NCBI GenBank assembly: GCA_001898505.1
Contig: MKTZ01000015.1
Location: forward strand, 1-64,000
Reading direction: 5' to 3'
Origin: Sphingobacteriales bacterium 50-39
Lineage (GTDB): Bacteria; Bacteroidota; Bacteroidia; Chitinophagales; Chitinophagaceae
DNA length: 64,000 bases
The notes beneath the pieces are model-generated. The model saw only the letters and a program-made list of their open reading frames with translations, did not search any database and was not told the DNA's origin. Below are positions 1 through 64,000 of this stretch, in pieces (position 1 is the stretch's first letter; the number at the start of each line of letters is the position of its first letter). Position numbers and translations under genes: made by a program.

Positions 1-2120
1 GTGATGCGGGTATCCACACGGCTCCAGATGTCGACGATCTGGTTGTAACGTTCGTTGTTCGTGATCAGACCCATATTGTAGTTGTCCCACACCTCATTCA
101 CCTCACCCTTGGCATTCTCCAGCAATTCTTCCTTCGTATCGGGAATGATCAGGTCATTGATATTAAAGGACAATCCACCACGGAAGGCCATACGGAAACC
201 AAGTTGCTTGATATCATCCAGGAACTTCACCGTCTTGGGGATATTCGTCCATTTGATGATATTACCGATGATCTCCCGGAGGGATTTCTTCGTCAGCAGG
301 GCATTCACAAAACCTACTTCCGTAGGAACGAACTGGTTGAACAGTACCCTTCCCACCGTAGTCTCGAGCAGCTTGTTCTCCAGCTGGTCATTATTGCCTC
401 TTACCTGTGTCTTGACCTTTATATAAGCGTGCAGGTCTACACGTTGCTCGTTATAAGCTATAATTACTTCTTCGGCACTGTAGAAAATCTTGGCTTCACC
501 TTTCACCTTCTCCTTGTCTGTAGACTTCCGGCCCTTGGTGATATAGTAAAGACCCAACACCATGTCCTGGCTGGGCAGCGTGATAGGCGTACCATTCTGC
601 GGGTTGAGAATGTTGTGAGAAGACAGCATCAGCAGCTGCGCTTCCAGGATGGCCGCGCTGCTCAGCGGTACGTGAACCGCCATCTGGTCACCGTCAAAGT
701 CGGCGTTGAAGGCCGTACACACCAGCGGGTGCAGCTGAATAGCCTTACCTTCGATCAGCTTGGGCTGGAAGGCCTGGATAGACAACCTGTGCAGCGTTGG
801 AGCACGGTTCAGCATCACCGGATGCCCTTTCAATATATTTTCGAGGATATCCCAAACAATGGCTTCTTTCTTGTCTACCAGCTTCCTGGCGCTCTTCACC
901 GTCTTTACGATACCCCTCTCGATCAGCTTGCGGATGATAAAGGGTTTGAACAGCTCGGCAGCCATGTCCTTCGGAAGACCGCACTCGTGCAGCTTCAGCT
1001 CAGGCCCTACAACGATAACGCTTCTGCCGGAGTAGTCCACGCGTTTACCCAACAGGTTCTGACGGAACCGGCCTTGCTTGCCCTTCAATACGTCGCTGAG
1101 GGACTTCAACGCACGTCCACCCTCCGCCTTTACGGCATTGGACTTACGGCTGTTGTCGAACAGAGAGTCGATCGCCTCCTGCAGCATACGCTTTTCGTTA
1201 CGTAAGATCACCTCAGGAGCCTTGATCTCCAACAATCGCTTCAGACGGTTGTTACGGATGATCACCCTGCGGTAAAGATCATTCAGGTCGGAAGACGCAA
1301 AACGTCCGCCATCCAGCGGTACCAGGGGACGCAGTTCCGGAGGTATCACCGGAATATATTGCATTACCATCCACTCGGGACGGTTCGTGATCCTGGAATT
1401 GGCATCCCGGAACGCTTCTACCACGCTCAGACGCTTCAAGGCATCCGCCTTGCGCTGCTGGGAAGTCTCATTGGCGGCAGCATTCCGCAGATCAAAGGAC
1501 AGCTGATCCAGCTCGATCCTTTCCAGCAGATCATGTACTGCCTCCGCTCCCATCTTGGCAATGAACTTCGCGGGATCTTCATCCGGCAGATACTGATTGT
1601 CCTTTGGCAGGGTGTCCAGTATCTCTAAATATTCTTCTTCCGTGAGCAGGTCGCCGTAATTCTGCCCCTTATCCGTACGGATACCAGGCTGGATCACGAC
1701 ATATCTTTCATAATAAACGATACTTTCCAATTTCTTCGAGCTCATGCCCAATAAATAACCGATCTTGTTAGGCAGGGACTTGAAGTACCAAATATGAACT
1801 ACAGGCACCACCAGCTTGATGTGGCCCATGCGTTCCCGGCGCACCTTCTTCTCCGTCACCTCCACACCACAACGGTCGCAGACAATGCCCTTATACCGGA
1901 TCCTCTTATACTTGCCGCAGGCGCACTCGTAATCCTTCACAGGACCGAATATACGCTCGCAGAACAGCCCATCCCTTTCAGGCTTGTACGTGCGGTAGTT
2001 GATGGTTTCCGGCTTGAGGACCTCCCCGTAGGACCTTTCCAGGATACTGTCGGGAGAAGCTAATCCGATGGTGATTTTTGAGAAAGTGGCTCTGGGACGA
2101 TTTTCTTTTTTAATAGCCAT
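1..2120 (-). CDS. rpoC: RNA polymerase subunit beta' (N-terminal part, runs off the left edge)
   Basis: Encodes the first 706 residues of the beta' subunit; the 3' end lies outside the window. The zinc-ribbon cysteines of the clamp are visible at residues 66, 68, 81 and 84 (CxC-x12-CxxC), and the catalytic NADFDGDQM loop that binds the active-site Mg lies at residues 472-480. The start ([10 protein letters not shown]) is the first ATG after an open intergenic stretch and matches the usual Bacteroidota beta' N-terminus. What is odd is the context: the gene directly upstream on the same strand is a small SnoaL-like gene and not rpoB; the C-terminal part of rpoB appears only at the far right of the window, about 59.5 kb away. 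A -7 element sits 91 bases upstream, so the gene probably has its own promoter. Identification is certain. Confidence 0.98.
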
Positions 2121-2210
2121 ATTGCAATATGCGGTTTTTTATACTGATAACCAATAAGTTAGGCTCAACGCTCAGGATCGAGCTACCCACTGAGCCCAAA
2201 TTAAGGAGGG

Positions 2211-2218
2211 CAAAGGTA
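2211..2218 (-). promoter_or_regulatory. candidate -7 promoter element for rpoC
   Basis: On the minus strand this reads TACCTTTG, a perfect match to the Bacteroidota TAnnTTTG element. It would give a 5' leader of roughly 85 nt to the rpoC ATG. A good TTG/TTTG -33 partner at 19-21 bases is not evident; the nearest TTTTGGG is about 27 bases upstream. The element matters because rpoC is not next to rpoB here and needs its own initiation site. Confidence 0.5.
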
Positions 2219-2351
2219 CGAATTTAATTAGAAATAACATTAACCCAAAATCTTTTACAGCTCTCTTTTGGTTCGCCCTTCGCCCCCCTTTTTGGTCCCC
2301 CGGTCAACCACCGGGCCAGCCACTAAAAAACACCTGCTTAGCTCAAAAGGT

Positions 2352-2735
2352 TCAGCTCACAAAGTTCAGCTCTCCGGCAAATGTCTGACGGAGTATCTTA
2401 CCTTCCTTCATTATAAAAGTGTCGGTCGCAAACGGCACGACAAGGCGTGGCGTCCTGGCATGCCAGACGATCAGTATCAATTCGTCCACGACTACCGTTT
2501 TGTCCAGCTCAAAAGAGGTCTGCAGCTTGGGAAAATATACTATCAGGTCCGTAAAAAAACCCTCAATCTCCTTTGGGCCTGAATAGGTCCCCTGCGGGGT
2601 CACCATGACGGACTCCTCCGTATAGTCGGACATCAACGTCTTCAGGTCATGCTCCATAAACGCGTTCAAATGCCGCGTCAGAATAGCCCTGGAAACATTG
2701 TTCAGGGTTTTTGGCTCGTTTAGATCTTTTATCAT
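2352..2735 (-). CDS. SnoaL/NTF2-like small protein
   Basis: 127 residues with the look of a SnoaL/NTF2-like cone fold: an N-terminal helical stretch followed by the pattern of a helix, then strands (SVMVTPQGTYSGPKEI, then a C-terminal strand pair ending in FIMKEGKILRQTFAGELN). Proteins of this superfamily are small isomerases, cyclases, dehydratases or non-enzymatic ligand binders; nothing here fixes the substrate. Its start overlaps the end of the upstream gene by four bases (ATGA), so the two are translationally coupled and probably work together. Downstream is rpoC, 231 bases away. Fold assignment is fairly sure from the pattern; function is unknown. Confidence 0.6.
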   Translation of the reverse strand: MIKDLNEPKTLNNVSRAILTRHLNAFMEHDLKTLMSDYTEESVMVTPQGTYSGPKEIEGFFTDLIVYFPKLQTSFELDKTVVVDELILIVWHARTPRLVVPFATDTFIMKEGKILRQTFAGELNFVS

Positions 2736-3049
2736 ATGCTTATAAATTCATCGTTCAATACAATAGACATATCATACTGCTCCACCCGCAGCGACTCAGG
2801 CAACACACCATATCTCACCGGTATATAACTGGCAAGCTCAGAATTCAAAAATTCCTTTCTTGCAGCTTGATCCTCAAATATATAGATCCCACTAATGGCG
2901 CCTGTGGAGACTTCGCTCAGGTAGTATTTCTGAATAAGACCGGGCACCTCCCTGAAAGCTTCCAGGTCCTCGGAACAGATGGTCATCAGCTCCTCCGCAC
3001 TAAAAGAGGACTGGAATTTCACCGACAATACCGCTTCCGCGTTTTTCAT
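2732..3049 (-). CDS. YdhR-like dimeric alpha/beta-barrel protein (putative)
   Basis: 105 residues, no signal peptide. The strand-helix-helix-strand pattern (VLSVKFQSSFSAEELM, then FREVPGLIQKYYL, then GISGIYIFEDQAARKEF-type segments) resembles the YdhR/ABM family of dimeric alpha/beta barrels, often annotated as putative monooxygenases that protect against or process small aromatic compounds. The family assignment rests on pattern recognition only. It is the first gene of a two-gene unit with the overlapping SnoaL-like gene. A -7 element (TACCTTTG on the minus strand) lies about 65 bases upstream of its ATG, beyond the end of the AraC-type regulator gene, so the regulator may control this pair. 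Confidence 0.5.
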   Translation of the reverse strand: MKNAEAVLSVKFQSSFSAEELMTICSEDLEAFREVPGLIQKYYLSEVSTGAISGIYIFEDQAARKEFLNSELASYIPVRYGVLPESLRVEQYDMSIVLNDEFISI

Positions 3050-3113
3050 TTCAGCTGATTTATTGATTAAGAATGTCCGGAGAACGGAACCGGGGATCCG
3101 TTCCGGTAAACAG

Positions 3114-3121
3114 CAAAGGTA
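3114..3121 (-). promoter_or_regulatory. candidate -7 promoter element
   Basis: Reads TACCTTTG on the minus strand, the Bacteroidota -7 consensus, between the AraC-type regulator and the YdhR-like gene. No clear -33 TTG at the usual distance. It would start a short transcript covering the YdhR-like/SnoaL-like pair. Confidence 0.4.
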
Positions 3122-3177
3122 GAAGCAGAGGATGCCCCACCTGTCGACTGAACAGCCGCAAAAATCGACTCTGCGGT

Positions 3178-4062
3178 CTAAATTCCGGCCACGGGCGTCC
3201 CGGAATGCTGCTGGCGGTATTGTAATGGCGTGAGCCCGTATTTGGACTTGAATACCCTGATAAAATGAGAAGTATCCTCAAATCCACATTCCAAAGAAAT
3301 ATCGTGTACAGGCAGGTCCGTGCCCAGCAATTTCCGATGAGCATGCTCAAGCCTCCTCGATTTAAGCCAGGCTGCAGGAGTGGTCCCATAATGCTGCCCG
3401 AAAGCTTTTTTAAAGGTGGTCAGGCTCATATGACACAGCCGGGCATAATCCTTCAATTGGAGATTATAGGCGAAATTGGCTTCCATTATCCTTCCCATAT
3501 GGAATTCCCCATCCCGGGTCAGCGATAGGAAATAGTCCGTCAGCTCCCGGTGCTTTTCATGGTGGAACAGGCTTAAGAGCAGCTCTTCGAATTTCAGCAG
3601 CAGCAGCTCTTCATGCGGTTTCTCGGACAGGGACAAATAACTCTGGATGGATTGGTAGTAGCTCTTCAGCAATACATCCGGCTCCACCCGTAGGACCGCA
3701 TCCTGCTCGGAAATATCCTGCTCCGGCGCATTGGTCAATTCTTCATGTTTCAATAAGAATGCCCGGATGAAATCGTCCGGGATAAACATGAATATGGCGC
3801 AGAACTCCTCCTCGAAGAATTGATGAGATAGATTCGCGCCTTTTTTAATAAAGAGGATATCCCCATCGTTCACCTCATACGTATGGTACACCGTCCGCCA
3901 TGCCTTCTTACCCGATGCTATAAAGGCGAAATAATTCCTGTCCGACCAGAACCCAAGTTTCGTCTCCTCCGTCATACAGGTGTATTCGGCAAACAGCAAT
4001 TCGCTGACTTCTATTTTAGGAGTTAGACTGCTGTCTTTTATAAAGGAATATAAGTTGATCAT
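3178..4062 (-). CDS. AraC-family transcriptional regulator
   Basis: 294 residues. The C-terminal ~100 residues contain the two helix-turn-helix units of AraC/XylS regulators: LKDYARLCHMSLTTFKKAF and then DISLECGFEDTSHFIRVFK followed by YGLTPLQYRQ, which is the family signature. The N-terminal ~160 residues are a cupin-like sensing half (strands around FAFIASGKKAWRTVYHTYEV) of unknown ligand. The start codon overlaps the stop of the upstream 519-residue protein by four bases, so it is co-translated with it. It points toward the YdhR-like/SnoaL-like pair, which is a reasonable but unproven target. Confidence 0.9.
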   Translation of the reverse strand: MINLYSFIKDSSLTPKIEVSELLFAEYTCMTEETKLGFWSDRNYFAFIASGKKAWRTVYHTYEVNDGDILFIKKGANLSHQFFEEEFCAIFMFIPDDFIRAFLLKHEELTNAPEQDISEQDAVLRVEPDVLLKSYYQSIQSYLSLSEKPHEELLLLKFEELLLSLFHHEKHRELTDYFLSLTRDGEFHMGRIMEANFAYNLQLKDYARLCHMSLTTFKKAFGQHYGTTPAAWLKSRRLEHAHRKLLGTDLPVHDISLECGFEDTSHFIRVFKSKYGLTPLQYRQQHSGTPVAGI

Positions 4063-5618
4063 GGCATTATAGCCCGCCTGCCTCCTTTCAGGTATTTTTC
4101 CCTGATCACATCCTGCACCGGCACATTCTCCATCTTGCTCTCCAGCCAGGAAATAATGTCCAGATACACAAAAGCCCTGGTCTCGAACCTGTTCTTCTCA
4201 TATTTCTTCAACTTCTCCAACAGCTTCTCCAATTCAGGACGTATCCTGTCCGGTGAAAGATTGAAGGACTTCCGAAGGAATCTAAATATTTCCTCTTCCA
4301 CCAGGCTCAAATTCTCCATTTTCGCCATAAATCGGTACACCGATTTGGTCAGGTACTCCAGCAATTGGTAATTCCCCAGCTCATAATGCGCGATCAGATG
4401 CAGCAGCCTTGAATAACACTGAAGATCCGTCCGCAGGTCCACCTTCCAATTAATGATCTTGTTCAGATAGTCTATCGTCCGCTCATAATCCCCGCTCCCA
4501 AAATACAGACACGCTATCTTGTAATAAAAAACCAGAATCCTGTGCCGATCCAGATAGATCCAGTACTCCCCCAGCTTCTCCTCTATGTACGGCACCAGCT
4601 CCAGCCCCTCCGTAAAAGTCCCGTCCAGGAAATGCTTGTTCAGCTTGGATATATACAGGTACACAAAGGTCTGTATCCGGTTGTTTATATTCCCCGTCAC
4701 AATGGGAGATTGAGAGAACTCCTCGAACTGCCGCAACGTCTCCGTGAACCTGGGATAATTCATAAGGTCAAAATGTGCCCCTAGAAGGTTATGCATCCCC
4801 TTGATATAATGCGACGTCTCGATAGCCAGCATATATGGCTCCTTCTCGAAAAGATCCACCCACCGCTGCGTATAGCGATAATACATAAGAAAATCCTGCC
4901 GGATAAAAGCATACCAGCAGAAGCTTTGATATTGATACAGCTTCTCGTAAAAACCGGAGCACTCGCTAAGGTCGGCCGGAAGGTTCTTCTCGAAGAACTC
5001 CTGCACCGCGATCTCGTCCTTCTCGTTGCGGGCTACCCCATTGCGGATATACCAGCTGTATAGCTTAAGCGCCAGGTTGGAGAGCTTGCTCATCAATTGC
5101 AGATGTGCATTCACTTCATCTACCTCCGACGTCAGCCTGTCTGCCCTATCCTGCATACTTCGTGTTATATGCAGCGCCTCGATGGTCTTTTCAAAGAAAA
5201 GTATTTGCAAAAGGAAAGTGGTTTGATTATGGGCCTTCGCATTCTCCTTTATCTTATCTAACACCTTGAGACTCTGAAGATATAACCCCTTATTGTAAAG
5301 TATTCTTGCATGATCCAGCTGCTCGTGCAGCAGGATGTCGATATTTGCTTCCTGCCGGATGAGCCGCAGGCTGGTGAGTATCTCCCGATACAAATGAGCC
5401 TTTGCGTTGGACAGCTGTTGTTTCTTGAGGCTTTTGCTTTTCTTTAACAATTGCGCCTCGTCATACTCCTCCATTTTATCCAGAGCGTCAAAGAGTTGTA
5501 TGCTTTGCAGATCCTCGCTGGCTGAATTTCGCTTGATATAGAGCTTAAAGTTGCGTTTCTCCGACTTTTCCAGAGATTTTACCAGTTGGAACAGGGCATC
5601 TGAACTTCGGTTGGGCAT
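4059..5618 (-). CDS. large all-helical protein of unknown function (TPR-like)
   Basis: 519 residues, no signal peptide or membrane segment, predicted almost entirely helical and rich in Leu, Glu, Lys and Tyr. Repeated helix pairs such as LYNKGLYLQSLKVLDKIKEN and LYFGSGDYERTIDYLNKIIN have the spacing of tetratricopeptide-like repeats, so it is probably a cytoplasmic scaffold or sensor. I do not recognise a named family. It is the first gene of a unit with the AraC-type regulator, with which it overlaps by four bases. It is transcribed divergently from leuA, and a good promoter lies in the shared upstream region. Confidence 0.75.
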   Translation of the reverse strand: MPNRSSDALFQLVKSLEKSEKRNFKLYIKRNSASEDLQSIQLFDALDKMEEYDEAQLLKKSKSLKKQQLSNAKAHLYREILTSLRLIRQEANIDILLHEQLDHARILYNKGLYLQSLKVLDKIKENAKAHNQTTFLLQILFFEKTIEALHITRSMQDRADRLTSEVDEVNAHLQLMSKLSNLALKLYSWYIRNGVARNEKDEIAVQEFFEKNLPADLSECSGFYEKLYQYQSFCWYAFIRQDFLMYYRYTQRWVDLFEKEPYMLAIETSHYIKGMHNLLGAHFDLMNYPRFTETLRQFEEFSQSPIVTGNINNRIQTFVYLYISKLNKHFLDGTFTEGLELVPYIEEKLGEYWIYLDRHRILVFYYKIACLYFGSGDYERTIDYLNKIINWKVDLRTDLQCYSRLLHLIAHYELGNYQLLEYLTKSVYRFMAKMENLSLVEEEIFRFLRKSFNLSPDRIRPELEKLLEKLKKYEKNRFETRAFVYLDIISWLESKMENVPVQDVIREKYLKGGRRAIMP

Positions 5619-5687
5619 CGTAATTTAAAACTTTAAAATCCTTTACAGCAGCGGGTTTTGGAAGAAAAAGCCCCCATTAAAAGGTGT

Positions 5688-5710
5688 AAAATCATATTAA
5701 TTATGATTTT
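5688..5710. repeat. perfect inverted repeat in the leuA upstream region
   Basis: AAAATCATA, five bases, TATGATTTT: a perfect 9-bp AT-rich palindrome between the two divergent genes. It may be an operator or part of a leader RNA; it has no T-tract that would make it a terminator. Confidence 0.4.
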
Positions 5711-5757
5711 AAGCCCAAAATAAAGAAAGCTAAATTTATTTTTCCGGAATAGGCATA

Positions 5758-5789
5758 CAAAGATAATATCCGTTCCCGAAACGAACCAA
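5758..5789 (-). promoter_or_regulatory. promoter of the 519-residue helical protein gene
   Basis: On the minus strand: TTG (5789-5787), 21 bases, TATCTTTG (5765-5758). This matches the Bacteroidota -33/-7 pattern. The -33 part overlaps the palindromic element at 5780-5810. The transcript would have a leader of about 130 nt. Confidence 0.55.
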
Positions 5790-5810
5790 TGGTTCGTTGT
5801 CCGTGAGGAC
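5780..5810. repeat. double-hairpin palindromic element, copy 1
   Basis: AACGAACC-AAT-GGTTCGTT followed by GTCC-GTGA-GGAC: two adjacent perfect hairpins. The same two-hairpin unit occurs in inverted orientation at 9042-9071. It lies 35 bases before the leuA ATG. Confidence 0.65.
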
Positions 5811-5844
5811 AGACATTAAACATCTAACACCTATAAATAATTCT

Positions 5845-7014
5845 ATGTCCGACAAAAAGATCTACATTTTCGATACCACTCTCCGGGATGGCGAGCAGGT
5901 GCCTGGCTGTAAGCTCAATACTGCTGAAAAGGTCGAGCTGGCCCAGCACCTGGAAGCCCTTGGCGTCGATATCATCGAAGCGGGCTTCCCCATCTCCAGC
6001 CCCGGTGACTTTCACTCCGTGGAAGAGATCGCCAAGATCGTTAAAGAAGCCACCGTCTGCGGCCTCACCCGCGCCGTTCAGAAGGATATAGAGTGCGCCG
6101 CACAGGCGCTCAAACACGCCAAACGCCCCCGTATCCACACCGGCATCGGCACGTCCGACTTTCACATAAAGAGCAAGTTCAACTCCACCCGGGATGAGAT
6201 CATTCAACGCGCCGTTCAGGCCGTAAAATGGGCCCGCAACCTCGTGGATGACGTAGAGTTCTTCGCGGAAGACGCCGGCCGCACCGATAACGAATACCTG
6301 GCCCGTGTAGTCGAAGCCGTCATCGCCGCCGGAGCCACGGTCGTCAATATACCCGATACCACAGGCTACTGCCTTCCCGATCAATACGGTGAAAAGATAG
6401 CTTTCCTGATCAACAACGTAAAGAATGTCGACAAGGCCGTCCTCTCCTGCCATTGCCACAACGACCTCGGCCTGGCTACTGCCAACTCCATCGCCGGCAT
6501 CCGCGGCGGCGCCCGCCAGATAGAATGTACTATCAACGGCCTCGGCGAAAGAGCCGGCAACACTTCCCTGGAAGAAGTGGTCATGGTGATCAAACAGCAC
6601 AAACACCTGGGATTCTATACCAATATAAAAACAGAAAAGCTCAACCCCATGAGCCGCCTGGTTTCGGACACCATGCGCATGCCCGTACAGCCCAACAAGG
6701 CCATCGTAGGGGCCAACGCCTTCTCCCACTCCTCCGGCATCCACCAGGACGGATTCCTCAAGGACGCCTCCACCTACGAGATCATCAACCCCGATGAAGT
6801 GGGCGCCGACGGCTCCAAGATCGTACTGACAGCCCGCAGCGGCCGCAGCGCCCTCGCCTTCCGCTTCCAGAAGCTGGGCTACACATTTAATCGCAACGAC
6901 ATCGACGTATTATACGAAAGGTTCCTAAAAGTAGCAGACACGAAAAAAGAGGTAGTTGAAGCTGACCTTGAAGAGCTGGCAAAAGCTTATAACAAGACAG
7001 CCGTTACTGCCTGA
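5845..7014 (+). CDS. leuA: 2-isopropylmalate synthase, short form
   Basis: 389 residues. It condenses acetyl-CoA with 2-oxoisovalerate, the first committed step to leucine. The DTTLRDGEQ motif near residue 10 and the metal-binding histidines in SCHCHNDLG and the GLGERAGN segment identify the HMGL-like TIM barrel. The start is the ATG of MSDKKIYIF; an in-frame TTG 48 bases upstream would read through the palindromic element and is unlikely. The length is that of the barrel plus a short tail, lacking the ~120-residue C-terminal domain that gives leucine feedback inhibition in the long forms. Homocitrate or citramalate synthase activity is possible from sequence alone, but the leuCDB neighbours settle it as LeuA. 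Confidence 0.93.
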
Positions 7015-7031
7015 GTGGACCTGCGGTCCAC
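7015..7031. repeat. hairpin between leuA and leuC
   Basis: GTGGACC-TGC-GGTCCAC, a perfect 7-bp stem with a 3-nt loop directly after the leuA stop codon. It has no T-tract, so it is more likely an mRNA-stabilising or processing hairpin than a terminator. Confidence 0.5.
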
Positions 7032-7050
7032 CGGCACAACAAGAGTGAGT

Positions 7051-8448
7051 ATGGCAAAAACACTATTTGAAAAGATCTGGGACAGCCACGTGGTTAAAAC
7101 CATCGAGGGAGGCCCCTCCGTCTTGTACATCGACAAACATTTCATTCACGAAGTCACCAGCCCCCAGGCATTCAAAGGGCTGGAGAAAAGAGGCATGGAA
7201 GTATTCCGCCCCCGGCAGATCGTTGCCACGGCGGACCACAACGTCCCCACCATCGACCAGCACCTTCCCATCAAGGACGAATTGTCCAGACTGCAGGTAC
7301 AGCAGTTGATTGCCAACTGCGCCCGGTATGGAGTTGAGCTGTACGGTCTCGGACATCCCTACCAGGGCATCGTACACGTGATTGGCCCCGAATTGGGCAT
7401 CACACAGCCCGGTATGACCATCGTATGCGGCGATAGCCACACCTCTACCCACGGTGCCTTCGGCGCCATCGCTTTTGGCATCGGTACCAGCGAAGTGGAA
7501 ATGGTAATGGCCACCCAATGCCTGCTGCAGAGCAAGCCGAAACTGATGCGCATCAATGTAGAAGGCCAGTTGGGCAAAGGCGTCGTTTCAAAGGATATTA
7601 TTCTATACATCATAGGGATGACAACTGCCAGCGGCGCCACCGGCTACTTCGTTGAATATGCAGGCTCCGCCATCCGCAACCTCTCCATGGAAGCCCGGAT
7701 GACCATCTGCAATATGAGCATCGAAATGGGCGCACGCGGTGGCATGATCGCACCCGACCAGACCACGTTCGCGTATATCAAAGGACGCGAGTTCGCCCCC
7801 AAAGGCGCGGAGTGGGATAAAAAGGTCGCCCAATGGTCAGAGCTCTATTCCGACCCGGACGCCCGATTCGATATCGAGATCAACATCGACGCAGCCGATA
7901 TCGAGCCCATGGTCACTTACGGCACCAACCCAGGGATGGGCATTGGTATTACGGGACACATTCCCGCCCTGACGGAGATCTCCGAAAAGGAAAAACCAGG
8001 CTTTCTCAAATCCCTCGCCTATATGGGCCTGCAGGCAGGCGCCCCTATCAAAGGCAGAAAAGTGGACTATGTCTTCATCGGAAGCTGTACCAACTCCCGC
8101 ATCGAAGATCTGCGCATGGTAGCCTCCTTCGTAAAAGGCCGCCACAAATCAAAAGACACCGAGGTCTGGATCGTCCCCGGCAGCAAGCAGGTAGAAAAAC
8201 AGGCAATAGAAGAAGGTCTCGATAAAGTATTCGAAGAAGCAGGATTCCATCTTCGCCAACCCGGTTGCTCAGCCTGCCTGGGAATGAATGAAGACAAGAT
8301 CCCCGCAGGAAAATATTGTATCTCCACCTCCAACCGCAACTTCGAAGGCAGACAAGGCCCCAATGCCCGTACACTGCTCGCCAGCCCGCTGACCGCAGCC
8401 CTGGCGGCTATTACAGGAGAAGTCGCAGACGTGAGGGAATATTTATAA
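7051..8448 (+). CDS. leuC: 3-isopropylmalate dehydratase large subunit
   Basis: 465 residues from the ATG of [15 protein letters not shown]; an earlier in-frame codon would read through the intergenic hairpin. With LeuD it isomerises 2-isopropylmalate to 3-isopropylmalate. The 4Fe-4S ligands are visible in FIGSCTNSR and in GCSACLGMN, and [14 protein letters not shown] is the aconitase-family substrate loop. The length is typical. Two stop codons in tandem follow, and the leuD ATG begins four bases after the first stop. Confidence 0.97.
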
Positions 8449-8452
8449 TAAA

Positions 8453-9085
8453 ATGAGCAACAAATCTATAAATACCGTTCACTCCACCGCCGTCCCGCTC
8501 AACGTGGAGAACGTGGACACGGATCAGATCATACCCGCACGCTTCCTGAAGGCCACCAGCCGGGATGGGTTCGGGGAAAATTTATTCCGCGACTGGCGTT
8601 ATAACACCGACGGCAGCCCGAAAAAAGATTTCGTGCTCAATAACCCTGCCTGGGCAGGCAGGATACTGGTGGCTGCAAAGAACTTCGGATGCGGATCGAG
8701 CCGCGAACATGCCGCATGGGCTATCAAGGACGCAGGATTTGATGTCGTCATCAGTAGCTTCTTCGCGGATATTTTTAAAAACAATGCGCTGAATAATTTT
8801 CTGCTGCCTGTCACAGTGAGCGAAGACTTCCTTAAGGATATCTTCACCGCCATTGAAAAAGACCCATCCACCGTCATCACTGTCGATCTGCCCCAGCAGA
8901 CCATCACATTGGAACCCACTGGCCGGAAAGAAAAATTTGATATCAATAATTATAAAAAGACCTGCTTGCTGAATGGCTATGACGACATCGATTATCTGCT
9001 CAGCATCAGGAACGAAATCGAATCCTTTGAGTCTAATTTCTGTCCTTCGGACAACGAACCCGTGGTTCGTTCTGGAAGTCACTGA
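8453..9085 (+). CDS. leuD: 3-isopropylmalate dehydratase small subunit
   Basis: 210 residues, the swivel-domain partner of LeuC. The family core is clear: [13 protein letters not shown] near residue 20 and [14 protein letters not shown] near residue 75. The last ~17 residues (after IESFE) are not part of the family core: they are the translation of the palindromic element at 9042-9071, which has extended the reading frame. The leuB ATG follows 30 bases later. Confidence 0.96.
9042..9071. repeat. double-hairpin palindromic element, copy 2, inside the 3' end of leuD
   Basis: GTCC-TTC-GGAC followed by AACGAACC-CGT-GGTTCGTT. This is the reverse complement of the arrangement at 5780-5810, with only the loops differing. 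It is translated as the C-terminal tail of LeuD. A half copy (GTGGTTCGTTC) lies in the 3' end of amt at about 28461-28471. Confidence 0.65.
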
Positions 9086-9115
9086 TCATTTTAACCCTAT
9101 ACCAAACTCTATCGT

Positions 9116-10231
9116 ATGCAAAAGAACATCGTTGTAATTGAAGGGGACGGCATCGGTCCCGAAGTCACCCGGCAGGCTATTAAAGTGCTCGACGCAGTAG
9201 CCGAACAAGGAGGACATGAGTTCACTTACAAATACTGCCTGATGGGTGCAGACGCCATCGACAAGACAGGCACCCCCCTGCCCGATGAGACCATCGAAGC
9301 AGCCCTCAACAGCGATGCCATCCTCTTCGGCGCCATCGGTCATCCCAGGTACGACAATGACCCCACCGCCAAAGTTCGCCCCGAGCAGGGATTGCTCAAA
9401 TTAAGGAAGTCATTACAATTGTTTGCCAATATCAGGCCGGTGACCACTTATCCGGCCTTACAACATTTATCCCCCCTCAAGGCCAAAATCCTCGAGGACG
9501 TGGATTTTATCATTTTCCGTGAGCTGACAGGCGGTATCTACTTTGGGAAAAAAGAAACCTCCGCCGACGGCAGCCAGGCCCTCGACGATTGCACCTACAC
9601 CCGTGAAGAGATCGAACGCATCGCTCACCTCGCCTTCCGCCAGGCTCAGCAAAGAAGAAAAAAGCTGACCCTCGTGGATAAGGCCAACGTACTGGAAACC
9701 TCCCGCCTGTGGAGAAAAGTCATCCAGGAGCTCGCCGGCAGCTACAGCGATGTCAAATTGGATTTCCTCTTCGTGGACAATGCCGCCATGCAGATCATTC
9801 TCAACCCCAAACAGTTCGACGTCATCCTGACCGAGAATATGTTCGGCGACATCCTCAGCGATGAGGCCAGCGTCATCAGCGGCTCACTCGGTCTGCTTCC
9901 CTCGGCATCCATCGGTAAGGGAGCCGCCCTCTTCGAACCCATACACGGCTCCTATCCCCAGGCCGCCGGTAAGGACATCGCTAACCCCCTGGGCAGCATC
10001 CTCTCCGCAGCCATGCTGCTGGATCATTTCGGGTTGCATAAAGAAGCTGGAAAAATACGCGAAGCCGCCAACTGGACATTGCAGAACAGCTTCGTAACAA
10101 AGGACATCGACCCGGTGAATTTTTATTTCACCTCTACCATCGGCGAGCTCATCAGCGACTATGTCGGCGGCAAGATCCCGGGCGATATCCATAAGGAAAA
10201 TATAGAGTTGCGTAAGTCAACCATCATATAG
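9116..10231 (+). CDS. leuB: 3-isopropylmalate dehydrogenase
   Basis: 371 residues. It oxidises and decarboxylates 3-isopropylmalate with NAD to the leucine keto acid. The family motifs are visible: GDGIGPEV near residue 10, LLKLRKSLQLFANIRP near residue 95, RELTGGIYFG near residue 137, and the metal-binding stretch NMFGDILSDEAS followed by the nucleotide-binding EPIHGSYPQAAGKDIANP. It closes the leuACDB unit. Its stop codon overlaps the first base of a strong hairpin, after which a new promoter starts the ilv unit. Confidence 0.97.
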   Translation: MQKNIVVIEGDGIGPEVTRQAIKVLDAVAEQGGHEFTYKYCLMGADAIDKTGTPLPDETIEAALNSDAILFGAIGHPRYDNDPTAKVRPEQGLLKLRKSLQLFANIRPVTTYPALQHLSPLKAKILEDVDFIIFRELTGGIYFGKKETSADGSQALDDCTYTREEIERIAHLAFRQAQQRRKKLTLVDKANVLETSRLWRKVIQELAGSYSDVKLDFLFVDNAAMQIILNPKQFDVILTENMFGDILSDEASVISGSLGLLPSASIGKGAALFEPIHGSYPQAAGKDIANPLGSILSAAMLLDHFGLHKEAGKIREAANWTLQNSFVTKDIDPVNFYFTSTIGELISDYVGGKIPGDIHKENIELRKSTII

Positions 10232-10257
10232 AGTTTTTGCGCTCCGCGCAAAAACTC
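10231..10257 (+). terminator. strong hairpin at the leuB stop codon
   Basis: GAGTTTTTGCGC-TCC-GCGCAAAAACTC: a perfect 12-bp stem with a 3-nt loop that begins at the last base of the leuB stop. There is no T-run directly behind it, so it is either a weak terminator or a 3'-end protecting hairpin for the leu mRNA. The ilv promoter starts 12 bases later. Confidence 0.6.
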
Positions 10258-10268
10258 ACAAAAAGTTC

Positions 10269-10299
10269 TTTGTTTATTCGATTGGCGGGAGTATCTTTG
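10269..10299 (+). promoter_or_regulatory. consensus promoter of the ilv leader and operon
   Basis: TTTG (10269-10272), exactly 19 bases, TATCTTTG (10292-10299): a full match to the Bacteroidota housekeeping promoter. Transcription should begin around 10306, about 10 bases before the leader-peptide ATG. Confidence 0.8.
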
Positions 10300-10316
10300 A
10301 TACGAACACATCCCTC

Positions 10317-10418
10317 ATGGACCAACGCAGATTAAATAATGTTATCACTCGACTAGCTGCCACAGCGCTTGTGGTGGTGGTGATTATTATTCCTGCGATC
10401 CAGGGAGGAGGGTGGTAA
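10317..10418 (+). CDS. ilvL: ilv attenuator leader peptide (33 codons)
   Basis: A 33-residue peptide beginning MDQRRLNNVI and containing the run LVVVVIII (codons CTT, GTG x4, ATT x3 at 10368-10391), then PAIQGGGW and stop. Such a block of regulatory codons just before a terminator is the hallmark of attenuation leaders; it strongly recalls the enterobacterial ilvGMEDA leader, which also has a Val/Ile run followed by Pro. The Gly-Gly-Gly-Trp codons at the end form the antiterminator arm. The ATG lies some 10 nt after the expected transcription start, with no Shine-Dalgarno sequence, as is common in this phylum. The gene symbol is by analogy. Confidence 0.85.
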   Translation: MDQRRLNNVITRLAATALVVVVIIIPAIQGGGW

Positions 10419-10460
10419 TAGAATAACTATACAAATCAAAATACCAGCGACCCGCCTCCC
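10403..10460 (+). promoter_or_regulatory. ilv antiterminator (alternative pairing)
   Basis: GGGAGGAGGGT (10403-10413, inside the last leader codons) can pair with ACCCGCCTCCC (10450-10460), giving 10 of 11 base pairs with one A-G mismatch. The second arm is the left half of the terminator, so the two structures exclude each other. A ribosome stalled at the Val/Ile codons leaves the first arm largely free (antitermination); a ribosome reaching the stop codon at 10416 covers it (termination). Confidence 0.75.
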
Positions 10461-10481
10461 AAAGGCGGGTCGCTTTTTTTT
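10446..10481 (+). terminator. ilv attenuator terminator
   Basis: AGCGACCCGCCT (10446-10457), loop CCCAA, AGGCGGGTCGCT (10463-10474), then a run of eight Ts starting with the last stem base (10474-10481). It is a perfect 12-bp GC-rich intrinsic terminator located 28 bases after the leader stop codon and 122 bases before ilvE. Confidence 0.92.
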
Positions 10482-10603
10482 AGACCCCGACTAGGACCAA
10501 CCGTTTTGCACCACAGGTGCAAAGCCCGAAGGGCCGACATTAGCGTCCTTGAAAAATCAATGGTCTGGTCCGACTAGGACCAACAACTATAAAAAGATAT
10601 TAT
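10482..10603 (+). repeat. hairpin-rich spacer between attenuator and ilvE
   Basis: Holds two direct copies of CCGACTAGGACCAAC (10487-10501 and 10570-10584); the second is part of a GGTCC-GACTA-GGACC hairpin. Between them are TTTGCACC-ACA-GGTGCAAA (10505-10523) and the block GCCCGAAGGGCC-GA-CATTAGCG (10524-10545), which recurs in inverted orientation at 13291-13312. No coding frame was seen. It probably belongs to the same class of palindromic intergenic elements found elsewhere in this operon. Confidence 0.6.
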
Positions 10604-11515
10604 ATGGCATACTACAATGAAAATACCGTTCTCTGGCTGGACGGCAACATCGTGAAGGCTTCGGAAGCCAAAACCGACCTCTATGGTCAGTCCCTCCACT
10701 ACGGCTACGCCGTATTCGAAGGCATCCGCTCCTATCGCACCGCCGCCGGCGCCACCAGGATCTTCAAGGAAGTCGAACACTACGACCGCCTCCGCAGATC
10801 CGCCGAAGCATTGAATATGCCCTATCGCTACACCACAAGCGAACTCATCGAAGCCACGTACGACATCCTGGAAAAGAACAAGCTCCAGGACGCCTATATC
10901 CGGCCCGTCGTCTACGGCCCCGCCAATATGAGCTTTTCCCCCAACACCGAATCCTACACCGTCATCCAGGTCTGGGAAATGGCTCCCTTCCTCGGTGAAA
11001 AACTATTACGCGTCATGACCTCCTCCTTCCAACGCCCCAATCCAAAAGGCTTTAAGATCGAGGCAAAAGCATCCGGTCATTACGTCAACTCCATCCTCGC
11101 CAGCCAGGAAGCCAAGGCCAAAGGCTTTGACGAGGCCCTGCTCACTGACATGAATGGATTCATCGCCGAAGGCCCCGGCGCCAATATGTTCTTTGAAAAG
11201 GACGGAAAGCTCTTTACCCCGGCCCCAGGCAATATCCTGCCAGGCATCACCCGCGCTACGGTGCTGGAAATAGCCGCCGAACTGGGCATACCCGTCGAAG
11301 AAGGTCAGTATACCATCCAACAGCTGAAAACAGCCGACGCCGCCTTCTTCTGCGGCACCGCAGCAGAGGTCATTGGCTGGGATTCTATCGACAACACGAA
11401 ATTCCCTACCCCCTGGAAAGACACCACGGGACGCAGGATACAACAGGCCTATATGGACAGGGTCACAGAACAACAGCATCAAACAGCAAAACAGACTCAA
11501 TTAGCAACAGCATAA
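10604..11515 (+). CDS. ilvE: branched-chain amino acid aminotransferase
   Basis: 303 residues, fold-type IV PLP enzyme. It performs the last step for Val, Leu and Ile with glutamate as amino donor. Visible features are the [10 protein letters not shown] stretch near residue 33, the PLP lysine in a [17 protein letters not shown] context near residue 155, and [12 protein letters not shown] followed by [14 protein letters not shown]. Length is typical. It is the first structural gene after the attenuator and is followed 19 bases later by ilvD. Its amino donor links it to the downstream gltBD genes. Confidence 0.96.
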
Positions 11516-11534
11516 AATAACCAGCAGCACAGCA

Positions 11535-13214
11535 ATGGAACTGAATAAATACAGCAAGACACTCACACAGGACATTACACAACCCGCCGCACAAGCGATG
11601 TTGTACGGTATTGGATTGACAGATGAAGACCTCCAAAAGGCACAGGTAGGCATCGCCAGCATGGGCTACGATGGCAACACCTGCAACATGCACCTCAACG
11701 ACCTCGCCAAACTGGTAAAAGAAGGCGTATGGGACAAAGACCTGGTAGGACTCATCTTCAATACCATCGGCGTCAGCGACGGCATGAGCAATGGCACAGA
11801 CGGTATGCGCTATTCCCTCGTCAGCCGCGATATCATCGCCGACTCCATCGAAGCCGTCTGCGGCGCACAATACTACGACGGGCTCATCGCCCTGCCCGGC
11901 TGCGATAAGAACATGCCCGGCACCATTATAGCCATGGGCAGGCTCAACCGCCCCTCCATCATGGTGTACGGCGGCACCATCGCCCCGGGTCACTACAAAG
12001 GACAGGATCTCAACATCGTCTCCGCCTTCGAAGCGCTGGGACAAAAGATTGCCGGTAAGCTCGACGATGCCGACTTTAAAGGCATCGTGATGAACTCCTG
12101 TCCCGGCGCAGGCGCCTGCGGCGGCATGTACACGGCCAATACGATGGCAGCCGCCATCGAAGCCCTCGGCATGAGCCTCCCCTACTCCTCTTCCAACCCC
12201 GCCCTCAGCGAAGACAAAAAGAAAGAATGCCACGCAGCCGGCGGCGCCATCCGCCTCCTGCTGGAAAAAGATATAAAGCCCCGCGACATCATGACCCGCA
12301 AGGCTTTTGAAAATGCCATCACCACCATCATGGTACTGGGAGGCAGCACCAACGCGGTTCTTCACCTCATCGCCATGGCCCGCAGCGTGGACGTCCCGCT
12401 GACACAAGACGATTTCCAGGCCATCAGCGACAGGATACCCGTACTGGCCGACTTTAAGCCCAGCGGCAAATACCTGATGCAGGACCTTCACGACCACGGA
12501 GGCATCCCGGCCGTCATGAAATATCTCCTTGAAAAAGGACTGCTCCACGGCGACTGCCTCACGGTCACAGGCAAGACACTGGCTGAGAATCTGAAAGACA
12601 TCCCCGCCATCGATTTTAAAAAACAGGATATCATCTATCCCCTGGAAAAACCCATCAAAGCCACCGGCCACCTGCAGATCCTCTACGGTAACCTCGCCTC
12701 CGGCGGCAGCGTTGCCAAGATCAGCGGCAAGGAAGGCGAAAGGTTTGAAGGACCCGCGCGTGTATTCGATGGCGAACATGACCTGATCAATGGCATCAAT
12801 ACGGGGAAGATAAGATCCGGCGACGTAGTGGTCATCCGCTACGTGGGACCCAAGGGCGCCCCCGGTATGCCCGAAATGCTGAAACCCACCTCCGCGCTCA
12901 TCGGCGCCGGACTGGGCAAAAGCGTAGCCCTCATCACGGATGGCCGGTTCAGTGGCGGCACCCACGGTTTCGTGGTAGGTCATATCACACCCGAAGCCCA
13001 CGAAGGCGGCGCCATCGCACTCGTACAGGACGATGATACCATCGAGCTCGATGCAGTAAAGAACACCATCACTCTGAAGATATCCCCGGAAGAATTAGCC
13101 AAAAGACAGGCGGCCTGGAAACAGCCACCGCTGAAGGCTACCAAGGGTCTCTTATATAAATACGCAAAACAAGTGAAGAACGCAGCCGAAGGATGCGTTA
13201 CTGACGAATTTTAA
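11535..13214 (+). CDS. ilvD: dihydroxy-acid dehydratase
   Basis: 559 residues. It dehydrates dihydroxyisovalerate and dihydroxymethylvalerate to the keto acids of Val and Ile and carries an Fe-S cluster. Cluster cysteines lie in [10 protein letters not shown] near residue 118 and in [18 protein letters not shown] near residue 190; the C-terminal [15 protein letters not shown] signature is complete. Length is typical. The 145-base gap to ilvB contains a large hairpin and a copy of the palindromic block. Confidence 0.97.
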
Positions 13215-13243
13215 CTCCGGTCCGCCGACCGCGTTGAACAACT

Positions 13244-13312
13244 GATTTTGCGCTCGGGATGCCGGCCAAATTTGCCCCCGGCGCAAAATCCGCTAATGAT
13301 GGCCCTTCGGGC
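13244..13312. repeat. large hairpin plus palindromic block between ilvD and ilvB
   Basis: GATTTTGCGC (13244-13253) pairs perfectly with GCGCAAAATC (13281-13290); CGGG/CCCG continues the stem inside with one bulged base. Directly behind it, 13291-13312 is the reverse complement of the block at 10524-10545 with 20 of 22 bases identical (core CGCTAATG and GGCCCTTCGGGC). There is no T-tract, so this is more likely an mRNA-structure or REP-like element than a terminator. Confidence 0.6.
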
Positions 13313-13359
13313 AGCGTGGTCCGCTTTGAAATGGAACAGGAATTTTAAAAAATTATTTT

Positions 13360-15120
13360 ATGAGCAACAGCACAACAACATCCGCCCCCACACAGCCAAA
13401 GGCCAAAGCCGCCGCCCAAAAGCCCGCTGCCCGCGAGATCAGCGGCTCCGCCGCCGTCCTCGAAGCTTTCCTGGAAGAAGGCGTAGACACCATATTCGGC
13501 TATCCGGGTGGCGCTATCATGCCTATCTATGATGCGCTCTACGACTATCAGGATAAATTGAAACATATCCTCGTCCGGCACGAACAGGGTGGCATACACG
13601 CCGCACAGGGCTATGCCCGCGCCTCCGGCAGAACAGGTGTTGTATTCGCTACCAGCGGCCCCGGCGCCACCAACCTCGTCACCGGCCTGGCTGACGCCCT
13701 CATCGATAGCACCCCGCTCGTTTGTATCACCGGACAGGTCTTTGCTCACCTGCTCGGCACAGACGCCTTCCAGGAGACAGACGTGATCAATATCACCACT
13801 CCCATCACCAAGTGGAACTACCAGGTCACCGACGCCACGGAAATACCTTCCGTCCTGGCAAAAGCATTTTACATCGCCGGCAGCGGCCGCCCCGGTCCTG
13901 TGCTCATCGATATCACCAAGAATGCTCAGATACAGAAGTTCAACTACGAAGGCTATCAGAAATGCAACCATATCCGCAGCTATAGGCCAAAACCTATCGT
14001 CCGTAAAGAATACGTCCAAAAAGCAGCCGAACTGATCAACAAGGCACAACGCCCCTTTATCCTTTTCGGACAGGGAGTGATCCTCGGCAAGGCGGAGAAA
14101 GAGTTCCGGGCCTTCATTGAAAAGACAGGCATTCCCTCCGCATGGACCATCATGGGTCTTAGCGCCCTGCCCACCGACCACCCACTCAACGTAGGCATGC
14201 TGGGCATGCATGGCAACTACGGCCCCAACGTGCTCACCAATGAATGCGATGTGCTGATCGCGATAGGCATGCGCTTTGACGATCGGGTGACGGGTCGCCT
14301 CGACAAATACGCCAAACAGGCCCAGGTCATCCACCTGGACATCGATCCGGCGGAAATAGATAAGAACGTAAAGTCCGCCGTACCCGTCTGGGGCGACTGT
14401 AAAGAAACCCTGCCCATGCTCACCGAGCTGGTGGAGAAAAAGACTCACACCCAATGGCTTCAAAAATTCAAGGACTATTATAAGGAAGAGGTAGACGCCG
14501 TCATACACGACGAGCTCAACCCCACCGCCGAACAGATGACGATGGGCGAAGTGATGAAATCGCTCAACGAGCTCACAGGCGGTGACGCCATCATCGTGAC
14601 AGATGTAGGCCAGCACCAGATGGTAGCCTGCCGCTATGCCCGGTTCAACCAGTCCCACAGCAATATCACCTCCGGAGGGCTTGGCACCATGGGCTTTGGA
14701 TTACCCGCTGCCATCGGCGCCAAATTCGGCGCACCCGACCGCACCGTAGTCGCCATCATCGGTGATGGAGGCTTCCAAATGACCCTCCAGGAACTAGGCA
14801 CCATCATGCAAAGCGAGATAGACGTGAAGATCCTGATCCTGAACAATCGCTTCCTGGGAATGGTCCGCCAGTGGCAGCAGCTCTTCCATGACAAACGCTA
14901 TTCCTTTGTTGACATCACCAGCCCCGATTTCGTTACCGTGGCCAAAGGTTATGGCATCGCAGGCAACAGCATCGATAAAAGAAAGGATTTGCATCAGGCG
15001 CTAAAAGCTATGCTCGATCACAAAGGATCCTACCTGCTGGAAGTATTCGTAGGTAAGGAAAACAACGTATTCCCCATGGTACCCCAGGGCTGCAGCGTTG
15101 CCGAGATCAGGCTTAAATAA
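13360..15120 (+). CDS. ilvB: acetolactate synthase, large (catalytic) subunit
   Basis: 586 residues, TPP-dependent. It makes acetolactate and acetohydroxybutyrate for the Val/Leu and Ile branches. After a ~25-residue low-complexity Ala/Pro/Lys extension, the N-terminal TPP-binding PYR domain begins (ISGSAAVLEAFLEEGVDTIFGYPGG, glutamate in the VRHEQGGIHAAQGYAR stretch); the middle domain follows and the C-terminal PP domain shows GDGGFQMTLQEL with the GDG...N TPP-Mg motif. The partner subunit IlvN is not next but one gene further, separated by a methyltransferase. Confidence 0.97.
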   Translation: MSNSTTTSAPTQPKAKAAAQKPAAREISGSAAVLEAFLEEGVDTIFGYPGGAIMPIYDALYDYQDKLKHILVRHEQGGIHAAQGYARASGRTGVVFATSGPGATNLVTGLADALIDSTPLVCITGQVFAHLLGTDAFQETDVINITTPITKWNYQVTDATEIPSVLAKAFYIAGSGRPGPVLIDITKNAQIQKFNYEGYQKCNHIRSYRPKPIVRKEYVQKAAELINKAQRPFILFGQGVILGKAEKEFRAFIEKTGIPSAWTIMGLSALPTDHPLNVGMLGMHGNYGPNVLTNECDVLIAIGMRFDDRVTGRLDKYAKQAQVIHLDIDPAEIDKNVKSAVPVWGDCKETLPMLTELVEKKTHTQWLQKFKDYYKEEVDAVIHDELNPTAEQMTMGEVMKSLNELTGGDAIIVTDVGQHQMVACRYARFNQSHSNITSGGLGTMGFGLPAAIGAKFGAPDRTVVAIIGDGGFQMTLQELGTIMQSEIDVKILILNNRFLGMVRQWQQLFHDKRYSFVDITSPDFVTVAKGYGIAGNSIDKRKDLHQALKAMLDHKGSYLLEVFVGKENNVFPMVPQGCSVAEIRLK

Positions 15121-15170
15121 TCCGCCCCCAGCCCGCCGGCCCGGCCGCGGTCTGTTTAAAAACATAAGGA

Positions 15171-15944
15171 ATGCAAACAAGGACAAATACCAGCTGGAAT
15201 GCCGCCCTCTACGAAGACAAACATTCGTTTGTCTTCAAATACGGAGAGGACCTGATCAGCATGCTCGCCCCACAGGCAGGTGAAAGGATCCTGGACCTGG
15301 GCTGCGGTACAGGACACCTCACCCACCAGATATCCCTCACCGGCGCACGGGTGACAGGCATCGACAGCTCCGCCTCCATGATCGGGAAGGCATCCGTTAT
15401 CTTTCCGGACATCGACTTCCGGGTCATGTCCGCCACGGATTTCCATTTTGATGAGTCGTTCGATGCCATTTTCTCCAATGCCGTACTGCATTGGGTGCTG
15501 GATAAAGAAACCGCCATCGACTGCATCACACACCACCTCCGCCCCGGTGGTCGTCTCGTGCTCGAGATGGGTGGGAAAGGTAATGTGGAAGACATCGTGG
15601 TCAATACCCGTAAGGTCCTCACCCGGCACGGGTATTATAAGAATGCAACCACCCAGCTCTGGTACTTCCCTTCCCTGGGAGAATATACCTCCCTCCTGGA
15701 AAAGAAAGGCTTTCGTATCAACTATGCATCGCATTACGACCGACCGACTGAACTCCAGGACACCGAAAATGGCATCAAGGACTGGATCAGGATGTTCGGC
15801 AATGCGTTCTTTAAGGATATCCCCCAAAAAGACATCGACCCCGTTCTGGAAGAGATACAGGAATCCGTACGGTCCACCAACTATCGCAATCACAAATGGT
15901 ATGGTAATTATAAAAGACTGAGAATAGAAGCAGTCAAAAATTAA
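15171..15944 (+). CDS. class I SAM methyltransferase inside the ilv operon
   Basis: 257 residues. The SAM-binding motif I is ILDLGCGTGHLTHQI near residue 40, followed by the acidic VTGIDSSASMI and the motif IV/V segment SFDAIFSNAVLHWV. The W in HWV and the overall layout resemble trans-aconitate methyltransferases (Tam family). It sits between ilvB and ilvN, the two subunits of one enzyme, 50 bases after ilvB and 5 bases before ilvN, so it is surely co-transcribed. The substrate is unknown. Yeast Tmt1 of the trans-aconitate type also methylates 3-isopropylmalate, a leucine intermediate, so a pathway acid is a reasonable guess but no more. Confidence 0.85.
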   Translation: MQTRTNTSWNAALYEDKHSFVFKYGEDLISMLAPQAGERILDLGCGTGHLTHQISLTGARVTGIDSSASMIGKASVIFPDIDFRVMSATDFHFDESFDAIFSNAVLHWVLDKETAIDCITHHLRPGGRLVLEMGGKGNVEDIVVNTRKVLTRHGYYKNATTQLWYFPSLGEYTSLLEKKGFRINYASHYDRPTELQDTENGIKDWIRMFGNAFFKDIPQKDIDPVLEEIQESVRSTNYRNHKWYGNYKRLRIEAVKN

Positions 15945-15949
15945 AAAAT

Positions 15950-16546
15950 ATGAACTCGAACAAGCAACAATACACCATCACCGTCTACACGGAAAACCAG
16001 ATCGGCCTGCTCAACCGCATCGCCATCCTGTTCTCCCGCCGTAAGATCAATGTCGAGAGCCTCAACACCTCTCCCTCCGAGGCGGAAGGCATCCATCGCT
16101 TCACCATCGTTATCAACGAGACGGAAGAAGTGGTGAGAAAGCTCTGCCGCCAGATAGAAAAGCAGGTGGACATCCTCAAGGCCTATTACAACACCAATGA
16201 AGAGATCATCTGGCAGGAGATGGCCCTGTACAAAGTGTCCACGGAAGAGATAGCCGAAAAAGTAAAGGTGGAACGCCTCCTTCGCGAATACGGTGCCCGC
16301 GCCGTAGTGATCCGTAAGGACTACACCGTCTTCGAGACCACCGGACAAAGGGAGGAGACCAACAAGCTCATCGAAGTGCTGGAACCCTACGGTCTCATCG
16401 AATTCGTACGCAGCGCCCGGATCGCGATTATCAAGGACAGCCACGGCTTCCATGAAAAATTGAAAGAGTTCGAATCCAGCGAACCTGGCGAGAACGTAGT
16501 AGCAAACGAGTATCTCAATCAGCAGGACAAGGTCTTCACTATGTAG
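15950..16546 (+). CDS. ilvN: acetolactate synthase, small (regulatory) subunit
   Basis: 198 residues. An N-terminal ACT domain (YTITVYTENQIGLLNRIAIL, then RRKINVESLNTSPSE) binds the feedback inhibitor, usually valine; the C-terminal half (LLREYGARAVVIRKDYTVFETTG) is the ACHC domain that contacts and activates IlvB. Length is longer than the enterobacterial ~100-residue forms and like the ~160-200-residue forms of other bacteria. It follows the methyltransferase by five bases. Confidence 0.95.
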   Translation: MNSNKQQYTITVYTENQIGLLNRIAILFSRRKINVESLNTSPSEAEGIHRFTIVINETEEVVRKLCRQIEKQVDILKAYYNTNEEIIWQEMALYKVSTEEIAEKVKVERLLREYGARAVVIRKDYTVFETTGQREETNKLIEVLEPYGLIEFVRSARIAIIKDSHGFHEKLKEFESSEPGENVVANEYLNQQDKVFTM

Positions 16547-16606
16547 ACCCGGTCAAACAAAGGATCAACAAAATCAACTATACAAAACTCCAAAAAACAG
16601 AATAAC

Positions 16607-17692
16607 ATGGCAAAGTTAAATTTCGGCGGCGTGGAAGAAAATGTAGTCACAAGGGATGAATTCCCACTCGCCAAAGCACAGCAGGTATTGAAAAATGAAG
16701 TGGTAGCCGTCATCGGCTATGGTGTCCAGGGACCCGGCCAGTCGCTGAATCAGAAAGATAATGGTATCAATGTCATCGTAGGACAACGGAAAAATTCCAA
16801 ATCCTGGGATAAAGCAGTAAAAGACGGATTCGTTCCCGGCCAGACGCTGTTCGACATCGAAGAAGCTCTCCAGAAAGGCACCATCATCTGCTACCTGCTC
16901 AGCGACGCCGCCCAGATCCAATTGTGGCCCACTGTAAAAAAACACCTGACCCCCGGTAAGGCATTATATTTCTCTCATGGCTTCGGTATCACCTTTAACG
17001 AACAGACAGGCATCGTTCCTCCCAAGGACGTGGACGTATTCCTGGTTGCTCCTAAAGGCTCCGGCACCTCGCTGAGAAGAATGTTCCTCCAGGGTCGTGG
17101 GCTCAATAGCAGCTACGCCATCTTCCAGGACGCCACCGGCAAAGCAAAGGACCGCGTTATCGCACTGGGCATCGCCGTAGGTAGCGGCTATTTGTTCGAG
17201 ACGGACTTCAGAAAAGAAGTATTCAGCGACCTGACTGGCGAACGCGGTACGCTGATGGGCGCCATCCAGGGGATCTTCGCAGCCCAGTATGAAGTATTAC
17301 GCAAAAAAGGACACACTCCCTCCGAAGCCTTCAACGAGACAGTGGAAGAGCTGACACAATCCCTGATGCCGCTGGTAGCAGAGAATGGTATGGACTGGAT
17401 GTACGCCAACTGTTCCACTACTGCGCAAAGAGGCGCGCTGGACTGGTGGAAAAAATTCCGCGACGCCACCCTGCCCGTCTTCAACGAGCTGTATGAAAGC
17501 GTAGCCACCGGCAAGGAATCCCAACGCTCCATCGACTCCAACAGCCAACCCGACTATCGCGAAAAGCTGGAAGCCGAACTGAAGGAACTCCGTGAAAGCG
17601 AACTGTGGCAGGCAGGCAAGACGGTAAGAAGCCTCCGCCCCGAGAACCAGGCCGTTCCCGAAAAGAAAGCCAAAGAAACAGTAAATGCATAG
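16607..17692 (+). CDS. ilvC: ketol-acid reductoisomerase
   Basis: 361 residues. It isomerises and reduces acetolactate and acetohydroxybutyrate with NADPH and Mg. The Rossmann motif GYGVQGPGQSLN lies near residue 38; the loop VGQRKNSKSW that follows carries Arg and Ser suited to the NADPH phosphate. The knotted C-terminal helical domain has the metal ligands in SDLTGERGTLMG and the helix with ETVEELTQSLMPL. Slightly longer than class I enzymes because of a charged C-terminal tail. Its last codons overlap the ilvA start by eight bases. Confidence 0.96.
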   Translation: MAKLNFGGVEENVVTRDEFPLAKAQQVLKNEVVAVIGYGVQGPGQSLNQKDNGINVIVGQRKNSKSWDKAVKDGFVPGQTLFDIEEALQKGTIICYLLSDAAQIQLWPTVKKHLTPGKALYFSHGFGITFNEQTGIVPPKDVDVFLVAPKGSGTSLRRMFLQGRGLNSSYAIFQDATGKAKDRVIALGIAVGSGYLFETDFRKEVFSDLTGERGTLMGAIQGIFAAQYEVLRKKGHTPSEAFNETVEELTQSLMPLVAENGMDWMYANCSTTAQRGALDWWKKFRDATLPVFNELYESVATGKESQRSIDSNSQPDYREKLEAELKELRESELWQAGKTVRSLRPENQAVPEKKAKETVNA

Positions 17693-18959
17693 CATATCAC
17701 TTTCTCCGGCGCCCCCGACAGGGGCGCCGGAATTAAATTTCCAGGCAGCAGCCGGCAGATTGAAGAAAGTAGTGAAAAGGACACCCCTGACCTACAATCA
17801 CAATCTCTCCCGCAAATATGCCTGCAAAGTCTATCTGAAAAGAGAAGACTTGCAGGTAGTCCGTTCCTATAAGCTAAGAGGCGCCTACAACATGATGGTA
17901 AGCCTGCCCCCCGCACAATTGCAGAAAGGCGTCGTATGCGCCAGCGCAGGCAATCATGCCCAGGGTTTTGCTTTCTCCTGCCGCAAACTAGGCGTAAAAG
18001 GAGTCGTATTTATGCCCATCATCACCCCCAAACAAAAGGTCACACAGACCCGCATGTTTGGAGAGAACAATATCGAGATCATCCTCACAGGCGATACATT
18101 CGACGACTGCGCCGTCGCAGCCCGCGAGTATACGACCTCCAACGGAATGACCTTTATCCCCCCCTTCGACGATCTCCGTATCATCGAAGGACAAGGCACC
18201 GTGGCAGTGGAAATACTGGAAGATCAGCCCGATATCGACTACCTCTTCGTCCCCGTGGGCGGCGGTGGCCTCGCATCCGGCGTAGGCTCCTATTTCAAGA
18301 CACACTCGCCCGGCACGAAGATCATCGGCGTCGAACCCGAAGGCGCCCCCTCCATGAAGGAAGCCCTGAAAGCCGGCCACCCGGTGACCCTCGATAATAT
18401 CGAACGGTTCGTAGACGGCGCCGCCGTAAAAAGAGTAGGCGACCTCACCTTCCGCTTCTGCCAGGAAGCTTTGGACGAAATGCACCTCGTTCCCGAAGGA
18501 AAAGCCTGCTCCACCATCCTCAAACTGTACAACGAGGACGCCATCGTCGTCGAGCCCGCCGGCGCCCTCAGCATCGCAGCCCTGGATGATTACGCCGACG
18601 CCATAAAAGGCAAGACAGTCGTATGCATCGTCAGCGGCAGCAACAACGACATCGATCGCATGCAGGAGATAAAGGAAAGGTCCCTGCAGTACGAAGGACT
18701 AAAACACTATTTCCTGGTAAAATTCGCTCAGCGTCCCGGCGCATTAAAGGAATTCGTGAACCATGTCCTCGGCCCCGGCGACGATATCACCCGCTTCGAA
18801 TACATGCAGAAACACAACAAAGAGACAGGCCACGCCCTGGTAGGCATCGAGCTCCGCGCCCGGGAAGATTACCAGACACTCATCGACAACCTGAAAAAAT
18901 TCAATATATCCTATACAGAGCTCAATAAGAACGATACCCTTTTCAGCTACCTCGTGTAG
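17685..18959 (+). CDS. ilvA: threonine dehydratase (threonine ammonia-lyase)
   Basis: 424 residues. It converts threonine to 2-oxobutyrate, the entry step of isoleucine synthesis. The PLP lysine is in SYKLRGAYNMM near residue 65, the phosphate-binding loop is VGGGGLASGVG, and the C-terminal ~80 residues form an ACT-like regulatory domain (YFLVKFAQRPGALKEFV). The start overlaps ilvC by eight bases. Codons 8-16 form a perfect 11-bp hairpin (17705-17731: TCCGGCGCCCC / GGGGCGCCGGA), which may lower translation of this last gene of the operon. Together with thrABC in the same window it links threonine to isoleucine supply. Confidence 0.95.
   Translation: MHSISLSPAPPTGAPELNFQAAAGRLKKVVKRTPLTYNHNLSRKYACKVYLKREDLQVVRSYKLRGAYNMMVSLPPAQLQKGVVCASAGNHAQGFAFSCRKLGVKGVVFMPIITPKQKVTQTRMFGENNIEIILTGDTFDDCAVAAREYTTSNGMTFIPPFDDLRIIEGQGTVAVEILEDQPDIDYLFVPVGGGGLASGVGSYFKTHSPGTKIIGVEPEGAPSMKEALKAGHPVTLDNIERFVDGAAVKRVGDLTFRFCQEALDEMHLVPEGKACSTILKLYNEDAIVVEPAGALSIAALDDYADAIKGKTVVCIVSGSNNDIDRMQEIKERSLQYEGLKHYFLVKFAQRPGALKEFVNHVLGPGDDITRFEYMQKHNKETGHALVGIELRAREDYQTLIDNLKKFNISYTELNKNDTLFSYLV
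17705..17731 (+). repeat. strong hairpin inside the ilvA start region
   Basis: TCCGGCGCCCC, five bases, GGGGCGCCGGA: a perfect 11-bp GC stem 20 bases after the ilvA ATG. Strong structure so close to a start codon usually depresses translation or makes it depend on a ribosome arriving from ilvC. Confidence 0.55.
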
Positions 18960-19149
18960 CCCCCCACCCGCGGCCGGGTCCTGGTCAAAATATGATCCGG
19001 ATCATCCACACCTGTGAAAAACTAATTAATAGAAATTTAATTATACGGGATTTTTTCCGTACTTTTATTCGCTTGCTTGCTATCCTTCTTAGAATATTTT
19101 CTAAGGATTCATATAAAAAATTGAAAAAAGTCTAATTTATTAATTGCGT

Positions 19150-22100
19150 ATGGTAAGCAAAGGTTTATACCGCCCTGAGTTTGAACACGATGCATGTGGC
19201 ATCGGATTCGTTGCCAATATCAAAAGCAACAAATCCCACCAGATCATTTCAGACGCACTGACGATCCTGGAGAACATGGAGCATCGCGGGGCCTGTGGCT
19301 GTGAGAACAACACCGGCGACGGAGCCGGCATCATGATCCAGACTCCCCATGAGTTCTTTTTCGACGAATGTGTCAAGCTGGGCATCCATTTACCCCCTTA
19401 TGGCAAATATGGCGTAGGCATGCTCTTCTTCCCCCGGGACATCCGGTTAAAAGAAGAGTGCCGTGATATCTTCTCCCGCTCCGCCGAGAAGCTGGGCCTG
19501 GAGATCCTGGGCTATCGTAAGGTTCCCGTCAACCCCGAAGGCATCGGCCCCACCGCCCTTTCCGTCGAGCCCGAAATGGAACAGGTATTCATAGCCTGCC
19601 CCGACCATATCAAACAGCCCGACGATTTCGAAAGGAAGCTGTTTTTGCTGCGTAACTACGCCAGCAACACCATCAACAATACGATAAAAAAGGACGCCAT
19701 CGGATTCTACGTGGCATCCCTCTCCTATAAGACGGTCGTCTACAAAGGCCAGCTCACCAGCAGCCAGGTAAGACATTACTTTCCCGATCTGAGCAACAAG
19801 CGTCTCGTTTCGGCCTTCGGTCTCGTACACAGCCGCTTTGCCACCAACACCTTCCCCTCCTGGAAGCTGGCCCAGCCCTTCCGCTTCATCGCCCACAACG
19901 GGGAGATCAATACCCTCCAGGGTAATCTCAACTGGCTGAAGACAGGCGAGAAAGGCTTTACCTCTCCCTACTTCACCAAGGAGGAAATGGAAATGTTGCT
20001 GCCCATCATCGCGGAAGGCCAGTCCGACTCCGCCTGCCTGGATAATGTCATCGAGCTGCTGACCCTCTGCGGTCGCTCGCTCCCCCATGTGATGATGATG
20101 CTGATACCTGAAGCATGGGATGGCAACGAACAGATGGACCCCGTGAAAAAAGCATTTTATGAATTTCACGCTTCCATCATGGAGCCCTGGGACGGCCCCG
20201 CCTCCATCTCCTTCACGGATGGAAAGATCATCGGCGCTACCCTCGATCGCAACGGCCTCCGCCCTTCCCGTTACTGCGTCACCACGGACGACAGGGTCAT
20301 CATGGCTTCCGAAACAGGCGCCCTGCCCGTCGACCCACGACTGGTCAAGGAAAAAGGAAGACTCCAGCCCGGTAAGATGTTTGTAGTCGACCTGGAGCAG
20401 GAACGCATCATCAGCGACGACGAGCTCAAAAGCACGATCTGCTCTCAGAAGCCCTATGCAGAATGGCTGAATAAATACAAGATCCGGCTGGAAGAGCTGC
20501 CCGAACCAAGGGTCATGTTCACCCACCTCGAATCCGATCAGATATTCAAATACCAGAAAGCCTTCGGTTATTCCACCGAAGACCTGGATAACCTCATTGC
20601 TCCCATGGCTCTCGATGGCAAAGAGCCTATTGGCTCCATGGGTACCGACGTGCCCCTGGCCGTGCTCAGCGATCAGCCCCAGCACCTCAGCAGCTACTTC
20701 AAACAGCTCTTCGCCCAGGTGACCAACCCGCCCATCGATCCCATTCGTGAACGATTGGTGATGTCCCTGGCCAGCTTCGTGGGCGGTAACGCCAACCTGC
20801 TGGAAGAAGATCCTCTGGCCTGCCATAGCGTGGCCCTCAAGCACCCCGTGCTGAGCAACCACGAGCTGGAAAAGATCCGCAGCATCGACACAGGCGTATT
20901 CCAGGCCAAGACGCTGCAGACCTATTTCAGGGCCGACGGTAAGCCCGGCTCCCTCCAGGCTGGTCTCGATCGCCTCTGCCGTTATGCAGTGGACGCCGTG
21001 GAAGACGGCTTCGAGGTATTGATCCTGACAGATCGCGCCATCGACTCCGATCACGCGCCGATCCCCTCCCTGCTGGCAGCCTCCGCCGTGCACCACCATC
21101 TCATCCGCAAAGGCTATCGCGGACAGGTAGGCATCATCGTGGAAGCCGGCGACGTATGGGAGGTACATCATTTCGCCTGTCTCATCGGGTTCGGCGCCAC
21201 CGCCATCAACCCTTACCTGGCCCTCTCCTCCATCCGCGACATGAAACTGTCCAGCCGCCTGGAGACAGACCTGGATGCAGAACAGCTGAAAAAGAACTAT
21301 ATCAAGGCCGTCTGCGACGGATTGTTGAAGGTCTTCTCCAAGATGGGCATCTCCACCCTGCAAAGCTACCAGGGAGCGCAGATCTTCGAGATCATCGGCC
21401 TCAACCATACCGTTGTCGATAAATATTTCACCGGCGCCACCTCCCGCATCGAAGGGATGGGCCTCGACGAGATTGCCAAAGAGACACTGTCTAAACATTA
21501 CTTCGCATTCAGCCGCAAAGACGTTCCCGTTGAACGGCTGCCCGTAGGAGGCGTCTACCAGTGGAAGAGAAAAGGTGAATTCCACCTCTTCAACCCCCAA
21601 ACCATCCACCTGCTGCAGTATTCCACACGGATGAACGACTACAATACGTTCAAGAAATATTCCAAGCTCGTCAACGATCAGAGCGAAAAGGCAGCCACGC
21701 TGAGAAGCCTGCTCACCTTCAAAAGGAACAGACCCTCTATTTCCCTCGATGAGGTCGAGCCGGCCGAAAGCATTTACAAAAGGTTTGCCACCGGCGCCAT
21801 GTCCTTTGGCTCCATCAGCCACGAAGCCCACTCCACCCTGGCTATCGCCATGAACAGGCTAGGCGGAAAAAGCAACACCGGCGAAGGAGGCGAGGACGAG
21901 ATCCGCTACGAGACCCTGCCCAATGGCGACTCCATGCGCTCCGCTATCAAACAGGTAGCGTCCGCCCGCTTTGGCGTCACCAGCTACTACCTTACCATGG
22001 CCGACGAGCTCCAGATAAAGATGGCGCAGGGCGCAAAACCCGGCGAAGGCGGACAGCTCCCCGGGCATAAGGTAGACGAATGGATCGGCAAGGTACGCCA

Positions 22101-23664
22101 CTCTACCCCCGGCGTGGGCCTTATCTCACCCCCGCCCCACCACGATATCTATTCTATCGAAGACCTGGCACAGCTGATCTTCGATCTTAAAAATTCCAAC
22201 CGCGCCGCACGCATCAGCGTCAAGCTCGTGTCCAAAGCCGGTGTAGGCACCATCGCTGCCGGCGTGGCCAAGGCCAAGTCGGACGTCATCCTCATTTCAG
22301 GACACGACGGCGGTACAGGCGCTTCCCCCATCAGCTCTATCAAGCACGCAGGTCTGCCATGGGAATTAGGATTGGCTGAATCACACCAGACGCTGGTAAG
22401 AAATAAGTTGCGTAGCCGCGTAGTACTGCAGGCTGATGGACAGATGAAAACAGGACGCGATATCGCCATCGCTACCCTCTTAGGTGCCGAAGAATGGGGC
22501 CTCGCTACCACCGCGCTCGTAGTGGAAGGATGTATCATGATGCGCAAATGCCATCTCAATACCTGCCCCGTAGGCGTGGCCACACAAGACCCCGAGCTGC
22601 GCAAACGTTTCTCCGGCAATGCGGACCACGTGGTAAACTTCTTCAAGTTCATCACCAATGAATTGAGAGAGATCATGGCCGAGCTTGGCTTCCGCACCAT
22701 CGACGAAATGGTCGGCCAGGTAGACTGCCTCGACATACGGGAAAATATCAGCCACTGGAAATACAGCAGGCTCGACCTCACCCCCATCCTGTACAAGGAA
22801 CCCGCTTCCATGTACACAGGACTCCACAAACAAGAGGAGCAGGATCACGGACTGGAAGGACTGCTGGACTGGAAGCTTCTCGATGCGGCGCAGCCGGCCT
22901 TACACCAACGGCAAAAAGTATACGCCGCCTTTGCCATCCGGAACACCGACCGCACCGTAGGCACCATCCTCTCCAACGAGATATCCAAACTGTACAAGTC
23001 TGCCGGCCTGCCCGAAGATACCCTGCACTTTAAGTTCACAGGCACCGCAGGACAAAGCTTTGGCGCCTTCGCCACCAATGGCGTGACGCTCGAGCTCGAA
23101 GGTGACGCCAATGACTACTTCGGTAAAGGACTATCCGGCACCCGGCTCATCGTATACCCATCCTCCAACGCCGCCTTTGTGCCCGAGGAAAACAGCATCA
23201 TCGGCAACGTGGCCTTCTATGGAGCCACCTCCGGCGAAGCCTTTATCCGTGGCAAGGCGGGCGAAAGATTTGCCGTCCGCAACTCCGGCGCACAGGCCGT
23301 AGTCGAAGGCGTGGGTGATCACGGTTGCGAATACATGACAGGAGGCAGGGTCGTCATCCTCGGTAACACTGGCCGCAACTTCGCCGCAGGTATGAGCGGT
23401 GGCATCGCCTATGTGTACGATGTAAGAGGACAGTTCCCCGCACTCTGTAATAAAGAGATGGTAGACCTGGATCCCGTAGGCGCCGGCGATATAGCCGAGC
23501 TGAAAGACATGATCCAGCGGCACTACGCCTATACAAACAGCACCGTCGCCAAATTCGTCCTCGACGACTTTGAGAACCAGCTGCAACATTTTGTAAAGGT
23601 CTTCCCGAGGGATTATAAAAAAGTATTACTGGAAAAAAGTCATAAACAAACGGTCCGCTCATAA
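19150..23664 (+). CDS. gltB: glutamate synthase (GOGAT), large subunit
   Basis: 1504 residues. It makes two glutamates from glutamine and 2-oxoglutarate. The N-terminal Ntn glutaminase domain has its catalytic cysteine at residue 16 (EHDACGIGF), so a 15-residue propeptide is expected to be removed. The [12 protein letters not shown] stretch is the glutaminase substrate loop. The central and FMN-binding domains follow; the 3Fe-4S cysteines are in [15 protein letters not shown] near residue 1130, and the C-terminal beta-helix has its G-x-x-G repeats. An in-frame TTG six bases earlier is possible, but the ATG is preferred. The 190-base upstream gap is AT-rich with a CTTAGAA/TTCTAAG hairpin (19088-19105) but no clear consensus promoter. 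Confidence 0.97.
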
Positions 23665-23674
23665 ATGGATCGCG

Positions 23675-23754
23675 CCGCCCACAGAGAAACGTATTGAGAA
23701 CGCGGAGTAGGCTCTCATGTGTGACTCAGCCACTCCGTTGTTCTCTGTGGGCGG
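23675..23754. repeat. 80-nt folded inverted repeat between gltB and gltD
   Basis: CCGCCCACAGAGAA (23675-23688) pairs perfectly over 14 bp with TTCTCTGTGGGCGG (23741-23754). Inside, CGGAGT-A-GGCT (23703-23713) pairs with AGCC-ACTCCG (23728-23737) over 10 bp with one bulged base. The result is a long two-tier hairpin filling most of the 128-base gap. No coding frame and no T-tract. It could be a processing site that sets the gltB:gltD ratio, a small mobile palindromic element, or a structured RNA. Confidence 0.7.
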
Positions 23755-23792
23755 AAACATTGGAAATAACACGTTAAATAAAGTAAAGAGAA

Positions 23793-25262
23793 ATGGGCAA
23801 ACCCACAGGATTTCTGGAATTTACCAGAGAATTACCCTCCAAACGCCCCGTGCAGGAGAGGAAGAATGATTACAACGAATTCGTATCCCCCTACAAGGAC
23901 ACCCAGCTCAACCAGCAGGCCGCCCGTTGTATGAACTGCGGGATACCCTTTTGTCACCACGGATGCCCCCTGGGAAATGTCATCCCCGAATTCAATGATG
24001 CCGTCTATCGTCAGAATTGGAAAGATGCATACGATATCCTCACCTCCACCAACAACTTCCCCGAATTCACGGGCCGCATCTGCCCCGCCCCCTGCGAAAG
24101 CAGCTGCGTGCTGGGTATCAACCAGCCACCCGTGGCCATCGAAGAGATAGAAAAACATATTATTGAAATAGCCTTCCAGAAAGGTCTCGTCAAAGCCCGC
24201 AAACCGGCCGTTCGCACCGGCAAGAAGGTAGCCGTCATAGGCTCCGGCCCCGCCGGACTGGCTGCAGCCGACCAGCTCAACGCTGCCGGACACACCGTCA
24301 CCGTCTTCGAAAGGGACGACGAGCCAGGCGGACTACTCCGCTACGGCATCCCCGATTTCAAGCTGGAAAAATGGGTAGTGGCCCGCCGGGTCAAACTCAT
24401 GGAAGAAGAAGGCATCACCTTTAAATGCAATGCCAACGTAGGGGTCAACGTTAGCATCAACGACCTGCTCCGCGAATACCACGCCATTGTACTGGCGGGA
24501 GGAGCAACCATCCCCCGCGATCTGCCCATAGCCGGACGGGAATTGAAAGGCGTCCACTTTGCCATGGACTTCCTCAAACAACAGAACAAAAGGGTCAGCA
24601 ACCTGCCCATCGACAATGAAGCCATCATGGCCACCGGCAAGAACGTAGTGGTCATCGGCGGCGGCGACACCGGCAGCGACTGCGTAGGCACCTCCAACAG
24701 ACATAAGGCCAAATCCATCACCCAATTCGAGCTCCTGCCCAAGCCGCCGGAAACACGCACCGCCTTCATGCCCTGGCCTACCTACCCCATGCTCCTCAAG
24801 ACCTCCTCTTCTCACGAAGAAGGAGCCGACAGACACTGGGCCGTCGCTACCAAAGAATTCATTGGCGATGGAAAAGGTAACCTCAAGGCACTGAAGATCG
24901 TCACCCTCGAATGGAAGCTCACCGAAGAAGGCCGCGCCGCCAACTTCGTAGAAGTAGCCGGCAGCGAAAGAGAATTACCCTGCGAGCTTGCTCTCTTTGC
25001 CATGGGCTTCGTACACCCCCAGCACGAAGGACTCCTCCAGGAGCTCGGCGTCGAGCTGGACGAAAGAGGCAATGTCAAAGCCCCCGAAAAAAGCTATCAG
25101 ACCAATATCGCCAAAGTATTCACGGCAGGCGATATGCGCCGGGGACAGTCCCTCGTCGTCTGGGCCATTAGCGAAGGCCGCGAATGCGCACGCAAGGTCG
25201 ACGAATACCTCATGGGAACATCCCTGCTGGAAAGAAAAGATCAGAGTCTTATAGCGCTCTAA
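23793..25262 (+). CDS. gltD: glutamate synthase, small subunit (NADPH-linked)
   Basis: 489 residues. It passes electrons from NADPH through FAD and two 4Fe-4S clusters to GltB. The N-terminal cluster-binding region has the cysteines of [17 protein letters not shown] and of [12 protein letters not shown]; the FAD site is [17 protein letters not shown] near residue 145, and the NADPH site is [13 protein letters not shown] near residue 285. The length is typical. It is co-directional with gltB and followed by a good terminator. Confidence 0.97.
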
Positions 25263-25284
25263 AGACATCCCCAATAATATACCG

Positions 25285-25314
25285 CCCCCTCTTTGTCTAA
25301 AAGAGGGGGTTTTT
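25285..25314 (+). terminator. intrinsic terminator of gltBD
   Basis: CCCCCTCTT (25285-25293), loop of seven bases, AAGAGGGGG (25301-25309), then TTTTT. A perfect 9-bp stem 22 bases after the gltD stop. Confidence 0.88.
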
Positions 25315-25667
25315 CTTTTCATATTGAAAAAGTTCGCTCAATTTTCCTTAAATAAACCTCCAATTTTCTCCGCTTTTTTTAAACAGCTTCGATATTTAAT
25401 TTCATAAAGAAATTATAAAGACGGCCGTAATTATTTAATTATTAATTTTTTAAGATCATTTAACGCTGTTAGATTTAACATATTAGTTTTTACTATATAC
25501 AATAGTTAATAGCCAACTTTCCATTTCGATGACTATATTAGCATTACAAACATCACTTATAAATATTTTTAATGTGACAATCCGGTAAACCCTTCTCCTA
25601 AAAGCTGTCAGCCCGGTAGACAGTAACCCTCGACCCTTTTTTATTTATTAACCAAAACAATCAGCCA
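25315..25667. other. AT-rich upstream region of the porin gene
   Basis: About 350 bases with no coding frame that I can support. The base composition is sharply more AT-rich than the surrounding genes. No convincing TTG/TAnnTTTG pair and no sigma-54 site (TGGCAC-N5-TTGC) was found by eye. A short CTGTC/GACAG hairpin lies near 25605-25623. It is presumably the control region of the nitrogen-related porin and amt. Confidence 0.5.
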
Positions 25668-26765
25668 ATGTTAAGGATTATCACCTTTTGCCTTACAACG
25701 ACTTTCGTGTCTTCTTCCATCTGGGCGCAGACAACTACGGCAACAACAACGACAGACACTGCTAAGGCTGCCACACCCGCACCCGCACCTGCACCCGCAC
25801 CTGCCCTGTCCATTACCGGCTCAGCCGATTTTTACTATCGCTATAACTTTGACAAGCAGGTAAATAGCTACACCAGCTTCACAAGCACCCACAACAATTT
25901 CAAGTTGGGCATGGCCAGCGTCAAACTGGAACACAAGACAGCTAAAATGGATATGGTCGCTGATCTCGGTTTCGGCCCCCGCGCACAGGAATTTGCCTAC
26001 AACGACAACGGTATCGTTCAGGCTATCAAACAATTGTATATCAGCTACTCACCCACAGCCTGGGTCAAATTCACAGGCGGTACCTGGGCCACCCACGTCG
26101 GTTACGAAGTATTGGACGCTTATGCCAACCGTAACTACAGCATGTCCTATATGTTCACCAACGGCCCATTCTCCCACACCGGCGTTCGCGCTGACTTCAC
26201 CGTCGGTAAGTCCGGTATTATGGTCGGCGTCTCCAACCCCACCGACTGGAGAAGCGTCCCCACAGCCTATACCAATAAAAAGAACCTCATCGCTCAATAT
26301 AGCTACGCTCCGAACGACAATATCAAGCTCTACCTCAACTACGTTGGCGGCAGAGACACTGGCGACAATAAGGTACATCAATACGACTTCGTAGGCACCT
26401 TCAAACTTAGCAGCCTCTTCAACGTAGGCGTCAATGGTACCCTCAACAAATCCAGCCGCTTCGTGGAAGACTACGTTACCAGCCGCACCTGGTATGGCGC
26501 CGCAGCCTATCTCAACCTCGACCCGAAACCCTGGTTCGGCCTCACGCTCCGCGAAGAATACTTCAGCGACAAGGATGGCGTCAAGCTGCCCGTGCCCTCT
26601 AAGGTCTTCGCCAGCACCCTCACGGCTCAGTTCAAAGTGGACGGGTTCATCTTTATGCCCGAATTCCGTTTGGACAACGCCAACGTAGAAGTATTCGGCA
26701 AGAGCGACGGCACTGCCTCCAAATCCACCGCCAGCTTCATGTTCGCAGCTATTTACTCATTCTAA
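25668..26765 (+). CDS. outer-membrane porin upstream of amt (BBP2/OmpL-like)
   Basis: 365 residues. A signal peptide (MLRIITFCLTTTFVSSSIWAQ) is followed by a Thr-rich and (Ala-Pro)n linker to about residue 47, then a beta-barrel pattern of alternating residues from LSITGSADFYYRYNF to the terminal strand FMFAAIYSF ending in Phe, as expected for an outer-membrane protein. The layout is that of putative beta-barrel porin-2 (BBP2) proteins. It is 93 bases upstream of amt on the same strand, so it probably admits ammonium or small nitrogen compounds to the periplasm. The substrate is inferred from position only. Confidence 0.8.
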   Translation: MLRIITFCLTTTFVSSSIWAQTTTATTTTDTAKAATPAPAPAPAPALSITGSADFYYRYNFDKQVNSYTSFTSTHNNFKLGMASVKLEHKTAKMDMVADLGFGPRAQEFAYNDNGIVQAIKQLYISYSPTAWVKFTGGTWATHVGYEVLDAYANRNYSMSYMFTNGPFSHTGVRADFTVGKSGIMVGVSNPTDWRSVPTAYTNKKNLIAQYSYAPNDNIKLYLNYVGGRDTGDNKVHQYDFVGTFKLSSLFNVGVNGTLNKSSRFVEDYVTSRTWYGAAAYLNLDPKPWFGLTLREEYFSDKDGVKLPVPSKVFASTLTAQFKVDGFIFMPEFRLDNANVEVFGKSDGTASKSTASFMFAAIYSF

Positions 26766-26858
26766 GCAACACACCACACAAAACCAAAATACCAATCAAC
26801 CTTATTAAATATGATCTAACCATCTAAACATTCTTTCACAAATAAAAACCAACGCAAA

Positions 26859-28502
26859 ATGGGAGTAACCAATTTTATTAAAGGTAGACTGGGACTGGCA
26901 GGAAATGGGAGCCTGCCGGTAATGGTCAAATTGACAAAAAAAGATAAGTGGCGCATCGCCGGTGGTATGTTCGCCGGTAAGATCATAGGCATCTTCATAG
27001 TCCTGCTGGCTATGGGATTCCTGCCCGCTATCATCGGTGGCACGCCGGCACACGCACAGGCGCCCACCTATACGGCCCATGAGACCACATTAATGAACAC
27101 AGCCAACACCATCTGGACACTCGTCGCTGCATTCCTCGTATTCGGTATGCAGCCCGGTTTCGTATTCCTGGAAGCAGGTTTCGCCCGGAAAAAAGAGACA
27201 GTCAACGTCCTCATGGAATGTATCTTCGATACCTGCATATGCGGCATCCTCTTCTGGGCCATCGGATATGCCTTTATGTTTGGTCAGGGCAATGGCTTCA
27301 TTGGATGGGGCGGCGGCGCCCTGGCAGGCGGTGACCCCAAACCCTGGTTCTTCCTCCAGAACACCCCCGAGACATACGGCAGCACCGGCGTTCCGGTACT
27401 GGCTCACTGGATATTCCAGTTCGCTTTCGCAGACACTACATCTACGGTGACTTCCGGCGCGATGATTGGTCGCACCAGCTTCCGCGGTGATATTCTTTAT
27501 AGCATCGGCGTTACAGGTTTCATCTATCCCATCGTTGGTCACTGGGCCTGGGGACCCGATGGCTGGCTGGTGCTCATGGGCTCAAAAGATCACTTCCTCC
27601 CCGGTCTGGGACAAGGCTTCCGCGACTTCGCAGGATCCACCGTCGTACACACCATCGGCGGTATGGTATCCCTTGCCGGCGCCATCGTACTCGGTCCTCG
27701 TCTCGGCCGCGTATTCAAACGCGATGGAGGAGGCATGCCCGCTCCACACAACCTGACAATAGCTGCGGTGGGTGGCTTCATCCTCTGGTTCGGATGGTAT
27801 GGCTTCAACCCGGGTAGCACCCTCTCGGCCGTAGACATGCAAGGCATCGGTCGTGTAGCCGCCAATACCACCCTGGCAGCCTGCGCGGCCGGTATCTCCG
27901 CCATGTACATGGCCCTCTGGTTCGGCGAGACAAAAGGTAAGTTCGACCTCGGCTATACTACCAACGGTTTCCTCGCAGGTCTCGTTGCCATCACCTGCCC
28001 CTGCTACTGGGTATCCCCCTTCGGCGCTATCATCCTTGGCCTCGTCGCCGGGATCGTGGTCTGGATAGGCATCAAGGTGTTGGAACACTGGCGCATCGAT
28101 GACCCCATCGGCGCAGTGGCCGTTCACGGCTTTGCCGGCATCTGGGGCACCCTGTCCCTGGGCCTCTTCGCCTGCGGCAAATATGGCCTTACCGGCCCCA
28201 CAGGCCCCGATAACTCGGCTCCGGTCGCAGGTCTCTTCTACGGCGGCGGCGCCGACGTTCTGAAAGCACAGTTCATCGGCAGCTTCAGCATCACCGTAGC
28301 AACCCTCGTCATTTCCTTCATCCTCATGTGGGTGATCAAACAACTCCCCTATCCCTGGAAACTCCGCGTCGAACCCGAAGGCGAAACAGGCCCTGGCGGT
28401 CTCGATGTATTCGAACACGGCATCGAAGCTTACCCTTCCCAGGAACTGGAGCCCCATCCGGTGGTTCGTTCAAAGGAAAGACGCTTTACAGAAACTGTCT
28501 GA
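26859..28502 (+). CDS. amt: ammonium transporter
   Basis: 547 residues, Amt/Rh family with about 11 membrane segments. A cytoplasmic/leader extension of ~65 residues including a hydrophobic helix ending in THAHA-like PAHAQ precedes the core, so an N-terminal signal is likely. The twin pore histidines lie in STVVHTIGGMVSLAGA and in VAVHGFAGIWGTL; AFADTTSTVTSGAMIGRTSF is the Amt signature. The C-terminal tail (residues ~500-547) is hydrophilic. Part of the tail (PHPVVRS) is encoded by a half copy of the palindromic element found in leuD. Its neighbourhood with gltBD fits ammonium assimilation. Confidence 0.96.
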   Translation: MGVTNFIKGRLGLAGNGSLPVMVKLTKKDKWRIAGGMFAGKIIGIFIVLLAMGFLPAIIGGTPAHAQAPTYTAHETTLMNTANTIWTLVAAFLVFGMQPGFVFLEAGFARKKETVNVLMECIFDTCICGILFWAIGYAFMFGQGNGFIGWGGGALAGGDPKPWFFLQNTPETYGSTGVPVLAHWIFQFAFADTTSTVTSGAMIGRTSFRGDILYSIGVTGFIYPIVGHWAWGPDGWLVLMGSKDHFLPGLGQGFRDFAGSTVVHTIGGMVSLAGAIVLGPRLGRVFKRDGGGMPAPHNLTIAAVGGFILWFGWYGFNPGSTLSAVDMQGIGRVAANTTLAACAAGISAMYMALWFGETKGKFDLGYTTNGFLAGLVAITCPCYWVSPFGAIILGLVAGIVVWIGIKVLEHWRIDDPIGAVAVHGFAGIWGTLSLGLFACGKYGLTGPTGPDNSAPVAGLFYGGGADVLKAQFIGSFSITVATLVISFILMWVIKQLPYPWKLRVEPEGETGPGGLDVFEHGIEAYPSQELEPHPVVRSKERRFTETV

Positions 28503-28526
28503 CATCCTATAACTACTACTACATAA

Positions 28527-28552
28527 AGATCCCGGGCCGTGGCCCGGGATCT
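28527..28552 (+). terminator. terminator hairpin after amt
   Basis: AGATCCCGGGCC-GT-GGCCCGGGATCT: a perfect GC-rich inverted repeat with a 12-bp arm, 24 bases after the amt stop. The T-tract is weak. It separates amt from the convergent genes on the minus strand. Confidence 0.7.
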
Positions 28553-28567
28553 TGCATTAGGTATCTT

Positions 28568-28909
28568 TTACCGGCCCACAATTAGCCAGCGGCCTATAGC
28601 CGCCCCAAGCATGAGCAATAGGAACAAGGCATACAATAAATGAATGGGCTGGATTCTTTTGCGCATATATCTGAAATAACTATTCATATGTCTCTTTTGA
28701 TCTATGTAGGTCAAATGACAAGCCAGCCCACTCGCAATGAGCAAACCATTGATTGACAATAAAAAGCTCCAGAGCCTATTGGAGATGATCCTTCTCTTTT
28801 GGAAATGGTTTTTCAAAATGAACCGGTCATGCTTATCGCTAAGGCCGATCGCCTTATCTTTCGTGGTGTTTTGTATCTTCCAGCTTTCTGTATAAAGTGG
28901 CAATCCCAA
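28568..28909 (-). CDS. small two-helix membrane protein (hypothetical, start uncertain)
   Basis: Up to 113 residues with two hydrophobic stretches, around LWSFLLSINGLLIASGLACHL and LLYALFLLLMLGAAIGRWLIV, so it would be an inner-membrane hairpin. From the only in-frame upstream ATG it overlaps the end of the sigma-54 regulator gene by 56 bases; a TTG start further in (LKNHFQKRR) or the internal ATG of MNSYFRYMRKRI would avoid this. No family recognised. It ends 15 bases from the amt terminator. Confidence 0.4.
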   Translation of the reverse strand: MGLPLYTESWKIQNTTKDKAIGLSDKHDRFILKNHFQKRRIISNRLWSFLLSINGLLIASGLACHLTYIDQKRHMNSYFRYMRKRIQPIHLLYALFLLLMLGAAIGRWLIVGR

Positions 28910-30206
28910 TATTCAATAGCTTGGCCGCCTGCGCCTTATTGCCACCCGTATATTGTAATACGCGTTGAATATGCTCCTGCTCGACCCTGGCAAGCTCAAA
29001 AGCAGAAGGCGATTTTGACTTCAATGTCGTGTATTGCAACTCCAACGGCAAGTTCTCGATAGTCAGCCGATCACCGCTGCATAAAATGAGGGACCGCTCG
29101 ATCACATTCTTCAGTTCACGGATATTGCCCCGCCAGTCATGCTTCGCTAAATGCGCCACATAACTTTCGGACATTCCTTTGACATGCTCATAGGAACCTT
29201 TGGTCAATTTTTGTAGAAAAAAATCTGCCAGTAAAGGAATGTCGGTTTGGCGTTCCCTTAGCGCAGGTAATTGAATAGTGATCAGATTCAGCCGGTAAAA
29301 AAGGTCCTCTCTGAATTTTCCTTCGACGATATCCTGCCGCAGATTTCGGTTGGTAGCCGCTATTATCCGGATATCGACCTTCTGCAAATGCGTGTCCCCG
29401 ACCTTGATAAATTCACTGGTCTCGAGCAGCCTTAGCAGCTTTGCCTGCAAGTCCAACGGCATTTCACCTATCTCATCCAGGAACAGGGTTCCTCCATTAG
29501 CTTCCTCGATCAGCCCTCTCTTGTCTTTCATGGCGCCGGTGAAAGCGCCGCTCTTGTAACCAAAAAGCTCGCTTTCCAAAAGGGTCGATGAAAATGCGCT
29601 GCAATTCAGACCAAGGAAAGTCTTTCTGCATCTCTTGCTTGCCGAATGTATTGCCTGAGCGAAAATTTCTTTACCACTGCCGGTTTCCCCCAGCAGGAGC
29701 ACCGGCGCTTCTGTCGGCGCGGCTATTTGAGCCATTACCTTTGCCTCCATGATCTGCGGAGAATTGCCGATAACAGATTCAAAGCTGGCATATTTTTCGG
29801 CCACCTGTTTTTCCAGTCTCGCCACTTTTTTCCCCAGATTGATCCTCTCCAAAGCGCTGTAAAGCAATGGTAGGATCCTGTCATTGTCATCGACTTTTAT
29901 CAGGTAGTCGAAGGCGCCGTTCTTTATTGCCCGGACACTGTCCGGTATATTTCCATAGGCGGTAAGAACGATTATCTCCAGCAGGGGAAAGGAGGATTTC
30001 ATCCGTTTAATAAGATCGACCCCATCCCCATCCGGCAATTTCACATCGCACAATACCAGATCGATCTTTTCATTTTCTAAAACTTTCAGGGCGGATTGGC
30101 AATTGGCAGCCTCGAACATAGTGAACCCTTCAAGGGCGATCACCCTTTTCAAAAGCTGACGGACATCAACTTCATCTTCTATTAACAGCACTCGTGCAGT
30201 ACTCAT
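28854..30206 (-). CDS. NtrC-type sigma-54-dependent response regulator (kdp-linked)
   Basis: 450 residues in three parts. Receiver domain at 1-120 with the phosphoacceptor aspartate in LVLCDVKLPDGDG; AAA+ domain at ~140-375 with Walker A GETGSGKE, the sigma-54 contact loop [12 protein letters not shown], and Walker [13 protein letters not shown]; and a Fis-type helix-turn-helix at the C-terminus ([21 protein letters not shown]). Its start overlaps the kinase stop by four bases, so the two form one two-component system. It lies at the end of the kdp operon, whose control by a sigma-54 activator would replace the usual KdpE. It shares the same architecture as the regulator at 40333-41718. Confidence 0.93.
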   Translation of the reverse strand: MSTARVLLIEDEVDVRQLLKRVIALEGFTMFEAANCQSALKVLENEKIDLVLCDVKLPDGDGVDLIKRMKSSFPLLEIIVLTAYGNIPDSVRAIKNGAFDYLIKVDDNDRILPLLYSALERINLGKKVARLEKQVAEKYASFESVIGNSPQIMEAKVMAQIAAPTEAPVLLLGETGSGKEIFAQAIHSASKRCRKTFLGLNCSAFSSTLLESELFGYKSGAFTGAMKDKRGLIEEANGGTLFLDEIGEMPLDLQAKLLRLLETSEFIKVGDTHLQKVDIRIIAATNRNLRQDIVEGKFREDLFYRLNLITIQLPALRERQTDIPLLADFFLQKLTKGSYEHVKGMSESYVAHLAKHDWRGNIRELKNVIERSLILCSGDRLTIENLPLELQYTTLKSKSPSAFELARVEQEHIQRVLQYTGGNKAQAAKLLNIGIATLYRKLEDTKHHER

Positions 30207-31927
30207 GTTAAAAGGTTGACAGGATCTAAACTTGCCTCTGCCGCAAGACTGAATCCGAAAGTGCTTCCCTTGCCAAAATCACTTCTGACCCAGATGGCTC
30301 CCCCTAATGCTTCGATAAACTCCTTCGAAATAGCCAGCCCTAAACCCGTTCCAATCTTTTCCCTGCTTCCGGGGACCTTGAAATATTTTTCAAAGATATA
30401 AGGCAAATATTTTTCCTCTATTCCTCTGCCATGATCTGTAACAATGAAATCGATATTCCCTTTGTTCCGTCTAACCTGTACATCGATATGCCCTCCTTTG
30501 TTAGAATATCGGATGGCATTTGTCATCAGATTGATCAATACCCAGGTCACCTTTTCCGCATCCATCCTTATGGAAGGAAGGTCCGATTCGACGGCCGGAG
30601 TTATCGCTATTCCTAACTGACCTGCTTCCAGATCGACAGCTTCGATCGCGCTCCTGGTTATCTCTCCCGGCTGAACAGACTCCAGCTTTAGCTGCATCTT
30701 TCCTGTCTCGACCTGGGACATATTCAACAGCTCCGCCGTTATTCTGAGCAACCGTTCCGTATTGCCCCGTATGGTCCCTAATATCTCCGCCTGATCGTCG
30801 TTCAATTGCCCCAGCCGCCTGTCATCCAGCAATTGGGCGCCCACCTTCAACGCAAACAGGGGTGTTTTCAGCTCGTGAGATACAGTAGCGATAAAATTTG
30901 TTTTGGCAACATCCTGTTCCTGGAACGGTGTCACATTTCGAAGCAGGATCACCTGTCCGCCGTCGCCATTTTCAGAATGGATAAAAACAGATTCCCTGGC
31001 AAAGAAGCATTCCTTGCTGTCTGCAACGATCCGGAATGTCTTCTTCGAATCCTTCTGCAGAAGGGCTCTCAACAGGTCATTGTCCAACGCGATATCCGGC
31101 GCATAACGTCCAATTACGTTCCTGTCGCGCAATCCAAATAATTTTTCTGCGGTGTTATTAAAGAACAGGATCTCCTGTTTATCACTCAGCACAATGATCC
31201 CGTCGTTGATCTTATTGATGATCGTTTCGACCCTGTTCTTTTCAAACTTCATTTCCGCCAGGTTGCTATGTTCATATTCGTCCAGCTTTTCCGCCATGGA
31301 ATTGAAAGCTTCGGCCAGATCGCCAAACTCGTCATGACGATTGAGATCGATCCGTTTGCTGTAATTCTTGCTGGCAATCTCCTTTATCCCTCCGGTGAGT
31401 ATCCGGATCGGCCTGGTGATCATTGATGGAAAATTAAGAATAAAGGCAAAGGCCGCAATACTCAGGACACTTACGACCAGTGTAAGCCAGAAGGTTGCCT
31501 GGATGGCCGTATTGGCAGCGACGATATTCTTATTGATGATAGCGATCTGGTTGACATCCTCAATCTCCAGGATCGCCCTTCGCATTCTCTTGTAATCCTG
31601 GAAGCCCTTCGGGTCTTTCTTCAACTGCTCGAACAGGGACCTCACTTCCGCCGCCGCCTCATATTCCCCGGGCTCGGTGATATTATTCTCTTCCAGTTTC
31701 AGGTTGTTCTCGAAGACAGCCTCCTTCGAATGATCATCCGGCAGGTCATCCAGAGCCTTCAACATGTGATTGCAATATTCCAGGCTGATATGGTTGTCCT
31801 TAAGGATCATGCTGGCATCAGCACTCAGCCGCTTGACATAAAAAATGCCCAGCCCGCCGAATGCCAGGATGATCGCAAACAGGATCAATAGCCCAGCCGT
31901 CAATTTCGTCTTAATATTTGTACGCAT
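30203..31927 (-). CDS. membrane histidine kinase with HAMP and PAS domains (kdp-linked)
   Basis: 574 residues from the ATG of MRTNIKTKL; an in-frame ATG 60 bases upstream lies inside the preceding porin gene and is less likely. Membrane helices at ~10-32 and ~145-170 frame an extracytoplasmic sensor of ~110 residues. HAMP follows (RPIRILTGGIKEI), then PAS (INDGIIVLSDKQEILFFNNT), then HisKA with the phosphorylated histidine in VSHELKTPLFALK near residue 365, and the ATPase with boxes N (LINLMTNAIRYS), G1 (DHGRGIEEKYLP) and G2 (GTGLGLAISKEF). It has no KdpD-type N-terminal domain or universal-stress domain. It probably senses an envelope or ionic signal and pairs with the overlapping regulator. 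Confidence 0.9.
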   Translation of the reverse strand: MRTNIKTKLTAGLLILFAIILAFGGLGIFYVKRLSADASMILKDNHISLEYCNHMLKALDDLPDDHSKEAVFENNLKLEENNITEPGEYEAAAEVRSLFEQLKKDPKGFQDYKRMRRAILEIEDVNQIAIINKNIVAANTAIQATFWLTLVVSVLSIAAFAFILNFPSMITRPIRILTGGIKEIASKNYSKRIDLNRHDEFGDLAEAFNSMAEKLDEYEHSNLAEMKFEKNRVETIINKINDGIIVLSDKQEILFFNNTAEKLFGLRDRNVIGRYAPDIALDNDLLRALLQKDSKKTFRIVADSKECFFARESVFIHSENGDGGQVILLRNVTPFQEQDVAKTNFIATVSHELKTPLFALKVGAQLLDDRRLGQLNDDQAEILGTIRGNTERLLRITAELLNMSQVETGKMQLKLESVQPGEITRSAIEAVDLEAGQLGIAITPAVESDLPSIRMDAEKVTWVLINLMTNAIRYSNKGGHIDVQVRRNKGNIDFIVTDHGRGIEEKYLPYIFEKYFKVPGSREKIGTGLGLAISKEFIEALGGAIWVRSDFGKGSTFGFSLAAEASLDPVNLLT

Positions 31928-31950
31928 ACCAATGCCAAAGATACTACGGT

Positions 31951-33072
31951 TCACCGGAATCGAGCCGTCAGGCCGGCTGTAAGCCAAAGGTCTTTATTGG
32001 TGATCATCGTCCCGTCCCGCTTGGGATAAAGCTGTTCAGGCGAGCCGAAATAACGCGCCTCCAGACGGAAGAGCACTTCGTCAGTCACGGCCAGGTTATA
32101 GCCCAGGCTGGCGCTCGACAGCTTGAACCCGGAGGCGCCGGTGACAGGCGTGAGCAACACCTGGTAGGGATCGCGAAAATGCTCGATCCTTGCCGAAAAA
32201 GAGTTCCCCGGCGCAAAGGTATAGCGTGCGCAAAGATTGACGCTCCACCATTCCCGGGTCGTTATGAGGTCGGCCTCCGCTCTTCGCTGCCAGCCGATAT
32301 AGGCATCCGCCGTAAAAGTCCATTTATTGGAAGCTGTGTACGTAGCATACAGATCCGTAAAGCATCGTGTCTTGTATCCGGGATATACCGCCGAGCTCTC
32401 ATTGCCGATGTACGTATTCCAGTTGATATCCCATTTGCCGTTCGGTTTGAATTCCAGCTGCGATCCGAAATCCAGCGGGTCATGCTGCGCCTGGATCACC
32501 TGCCATCCATTCAGAAGATAGAGATACGCTGTCCATTTGCCCAGCGGGACAGTAAGCTTTGCCCCGGTGAGATAATAGGGGACGTTCTCGGAAGCCAGGC
32601 TCCGCGTATACGGGATCTGGTCGAAAGAATAGGCACTCTCATTTGTAAAGGGCGAACCAATAACACCCGCATCCAGCCAGATATCCTTTTTGCTGAACAG
32701 CTTCACCCCCACATTCGCCTCCAGCAGGTTCTGCAGCGTCTGTCTCTCGGTGGCATAGTTGGCATTCATATAGGTTCCAAAGCCGGGCGTGAAGGTCGCC
32801 CGAACTCTATCCGATGTATATTTCAGACTGATATAGGCGAGGTTCACATTGATCTCATTATCCCTGTTGTACGATACAACGTAGGGATGTGTAGCATCTT
32901 TGGGATGACTGACGGAATAAGAGTAATAAGCATCCACATACCCCTCGAGCGTCAATTTACCTTTTTTAAACAATGAATTTTGTGACGAATCCACTTGCTG
33001 TTGCGCGCTCAAAGGAAGCACGAAAATGAACAGGATTGCAGGCAGCGATAAAATTTTCTTTAACGATAGCAT
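31951..33072 (-). CDS. outer-membrane porin of the kdp operon (BBP2/OmpL-like)
   Basis: 373 residues. Signal peptide (LPAILFIFVLPLSAQ) followed by amphipathic strands starting LTLEGYVDAYYSYSVSHP and ending in LWLTAGLTARFR. The whole sequence has the alternating aromatic pattern of BBP2-type barrels. It sits 17 bases after kdpC and 23 bases before the kinase, all on one strand, so it belongs to the operon. A role in letting K+ reach the Kdp pump when external K+ is low is an inference from position. Confidence 0.8.
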   Translation of the reverse strand: MLSLKKILSLPAILFIFVLPLSAQQQVDSSQNSLFKKGKLTLEGYVDAYYSYSVSHPKDATHPYVVSYNRDNEINVNLAYISLKYTSDRVRATFTPGFGTYMNANYATERQTLQNLLEANVGVKLFSKKDIWLDAGVIGSPFTNESAYSFDQIPYTRSLASENVPYYLTGAKLTVPLGKWTAYLYLLNGWQVIQAQHDPLDFGSQLEFKPNGKWDINWNTYIGNESSAVYPGYKTRCFTDLYATYTASNKWTFTADAYIGWQRRAEADLITTREWWSVNLCARYTFAPGNSFSARIEHFRDPYQVLLTPVTGASGFKLSSASLGYNLAVTDEVLFRLEARYFGSPEQLYPKRDGTMITNKDLWLTAGLTARFR

Positions 33073-33089
33073 AAAAATTCTTTTCTCTG

Positions 33090-33653
33090 TTACTTCAAAT
33101 TATCCAATGCGATATTCAATTGCAGCACATTTACTTTTGACGGTCCGAACATCCCCACAAAAGGATGCTCCGTATGCTGATCCACCAGATCCCTCAGCGT
33201 TTGCTCGGAAATATGCCGCGCAGCAGCTATACGGGGGATCTGGATCTTAGCGCCGGCAGGAGAAAGATCAGGATCGAGCCCGCTGCCCGAGTAGGTCACC
33301 AGCTCAGCAGGGATTTGATCTTTGCGAACACCCGGATTGTGCGCCAGAAAACTGTCGATCCTGGCTTGAACATCTTTCAGATAATCCGGATTGGTCGGCC
33401 CTTTGTTGCTTCCCCCGCTGCCGGCGGCATTGTAGCCTACCGCCGAAGGACGGCTCCAGAAATAATTATCCCGGTCGAACTTCTGGCCTACATTGGCATA
33501 TCCTACCGCTTTTCCATTCACCGGCAAAGTTTGCCCGCGGCCCCCGCCAGGAGCTAACCTGGCTACCGCCGCTATTACCAGGGGATAGATCACCGAACAG
33601 ATAATGATGAATACGGCGGTGAGTTTCAATGAGACCAGTATATGCTTTTTCAT
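33090..33653 (-). CDS. kdpC: potassium-transporting ATPase subunit C
   Basis: 187 residues, one N-terminal membrane helix (LTAVFIIICSVIYPLVIAAVA) and a periplasmic domain with the family segments NYFWSRPSAVGYNAAGSGGSN and GSGLDPDLSP. It is the KdpC subunit that stabilises the KdpFABC complex. It follows kdpB by 17 bases. Length and motifs are typical. Confidence 0.96.
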   Translation of the reverse strand: MKKHILVSLKLTAVFIIICSVIYPLVIAAVARLAPGGGRGQTLPVNGKAVGYANVGQKFDRDNYFWSRPSAVGYNAAGSGGSNKGPTNPDYLKDVQARIDSFLAHNPGVRKDQIPAELVTYSGSGLDPDLSPAGAKIQIPRIAAARHISEQTLRDLVDQHTEHPFVGMFGPSKVNVLQLNIALDNLK

Positions 33654-33670
33654 TTTTTCAATTTTATTGG

Positions 33671-35725
33671 TTACATAAACAGCGCAAGAATGAGATCGAT
33701 GAGCTTGATACCGATGAAGGGTACGATGATACCGCCAAGTCCGTAGATAAAAAGGTTTCGCCTCAACAGGGGACCGGCTCCGATTGGCCGGTAAGCTACC
33801 CCTCTCAGCGCCAGCGGTATCAAGATCGGGATAATGATGGCGTTGAAGATCACCGCTGAAAGAATAGCACTTTGAGGACTGCGTAACCCCATAATATTCA
33901 GCGACTGAAGAGCTGGAATAGTAGCGATAAACAAAGCCGGCACGATCGCGAAATATTTGGCCACATCATTGGCAATGGAGAAAGTGGTCAGGGTACCCCT
34001 CGTCATCAGCAACTGCTTGCCTATCTCGACGATCTCGATCAGTTTCGTAGGATCATTATCGAGATCCACCATATTGCCCGCCTCCTTGGCCGCCTGTGTA
34101 CCGCTGTTCATAGCTACCCCTACATCCGCCTGCGCCAGCGCAGGGGCGTCATTGGTGCCATCACCCATCATCGCTACCAGTTTGCCGCCAGTCTGCTCCT
34201 TCCGTATATAGTTCATTTTATCCTCCGGCTTGGCTTCGGCAATGAAGTCGTCCACTCCCGCCTTATTGGCAATGAATTTTGCAGTCAACGGATTGTCACC
34301 GGTGACCATTACGGTCTTGACGCCCATTTTCCGCAGTCGCATAAACCTTTCGCTGATGCCCGGTTTGATGATATCCTGCAATTCTATTACTCCAAGCACT
34401 TCCGAATTCCGGCTTACAACCAAAGGAGTGCCGCCATTGGAGGAAATCGTCTTTACCTGCTGCTCCGTATCATCGGGGAAAGCCTTCCCGGCCTTTCTGA
34501 CCTGGTTAAGGATTGCGTCGAAAGCGCCTTTCCGGATCTCCATGCCATTTACATCGACGCCACTGAAGCGGGTCTCCGCGGAAAAGGGAACAAACCTGGT
34601 CCCGCCATCCGCCTGTAAAGAAGGTGTTTTGTACCCCTTACTATTGCCCAGCTCGATAATAGACCTCCCTTCCGGGGTCTCATCGGCCAGGGAGCCAAGG
34701 ATACAAGCCTCGACAAAAACGGCCTCGTCTATTTTGCCAGTAGGGTAGAAATGGGTAGCCTTCCTGTTGCCGATGGTAATGGTCCCGGTCTTGTCCAGGA
34801 GCAGCGTGTCCAGGTCCCCGGCCGTCTCCACCGCCTTACCGCTTTTTGCTATCACGTTTGCCCTCAGGGCCCTGTCCATACCAGCAATACCGATCGCACT
34901 AAGCAATCCGCCGATGGTGGTCGGTATCAGGCATACATAAAGGGAAATGAATGCGGCTATGGTAATGGGCGTATTCGCATAGTCCGCAAAAGGCTTCAGC
35001 GTAACGCAGACCAACAAAAAGATAATGGTAAAACTTGCCAGCAGAATGGTTAACGCTATTTCGTTGGGAGTTTTTTGCCGGGAGGCGCCTTCCACCAGCG
35101 CAATCATCTTGTCAAGGAAACTTTCGCCCGGATCTGTCGTAACCCGCACCTTGATCGAATCGCTCAGCACTTTGGTGCCACCCGTCACAGAGCTCTTGTC
35201 ACCACCCGATTCGCGAATGACAGGCGCCGACTCACCAGTAATAGCCGATTCGTCGATAGTAGCAATGCCTTCAATGATCTCTCCATCCATAGGAATGACA
35301 TCGCCTGCTTCACACAGAAAGATATCCCCCTTTCTCAGACTGGAAGACTGAACGATCCCCCATTTGGTTTTATCCTTCGAATGGGGATCAGTGATTTTTT
35401 TCGCAGGCGTATCTTCCCGCGTCTTACGCAGGCTTTCGGCCTGGGCCTTGCCCCTTGCCTCCGCAATAGCCTCGGCAAAATTGGCAAACAGGACAGTGAC
35501 AAGCAGTATGATAAAAATGGTAAAATTATATCCAAGACTCCCCTGTGAATTTTCGCCCGCCATTATCCAAACGCAGACACCCAGGAGAATGATCGTTCCT
35601 AAATATACGGTGAACATTACCGGGTTCCTGATCATGGTCGCCGGCTTTAGTTTAATGATCGATTGCTTTAGCGCCTCCTTCACCAGTGAGGCATTGAGCA
35701 GTTTATTGGAATTAACGTTCTGCAT
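33671..35725 (-). CDS. kdpB: potassium-transporting ATPase subunit B (P-type ATPase)
   Basis: 684 residues. The catalytic subunit: phosphorylated aspartate in [12 protein letters not shown] near residue 310, actuator loop AITGESAPV (TGES) near residue 155, hinge [18 protein letters not shown] near residue 520, and seven membrane helices. The length matches E. coli KdpB. It is 21 bases after kdpA. Confidence 0.98.
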
Positions 35726-35746
35726 AAATATTATTTATAGAATTTG

Positions 35747-37462
35747 TCAATGCATATTCAGATATTCGGCAATGGGACCAAGTACCAGCGGAGGGAAATA
35801 AGACAACGCGGTAATGATAATGATGACGGCAAAGGTCATCACGCCAAAAGTATACGAATCGACTTTTAATGTTCCCTGGGACTCCGGAATGTATTTCTTT
35901 CCGGCCAGCAACCCCACTATGGCGACAGGTCCGATGATCGGCAGGAATCTGCCAAGGATCATGGCCAGACCACCTGTAATATTCCAAAAGGGATTGTTGT
36001 CCGACAAACCTTCGAACCCGCTGCCGTTATTGGCATTGGTGGACGTGAACTGGTACAGCATCTCGGAGAAACCATGATACCCCGGATTGTTCAGCCAGTT
36101 GGCTGGCTTCACCGCCCAGTCGGCGTTGGCATGATGCACGAAATAATAAGCCGCCAGCGCGGTAAAACCCTTGATGACAAAAGCAGACAACAACGTCACC
36201 AATGCGGCGATCTTTACCTCCCTCGCCTCGACCTTATGGCCCATGAACTCCGGTGTGCGTCCGATCATCAAACCAGCTATGAATACGGCAATAATGATAT
36301 AGATGAGGTAGTTCAGAAAACCTACCCCGCATCCCCCATAAAAGGAATTGATCATCATCCCCAACATTTGCATTAGTCCGGAAACAGGCATGGAACTGTC
36401 ATGCATGGAATTGACCGAACCCGTGGAGATGATGGTGGTCATAATGCTCCAGTAGCCTGAAGCCGCAGGGCCAAGACGGACCTCTTTACCTTCCATGGCC
36501 CCCGTAGCCTGCAATACACCCATCCGGGTTATTTCCGGGTTTCCCCTGATCTCCGAGATCACGGTAGGTAGCATCAGGCATAGCATTCCCACCGTCATGA
36601 TCCCAAAGACGACATAGGCAAATTTTTTACGCCGGATGTAAATTCCCATCGCGAATAGCAAAGCGACAGGTATCAACACCTGGGCCGTGATCTCGAGCAT
36701 GTTGGTGAAATAATTGGGATTTTCCAGGGGATGTGCCGAGTTGGCGCCAAACCATCCGCCACCGTTGGTCCCAAGATGCTTGATAGCGATCATTCCAGCC
36801 GCAGGTCCGCGGGACACTTGTACAGTATCTCCCTGTAATGTCGTAATAGTATCCTTACCATCGAAGCTCGCCGGGGTACCGTTGAAGACCAGTAGAATGG
36901 CCATGATCAGGGCCAGCGGCAGCAGGATACGGGTCATCGTTTGCGTAAAGATCACCCAGAAATTCCCCAGGTTCTTCGTTGTTTTTTCTTTCAGACCATT
37001 GAACACAGCCACCAGACAGGCAATACCCGTAGCCGCGCTCACAAACTGAAGAAAGGTAATTACAAATAGTTGGGTGAGATAGGTCACGCCCGTCTCGCCC
37101 GAATAGTCCTGCAGGTTGCAGTTCACCAGAAAGCTGATCGCCGTATTGAAGGTCAGGTCAGCCGGCATATCAGGATTTTTATCCGGGTTCAGCGGCAGAT
37201 GCCCCTGGAACAGGAGCAGGACAAACGCATAGATCAGCCACAATAAATTAATGGTCAGCATGGCTTTAAGGAACTCCTTCCAACCCATGCCTTTCTTAGG
37301 ATCGACATGGCAAAACTTGTAGATGAACCTCTCCAGAGGACTCAAAAAATCCGTAAAGGTCTTCTCCCCGGCATAGACCTTTGCGATATACCTGCCTAGC
37401 GGGATCGCCAGCAGCACGGTTATCAGAAATGAGGCAATGATGCCTGTGATCTCAGTATTCAT
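35747..37462 (-). CDS. kdpA: potassium-transporting ATPase subunit A
   Basis: 571 residues, about ten membrane helices. It forms the K+ entry channel with four filter loops; the segments FNTAISFLVNCNLQDYSG and GGGWFGANSAHPLENPN, and the later NGSGFEGLSDNNPFWN, are characteristic KdpA loops. The gene is preceded by kdpF (10 bases) in the normal order kdpF-A-B-C. Confidence 0.97.
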   Translation of the reverse strand: MNTEITGIIASFLITVLLAIPLGRYIAKVYAGEKTFTDFLSPLERFIYKFCHVDPKKGMGWKEFLKAMLTINLLWLIYAFVLLLFQGHLPLNPDKNPDMPADLTFNTAISFLVNCNLQDYSGETGVTYLTQLFVITFLQFVSAATGIACLVAVFNGLKEKTTKNLGNFWVIFTQTMTRILLPLALIMAILLVFNGTPASFDGKDTITTLQGDTVQVSRGPAAGMIAIKHLGTNGGGWFGANSAHPLENPNYFTNMLEITAQVLIPVALLFAMGIYIRRKKFAYVVFGIMTVGMLCLMLPTVISEIRGNPEITRMGVLQATGAMEGKEVRLGPAASGYWSIMTTIISTGSVNSMHDSSMPVSGLMQMLGMMINSFYGGCGVGFLNYLIYIIIAVFIAGLMIGRTPEFMGHKVEAREVKIAALVTLLSAFVIKGFTALAAYYFVHHANADWAVKPANWLNNPGYHGFSEMLYQFTSTNANNGSGFEGLSDNNPFWNITGGLAMILGRFLPIIGPVAIVGLLAGKKYIPESQGTLKVDSYTFGVMTFAVIIIITALSYFPPLVLGPIAEYLNMH

Positions 37463-37472
37463 AAATAGCTCG

Positions 37473-37553
37473 TTAAAATTTTTCAGGTTTCAATAAAACA
37501 TAGATCAGGTAAAAAAGTACCGCAATAGCGAGAATAAACAGAAATGTCGTCAT
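37473..37553 (-). CDS. kdpF: KdpF small membrane subunit
   Basis: 26 residues: one hydrophobic helix (FLFILAIAVLFYLIYVLL) ending in KPEKF. The sequence type and the position directly before kdpA match KdpF, which stabilises the Kdp complex. The ATG is at 37553-37551 on the minus strand and the stop TAA is 10 bases before kdpA. Confidence 0.85.
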   Translation of the reverse strand: MTTFLFILAIAVLFYLIYVLLKPEKF

Positions 37554-37565
37554 GAGCTTTGGTAT

Positions 37566-37649
37566 TTATATTTTTTCGAAATAGTCGATGGATTTGAAGA
37601 ATAGCCAAAAACATAGCAAGCAGACCAGTAAGAGAATAATTGCATTCAT
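37566..37649 (-). CDS. 27-residue membrane peptide in the kdp operon
   Basis: An open frame of 27 codons (ATG at 37649-37647): MNAIILLLVCLLCFWLFF and a short charged tail KSIDYFEKI. It is a single hydrophobic helix with the shape of KdpF but a different sequence. It lies 12 bases before kdpF. It could be an additional KdpF-like subunit or a transport-complex accessory. No family recognised. Confidence 0.55.
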   Translation of the reverse strand: MNAIILLLVCLLCFWLFFKSIDYFEKI

Positions 37650-37664
37650 TTGTATTCATTTTTA

Positions 37665-37793
37665 TCAGTGAAAGATGTGTTTGAGCAGTCCCAGCTTGAT
37701 AATAAAAAGATAAAGGAGCGACAGCGCCATTAACCACGCTACGATGATCAGGACGATGTCCACTAGCTTTCCTTTCATCTTTTTAGCACCCAT
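37665..37793 (-). CDS. 42-residue single-helix membrane protein, first gene of the kdp operon
   Basis: 42 codons (ATG at 37793-37791): a basic N-terminus (MGAKKMKGK), a helix (VDIVLIIVAWLMALSLLYLF) and a short C-tail ending LKHIFH. 15 bases before the 27-residue peptide. Three consecutive tiny membrane proteins (42, 27 and 26 residues) therefore head the operon. Confidence 0.55.
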   Translation of the reverse strand: MGAKKMKGKLVDIVLIIVAWLMALSLLYLFIIKLGLLKHIFH

Positions 37794-38317
37794 TGATGTA
37801 AATTTTCACGGTATTATTCCAAAAAAATGCCTGACTGCGCCAGCGAGTAGCCCGCTCTTTATAGCGTAATGGCATTCAATTAATTAAAAGCAATTAAAAG
37901 ACAGGAATAAATACTAAAGGGGAGCAATAAAAACCTATCAATATGAGAGACGCTCTCAATTTGAGCAAATGAGGGATTTCGACCGCCTTCAAAAAAACTT
38001 TATAATAATTTTAGAAAAAATTTTCGCATATATTGAATAAATACATAATATAAATCTCAGCTAAGATTTATCGCATGGACAGTTTCTATCCTTAAAAAAA
38101 GTTGAATTTTTAATCTTCCTCTTCCTTTTTTCTCTTCACACCTCTCTCAAAACTCGGATTTTTATCACCTCCTTCACATGAAACCCTTGCCAGCAAAGGG
38201 CTTCAGCCTATTGCACCTCAACGCACACTATGGATTTGGAACAATATTAGTTCTAACTTTACGTCATAATCACACGAAAAAACAGTTCGTACAGCTCTAA
38301 CAAAACACATTAGATAT
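37794..38317. other. long AT-rich region between the kdp operon and the 108-residue gene
   Basis: 524 bases with no supported gene. Notable sites are two perfect palindromes, TGAGAG-ACG-CTCTCA (37944-37958) and ATAAATCT-CAGCTA-AGATTTAT (38050-38071), which may be binding sites for a kdp activator. A sigma-54-like sequence on the minus strand (TGGCGC then GGCAT, about 37828-37842) has the GG/GC spacing one base short and is not convincing. On the plus strand TTTG (38235) and TAACTTTA (38254) precede the 108-residue gene but are only 15 bases apart. Confidence 0.5.
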
Positions 38318-38644
38318 ATGCACCAGGACCTTAAACACCGCTTACTTGCCTGGAAAAATGATGTTCAGCCCGGAGAGATCAAAAAGGTGTTCATCGCCGA
38401 TAACCCCTTCACCGCAGGAGAAGATATCATCCGTCTTGAAATTAGTCTGTCCAACAGACTCACCGGAAAAAGCAGCCCGCTGATCACATCCGGAAAATTC
38501 CTGACTACTCGACATCTTTCCAGCGACATCGATCATCTCAACAGCGTCATCGTATCCCTGGAAAAAGAATTCAACCATCGACTCGAACAAATATTTCACC
38601 ATACTGATAAGGAACAGTTGGCCCGTTACGCCGAGCTTAACTAG
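38318..38644 (+). CDS. 108-residue protein of unknown function
   Basis: MHQDLKHRLLAW... 108 residues, soluble, with a mixed beta (KKVFIADNPF, IIRLEISLSN) and helical (DIDHLNSVIVSLEKEFNHRLEQIF) character. No family recognised. It stands alone on the plus strand between two minus-strand blocks, and a 26-codon frame and a terminator follow it. Confidence 0.6.
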   Translation: MHQDLKHRLLAWKNDVQPGEIKKVFIADNPFTAGEDIIRLEISLSNRLTGKSSPLITSGKFLTTRHLSSDIDHLNSVIVSLEKEFNHRLEQIFHHTDKEQLARYAELN

Positions 38645-38679
38645 CCTTGCCAAAAAACTTTTTACTAAACAAACACACT

Positions 38680-38760
38680 ATGACAACGATTCTTTCATTC
38701 GTAGTTTTAATGATCGTGATGCTGGCTCCTCTGGTAAAATCGAGAAAAGCCGCTCACTAA
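38680..38760 (+). CDS. 26-residue hydrophobic peptide
   Basis: ATG at 38680: MTTILSFVVLMIVMLAPLV then KSRKAAH and stop. One membrane helix with a basic end. It lies 35 bases after the 108-residue gene and 9 bases before a terminator, so it would be the last frame of that transcript. It could be a small membrane or toxin-like peptide; no antitoxin or homolog was recognised. Confidence 0.4.
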   Translation: MTTILSFVVLMIVMLAPLVKSRKAAH

Positions 38761-38765
38761 AAGAT

Positions 38766-38796
38766 AAAGGGCCGTCTCGATAAAGACGGCCTTTTT
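38766..38796 (+). terminator. intrinsic terminator after the 26-residue frame
   Basis: GGCCGTCT (38770-38777), loop of six bases, AGACGGCC (38784-38791), then TTTTT. Good stem, good T-tract. Confidence 0.85.
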
Positions 38797-38804
38797 ATTA
38801 CAAA

Positions 38805-38824
38805 GAGGCCGTAGAAACGGCCTC
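38805..38824 (-). terminator. terminator hairpin of the minus-strand porin gene
   Basis: GAGGCCGT-AGAA-ACGGCCTC, an 8-bp perfect stem 37 bases beyond the stop of the minus-strand porin; on that strand it is followed by TTTGTAATAAAAA. It faces the plus-strand terminator, giving a convergent pair. Confidence 0.6.
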
Positions 38825-38860
38825 CTTCAACTTTTACAGTGTATTATGATCATGACATCA

Positions 38861-40219
38861 CTAAAGCCTGAATAGCAGCGCAAAAATAATCCTGTCCTCC
38901 GACTGCACCAGGTCAGGCCTCCAATCCGGAGGCAGCGGCGTCGTCGTATATCCATCCGGTGAAGTGACCCCGCCAGGGCCCGCAAAATATGGTACGCTGG
39001 CATGACGATGCACATACTCCACACGGAATAAAAAACTCTGATTCGGCATCCAGTCCAGGTTCGTCGAACAATCCCATCCCTTGAATTGATCACCGGGATT
39101 GGCGCTGAAAGGATACTTCCCCTCCGTCTGCGTAGGATTGTTGGGATCAGGTAACGGACTGGCTTGTCCTGTAGGATACAATACCAGGTAGCGACCGGGG
39201 TTAGTCATCACCCCCCCGCCAAACGTCCACGCAAACTTGTTCTTGGCAAACCAGGTACGATTGTACAACATCGCACTCAAAAAATACTGTGCCGGCCCTT
39301 TCACCCCATCGGACTTGAAACCATTCACTCCACCACCCGTCTCGAATCCCAGGTCGCCGGTCAACGACAACGCCATCCTGCTGATACCGCTGCTGTTCGG
39401 ATTATTGAAATAGCGCAGCAGCATGCTGTTGTCCGAGTGGAAACGCTTCCGCGCAGGCAATCCACCCGCATCCGTACCATAATAATCATTCGTCAGCAGC
39501 TTGAAGCTGCTCGTGGGGTTCCAGGTAATATTCGCACCCACACCCGGCATGCTGTTGAACTTTCCATAGCTCTGCCACCCATTGATGATCCAGGGCTCTA
39601 TCTTCAGATACTTGGAAGGAAAGATTTGTATCCGCACTCCATTGAAGAACCAGGGCGTGTTGTCCGAAGTAAAGGAAGCCTGGTAATCCCAATTCTCCAC
39701 CTGGTAGTAGGAATTCAACCCGATATAGGACATAAAGAGACCCGCGTCCACATTGATCCCATACCACTTGTTAAAATGATAGCCTATATACGCTTCACTC
39801 AGATAGCGGTATGCATCCGCCAGCTTATACTGCCCCCGGTAAGGACTAAGGTCATTTCGTGGCACCACCTGCGTCCTTGTCCCCAATTGCATGAGAAACC
39901 GCGCCCTGGCATTCTCATAGTTGAAGTCTCCGCCAAAGCTCAGCTGCGACAGCTGCACCTCATTGTTCCGCGCCAGCGCCGTCGAACCAACTACCGTATT
40001 GTCATTAGGGTGATTGAAAGAATGCGTGTAGTTCACATCCACCATGACGGTAGGTATAAAATACTTGCCATGGAACACCGTGGAATCCCTCCTGTCGCTC
40101 CCATTCTGCCAGTTGGTCTCTATTCCATCAAAAGGGACCTTTGCACTCGTAGAGTCCTGCGATCTTACATTCATTGCCAGCGCTGTAAATAGCGCGCTTG
40201 TGAGGATTAGCTTTTTCAT
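38861..40219 (-). CDS. outer-membrane porin (BBP2 family), paralog 1
   Basis: 452 residues from the ATG of MKKLILTSALF; a 14-codon upstream extension lacks a signal and is discarded. Signal peptide to about residue 21, then a beta-barrel pattern to the final strand IIFALLFRL. Segments such as NHPNDNTVVGSTALARNNEVQ and SDNTPWFFNGVRIQIFPSKYL recur in the porin at 42157-43755, so the two are paralogs. BBP2-type proteins are putative general porins. They flank an NtrC-type regulator on the same strand, and it may control them. Confidence 0.82.
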   Translation of the reverse strand: MKKLILTSALFTALAMNVRSQDSTSAKVPFDGIETNWQNGSDRRDSTVFHGKYFIPTVMVDVNYTHSFNHPNDNTVVGSTALARNNEVQLSQLSFGGDFNYENARARFLMQLGTRTQVVPRNDLSPYRGQYKLADAYRYLSEAYIGYHFNKWYGINVDAGLFMSYIGLNSYYQVENWDYQASFTSDNTPWFFNGVRIQIFPSKYLKIEPWIINGWQSYGKFNSMPGVGANITWNPTSSFKLLTNDYYGTDAGGLPARKRFHSDNSMLLRYFNNPNSSGISRMALSLTGDLGFETGGGVNGFKSDGVKGPAQYFLSAMLYNRTWFAKNKFAWTFGGGVMTNPGRYLVLYPTGQASPLPDPNNPTQTEGKYPFSANPGDQFKGWDCSTNLDWMPNQSFLFRVEYVHRHASVPYFAGPGGVTSPDGYTTTPLPPDWRPDLVQSEDRIIFALLFRL

Positions 40220-40332
40220 TTGGTCATTTTTGTATGATAGACCCTCCGTTTCAAAACTCATTCCTCAAACGCAAATAATTAAGGATCAATATCATACTAA
40301 AAGCCAACCCCCTACCGTTTTGAAAAAGCCTA

Positions 40333-41718
40333 TCAATTCGGCATGTCAATGTTCGACGCATTCAAATACGGCCCGTTCAATCCATACTCCTCCATCTTTC
40401 GATAGACGGTCGTCAGCCCGATGTTCAACAGCTTCGCCGCCTCCACCTTGTTGCCATGCGTATAATTGAGCACACGCTGTATATGCAGCTTCTCTACACT
40501 GGCCAGGTCAAAGGCGGATAACGCCTGTACAATCGAAGACTCCATGCTCCACGCAGCAGGCAATGTCTCTACTCCCAGCTCCTCCCCATCCGACAGGATC
40601 ACCGCCCGCTCGATCACATTCTTTAGTTCCCGTATATTCCCTTTCCAGGGCTGCCGTTCCAGCGCATGCAGGAACTCCCTGCTCATCCCCGTTACCCGCT
40701 TGTTCAGCTTGTCCGAGAACAGCTTCATAAAATATTTCGCCAGCAAGGGTATATCCTTCCGCCGGTCCCTTAGTGGAGGTATCTCCACCGTAAAAACATT
40801 CAATCGATAATAAAGATCTTCCCTGAATGCACCCTCTTTCACCTGCTGGATGAGGTTCCTGTTCGTAGCGGAGAGCACCCTGACATTGGCCAAGGTTGGC
40901 GTAGTGCTCCCGACCTTGAAGAACTGGCCGACTTCAAGCACCCTCAATAGCTTCGCCTGAAGGTCCAGCTGCATCTCGCCGATCTCATCCAGGAACAGCG
41001 TTCCCCCATCCGCCTCTTCGATCAACCCCTTCTTGTCCTTCATCGCTCCCGTAAAAGCGCCCGCCTTATGCCCAAAGAGCTCGCTCTCGAGCAGATCCTT
41101 GGAAAAAGCGCTACAGTTCAGCGCAACAAAAGGAAAAGAAGCTCTTTCGCTGCCCGCATGAATAGCCTTTGCAAACAGCTCCTTCCCCGTCCCCGTCTCA
41201 CCCAGCAGCAGCACAGTCGTATCCGATCCCGTTACCTTACGGACCATCGCTATCGTCTCCCGTATAGCGGTCGAATCCCCGATGATATTGTCAAAGCTGA
41301 ATGCATGCTTTACCTGCTCTTGCAACAGCCTTACCCGCTTCTGCAAACGCGCCTTCTCTATGGCATGTGCGATCAGGGGCAACAGCTTGTCATTATCGTC
41401 CCCCTTGCTGATATAGTCGAATGCCCCCGATCGCATAGCCTTGACAACGTCAGGGATATTCGCATGCGCCGTCAGCAGTATGATCTCCGCGTCAGAGGCC
41501 CTGGACTTGATGCTCCGGGTAAGGTCCAGACCATTGCCGTCCGGCAGACGTATATCGCAGACCACTACATCGATGTCTTCCTTGTTCAGGACCTTCCACG
41601 CGCCCTTGCAATCACTGGCCTCATGCACGATATAGCCTTCCAGCGTAATGATCCGTTTTAACAGCCCCCGAAGCTTGTCTTCATCATCCACAACCAGAAT
41701 ATTTCCTGCTGCCGACAT
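40333..41718 (-). CDS. orphan NtrC-type sigma-54-dependent response regulator
   Basis: 461 residues: receiver with phosphoacceptor Asp in [16 protein letters not shown]+ domain with [20 protein letters not shown] and [12 protein letters not shown]; Fis-type HTH ([21 protein letters not shown]). It is very similar to the regulator at 28854-30206, including the [10 protein letters not shown](R/K)GLIEEA(N/D)[12 protein letters not shown] stretch. No histidine kinase gene is adjacent, unlike the kdp-linked pair. It lies between two BBP2 porins and six bases after a small secreted-protein gene. Confidence 0.92.
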
Positions 41719-41724
41719 ATATGA

Positions 41725-42096
41725 TTATTTTATGGCCTGACTATATAAATACTTGATCTTATACATCCTTATCGCCTTGTCATATGCTATCAGCTGCTTG
41801 TCCCCATGGAACGAGGCTTCCAGCGAATAGCGGAACTTTGGATTGGATGCAAATGCTTTCTCGAGATTGTCCATCGTAAGCTCCAAGACAGGCGACTCCT
41901 TGTCAACGCTAAAAAAATACACCGTCTCCGGTCGCGCGATCTTTTCACCCTGCACCAACATGTTGTAACTGTACAGATAAAATCCGACCGTGTCGACGAT
42001 CGTATATTTCCTTTTCCCTACCTCGCGATAACCCTGTCCGTTAAGGATACCGGCATACAGAAGAATACTCAATAACATGATTTTCATAACCAACAT
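41725..42096 (-). CDS. small secreted protein of unknown function
   Basis: Up to 123 residues; the likely start is MKIMLLSILLYAGILNGQ (three codons into the frame), a signal peptide. The mature part is ~100 residues of mixed alpha/beta (YREVGKRKYTIVDTVGFYLY, then KFRYSLEASFHGDKQLIAYDKA). No family recognised. It ends six bases before the orphan regulator gene and starts 60 bases after the paralog-2 porin, so all are one operon. Possibly a periplasmic sensor input or accessory to the porin. Confidence 0.65.
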   Translation of the reverse strand: MLVMKIMLLSILLYAGILNGQGYREVGKRKYTIVDTVGFYLYSYNMLVQGEKIARPETVYFFSVDKESPVLELTMDNLEKAFASNPKFRYSLEASFHGDKQLIAYDKAIRMYKIKYLYSQAIK

Positions 42097-42156
42097 TTTA
42101 AGGCCCCCGCCGGCACTCGCCAGCGGGGATCCGTGAAAAATTCTATTTAAAAAAAT

Positions 42157-43755
42157 TTAAAACCTGACCAGGAATGCCAATACGATCCTGGATTCCGCCT
42201 TCCGCAGGTCCGGCATCCACTGACTTCCATCCGCATTGGTCTGACCGCTCAACGGTCCCGGAACGGAGGCCCCGCTGGACGTCCAGTTATACCCTGTCGT
42301 GTTCGTATATCCCGAAGGGCCCGAAACTCCGCCGGGTCCGGCAAAATATCCATTCAGAGAAGTGGTGCTACCCGTCGCAGCACCTATCTCTGTCACCGCT
42401 CTGTGTACAAACTCCAACTTCAATGTCAGACCTGGCAGCGGCATATAGTCGATGGAAGTAGACCAATCCCATGCCTTGAAGGTAGAGCCGATACCCGTCT
42501 GTTGCTGATACAGCGTATCCGCATATCCGGTAGGAGCCAGCACCAGATACTGACCAGGGTTCGTCATATAACCACCCCCTGCCGTCCAGGCCCATTTTTG
42601 CTTCGCGCCAAACCACAACCTGTTATAGATCATTCCGCTGATAAAGTTCTGCGCAGGTCTATATATACCCGTCTTCACATCCCTTTTTCCAAAAGGAGAA
42701 ACGCCATCCCCGTTCTCGATGCCGAAGTCCCCGGTAATGGAAAATGCCGCCTTCGTGACAAACCCATGCCTGCGATTCAGGTACCGCAGCTGGTAACTGT
42801 TGTCGCTGTGGAATCGATATCTCCCGGGAGCGCCCTGGTCATCTTTCCCATAGTATTCGTTGAACACATAATCCACCGTCTCCTTGGGCCTGTAATAGAT
42901 CGAAACTCCCATCCCAGGCGAGTGGTTGAACCTGCCATAGCTCTGCCATCCATTCACCAGCCAGAACTCCAGTTTCAACTTGTCCGTAGGAAAGGTCTGC
43001 AGCCGCAAGCCATTAAAAAACCACGGCGTATTGTCCGATGTATACGAAGGCTGATAACCCCAGTTCTCGAAATTGTTGTACGAGAACAGTCCTATATACG
43101 ACATGAATATCCCCGCATCCAGGTTGATTCCATGCCAGACATCCCAGTGATAGCCCGCATACGCCTCGCTGATGTACCTGTAGATGGTCTGCAGATCATA
43201 TTGCCCCTTGTAAGAGCTGCCGTCATTACGCGGCACCACCGTACTCCGGGTGCCAAACTGCATCATGACCCGTCCCCTTACATTGTTTACATGAATATCA
43301 CCCCCCACTCCCATAAAAGATAGCTGCAGCTCATTGTTCCGCGCCAACGCCGTACTACCTACCACCGTATTGTCGATGGGGTTGTTGTAAGAATGCGTAT
43401 AGTTCAGGTCGAACGTGACATCCCCCGTAAAATATTTGGAGTCGAATGCCGGTGGCGTCGTCTTCCGGCTCGTGCCATTCAACCACGAAAAATCTCCGAA
43501 AGCAAATGGCTCGCTGGCAGGCTCCTTCGCCGGCGTCTCGCCCGAATCTTTCTTGAACAGATGAACAAGCCCACTCAGCAACCCACGCCGCGACCCATTA
43601 CTCCTGTTAATAGTGTCCTTCCATTCATTAACATTGGCAGGTGCAGAAGAAGCGACTTGGGTCTGTACGTCAGTTTTGACAAGATCAGCCGACTGGCTGT
43701 ATCCTTTAAAAAAAAGAACCAGTGCTCCAATAACAACAAATGATCTCTTAAGCAT
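42157..43755 (-). CDS. outer-membrane porin (BBP2 family), paralog 2
   Basis: 532 residues. Signal peptide (VVIGALVLFFKGYSQ) followed by ~85 residues of linker and then the same barrel segments as the 38861 porin (NPIDNTVVGSTALARNNELQ, SDNTPWFFNGLRLQTFPTDKL, WLVNGWQSYGRFNHSPGMG). The barrel ends in VLAFLVRF. The long Ser/Thr-rich N-terminal segment and a Gly-rich insert near residue 470 are its main differences from paralog 1. First gene of the four-gene unit porin - secreted protein - regulator - porin. Confidence 0.82.
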   Translation of the reverse strand: MLKRSFVVIGALVLFFKGYSQSADLVKTDVQTQVASSAPANVNEWKDTINRSNGSRRGLLSGLVHLFKKDSGETPAKEPASEPFAFGDFSWLNGTSRKTTPPAFDSKYFTGDVTFDLNYTHSYNNPIDNTVVGSTALARNNELQLSFMGVGGDIHVNNVRGRVMMQFGTRSTVVPRNDGSSYKGQYDLQTIYRYISEAYAGYHWDVWHGINLDAGIFMSYIGLFSYNNFENWGYQPSYTSDNTPWFFNGLRLQTFPTDKLKLEFWLVNGWQSYGRFNHSPGMGVSIYYRPKETVDYVFNEYYGKDDQGAPGRYRFHSDNSYQLRYLNRRHGFVTKAAFSITGDFGIENGDGVSPFGKRDVKTGIYRPAQNFISGMIYNRLWFGAKQKWAWTAGGGYMTNPGQYLVLAPTGYADTLYQQQTGIGSTFKAWDWSTSIDYMPLPGLTLKLEFVHRAVTEIGAATGSTTSLNGYFAGPGGVSGPSGYTNTTGYNWTSSGASVPGPLSGQTNADGSQWMPDLRKAESRIVLAFLVRF

Positions 43756-44162
43756 AGTCAGTATTTAATTAGTAAACAATAGCACGCCGGAATCCTTCCG
43801 TCGTTCATTAAAAATGACTAATTGTATACCAGACAGGGATGGCCAACGACTCCATATATCCGAAACTCAATGCCACAAAGGTTTTCATAGGTATAGATCC
43901 ATTTCATCTGTCATAGAGGAGTAGAGCGTTGTATATTGCCGATTTGAAAATTTCTTTTCATTTCGATAAAGAATAACATTCGACATTTCAAAAGCTAACT
44001 CACTGAATAAGGCATACTTCAGCACGACCTATCGATTGTTAACAGCTGGTTAATGGGATTTTCTTCAAAAAAATCCTTCTCGAACTAAAAAATCCAGTGA
44101 AAACAATATCAAATTTTTATATTACAATTAGACCTCATTCATTTTTCCAAATTGAAAAATTT
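43756..44162. other. AT-rich region upstream of porin paralog 2
   Basis: 407 bases without a supported gene. A minus-strand TGGCATT-GAGT-TTCGG stretch near 43864-43879 has the -24 part of a sigma-54 promoter but the -12 GC is reversed to CG, so it is only a weak candidate for control by the orphan regulator. A CAAAGGTT near 43877-43884 approximates a -7 element on the minus strand. No palindromes of note. Confidence 0.4.
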
Positions 44163-44720
44163 TTAGCACACCACAGATCGTGCCGGTTCATACAGCATGG
44201 CCGTACAAAGACAGATTTTTCTATTCTTCCCTTGTAGCAACGGATAGTTGATACAGGCTTTGCACTGATCCCAGAAGGTCGCATCCTTCGTGATCTCCGA
44301 ATAGGTCACGGGTCTGAACCCCAATTCATGGTTCATGGCCAATACGGCCCCGCCCGTAGTGATGCTGAAAATATTTGCGTCCGGATATAGTTGTCTTGAC
44401 AGCTCGAAGGTCAGTTCCTTGATCCGGGCAGCGATATGCATCCCCCGAAACTCCGGACGCACGATCAACCCGCTGTTCGAAACAAAGGCGCCATCCTGCC
44501 AGGACTGGATATACGAAAATCCGGCCCACTCACCCGCAGGGGTCACCGCTATCACAGCATGACCTTTATATATCTTTTGACAAATGGACTGAGGACTTCG
44601 ACGGGCTATACCCGTTCCCCTTTCACGCGCACTGCGCTCCATTTCATAAAGAATAGGATAAACATATTTTACATCGGCCGGCACAGCCACACGAATGATA
44701 AACGCCGAGTCTTCTTCCAT
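44163..44720 (-). CDS. GNAT acetyltransferase (arginine-cluster type of Bacteroidota)
   Basis: 185 residues. GNAT fold with the acetyl-CoA loop in GLIVRPEFRGMHIAARIKEL and an extended C-terminus containing a cysteine-rich signature, CKACINYPLLQGKNRKICLCTAM. I recognise this as the acetyltransferase usually placed next to argG/argC in Bacteroidota, where it is assumed to acylate glutamate. The cysteines may bind a metal. Here no other arg gene is nearby, so it is detached from its usual cluster. Family is fairly certain, substrate is by association. Confidence 0.75.
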   Translation of the reverse strand: MEEDSAFIIRVAVPADVKYVYPILYEMERSARERGTGIARRSPQSICQKIYKGHAVIAVTPAGEWAGFSYIQSWQDGAFVSNSGLIVRPEFRGMHIAARIKELTFELSRQLYPDANIFSITTGGAVLAMNHELGFRPVTYSEITKDATFWDQCKACINYPLLQGKNRKICLCTAMLYEPARSVVC

Positions 44721-44987
44721 TTTATAACATTTATGGTTGATAACAAGGGTCCAAACCCCATTCCCTATTCACAAATAACTGATAATCAAAAAAATAAACC
44801 AAACCCCCACCCTGTCTTTTTGGAAAGCTTTTTCCATTCCGGAGCACTCCGGCAGCCAGCGGCAGTTGACGGCAGCCCGCCCAACCCCCACAAAAACTAT
44901 TGCTGAACAGTCACTTACAGAAGACCATCCCTACCACAGCTCCAAACAGGCACTCGTTTTGGCATTGGTATTACAAACCCAAAGAAA

Positions 44988-45332
44988 ATGTTAGATCAAT
45001 ATGAAGTACCGGTATATATAGCCGGCCGTATGCCCCAGTTGAAGATGAATGACAAAGACATCTACCAATCCATGCAGGCATTGACTGACTATACCAAACG
45101 CATGGCGCTCGAACATAATTTCAAAATGGTGGAAAAATGCCTGGGGCTGGTGGAAAGGATCTACGACAAAGGCACCGCCCTCGTAAAGAATGCCGTGGAG
45201 AATATCTTCATCTTTTCCTTTTCTTCGATGAGGATGTTGTGTAATATAGTAGAGTGGAGGATGGTACAATCCTATATGCCCGCCGGTCTGTATGCATTGT
45301 ATATACAGCAGGTGTTGTGCTCGAAGGACTGA
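44988..45332 (+). CDS. 114-residue helical protein of unknown function
   Basis: 114 residues, all helical in character: YQSMQALTDYTKRMALEH, MVEKCLGLVERIYDKG, TALVKNAVENIFIFSFSSM, MVQSYMPAGLYALYIQQVL. No signal or membrane helix. I do not recognise a named family with certainty. It is a lone plus-strand gene between two minus-strand genes. A GGCAC/TTGG stretch at about 44945-44961 vaguely resembles a sigma-54 promoter, but the -12 GC is displaced. Confidence 0.6.
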   Translation: MLDQYEVPVYIAGRMPQLKMNDKDIYQSMQALTDYTKRMALEHNFKMVEKCLGLVERIYDKGTALVKNAVENIFIFSFSSMRMLCNIVEWRMVQSYMPAGLYALYIQQVLCSKD

Positions 45333-45374
45333 GCTGCCTCTTAAAGGCATTCATCGCCTTGAAGCTCCTGGTCG

Positions 45375-47954
45375 TTACGCCGAATTCCGTGCCGCATTGA
45401 TGATCCCAAAACTGCTGCGGATGATCAGCTTCTCATATACCTCCTTCATAGGCTTATTGTCCCCGCTCTTCTCGATGGCCTGGAATTTACTAAGCGCATA
45501 TTGCTGAATGGTGCTGAGAGGCAATACGATCCTTTCCCGCATCTGGATGGATAACTGATCCACCGGGTAGTCCGCCATCAGTTCATTCTTGCCTGACAGC
45601 TTAAAGATATATTTCTGCGTAAGCTCGAACTCATCATAGATCAGGGTCCATATTTCCCCATAGACAGGGTGACGCGAATAATGCTCCGTCAATGGAAAGA
45701 AACATTTCTTCATCGCCATCTCGCAATTGTCCAGCAGGGTCTTGAAAAAAGGAGAGTTCTCGTACAAACGCTTCACGTCCTTCCACTTTCCTTTCTTGTC
45801 CAGGATCTGTAAAGCCTTGCCCACCCCATAATATCCCGTGACATTTTGCTTCAGCTGGCTCCAGGACCCTACATAAGGTATAGCTCTAAGATCCTTTAAT
45901 TCCAGTCTGCCCGAACTTTTCCGCTTTGTGGGGCGGCTGGCGATATTCGTCTCGTTGTAGAATCGCAAGGGGCTTACCTCATTCAGGTACTGAAGAAAAT
46001 AAGGATGCTCCTTCAACATGGAATAAGCCTTATAGCTCTCCAGGGACAGCTCATGCAACAGTTCTTCTTCCCCGGCCTCCAATGTCACCTCCTTGGAAGA
46101 AAATAGATCATTGGACACCCCTGCATGCAATAGTTGTTCGATATTGAACTGCGCCGTGTCGATGGTCCCGAAATTGGAGCTCACCGTCTGCCCCTGTATC
46201 GTAAGCTGGATCTCTTTGTTGGCGATATTCTTTCCCATCGACGCATAGAACTTATGCGTCTTTCCTCCTCCTCTCGCGGGAGGACCACCCCTGCCGTCAA
46301 AGAATACCACATCGATGTCATATTCCTTGGAGATACGCGTCAGTTCCTCCTTCGCCTTGTAAATACCCCAGTTAGCCATCAGATAACCCCCATCCTTTGT
46401 GCCATCCGAGAACCCTAACATGATGGTCTGCGTCTTTCCTCTTTTCTGCAGATGTTTATTATAGACCTTGTTCTCGTACAATTGCTTCATCACACCCGCA
46501 GCATGCTGCAGATCGTCCACTGTCTCGAAAAGAGGCACGATATCCACGGGCATCTTCTCCTTCTTCCATCCACTGACCAGGAAGAGACCAAACACCTCCA
46601 GCACATTCAACGCGCTGTTACACTGGCTGATGATATATCTGTTGCAGCCCTCCTCCCCATTGTACTTCTGTATGGTCGCAACACCCGCAATGGACTCCAG
46701 CGTATCCTTCACAAGCGCATCTTCATATAGTTCCGGACGCGCTTCACCACTCAGCTCTGTAAGCACATCGATCTTTTCCGCTTCGGACATGCTCTTGTAA
46801 TTCTCCGGCACCAGCTTCTCTTTGGCAGCTATCGCCTCCAGCACATTCCCATGAACAGAGCTGTCCTGCCGTATGTCCAGCGTGGCGAAATGAAGCCCGA
46901 AGATCATTACCTTGCTGATCAAATTATCCACCAGGTGAACAAAAAGGCTATTGTGCTGATAAATGATGATCTCCCGTATCTGGATCAGCGGATCCAGTAT
47001 CTCCTCCTTATGGAGCTCTATCTTCTGACCGGGAATAAAAATATTGTTGTACAGCTTCTGCTCCAGCTCTGCGATGATGGTATCCACGCCCTTGAAGGTG
47101 AGTCTGCGCTTCAGCCTCCGTACATCCAGGTAATAACATTTGATGATGGCGCCCCTCAGGGACTCCGCCACCTTCAAGGTCGTATCCGTCTTTACAAAAG
47201 GATTCCCATCCCGGTCGCCCCCCGGCCAGAATCCCATCTTGATCACGGCATTCCGCTTGTCGACGGCATCCGGGAATTGATTCTGCAACGTGGCAATGAT
47301 CTTCCCACAGGCATGATAGAACACATTCTCCAGGTACCAGATCAGGCTGATAGCCTCGTCAAAAGGCGTAGGCTTCTGCTTTTTCAAAAAAGGCGTTTTA
47401 CCCAGCTGCTGTAAATATAAATTGATCTCGGCCGCATTGTTCTCGATGACGGCCCTCGACAGGTCATTGATGATCCCCAGCACTGGCCCCGGATAGAACT
47501 GCGTCGGGTGCGCCGTCAGCACCATTCTTACAGAATAATCCTTTAATTTGTCCGTCAGTTCCTCTTCCTTCCCCGTTTGCAGCACTTCCGAGATCAGATG
47601 CTTCAATGTTCCCGCTCCTCCCATATCATTGACATGCCGGAAGGCTGCATCCTCCAGGGCATCGAACAATACGATCTGACGCTCCACATATTGGACAAAT
47701 CGGAAAAGGATATCCGCTTTCTCCCGCTCGCCCGATAATGCCGTATGCTTACGAAAGAACTCTTCCATGATCTCCTCGGGGCTCTGCTTCTTCTTATAGC
47801 CATCCTCACAAATAGTCAACAGCAGGGACAATAGAATTCCGGTCTTCTCTATACGATGAAATGGCAGAGAAGTAAAAAGACTGTTATAGAGCTGGAATTT
47901 GATCCCGACCAGGTTCTTAAATTGCTGCAACCCCTGTGAAGACTGAATGCTCAT
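45375..47954 (-). CDS. ppc: phosphoenolpyruvate carboxylase
   Basis: 859 residues. It carboxylates PEP to oxaloacetate and so feeds aspartate and the threonine pathway. The catalytic His is in VLTAHPTQFYPGP near residue 145; WPGGDRDGNPF near residue 240 and FFDGRGGPPARGGGKT near residue 570 are the two substrate/active-site loops. The C-terminus INAARNSA corresponds to the conserved end (…RNTG) that is part of the allosteric and active-site architecture. It is slightly shorter than E. coli Ppc. It is divergent from thrABC, with which it shares a control region. Confidence 0.97.
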   Translation of the reverse strand: MSIQSSQGLQQFKNLVGIKFQLYNSLFTSLPFHRIEKTGILLSLLLTICEDGYKKKQSPEEIMEEFFRKHTALSGEREKADILFRFVQYVERQIVLFDALEDAAFRHVNDMGGAGTLKHLISEVLQTGKEEELTDKLKDYSVRMVLTAHPTQFYPGPVLGIINDLSRAVIENNAAEINLYLQQLGKTPFLKKQKPTPFDEAISLIWYLENVFYHACGKIIATLQNQFPDAVDKRNAVIKMGFWPGGDRDGNPFVKTDTTLKVAESLRGAIIKCYYLDVRRLKRRLTFKGVDTIIAELEQKLYNNIFIPGQKIELHKEEILDPLIQIREIIIYQHNSLFVHLVDNLISKVMIFGLHFATLDIRQDSSVHGNVLEAIAAKEKLVPENYKSMSEAEKIDVLTELSGEARPELYEDALVKDTLESIAGVATIQKYNGEEGCNRYIISQCNSALNVLEVFGLFLVSGWKKEKMPVDIVPLFETVDDLQHAAGVMKQLYENKVYNKHLQKRGKTQTIMLGFSDGTKDGGYLMANWGIYKAKEELTRISKEYDIDVVFFDGRGGPPARGGGKTHKFYASMGKNIANKEIQLTIQGQTVSSNFGTIDTAQFNIEQLLHAGVSNDLFSSKEVTLEAGEEELLHELSLESYKAYSMLKEHPYFLQYLNEVSPLRFYNETNIASRPTKRKSSGRLELKDLRAIPYVGSWSQLKQNVTGYYGVGKALQILDKKGKWKDVKRLYENSPFFKTLLDNCEMAMKKCFFPLTEHYSRHPVYGEIWTLIYDEFELTQKYIFKLSGKNELMADYPVDQLSIQMRERIVLPLSTIQQYALSKFQAIEKSGDNKPMKEVYEKLIIRSSFGIINAARNSA

Positions 47955-48025
47955 GGTTATTTACCCTCCGGTTTGTTATTGTTCAAGGAAATTATCAATT
48001 TGGCAGCAATAATTCAATTAGGAAC

Positions 48026-48033
48026 CAAAACTA
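48026..48033 (-). promoter_or_regulatory. candidate -7 element for ppc
   Basis: Reads TAGTTTTG on the minus strand (TAnnTTTG), 72 bases upstream of the ppc ATG. A -33 TTG at the usual distance is not evident. Confidence 0.4.
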
Positions 48034-48064
48034 CCCAATTTTCATCAAAAAAATCGACTATTTA

Positions 48065-48094
48065 TTGTTTTTTGAATAGCATCCACTATCTTTA
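48065..48094 (+). promoter_or_regulatory. promoter of the thr leader and thrABC
   Basis: TTG (48065-48067), exactly 19 bases, TATCTTTA (48087-48094): a good match to the Bacteroidota -33/-7 pattern with A for G in the last position. The transcript would start near 48101, about a dozen bases before the leader's GTG start. Confidence 0.65.
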
Positions 48095-48113
48095 CCCCAC
48101 TTTAATACCAAAG

Positions 48114-48227
48114 GTGATCGGTTTTAACAACCATATTATCTCATCTCCTACGACGCACGCAGAACCCATTTCCGCTGCGCAAGTTACAACTATTATCACC
48201 TCCACGACAACATCCACAACCCGTTAA
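48114..48227 (+). CDS. thrL: threonine/isoleucine leader peptide for thrABC (putative)
   Basis: 37 codons from a GTG placed just after the expected transcription start. The last 14 codons translate to VTTIITSTTTSTTR: eight Thr and two Ile, with all four Thr codons used. This is the same logic as the enterobacterial thrL peptide (Thr/Ile-rich). The stop codon TAA lies in the loop of a perfect hairpin ACAACCC-GTTAA-GGGTTGT (48216-48234). No intrinsic terminator with a T-tract was found between the stop and thrA, so the way it controls thrA is open. The frame is also open further upstream, but an earlier start would precede the promoter. Symbol by analogy. Confidence 0.65.
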   Translation: MIGFNNHIISSPTTHAEPISAAQVTTIITSTTTSTTR

Positions 48228-48234
48228 GGGTTGT
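48216..48234 (+). promoter_or_regulatory. hairpin spanning the thr leader stop codon
   Basis: ACAACCC (48216-48222), GTTAA, GGGTTGT (48228-48234). The right arm can alternatively pair with AAACCC at 48276-48281 upstream of thrA, which would release the left arm. A ribosome at the stop codon would block the first pairing and favour the second. The competing pairings suggest a switch; no T-tract follows. Confidence 0.45.
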
Positions 48235-48321
48235 CAATTTCCATATTATAACATGGGCCTTTAACGAGGCTTCTCAAACCCGGAAAGAGTCATTCTTTAC
48301 ATTCATTCACAAAATCATTAT

Positions 48322-50769
48322 ATGCAGGTCTTAAAATTCGGAGGTACTTCAGTAGCCAACGGGGAAAATATAAACAAGGTCGTTCAATTGGTACGCACAG
48401 CCATGGCAAAGGATAGGACTATCCTGGTCGTTTCAGCGCTGGGAGGGGTCACGGATATGCTCATCCAGGCCGGTCTTGCCGCCGCCGCAGGAGATGAATC
48501 CTACAAAGAAAAATTACACGTGGTGGAACAACGCCACCTGGAAGCCGTAAAACATCTTATCCCGCTCACCCGTCAGAGCAGCATCCTCAGCCTGGTCAAA
48601 ACAAAATGCAATGAGATAGAAGACATCTGCAACGGCGTATTCCTCCTCAGCGAATTGTCGAACCGCACCCGCGACAAGATCGTCAGCTATGGCGAGCTGC
48701 TCTCTTCTCTCATCATCGCCGCCCGCTTTGACGCATTGGAAGTCCGAAATACGTGGAAGGATTCCCGTGAGCTCATCAGCACCGACTCCAATTTCGGCTA
48801 TGCCGCCGTGGATTTCCCTCTCACCAATCAAAAGATCCGGGAATACTTCGACAATAATAAAGGAGATCTCTTTATACTGCCGGGCTTCATAGCTTCCGAC
48901 AGCCATGGCATCACCACTACCCTTGGACGGGGTGGTTCGGACTATACGGCAGCCATACTCGCCGCAGCGGTAGACGCTCATGCATTGGAAATATGGACGG
49001 ACGTCTCCGGCATGATGACGGCCGATCCCCGCCTGGTATCCAACGTAAAGCTCATCCCGCATATATCCTACCAGGAGGCCATGGAGCTGTCCCATTTTGG
49101 CGCAAAAGTAATCTATCCACCCACTATCCAGCCGGTAATGGCAAAAGGCATCCCCGTCTGGATAAAGAATACTTTTTCGCCTTCCGACACCGGCACCTTG
49201 ATAGAACACGAATCTGCCCGTAATGGCGGTGGCAGCATCCGCGGCATCTCCAGCATCGGGAAGATCGCGCTCCTTAGCCTGGAAGGCAGCGGCATGGTAG
49301 GCATACCAGGCTTCTCCAAACGTCTTTTCGAAGCCCTCTCCAATGAAAAGATCAACGTTATACTCATTACCCAGGGCTCTTCCGAGCACTCGATATGCGT
49401 AGGCGTGGAAGAAGCCAGCGCCGACGCTGCCAAGACAGCCGTAGACCGCGCCTTTAGCCACGAGATCGAGACGGAAAAAGTAGAACCTCTTATCCTGGAA
49501 AAGGATCTTTCCATCGTAGCTCTCGTAGGCGATCATATGAAGAGCCACCCGGGGGTCAGTGGAAAAATGTTCGGGGTGCTGGGACGCAATGGCGTCAATG
49601 TCCGCGCCATCGCCCAGGGATCCTCGGAAAGGAATATCTCCGCGGTCATCGCCGCCGCAGATGTAAAGAAGGCCATCAACGTATTGCACGAAGGCTTCTT
49701 TTCCACCACCTACAAACAGATCAACCTCTTCATCACAGGCGCAGGTAATGTAGGACGCCGTCTGCTGGACCAGCTAAAACAGCAACATAGCTACCTGCAG
49801 GATCAGCTTCGTCTGCAGGTACGTGTCATCGGCATTGCCAATAGCCGTAAAATGATCTTCAATGACAATGGTATCCCCCTCGACAGCTGGAAACAGGCCC
49901 TGGAAGAAGGCGTCCCGATGAGCCTCCCCGCATGGGTGGAAGGCATCACGTCGAGGAATCTGCGTAACGCAGTCTTTGCAGATATCACCGCCCATCCCGA
50001 TGTGGCCGTCTGTTACGACAGCCTGCTGCAGAAGAGCATTGCCGTAGTGGCCTGTAATAAGATAGCCTGCTCTTCTCCCTATGACTATTACCGCCGTCTG
50101 AAAGACCTTTCCCGCGAATACAACGCCCCCTTCCTCTTCGAGACCAATGTAGGCGCCGGCCTCCCGGTCATCGGTACGCTGAACGACCTGCTGCGCAGCG
50201 GCGATAAGGTCGGCAGGATCGAAGCCGTACTAAGCGGAACCCTCAACTTCGTTTTCAATCACTACAACGGGGAGAGATCCTTCTCGGAAGTGGTCCGTCA
50301 GGCACAAAAGGAAGGCTATACCGAGCCGGATCCTCGCCTCGACCTCAGCGGTACGGATGTCATGCGTAAGATCATGATCCTGGCCAGGGAGGCAGGGCAA
50401 AAAATAGAAATGGAGGACATAGAGAACCATTCTTTCCTGCCCGCATCCTGTCTCAAAGGCAGCGTTGAAGACTTCTATAAGGCCATGACAGAAGAAGAGG
50501 CGCACTTTAAAAAGCTGTACGACGCGGCCTTCAAGGCAGGGAAAAAACTGAAATTCGTGGCCCAGTACGAGCATGGTAAGGCTTCCGTAGGATTGCAGCA
50601 CATCGGCCCCGAACAGGACCTGTATCATTTGTATGGTAAGGACAATGTCGTACTGTTCTACACCGATCGCTATCCCGAACAGCCCCTGGTGATCAAGGGT
50701 GCGGGCGCAGGTGCAGAAGTGACAGCCTCCGGTGTATTCGCAGATATTATCCGGGCCGCAAGAGTCTAA
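48322..50769 (+). CDS. thrA: bifunctional aspartokinase / homoserine dehydrogenase
   Basis: 815 residues. The N-terminal ~285 residues are the aspartokinase (KFGGTSVANGENI at the start), followed by two ACT domains for threonine feedback (IALLSLEGSGMVGIPGFSKRLF and SIVALVGDHMKSHPGVSGKMFG), and the C-terminal ~350 residues are homoserine dehydrogenase (INLFITGAGNVGRRLLDQL near residue 468). It commits aspartate to threonine and methionine. It is preceded by a Thr/Ile-rich leader peptide and followed 51 bases later by thrB. Confidence 0.97.
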   Translation: MQVLKFGGTSVANGENINKVVQLVRTAMAKDRTILVVSALGGVTDMLIQAGLAAAAGDESYKEKLHVVEQRHLEAVKHLIPLTRQSSILSLVKTKCNEIEDICNGVFLLSELSNRTRDKIVSYGELLSSLIIAARFDALEVRNTWKDSRELISTDSNFGYAAVDFPLTNQKIREYFDNNKGDLFILPGFIASDSHGITTTLGRGGSDYTAAILAAAVDAHALEIWTDVSGMMTADPRLVSNVKLIPHISYQEAMELSHFGAKVIYPPTIQPVMAKGIPVWIKNTFSPSDTGTLIEHESARNGGGSIRGISSIGKIALLSLEGSGMVGIPGFSKRLFEALSNEKINVILITQGSSEHSICVGVEEASADAAKTAVDRAFSHEIETEKVEPLILEKDLSIVALVGDHMKSHPGVSGKMFGVLGRNGVNVRAIAQGSSERNISAVIAAADVKKAINVLHEGFFSTTYKQINLFITGAGNVGRRLLDQLKQQHSYLQDQLRLQVRVIGIANSRKMIFNDNGIPLDSWKQALEEGVPMSLPAWVEGITSRNLRNAVFADITAHPDVAVCYDSLLQKSIAVVACNKIACSSPYDYYRRLKDLSREYNAPFLFETNVGAGLPVIGTLNDLLRSGDKVGRIEAVLSGTLNFVFNHYNGERSFSEVVRQAQKEGYTEPDPRLDLSGTDVMRKIMILAREAGQKIEMEDIENHSFLPASCLKGSVEDFYKAMTEEEAHFKKLYDAAFKAGKKLKFVAQYEHGKASVGLQHIGPEQDLYHLYGKDNVVLFYTDRYPEQPLVIKGAGAGAEVTASGVFADIIRAARV

Positions 50770-50820
50770 GCCGGCCCCAGTCGGCCACAGTCTAACAAAA
50801 ATCATTTTAAAAATAATTTC

Positions 50821-51738
50821 ATGAGCAAGATCACCGTCCAATGCCCCGCCACCGTCGCCAACCTCGTCTGCGGATTCGACGTGCTGGGAATGGCCCTGGA
50901 TGAACCATACGATATCATGGAGGTGAGCCTCCTGGAAGAACCCGTCATACGCATCGTCAGCGGGGACGGCTTCCCCCTGCCCTCCGACCCCGCACAAAAT
51001 ACGGCAGGCGCCCCGCTCATTGCCATGCAGGACGAGCTGGAAAAACCCGTCGGATTCGAGGTCATTATCCACAAAAAGATAAAGCCCGGCAGTGGCGTAG
51101 GCAGCAGCGCCGCCAGCGCAGCAGGCGCCGTGGTAGCAGCCAACCATTTATTAAAAAATAGATTCTCCAAAGAAGACCTTGTCCGCTTTGCCATGTTCGG
51201 AGAGAAAGTGGCCTCGGGCGTCAAGCACGCCGACAATATCGCCCCCTGTATCTATGGTGGCATCACCCTTATCCGGTCCATCTTTCCCCTCGACATCGTA
51301 TCCATACCGGCCCCCCTCCTGCATGTCACAGTGGTCCACCCGCAGATAGAAGTAAAGACGGCGGACGCAAGACAGATACTCCGGAAGGAAGTGCTGTTAA
51401 AGGATGCTATCCGTCAATGGGGCAACATCGCCGGACTGGTAGCAGGGTTTATAAAGAACGATTATGAGCTGATAGGCCGCTCGCTCGAAGACGTGATCAT
51501 CGAGCCAGTCCGCAGCATGCTCATTCCCGGCTTCGACCATGTCAAAAGCCAGTGCAAGACAGCCGGCGCCCTGGGTGGCGGCATCTCCGGATCAGGCCCC
51601 TCTATCTTCATGCTCAGCAGGGATATCCAGACAGCCCGCGCGATCGAGCAGGTAATGAAAAATATATACAACGACATTGGACTCGATTACCACACCTATG
51701 TGACAACCATCAACCACACAGGCGTAAAAACAGCATAA
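50821..51738 (+). CDS. thrB: homoserine kinase
   Basis: 305 residues, GHMP kinase family. The ATP-binding motif is PGSGVGSSAASAAGAV near residue 90, and the C-terminal GHMP motif is GALGGGISGSGPSIFML near residue 245. Length is typical. It phosphorylates homoserine. The thrC ATG follows after a single base, so they are tightly coupled. Confidence 0.97.
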   Translation: MSKITVQCPATVANLVCGFDVLGMALDEPYDIMEVSLLEEPVIRIVSGDGFPLPSDPAQNTAGAPLIAMQDELEKPVGFEVIIHKKIKPGSGVGSSAASAAGAVVAANHLLKNRFSKEDLVRFAMFGEKVASGVKHADNIAPCIYGGITLIRSIFPLDIVSIPAPLLHVTVVHPQIEVKTADARQILRKEVLLKDAIRQWGNIAGLVAGFIKNDYELIGRSLEDVIIEPVRSMLIPGFDHVKSQCKTAGALGGGISGSGPSIFMLSRDIQTARAIEQVMKNIYNDIGLDYHTYVTTINHTGVKTA

Positions 51739-51739
51739 T

Positions 51740-53038
51740 ATGAACTACTATAGTCTCAACGATCCTTCTACCAAAGTCTCCTTTAAAGAAGCCACCATCA
51801 GAGGCCAGGCTCCCGACAAAGGGCTTTATTTCCCCGAACAGATACCTACCCTGCCAGAGCAGCTGATCCGGGACATCGACAATATTTCACCTGAAGAGCT
51901 CGCGGAAAAGATCATCAGCCCTTATGTTGGCAATACCATCCCGGAGACCGACCTCCGTCGCATCGTGGCCGAGACGATCAATTTCCCCTTTCCACTGGTA
52001 CAGGTCACAGACAGCATCAGCTCCCTGGAGCTATTCCATGGTCCTACCCTGGCCTTCAAGGACGTTGGCGCCCGGTTCATGAGCCGCTGCCTGGGATATT
52101 TTGTAAAGGACAAGAACCAGCCCGTGACCGTGCTGGTCGCCACCTCCGGGGACACGGGCGGCGCAGTCGCCAGCGGCTTCTACGACGTCGAAGGCATCGA
52201 TGTCGTCATCCTTTATCCCTCCGGAAAGGTCAGCAGCGTACAGGAGCTGCAGCTCACTACATTGGGGAAGAATATCACCGCGCTGGAGGTAAGTGGCAGC
52301 TTTGACGACTGCCAGCGGATGGTAAAAGCTGCCTTTGCAGACCCCGACCTCAATCGCGCACTATTCCTTACCTCCGCCAATTCCATCAACGTCGCAAGGT
52401 GGCTGCCTCAGCAATTCTATTATTTCTTTGCATACCAGCAATGGGCCGACAAGGAGCATCCCCCTGTCATCAGCGTACCCAGCGGCAATTTCGGCAACAT
52501 CTGCGCCGGTCTCCTCGCTCATCGTTCAGGCCTGCCCGTCAAACACTTCATCGCCGCCTGCAATGCCAACGATGTCGTCCCCGCCTACCTGCAGACAGGC
52601 GCCTATACTACAAAACCTGCCGTCCCCACACTCTCCAACGCCATGGATGTGGGTGACCCCAGCAACTTTGTCCGCATATTGGAGATATTCAACCACGAAT
52701 TCACCTCCCTGAAAAAAGTGCTCACCAGCTATAGCATCTCGGACGATGAGACAAAGGCCACCATCCGTAACGTGCACGATCGCTATCGCTATCTCCCCGA
52801 TCCCCACGGCGCGGTAGGATTTCTGGCCCTCGAACGATATTTGCAAAAACACCCCGGCGATAAAGGCATATTCCTGGAAACAGCCCACCCGGTAAAATTT
52901 TACGATGCCGTAGAGGCCGAGACAGGCGAAAAAATTCCCCTGCCCGACAGCGTCAGCCATCTGCTTGGAAAGGAAAAACAAAGCATAAGGATCGTACCCG
53001 AATTCAGCAACTTGAAGGAGTATCTGATCAACAGTTAG
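51740..53038 (+). CDS. thrC: threonine synthase
   Basis: 432 residues, PLP-dependent. The PLP lysine is in FHGPTLAFKDVGARFM near residue 105, and VPSGNFGNICAG near residue 250 binds the cofactor phosphate. It converts phosphohomoserine to threonine. Length and motifs match the ~430-residue class of the enzyme. It ends only 11 bases before the stop of a convergent minus-strand gene, with no room for a separate terminator. Confidence 0.97.
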   Translation: MNYYSLNDPSTKVSFKEATIRGQAPDKGLYFPEQIPTLPEQLIRDIDNISPEELAEKIISPYVGNTIPETDLRRIVAETINFPFPLVQVTDSISSLELFHGPTLAFKDVGARFMSRCLGYFVKDKNQPVTVLVATSGDTGGAVASGFYDVEGIDVVILYPSGKVSSVQELQLTTLGKNITALEVSGSFDDCQRMVKAAFADPDLNRALFLTSANSINVARWLPQQFYYFFAYQQWADKEHPPVISVPSGNFGNICAGLLAHRSGLPVKHFIAACNANDVVPAYLQTGAYTTKPAVPTLSNAMDVGDPSNFVRILEIFNHEFTSLKKVLTSYSISDDETKATIRNVHDRYRYLPDPHGAVGFLALERYLQKHPGDKGIFLETAHPVKFYDAVEAETGEKIPLPDSVSHLLGKEKQSIRIVPEFSNLKEYLINS

Positions 53039-53049
53039 CCCCTCAAGTC

Positions 53050-53907
53050 TTAAAGCTTATACACCACACCCAGGGTCCAGAAAAAACTGTTCTCCAGTTT
53101 TTCCACCCGCATTCTGTCGGTGATAGTACCCGTGGAATAGACGGAATGGATGTTAAGCGCCGCGGGATGAACAGGCAATGCATAGATAGGATTAAAACTA
53201 AAGGTCCATCTCCCTGCAAAATATTTGACAGACATCCCTGGCTCGTAATCCAATATCTTAAAAGCAGAAGCATCTTCTACCGTACCCGTGATGCTTACAG
53301 TCCCCGAGATGGTCTTCTGCCCTTTTCGCTTTGTAAAATGTTTTGTCCTATAGTAACTGTTGTAGAAGTTTAAAGTACTCCCATTGGCGACTATGGAAGG
53401 CGTTATCTCCAGCTTGTCCTTAAACAGCTCAAAGGTATGCTCCAGACCAAGAGCGCCCTGGAAGTCCGTTTTCGTGCCAAGATCCAGCGTCGTCGTCAGG
53501 GTTGGCTTGATAAATCCAAAGTCATATTCATTCTCAAATGCCAGCGAAGCCGTTATACCCGACGTCACACTGGTGCTTTGACTGTTATAAAAATACTTTG
53601 AAAGATATACCTCCCCATCATACTTCCCGGCCGTAAAGTCGTACCCGCCTTCCAACGTTACTACATCGATCCGCTGGTCCGTCGAAGTAGGCAGGTACGA
53701 GGCGCTGGCGGAGAAATAAATCCCCGACTTATGATAATAGGTTATCATCGGAATAAAGTATGGCAACGCTACCGTATCCTTCCTGCCCAGATACACATTG
53801 TCGTTCTGGTAGTTCATGGAAGCTTTAAAATACGACCGCGTGCTATCCTGTGCAAAAGCCATATAGGATCCCAGCAGCATGATCAGGCTTGTATATAAGT
53901 GCTTCAT
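53050..53907 (-). CDS. putative outer-membrane beta-barrel protein
   Basis: 285 residues from the ATG of MKHLYTSLIML; a 10-codon upstream extension is less likely. Signal peptide to AFA-QD, then a beta-rich sequence of about 260 residues (YFKASMNYQNDNVYLG, YYHKSGIYFSASASYLPTS, TLEGGYDFTAG) ending in the strand SFFWTLGVVYKL. No family recognised. It follows the heptad-repeat gene by 71 bases on the same strand and may be its outer-membrane partner. Confidence 0.65.
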   Translation of the reverse strand: MKHLYTSLIMLLGSYMAFAQDSTRSYFKASMNYQNDNVYLGRKDTVALPYFIPMITYYHKSGIYFSASASYLPTSTDQRIDVVTLEGGYDFTAGKYDGEVYLSKYFYNSQSTSVTSGITASLAFENEYDFGFIKPTLTTTLDLGTKTDFQGALGLEHTFELFKDKLEITPSIVANGSTLNFYNSYYRTKHFTKRKGQKTISGTVSITGTVEDASAFKILDYEPGMSVKYFAGRWTFSFNPIYALPVHPAALNIHSVYSTGTITDRMRVEKLENSFFWTLGVVYKL

Positions 53908-53978
53908 AAGGCTGAACAATAAAATACCTGGAAACATCCCCCTTTTCAGAAGACGCTTCCAGGTATAGGTTAAAATAT

Positions 53979-54575
53979 TTATTGATTGCTGGTAGCCGGT
54001 GTCGCCGCGTCCTGCTTGTCGTCCTTCAGGTCCTTCCTGTCCTTTTTAAGATCAGACTTGTCCTTGCCTAAATCCTTCCTGTCCTTGGACAGATCTTTTC
54101 TATCGCCTGCCAGGTCTTTCTTATCCTGATGGATATCCTTACGATCCTGGTGCAGGTCTTTTCTGTCGGCATTCCTATCCTTTCTGTCGGCCGAAAGATC
54201 TTTCTTATCCGCATTGATATCCTTCTGCTCCGCTGCGGCATCCTTATAATCATGGTTCTTTACGTCTTGGTTCCTTTCCTTACGGTCGGTAGCGATATCC
54301 TTCTTATCCTTAGCGATATCCTTGTTATCATGGTTCAAATCCTTCCTGTCGGATGCAGCATCCTTCCGGTCGCTTCTCAGGTCCGTCTTGTCCCCGGCGA
54401 TATCTTTCTTATCACCTTGGATGTCCTTCTTGTCATGATTAATATCCTTCTTGTCATGATGGATATCCTGTCTGTCATGATGGATGTCATGCTTAACGTG
54501 AGGAGCCCGTTGGGCGTTTGCAATAATAGTGCTGCCGAGTATGGCCAGTGCAAGCAAAAACGTGAGTTTTTTCAT
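53979..54575 (-). CDS. secreted Asp/Lys heptad-repeat protein
   Basis: 198 residues. Signal peptide (LTFLLALAILGSTIIANAQ) then about 21 copies of a seven-residue unit, D-[IL]-x-x-D-[KR]-K (for example DIHHDKKDINHDKK and DLAGDRKDLSKDRKDLG), with one interruption near residue 110 (QDVKNHDYKDAAAEQ), and a short Ala/Thr/Ser tail. At DNA level this is a degenerate 21-base tandem repeat. The unit has one hydrophobic residue per seven and alternating acidic and basic residues; this pattern suggests a long charged helix, possibly a single stable helix or spacer in the periplasm, but I recognise no family. Aspartate every three to four residues could also bind cations. Flanks a beta-barrel gene. Confidence 0.8.
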   Translation of the reverse strand: MKKLTFLLALAILGSTIIANAQRAPHVKHDIHHDRQDIHHDKKDINHDKKDIQGDKKDIAGDKTDLRSDRKDAASDRKDLNHDNKDIAKDKKDIATDRKERNQDVKNHDYKDAAAEQKDINADKKDLSADRKDRNADRKDLHQDRKDIHQDKKDLAGDRKDLSKDRKDLGKDKSDLKKDRKDLKDDKQDAATPATSNQ

Positions 54576-54755
54576 AATGAACGTTTTAGTTTTAAATCAA
54601 GAGGTTTTTAAGTTCATATGAGAACGGTTTTCGCCCTGAAAATTTAACCGCTCACCGACCCTTAACGACCAATTAACAAGTCAATATCTCCTAAAACATT
54701 CATACTGCGTTGATAGGCAATCCAATATACATCAACATCGTTAACCCGGCTTCGC

Positions 54756-55127
54756 TTACCACACATTCTCCAGGTCCTGCTTCGTAAAAGAGTGTTCCCG
54801 GTCGGTAAAATTAGTCTGCTGCCCCTCCCGGACACGCAGCAAGTTCCCCTTGCCCAGCAGGCGCCTGATAAGTCCCATAGGCGTCAGCACCAGAAAAAAG
54901 ATCAGGGTGAGCAATAGCGTGTTGCTGATCCTGCCTAATAAAAGCGAAAGCTTATTCCATACTATGTCGATCTTCTCACTCAGCCATGACGATAATAAAC
55001 CCGCCAGTCCGATGACAAACGACACCGTCAGAAAAATACGATGCTTAAAGATCAGGTACAGCGCCAGGAATCCTACCGTGATCACCAGTACCGTCTCTTT
55101 CGATGTGCTTTTCGTAGAGCTGGACAT
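54756..55127 (-). CDS. SxtJ-like membrane protein
   Basis: 123 residues with two to three hydrophobic segments (VLVITVGFLALYLIF, FLTVSFVIGLAGLLSSWL, TLLLTLIFFLVLTPMGLI) and a C-terminal hydrophilic tail with RRLLGKGNLLR. This matches the SxtJ family that accompanies carbamoyltransferases in many bacteria, known from the saxitoxin cluster. It is the last gene of the four-gene cluster. Function is unknown; it may help assemble or localise the carbamoyl-modifying complex. Confidence 0.65.
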   Translation of the reverse strand: MSSSTKSTSKETVLVITVGFLALYLIFKHRIFLTVSFVIGLAGLLSSWLSEKIDIVWNKLSLLLGRISNTLLLTLIFFLVLTPMGLIRRLLGKGNLLRVREGQQTNFTDREHSFTKQDLENVW

Positions 55128-55142
55128 GCAATCTAAAAGATT

Positions 55143-55292
55143 TTAGAATAGAGAATAAATAAAAGGAGCCAGCGCTGTTGTGCTGCCCAGAACGATCAGG
55201 ACAGTCAGCAGTACGATGAGGATGATCAGCGGGAGCAGCCACCATTTCTTTCTTTCTTTTAAAAAAAGCCAAAGGTCCTTTAAGAATTCCAT
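55143..55292 (-). CDS. DUF5989/SxtK-type small membrane protein
   Basis: 49 residues (ATG at 55292-55290): MEFLKDLWLFLKERKKWWLL then a long helix and the end ALAPFIYSLF. The W-rich basic segment before the helix and the A-P-F-I-Y-x-L-F end are typical of this family (DUF5989, as I recall). Lies 9 bases after the SGNH gene and 15 bases before the SxtJ-like gene. Confidence 0.7.
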   Translation of the reverse strand: MEFLKDLWLFLKERKKWWLLPLIILIVLLTVLIVLGSTTALAPFIYSLF

Positions 55293-55301
55293 ACAAAACT
55301 T

Positions 55302-56540
55302 TTAATCATTGAAGATACTCGTTTTCCCATCCTTTTCGATAAGATCAGCCAGGGCCTGGGCAATCCGTCCATTTGCATTGCTCGTAAAATGACAATAGTC
55401 GACAAATACCCAGCCCGGCCATTTGTGCACTTCGGTCATACGCCGGATATGCGGGTTTTCATGTGAAAGGATGCTTATCGTATCATATAGCTTTTTTAGA
55501 AATCCGACCTTATATTTGTCATTTTCTTCCCTACGCAGGTAATTGTTTAAAGCCCTCTCCTCACTGGTCATCACCGTGGTATCCCTAAAAGCCAGATAAG
55601 GCTGAACTAAAAAAAGGTATTTTTTCCCGTCCTCGTTCAGCCGGCTCTCGAACAAATGCATTTCCTTTAAAAAGGCTTTGCATGACACGCTGACCCGGGG
55701 ATCAGTACTGTCAATATCCAGCCTGGGAATAGATTGATCCGCCCAGTATTTCCGTTCGGGAAAACCTTTCGCCTCATTCTTCTTCATCCTGAAATGCAAT
55801 CTTGCATAATAAAATTCCTGTTTTAGGGTATTGAATAAGGCCGAATGCTGAGTGACAGGCACTATATATTTAAGAGGGGGGCCGTGAAAAGGAAAAGTTG
55901 AAAAGTAAAAATGATTATATGCCAGCTCGTCCCTCTCCTCATCACCTGACAATGTATCGCATTCATTAACGCCATCCATGGTGATAACCCAGTCAAAATT
56001 ATATTTCTTGGATAAGGCCTGATATTTCAAAAAGCCCTGGCTAAGCGTAAATCCGGAGACAGCGGCATTGAACACCCTTACCTTCCGGCTAGGGTATTTT
56101 TCTTGCAGATTGGCCTGGAGATACGCTGCGATCGTCTCATTGTAAGGATGGTCCTGTACGTTTGTAATATCGAACCATTTACCGTCCCTATTGGACCCCA
56201 TCCCCTCCATAGCCGAACCTCCCAATAGTAATATCCACAACTCATTGCCTTTGCTGTCAGGCATCCTGAAATCCCCCGGCAAGGACTTCATTCCTTCTTC
56301 ATTATGCTGGAACCTTTTTTCATAATCCACATAAAAAGGCCTGTTGTTATAGACTGATAAAGGGTCTTCCGCCTGGATCGGGCTTCCCTGAATATAGACG
56401 CTCGTGCTCATCCCCCTGAACTTGCTATAAAAAAAGATCCGGGCAGCTAATTCCGCTACTACTAAAAGTAAGAGAATAGAAATGACTGAAAATTTGAATA
56501 GCTTCCATTTACTCCAGTTATTTGTGCTTCCTTTTTGCAT
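55302..56540 (-). CDS. SGNH-like hydrolase with N-terminal membrane anchor
   Basis: 412 residues from the ATG of MQKGSTNNW; an upstream in-frame extension would overlap the carbamoyltransferase. One membrane helix near residues 17-35 (FSVISILLLLVVAELAARIFF), so the catalytic part is probably on the outer face. SGNH/GDSL blocks are GGSAMEGMGS (serine), TMDGVNECD (block III-like) and the C-terminal DYCHFTSNANGRIA (Asp-His). The order matches SGNH hydrolases that act on acylated sugars or lipids. Five bases after the carbamoyltransferase; likely same pathway. Confidence 0.7.
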   Translation of the reverse strand: MQKGSTNNWSKWKLFKFSVISILLLLVVAELAARIFFYSKFRGMSTSVYIQGSPIQAEDPLSVYNNRPFYVDYEKRFQHNEEGMKSLPGDFRMPDSKGNELWILLLGGSAMEGMGSNRDGKWFDITNVQDHPYNETIAAYLQANLQEKYPSRKVRVFNAAVSGFTLSQGFLKYQALSKKYNFDWVITMDGVNECDTLSGDEERDELAYNHFYFSTFPFHGPPLKYIVPVTQHSALFNTLKQEFYYARLHFRMKKNEAKGFPERKYWADQSIPRLDIDSTDPRVSVSCKAFLKEMHLFESRLNEDGKKYLFLVQPYLAFRDTTVMTSEERALNNYLRREENDKYKVGFLKKLYDTISILSHENPHIRRMTEVHKWPGWVFVDYCHFTSNANGRIAQALADLIEKDGKTSIFND

Positions 56541-56545
56541 AGCCG

Positions 56546-58360
56546 TTATTGATCCTCCTTGTAAATTAAGAAATTTTCCATCACCAAAATATCCATTTTT
56601 GTATGCATAAAACAATGAATGGCGTCTTCCGCGCTGCATACGATGGGCTCATCCCGTACATTGAAGCTCGTATTGATCAAAAGCCCTTCTCCCGTCAGCT
56701 CCTCGAAGACCTTTAAAAGCTGCCACAGACGGGGATTGCTGCCTTTCGTCACCGTCTGCACCCGGCAGGAAAGATCCACATGCGTAATGGAGGGAAAAGT
56801 GCTCCGCACTGTATCCAGCTTTTCACGGATATTTAGACTTGCATATCCTTCCGGCAGCGGCAGACAAAAACGCCCGGCCAGCGGCCGCGTCAGCAGCATA
56901 TAGGGTGACGGGACATCCAGGTTGAAGTAACGCCCCGCATTCTCCACCCGGCACACCGGCGCAAACGGCCGGAAACCCTCCCTGTATTTAATGCTAAGGT
57001 TCAGTTTCCGCTGCATCTCCGGATCCGCAGCGTCGGCCAGGATGCTCCTGTTGCCCAATGCCCGCGGGCCGAATTCCATCCTGCCCTGGAACCATCCCAC
57101 GATCTTCTTCTCCTTGAGACAACGGGCTACCTCCGCTATCAATACAGCTTCATCCTTATACTCCAGCCCCACCATTTTTTTTCTCCGAAGCGCTTTCACA
57201 ATGTGTTCATAGCCAAAGGCGGGCCCCAGGTAGGCGTGTTGCATACTATCCTCATCCGAATAAAGCGCCCTCTCCCGCCCAAAATATATATGATAAGCCG
57301 CCAGCGCAGCCCCCAACGCCCCGCCGGCATCTCCTGCGGCAGGTTGAATAAAAATATTCCGGAACAGTCCCTTATCGAGAATTTTCCCGTTGGCCACGCA
57401 ATTCAGCGCTACTCCTCCCGCCAGGCATAGACTCTCCAGCCCTGTCAGCTGTTTGGTAGTAGCCGCCAGCTTTAACACGACGTCTTCCGTCACCTTTTGA
57501 ATGGCCAGCGCCAGATTGCAATGACAGGGCTCTAATGCGCTCTCCGGCTTACGGCGCGGGAATCCGAATAACGCCTCCCATTTCTTCTCATGCACCATCC
57601 TCAACCCCGAGACATAATTGAAATATTCCTGGTGCAGTACAAAGGATCCGTCCTCATACACTGTAATAAGCTTTTCAAGGATGGTTTGCTTCATCCGCAG
57701 GAACTCCTCCGATCCCGGATCGCCATAAGGCGCCAGACCCATTAGCTTGTATTCACCGGCATTGACCTCGAATCCACAGTAATAGGTGAAGCTGCTGTAC
57801 AGCAATCCCAGGGAGTGCGGGAATCGTATCTCCTTCAATACCCGTATATCTTTCCCTTTTCCGGCGCTGATAGAAGTAGTCGCCCATTCCCCTACCCCGT
57901 CGATGGTCAGGATGGCGGCCTCCTCATAAGGAGAGACATAAAAAGTGCTGGCAGCATGCGATAAGTGATGCTCGCAGAAAAGTAGACGCAGCTTCTTTTT
58001 GTTGTAGCCGGGCAGCACAGACAATTCATCCCGGATGACCTTTTTCAGCATCATCTTTTGCTTCATCCACACCGGCATGGATGTAAGAAAAGAGCGCCAT
58101 CCAAAAGGCGCCCGCGCATGATACGACTCCAATAGTCTTTCCAACTTCAAAAGTGGCTTGTCATAAAATACAACCGCATCCAGTTCGTCGACGGATACAT
58201 GGGCTATATCCAGACAGTTCCGGATGGCGTTCAGGGGAAAGGAAGCATCATTTTTGATACGGGTAAATCGCTCTTCCTGGGCGGCAGCCATGATCTCTCC
58301 ATCCCTTATAAGCGCGGCGGCAGCATCATGAAAAAAAGCCGAGATTCCCAGTATCAACAT
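56546..58360 (-). CDS. carbamoyltransferase (NodU/CmcH/SxtI type)
   Basis: 604 residues. N-terminal Kae1-like domain begins MLILGISAFFHDAAAALI; EEAAILTIDGVGEW and the catalytic-type FCEHHLSHAASTFY histidines and GLESLCLAGGVALNCVANGK follow; the C-terminal YrdC-like domain starts near residue 400 with GRMEFGPRALGNRSIL. It carries out an O-carbamoyl transfer from carbamoyl phosphate to a hydroxyl, usually on a sugar or secondary metabolite. It heads a four-gene unit with an SGNH hydrolase, a DUF5989 protein and an SxtJ-like protein. The acceptor is not known. Confidence 0.9.
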   Translation of the reverse strand: MLILGISAFFHDAAAALIRDGEIMAAAQEERFTRIKNDASFPLNAIRNCLDIAHVSVDELDAVVFYDKPLLKLERLLESYHARAPFGWRSFLTSMPVWMKQKMMLKKVIRDELSVLPGYNKKKLRLLFCEHHLSHAASTFYVSPYEEAAILTIDGVGEWATTSISAGKGKDIRVLKEIRFPHSLGLLYSSFTYYCGFEVNAGEYKLMGLAPYGDPGSEEFLRMKQTILEKLITVYEDGSFVLHQEYFNYVSGLRMVHEKKWEALFGFPRRKPESALEPCHCNLALAIQKVTEDVVLKLAATTKQLTGLESLCLAGGVALNCVANGKILDKGLFRNIFIQPAAGDAGGALGAALAAYHIYFGRERALYSDEDSMQHAYLGPAFGYEHIVKALRRKKMVGLEYKDEAVLIAEVARCLKEKKIVGWFQGRMEFGPRALGNRSILADAADPEMQRKLNLSIKYREGFRPFAPVCRVENAGRYFNLDVPSPYMLLTRPLAGRFCLPLPEGYASLNIREKLDTVRSTFPSITHVDLSCRVQTVTKGSNPRLWQLLKVFEELTGEGLLINTSFNVRDEPIVCSAEDAIHCFMHTKMDILVMENFLIYKEDQ

Positions 58361-58401
58361 GCGGAAAATTAACTATATTTTACCTAATATTTCATTCTTA
58401 A

Positions 58402-58409
58402 CAAATATA
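58402..58409 (-). promoter_or_regulatory. candidate -7 element of the carbamoyltransferase operon
   Basis: Reads TATATTTG on the minus strand, the TAnnTTTG consensus, about 42 bases upstream of the ATG. The -33 partner at 19-21 bases is not a clear TTG. Confidence 0.4.
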
Positions 58410-58448
58410 AGTCTTTCACAGGCGTTATTAAATTAAGTCCTCCACCGA

Positions 58449-61400
58449 ATGAAAAACAATCAGATTCTGCTGCTTGCCCTTCTGCTGCTATCTCTGCATA
58501 AATTGTCCTGGTCCCAGGCTATATGTGGCTTTGATGAGGTTCATAAACAACACATGCAGACAGATGCATCCTACCGTCAGCGCGTCAAGGCAGGAGAATC
58601 CGCCATCCATCTTTATTTGCAACAGCATCCCAAAATAGGGCAACCCTCCCGCATCACAGTGGATAATATAGGTGGCGCCCACGCCCTGGGAGCCCCTCCT
58701 TATACTATTCCCGTCGTGGTTCATGTCGTTCATACTGGAGGCGCTATAGGTACTATATACAATCCTACAGACGCCCAGATACAGGGAGCCATCGATTACC
58801 TCAATGCCGTCTATAATGGCACGTATCCCACGCTATCCGGCGGCGTAGGCGATCTGCAGATACAATTCGTCCTTGCCAAACGGGACCCCAATTGCAACCC
58901 TACTACCGGCATTGATCGCATCGACGGTTCCAGCGTGGCCAACTATGCCGCTTCGGGCATACGGACGTCCTCATCCTATCCGGGCACCGACGACATCAAT
59001 ATAAAGAACCTTATCCGCTGGGACCCCACCCAATACTACAATGTATGGGTGGTGGATAAGATCAACGGCGCAGATGGCACAGCTGGCCAGTTCATCGCTG
59101 GCTTTGCCTATTTCCCAGGTGCATCGGCCAGTCTCGACGGCATCGTCATGCTCGCTACGCAGATGGTCACAGGCCAGAAAACCCTCCCCCATGAGATAGG
59201 TCATGCATTTAATTTGTATCATCCTTTCCAGGGTTCCACGGATGTCAGTGTCTGCCCTGTCAATAATAATTGCAGTTTGGATGGGGATCAGATCTGCGAT
59301 ACCGACCCGATTTCCGAGAACATCAATAGCAGCACCGGCGTCGTGGATTTCACTTGCAGGACAGGTACCAATACCTGCGTAAGCCCGGCTGCTGCCTACA
59401 GCATCAATACCGAGAACAATTACATGAACTATACCAACTGCTATACCCTTTTCACAGCCGGTCAGAAAGCCCGTATGCTGGCCGCTGCCGCAGGGGTGTA
59501 CCCGTCCAGCCTCACTACCTCACAGGGAGGCACAGCCCCCAATGCGGGCTCGAGCCCCTGTGTTCCCAAGATCAACTTCGAGACCAGCAGTGATCAGGCA
59601 ACGGAGACAACGGCCGCTACTTCCGGCTGCCGCGCTTATAAGGACTATACCTATAATATGGTCATCGGTAATACTCCTACCGCTACAGCCACAGCTACGC
59701 TCAATGTCAGTTCCGGCAACGCACAGCAGGGGTTGGATTTCGATATCACCACCAACGGCAGCTTTACAAGCCCGTCGCAGGTATTGACCTTCCCATCCGG
59801 CTCGATGACCTCTCAGTCGTTCACCGTACGCATATATGATGATGCCAGCGTCAACGGCACCCGCAGCTTTACCCTGGGCTTTACGGTCAACAACGGTGGA
59901 GGCAATGCCGTAGCCGGCGATGGTATCCCCAACTTTACCTTTACCATTCTGGACAACGATTCTGCGCCTACGGGAGGTACTTCCAATGGAGTCATTACCA
60001 TCGGCAGCACTTCAGCCCAGATCCCAGATGCCCCATTCAACGACTCGATCAATTCCCAGCGTGCTCAATTCCTCTACAAGGCTTCTGAACTGACGGCAGC
60101 AGGCGTCCCCGCCGGGCAATTGACAGGTCTGAGTTTACAGGTAATGACAAAACACAGCACCCGCCCCTTCACCAACCTGAATATAAAGGTCGGCGCCACC
60201 AGTGTCAGCTATCTCATCAACGGATCCACTATCACAGTCGGCTCCGGACTGACTACGGTAAAGACGCTTCCCTCTTACAGCACAGTCGCCGGATGGAATA
60301 ACTTTTCTTTCGACACCCCCTTCACCTGGGATGGCGTCAGCAACCTCATAGTCGAATTATGCTATGACAATGGCAGCATCCTCTCCGGCTCCGGCCTGGA
60401 TAATGTATATTATTACAGCGACGGTGGCACCTCCTCTCAGTACAATATGTTCTGGCAGAATGGCATCAACTGCTCCCAACCCTTTAGCTCCCTCAACGCC
60501 TATAGTATGGGGATCAAGCCCATGGCCAAATTCTGGTATGGCATACCTGCTACTATAGTACAGACGGCCCTTAACTCCTCCGTACAGCAATACCTTGGCC
60601 CCAATGCAGATGTTTATTTCTACGATCAGACCAACCATCAGCTGATGGCCCGGATACAAAACCTCAGCGGTTTCGACTACGGCTGTACCCAGGTCGTCAT
60701 CGATCGCCAGGGCACGGGCTCCAGCCAGTTCTGGAATAATAATACAGCCAATTATCTCATGAATAAGACCTTCAGGGTCCTGCCCACCAACAACAACACT
60801 TCGGGCAGCTATAACATTACGCTCTATTACACACAGGCAGAGATCAATGGCTGGACAGCAGCAACAACACAATCGCTCAGCAATATCCAATTGGTAAAGG
60901 TCACGGGGCAGATATCCAGCGTTACACCCGCCAACCCCACCGGTGCAGGTACCGTAGTCATCGGCAACCCCACTGTCAGCAGTCTCGGCACCAATACCGC
61001 GCTGACCTATAATTTCACCACCGGCTTCTCCGGCTTTGGAGCAGGCGTCCCCGCTGTGGCCCTGCCATTGACCTTATTGAACTTTGAAGGACAGCTCCTG
61101 CAGCAGCACGTAGACCTTCAATGGTCCACTGCCTTTGAATCCAATACCAAACGCTTTGGGGTGGAAAGGTCCTATGATGGCGTCAGCTATGGCAACATCG
61201 GGTATGTGGGCGCCGCCGGCAACAGCAACTCAGAGCACCAATACATATTCACCGACACCGCGCTGGCCCGGCTTAAGAACTTCTACCGTCTGAATGAGAT
61301 GGACCTGGACGGCCATTCCACCTATAGTAAGGTGCTGATGATCACCAATACGAATAGAGATGTCTCCTTTACCGCCTCTCCCAGCCCGTTCACCACCAGC

Positions 61401-61619
61401 CTCGACCTCGTATTCGGTCAGGCCCTGGAAGGCAAGACAAGCATCCGGCTGCTGGATATGACAGGTAAGGCGCTTTTCAGACAGGACAGCAACCCGGCAG
61501 GACAGGATCACATCCATCTCGACCTCTCCGGCCTCAGCCTGGCATCAGGTCTCTATCTGCTGGAAGTGCGCACCAGCAACAATGTCTATATCTCCAGAAT
61601 AGTGAAAGCCCGGCTTTAG
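58449..61619 (+). CDS. secreted M43-type zinc metalloprotease with T9SS tail
   Basis: 1056 residues. Signal peptide (LLLALLLLSLHKLSWSQ), then a propeptide of ~80 residues, then a metzincin catalytic domain with the zinc site HEIGHAFNLYH near residue 249 and a Met-turn in the NNYMNYTNCY stretch near residue 325. It belongs to the pappalysin/cytophagalysin (M43) family. A Calx-beta-like region follows (around residues 370-500), then a ~250-residue beta-rich middle, and the C-terminal ~80 residues are a type IX secretion-type domain ending in LYLLEVRTSNNVYISRIV. It is therefore probably exported by T9SS. Alone on the plus strand. Confidence 0.88.
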   Translation: MKNNQILLLALLLLSLHKLSWSQAICGFDEVHKQHMQTDASYRQRVKAGESAIHLYLQQHPKIGQPSRITVDNIGGAHALGAPPYTIPVVVHVVHTGGAIGTIYNPTDAQIQGAIDYLNAVYNGTYPTLSGGVGDLQIQFVLAKRDPNCNPTTGIDRIDGSSVANYAASGIRTSSSYPGTDDINIKNLIRWDPTQYYNVWVVDKINGADGTAGQFIAGFAYFPGASASLDGIVMLATQMVTGQKTLPHEIGHAFNLYHPFQGSTDVSVCPVNNNCSLDGDQICDTDPISENINSSTGVVDFTCRTGTNTCVSPAAAYSINTENNYMNYTNCYTLFTAGQKARMLAAAAGVYPSSLTTSQGGTAPNAGSSPCVPKINFETSSDQATETTAATSGCRAYKDYTYNMVIGNTPTATATATLNVSSGNAQQGLDFDITTNGSFTSPSQVLTFPSGSMTSQSFTVRIYDDASVNGTRSFTLGFTVNNGGGNAVAGDGIPNFTFTILDNDSAPTGGTSNGVITIGSTSAQIPDAPFNDSINSQRAQFLYKASELTAAGVPAGQLTGLSLQVMTKHSTRPFTNLNIKVGATSVSYLINGSTITVGSGLTTVKTLPSYSTVAGWNNFSFDTPFTWDGVSNLIVELCYDNGSILSGSGLDNVYYYSDGGTSSQYNMFWQNGINCSQPFSSLNAYSMGIKPMAKFWYGIPATIVQTALNSSVQQYLGPNADVYFYDQTNHQLMARIQNLSGFDYGCTQVVIDRQGTGSSQFWNNNTANYLMNKTFRVLPTNNNTSGSYNITLYYTQAEINGWTAATTQSLSNIQLVKVTGQISSVTPANPTGAGTVVIGNPTVSSLGTNTALTYNFTTGFSGFGAGVPAVALPLTLLNFEGQLLQQHVDLQWSTAFESNTKRFGVERSYDGVSYGNIGYVGAAGNSNSEHQYIFTDTALARLKNFYRLNEMDLDGHSTYSKVLMITNTNRDVSFTASPSPFTTSLDLVFGQALEGKTSIRLLDMTGKALFRQDSNPAGQDHIHLDLSGLSLASGLYLLEVRTSNNVYISRIVKARL

Positions 61620-61631
61620 CCAGGCTTTCAC
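61602..61631. terminator. hairpin between metalloprotease and rpoB
   Basis: GTGAAAGCC (61602-61610) and GGCTTTCAC (61623-61631), a perfect 9-bp stem containing a smaller GGCT/AGCC stem in its loop. It overlaps the stop codon of the metalloprotease and may act from both sides as the end of this gene and of rpoB. No long T-tract. Confidence 0.55.
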
Positions 61632-61681
61632 ACTTGTATTATTCATCAGTTAGCGGAGTACCTTAGTCGCTCCCGCGCGCT

Positions 61682-64000
61682 TTAATCGAACTTCAGATCC
61701 AGACCCAATCCGCGCAGCTCATGTACCAACACGTTGAAGGATTCGGGAATACCCGCTCTCGGGATATTATCCCCCTTCACGATAGACTCATAGGTCTTGG
61801 CCCTGCCGATGATATCATCCGACTTCAGCGTCAATAGTTCCTGCAGAATGTTGGAAGCACCGTAAGCCTCGAGCGCCCACACTTCCATTTCCCCAAAACG
61901 CTGACCACCAAACTGTGCCTTACCACCCAACGGCTGTTGCGTGATCAAGCTGTACGGTCCGATGCTACGAGCGTGCATCTTGTCGTCCACCATGTGGTGC
62001 AGCTTAATGATATAGATGATCCCTACGGTTGCCTTCTGGTCAAAGCGTTCGCCCGTCTCACCATCATAGAGGTGAGTATGACCAAAGCTTGGCAATCCGG
62101 CTCTCGATATATGATCGGCAATTTCTTCTACCGTAGCACCGTCGAAGATAGGAGTGGCGAATCTTACCCCGAGCTTCTCACCCGCCCAACCCAGTACAGT
62201 CTCATATATCTGTCCGAGGTTCATACGGGAAGGTACACCCAGCGGGTTCAATACCACATCCACAGGAGTTCCGTCTTCCAGGAATGGCATATCTTCCGCC
62301 CTTACGATCTTGGCAACGATACCCTTGTTCCCGTGACGTCCGGCCATCTTATCACCTACCTTCAGCTTACGCTTGACGGCCAGATAAACCTTGGCCAGCT
62401 TCAATACACCCGCAGGCAATTCGTCCCCGATGGAGATATTGAACTTCTCTCTCTTATAGCGACCCAGCTCTTCATTGTACTTGATGCTGTAGTTGTGCAG
62501 AAGAATGTTGATGGAGTCATCGGTCTTTGTGTCACCGGTCCAGCCCAGAGGATTTACGTTGAGATAGTCGATCCCGGCCAGGTTCTTGGACGTAAACTTC
62601 GCGCCCTTGCCGATCTGCACCTCTCCAAAATTGTTATTCACACCCGCGGATGCATGATCTTTCAGCAGCACTTGTAATTTGCCCAACAATACATCCATCA
62701 GGTCGGTCGTATTCTTCTCATGCACCTTCTCTATCTTTTCCAGGGCTGCCTTTTCACGCACCTTGGCATTCTTATCTTTTTTGGCTCGCTGGAACAGCTT
62801 CTTGGAGATAACCACACCTTCCGTACCACTGGGAGCCTTCAGAGAGGCATCCTTGGCGTCCCCGGCCTTGTCACCGAAGATGGCGCGGAGCAGCTTCTCT
62901 TCCGGAGTAGGATCGCTCTCGCCTTTGGGTGTGATCTTACCGATGAGGATATCACCTTCCTTGATCTGGGCGCCCACACGGATGATACCGTTCTCGTCCA
63001 GGTCCTTGGTAGCCTCTTCAGAGACGTTGGGGATATCAGGTGTCAGCTCTTCTTCACCCAGCTTGGTATCCCGTACCTCCAGCTCATATTCGGAAATATG
63101 CACGGAAGTGAAAAGATCTTCCTTGACAACTTTCTCGCTGATCACGATGGCATCCTCGAAGTTGTAACCCTTCCAGGGCATGAAAGCCACTTTCAGGTTA
63201 CGACCCAGCGCCAGCTCACCGTCCTGTACAGCGTATCCTTCCGTGAGGAAGTCGCCTTCTTTCACCTTTTGTCCCTTCTTTACGGCAGGCTTCAGGTTGA
63301 TACAGGTCTCCTGGTTGGTCTTGATGAACTTCGTGAGCTTATAAACTTTCAGATCTTCTTCAAAAGAAACAAGCTTCTGCGCTTCGCTACGGTCATAACG
63401 TACATGGATCTCGTTGGCATCCACGAACTCTACGACACCTTCACCTTCAGCGTGGATCTGGATACGAGCGTCACGGGCAGCCTTTGCTTCCAGCCCGGTG
63501 CCAACGATAGGCATTTCAGGACGGATCAGCGGTACAGCCTGACGTTGCATGTTCGATCCCATCAGCGCACGGTTGGCGTCATCATGCTCGAGGAAGGGGA
63601 TCAGCGAGGCGCTCAAACCAACGATCTGGTTGGGGGCCACGTCCATATATTCTACCTCTCCCTTGTCCAGGATGGGGAAATCACCCGTCTGACGGGAGAC
63701 GATCTTGTCTTCAACGAAGTTGCCCTTCTCATCCAGACTAATATTTGCCTGGGCGATCTTGGCTATGTCTTCTTCTTCAGCGCTCAGGTAGGTCAGCTTC
63801 TTCAGCTCGACCTTTCCGTCCTGCACCTTACGATACGGGGTCTCGATAAAGCCCATTTCGTTGATCTTGGCATGGACACAAAGCGTGGAGATAAGTCCGA
63901 TATTCGGTCCTTCCGGAGTCTCGATGGTACAGAGACGTCCGTAGTGGGAATAGTGTACGTCACGAACTTCGAAGCCGGCGCGCTCACGGGAAAGACCTCC
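61682..64000 (-). CDS. rpoB: RNA polymerase subunit beta (C-terminal part, runs off the right edge)
   Basis: The C-terminal ~773 residues. The right-edge frame continues [20 protein letters not shown], so the gene starts outside the window; the ATG at 63856 is internal. The sequence shows the conserved [12 protein letters not shown] stretch, WLGKVLPVMD-type region and the flap and clamp segments, ending [11 protein letters not shown]. The rifampicin cluster II region reads [17 protein letters not shown]: threonine stands where E. coli has Pro564. Rather than leading into rpoC, its stop is followed by a hairpin and a convergent metalloprotease gene; rpoC is about 59.5 kb downstream on the same strand. 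Confidence 0.98.

Follow-up and report, generated by a model that had tools for sequence, protein, structure and literature searches.

The Bacteroid-trp motif, a structured RNA located at trp genes, is read as an attenuator. It is listed among the candidate structured RNAs of Bacteroidetes (RF01692; PMC2864571). Upstream of amino-acid operons of Flavobacterium psychrophilum, strong clues to leader-peptide attenuation have already been stated (PMC9723704), so that such control is less of a novelty in Bacteroidota than a preliminary description of the locus analyzed here, which called it little described, had supposed. Short ORFs of Bacteroides thetaiotaomicron have been called reminiscent of leader-peptide attenuation (PMC7366714). 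The comparative attenuation survey of Lopatovskaya et al. (2010), cited in PMC4833913, may also cover Bacteroidetes. In Corynebacterium, a uORF at ilvB belongs to the ilvB-II motif (PMC10272879). None of the papers searched combines "Chitinophaga," "leader peptide," and "attenuation."

We analyzed a stretch of 64,000 nucleotides (the window) from Sphingobacteriales bacterium 50-39, a member of the Chitinophagaceae. All parts of a putative switch lie between the end of leuB at 10231 and the start of ilvE (Table 1). We are confident in reading this element as a ribosome-mediated transcription attenuator, with charged tRNA-Val and tRNA-Ile as the signals to which it responds. Comparison with relatives supports the coding of the leader, the terminator, the antiterminator pairing, and the spacing. 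We infer ribosome stalling, its kinetics, the single operon, and the response to the supply of Val and Ile. The principle is a textbook one, related bacteria have been proposed to carry such switches, and this is a well-supported further case of the classical kind. To the preliminary description we add a further antiterminator helix, a predicted sensor specificity corrected to Val and Ile, and a default-ON state predicted by folding.

The F. psychrophilum candidates, whose transcripts were mapped, come from the same phylum, and the same mechanism has been proposed for them (PMC9723704). They differ in that the structured elements stand before pheA and hisG and that the main text of that paper does not contain "ilv." Like the window, the Corynebacterium ilvB-II uORF and the ilvB-OMG motif combine a uORF rich in branched-chain amino acids (BCAA) with a terminator and antiterminator before ilvB. 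However, ilvB-II belongs to another phylum, encodes peptides of 15 to 17 aa as a rule, and precedes genes in the order ilvBNC (PMC10272879), and neither motif has an Rfam match in the window. The Escherichia coli K-12 ilvXGMEDA leader (ilvL, b3766) also precedes ilv genes, and its peptide, MTALLRVISLVVISVVVIIIPPCGAALGRGKA, contains VVVIIIP. Positions 10374 to 10393 of the window are identical to ilvL in 19 of 20 nt, at GTGGTGGTGATTATTATTCC, whereas the arm, the terminator sequence, and the downstream codons differ. This shared stretch may reflect either homology or convergence. Two distant phyla thus have nearly identical strings of regulatory codons (a GTG run, an ATT run, and Pro), and ATT is otherwise rare here.

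Table 1. Positions of the switch elements and neighboring genes in the window
Feature	Position	Strand	Basis
Promoter-like pair: TTTG (-33 type, 10269-10272), N19, TATCTTTG (-7 type, 10292-10299)	10269..10299	+	sequence
Interval between -7 element and start codon, 17 nt; 5' UTR predicted at about 11-13 nt	10300..10316	+	start inferred
Leader ORF MDQRRLNNVITRLAATALVVVVIIIPAIQGGGW, 33 codons, ATG 10317 to stop TAA 10416-10418	10317..10418	+	sequence, conserved frame
Regulatory codon run (LVVVVIII): CTT 10368-10370, GTG x4 10371-10382, ATT x3 10383-10391	10368..10391	+	sequence
Antiterminator 5' arm GGGAGGAGGGTGGTA: spans final Gly codons, Trp codon, and part of stop codon	10403..10417	+	
Antiterminator 3' arm TACC...ACCCGCCTCCC, overlapping left arm of terminator	10442..10460	+	
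Intrinsic terminator: AGCGACCCGCCT-CCCAA-AGGCGGGTCGCT (10446-10474), 12-bp stem, 5-nt loop, T to 10481	10446..10481	+	
Filler of about 107 bp between terminator and ilvE	10484..10590		sequence
ilvE, branched-chain aminotransferase, first regulated gene	10604..11515	+	TIGR01122 above cut-off
ilvD	11535..13214	+	profile match
ilvB	13360..15120	+	profile match
SAM methyltransferase-like gene within ilv cluster	15171..15944	+	profile matches
ilvN	15950..16546	+	profile matches
ilvC	16607..17692	+	profile match
ilvA (threonine dehydratase)	17685..18959	+	PALP + Thr_dehydrat_C

Gene context and the leader ORF

Profile matches gave the gene order leuA-C-D-B on the 5' side of the element and ilvE-D-B-methyltransferase-N-C-A on its 3' side, and for the latter they bore out the identities first proposed. 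The spacing of these seven genes suggests a single transcript. A motif scan found the methyltransferase-like gene between ilvB and ilvN in 6 of 13 relatives as well; a part for it in BCAA synthesis is not evident. The C-terminal regulatory domain of LeuA serves leucine feedback. In LeuA of the window (5845 to 7014; 388 residues scanned), the match to the best profile already ends at position 384 of 516, so the protein seems to have no such domain. A reading of 5600 to 5845 revealed no second attenuator ahead of leuA.

The filler between the terminator and ilvE is bounded by a 13-bp direct repeat, GACTAGGACCAAC, at 10487 to 10499 and 10572 to 10584. It has 19 matches in its own genome at an E value of ≤1, itself included, with partial matches elsewhere in the genome, and the gap between terminator and ilvE is shorter in several relatives. 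The filler looks like a dispersed repeat that widened this gap, and it is probably outside the switch. A GACATTA string similar to that of the filler also occurs ahead of leuA and of hisG.

For comparison, a search with ilvE matched 57 of 58 genomes; 30 loci were kept, and 22 were named loci. We examined 51 ilvE loci (L001 to L052 without L029, a distant homologue). Dropping 7 duplicates and 9 loci without the terminator pattern, as well as L044 (contig end) and L040, left an alignment of 33 distinct rows, the window included. Another 32 loci were looked at, and the 22 distinct ones with an arm and a terminator were added to give a set of 55 sequences.

The promoter-like pair, the 33-codon leader, and the codon run were all found where the preliminary description had placed them. 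The pair was judged against what we take to be the Bacteroidota promoter consensus. The consensus of the alignment keeps this promoter-like block as AGTTCTTTG...GTATATTCG, and the distance from the -7 element to the start codon is 15 to 20 nt in the 28 of 33 loci in which a pattern located the element. As first described, no Shine-Dalgarno sequence was seen ahead of the leader (10300 to 10316); the ribosomes of Bacteroidota hide their anti-Shine-Dalgarno sequence (PMC10931766). The leader frame is open from the aligned start to the run in all 33 loci, and every length is a multiple of three; the start codon is ATG in 29 loci and GTG in 4. The distances from stop codon to terminator, however, spread over all three frame classes (14, 11, and 8 loci). 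Because leader lengths keep the frame while the spacing beyond the stop shows none, this conservation suggests that the leader ORF is translated.

The run itself is made of Ile and Val. In 55 leaders it comprises 284 Ile, 198 Val, and 10 Leu residues (492 in total). The expectation of a conserved Val/Ile/Leu run thus held for Val and Ile and failed for Leu, and we rejected leucine sensing because Leu is not conserved. Codon choice in the run is skewed: in 33 leaders, ATT encodes 138 of 155 Ile residues and GTG 87 of 122 Val residues. In 12 genes of the window, by comparison, ATT makes up only 9% of 395 Ile codons and GTG 25% of 366 Val codons. Such a skew is a known trait of attenuators (PMC1183508). 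The element has a short and presumably translated leader ORF with a codon run for products of its own operon.

These leaders also bear on another explanation, in which the nascent peptide would arrest the ribosome at a hydrophobic run followed by Pro, so that a free amino acid rather than an empty tRNA is sensed. In 47 of 55 leaders, Pro does come right after the longest run, and a PAxxGGG end is common. However, the Gly codons are accounted for by base pairing (the first one is GGA in 30 of 32), Val and Ile differ among leaders in their order and number, some relatives have Thr or Ser in place of Pro, and leaders of other families have other peptides. We therefore consider peptide arrest improbable and favor the sensing of charged tRNA.

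Terminator, antiterminator, and folding model

An intrinsic terminator stands between the leader and the first gene. Its two strands made up rows 2 and 3 among 21 terminator-like sites between 9800 and 20000, where shuffles gave a mean of 13.5. In the 33-locus alignment, 94.3% of the terminator cells are paired, 4 pairs have changes on both sides, and the covariation score is 0.233, compared with 0.123 in shuffles. The double-sided changes are confined to the lower stem. Both hairpins share the upper stem (CCCGCCT/AGGCGGG), and this part hardly varies.

Both the 12-bp terminator and the antiterminator arm were found at the coordinates first given. The arm GGGAGGAGGGT (10403 to 10413) pairs at 10 of 11 positions with ACCCGCCTCCC (10450 to 10460), with one A/G mismatch. 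It had been described as built from the final Gly codons of the leader; this is correct, and over its full extent (10403 to 10417) the arm also takes in the Trp codon and part of the stop codon. In detail, GGGAGG pairs with 10455 to 10460, GGGT with 10450 to 10453, and GGTA with 10442 to 10445. The leader segment was computed to bind the left arm of the terminator at -16.1 kcal/mol. For 200 dinucleotide shuffles the mean was -9.7, and only 1 of them was as good. Across the 33 loci, ≤5% of shuffles were as good in 28 and more than that in 5. The antiterminator, which excludes the terminator, is kept in the relatives: each pair of its core, GGAGG:CCTCC, is formed in at least 30 of 33 loci.

Covariation had been expected in both pairings. 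The terminator bears this out, as described above. The antiterminator core is barely above shuffles (79.3% versus 77.5% pairing, with 1 double-sided change), because GGAGG:CCTCC is nearly invariant. Folding of the window revealed a further antiterminator helix, absent from the preliminary description, in which GGUA of the Trp and stop codons (10414 to 10417) pairs with UACC (10442 to 10445), and the two sides of this helix tend to covary. Among 55 loci, GGTA is present in 12 of the 13 that have TACC, AGTA in 6 of the 11 that have TACT, and TGTA in 5 of the 14 that have TACA; these three matching classes hold only 23 of the 55 loci, and 17 loci have none of TACC, TACT, and TACA. When cognate segments were compared with swapped ones, 0 of 20,000 permutations were as good for 33 sequences and 10 of 20,000 after thinning to 22. 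The larger set gave 0 of 20,000, with all 55 sequences as well as after thinning to 29. Stricter thinning gave 1,427 of 20,000 (16 sequences) and 238 of 20,000 (7 sequences), and the relatedness of the sequences is a caveat.

A simpler account would be a constitutive terminator of leuACDB together with an ORF present by chance, with no regulation. The terminator is strong, and the gene immediately before the element, leuB, is on the same strand. This account is contradicted by the leader frame kept in all 33 loci, by the covarying further helix, and by the conserved promoter-like block between leuB and the terminator. In addition, the next long ORF reads as ilvE, within about 130 nt, in 29 of 32 loci of the family found with the covariance model described below (L061 to L092, by their N termini); it reads as ilvD in L075 and L082 and as an ACT-domain protein in L090. 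We regard this account as very unlikely, and a chance ORF with a plain terminator was rejected on frame conservation and the promoter block.

We suggest that the attenuator works as follows. The RNA would start about 12 nt ahead of the leader, and a ribosome would follow close behind the polymerase. When Val and Ile are plentiful, the ribosome would reach the UAA and cover the arm formed by the final Gly and Trp codons and the stop. With the arm covered, the 12-bp terminator would form, and transcription would end near 10481. When Val or Ile is short, the ribosome would halt within the eight-codon run, with its front edge at or before the arm, which begins 12 nt past the last Ile codon. The free arm would pair at once with the newly made left side of the terminator (GGGAGG:CCUCCC, GGGU:ACCC, and GGUA:UACC), the terminator would be too late to form, and ilvE-D-B-MT-N-C-A would be transcribed. 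Read-through from leuACDB should be gated by the element as well, since leuB immediately precedes it in the same orientation.

The preliminary description proposed that a ribosome reading through to the stop hides the arm and that a stalled one leaves it exposed, and the spacing fits this. The model places the leading edge of the ribosome 12 nt beyond its A site. In 27 of 33 loci, 12 nt separate the last regulatory codon from the arm; in the others the distance is 9, 11, or 21 nt (two each), so that in the model the arm would be free in the stalled state and covered at the stop. With only the left terminator arm transcribed and the ribosome masked, antiterminator pairing exceeded 0.5 in 33 of 33 loci for a stall at the first or last codon of the run; with the ribosome at the stop it did so in 0 of 33, by construction, since the arm is masked. 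Once the full terminator had been transcribed, however, it was favored at equilibrium even with a stalled ribosome (28 of 33 loci for a stall at the first run codon, 29 of 33 for one at the last Ile); L050 was misjudged here, owing to a shifted stem. The switch must therefore be kinetic and act during transcription, as classical attenuators are thought to do.

When no ribosome was present and the 5' end was set 10, 12, or 15 nt before the start codon, antiterminator pairing exceeded 0.5 in 30 of 33 loci and was 1.0 in the window. By this folding, the operon would stay ON when its leader is not translated. A protector (1:2) hairpin, which hides the arm of an untranslated leader, is of the E. 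coli type. None was found here, and it is not regarded as essential to the class.

The same procedure, applied to E. coli ilvL (L142), recovered the classical stalled state. There, too, the arm comes soon after the run, and the antiterminator pairs (1.0) with a ribosome at the first Val of the run. Pairing is 0.43 at the last Ile with a 12-nt edge, because the arm starts only 5 nt past that codon, compared with 12 nt in the window, and it is 0 with a ribosome at the stop. The ribosome-free ilvL leader gave 0.01, 0.15, and 0.98 with the 5' end 42, 30, and 12 nt before the start, compared with 1.0 in the window at 10 to 15 nt. The E. coli ilv leader RNA starts about 32 nt before the leader ORF. 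The predicted ON/OFF contrast between the two systems depends on this RNA start.

Related leaders in the family and the phylum

Among the 9 loci without the terminator pattern, a leader is present in L008 and L051 and expected in L036, whose contig is as long as that of L008, and L040, dropped because the wrong terminator had been picked, also has one. With enough sequence present, the leader is absent upstream of ilvE in L043, where leuB directly precedes ilvE, and in L049. No leader was seen upstream of ilvE in L028 and L030, and L026 and L027 offer only 118 and 143 nt there. A covariance model matched 183 of 294 genomes of the family at an E value of ≤0.01; these E values are rough, and some of the genomes supplied the model. 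The other 111 of 294 had no match, and strict filters lose weak ones. In its own genome, the model gave one strong match and 11 others at an E value of ≥0.8. A pattern of arm plus terminator found only the window site there, listed twice, and the reversed control pattern also gave 2 hits.

Rfam release 15, its leader families included, had 0 matches in the window at the gathering score; the best match below it reached 26 bits against a cut-off of 55, and Thr_leader reached 18.1 of 55 bits. On ten sister or relative loci, the sole leader-type match was Phe_leader in L101, also below threshold (33.2 of 55 bits). Identity with a known RNA family was rejected accordingly. A riboswitch, T-box, or protein-binding leader that needs no translation, for which the extensive folding of the ribosome-free leader might speak, is the least credible explanation of all, given these scores and a conservation that tracks codons.

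The genome holds other leaders of this kind. Before hisG, MKIRTHHHHHHFFLPNHMSGVRRW, with six His codons, is followed by a terminator (L143 from 1105). On contig 25, MTKKLINKLWWWHTNSKRGK, with three Trp codons, is likewise followed by a terminator before a chorismate-binding gene (L147 from 750), which is probably trpE; the other of the two chorismate-binding genes in this genome has no such leader. Within the window, a candidate Thr/Ile-rich leader with a GTG start (48114 to 48233; VIGFNNHIISSPTTHAEPISAAQVTTIITSTTTSTTR) ends in a hairpin, CAACCCGTTAAGGGTTG, that lacks a T-run. A homoserine dehydrogenase fusion gene follows about 90 nt further on, at 48322.

At an E value of ≤0.001, a class-wide search matched 25 of 395 genomes, of which 5 belong to the family. 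Of the 20 loci from outside it (L093 to L112), eight have BCAA-rich leaders (L093, L094, L096, L097, L098, L100, L101, and L102) before ilvE, ilvD, or ilvN, L106 has a His leader ahead of hisG, and L109 has a Thr/Ile leader ahead of a gene for aspartokinase, the genes being read from their N termini; the other ten are equivocal or chance-like. We also used 27 ilvD loci, ilvD being present in 26 of 129 genomes at an E value of ≤1e-100. A candidate leader plus terminator lies upstream of ilvD in 10 of the 27, the window included, and at least 2 of these are doubtful (L119 and L127). As controls, the opposite strand gave 0 of 27 and the sequence downstream of ilvD gave 4 of 27. We read these four as true leaders rather than noise. 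In L126, L127, L129, and L134, from other Bacteroidota families, ORFs such as MNTKNNNIIVVVVSSLG are followed by a terminator downstream of ilvD. They possibly stand before ilvB, so that the place of the attenuator in the operon may move.

The odds seem even to us that leader-peptide attenuation is ancient and widespread as a control layer of amino-acid synthesis in Bacteroidota, with ilv, his, trp, and perhaps thr as its cases in this one genome. Such control would work without a Shine-Dalgarno sequence and with a predicted 5' UTR of about 12 nt, would take its antiterminator from the last codons and the stop, and would be ON by default without a protector hairpin. The folding model makes a sharp prediction: loss of the leader start codon should turn the operon ON. 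If attenuation is general, it implies tight coupling of ribosome and polymerase in Bacteroidota, which to our knowledge has been little examined. The conserved element offers an easy test of whether the ribosomes of Bacteroidota closely follow RNA polymerase.
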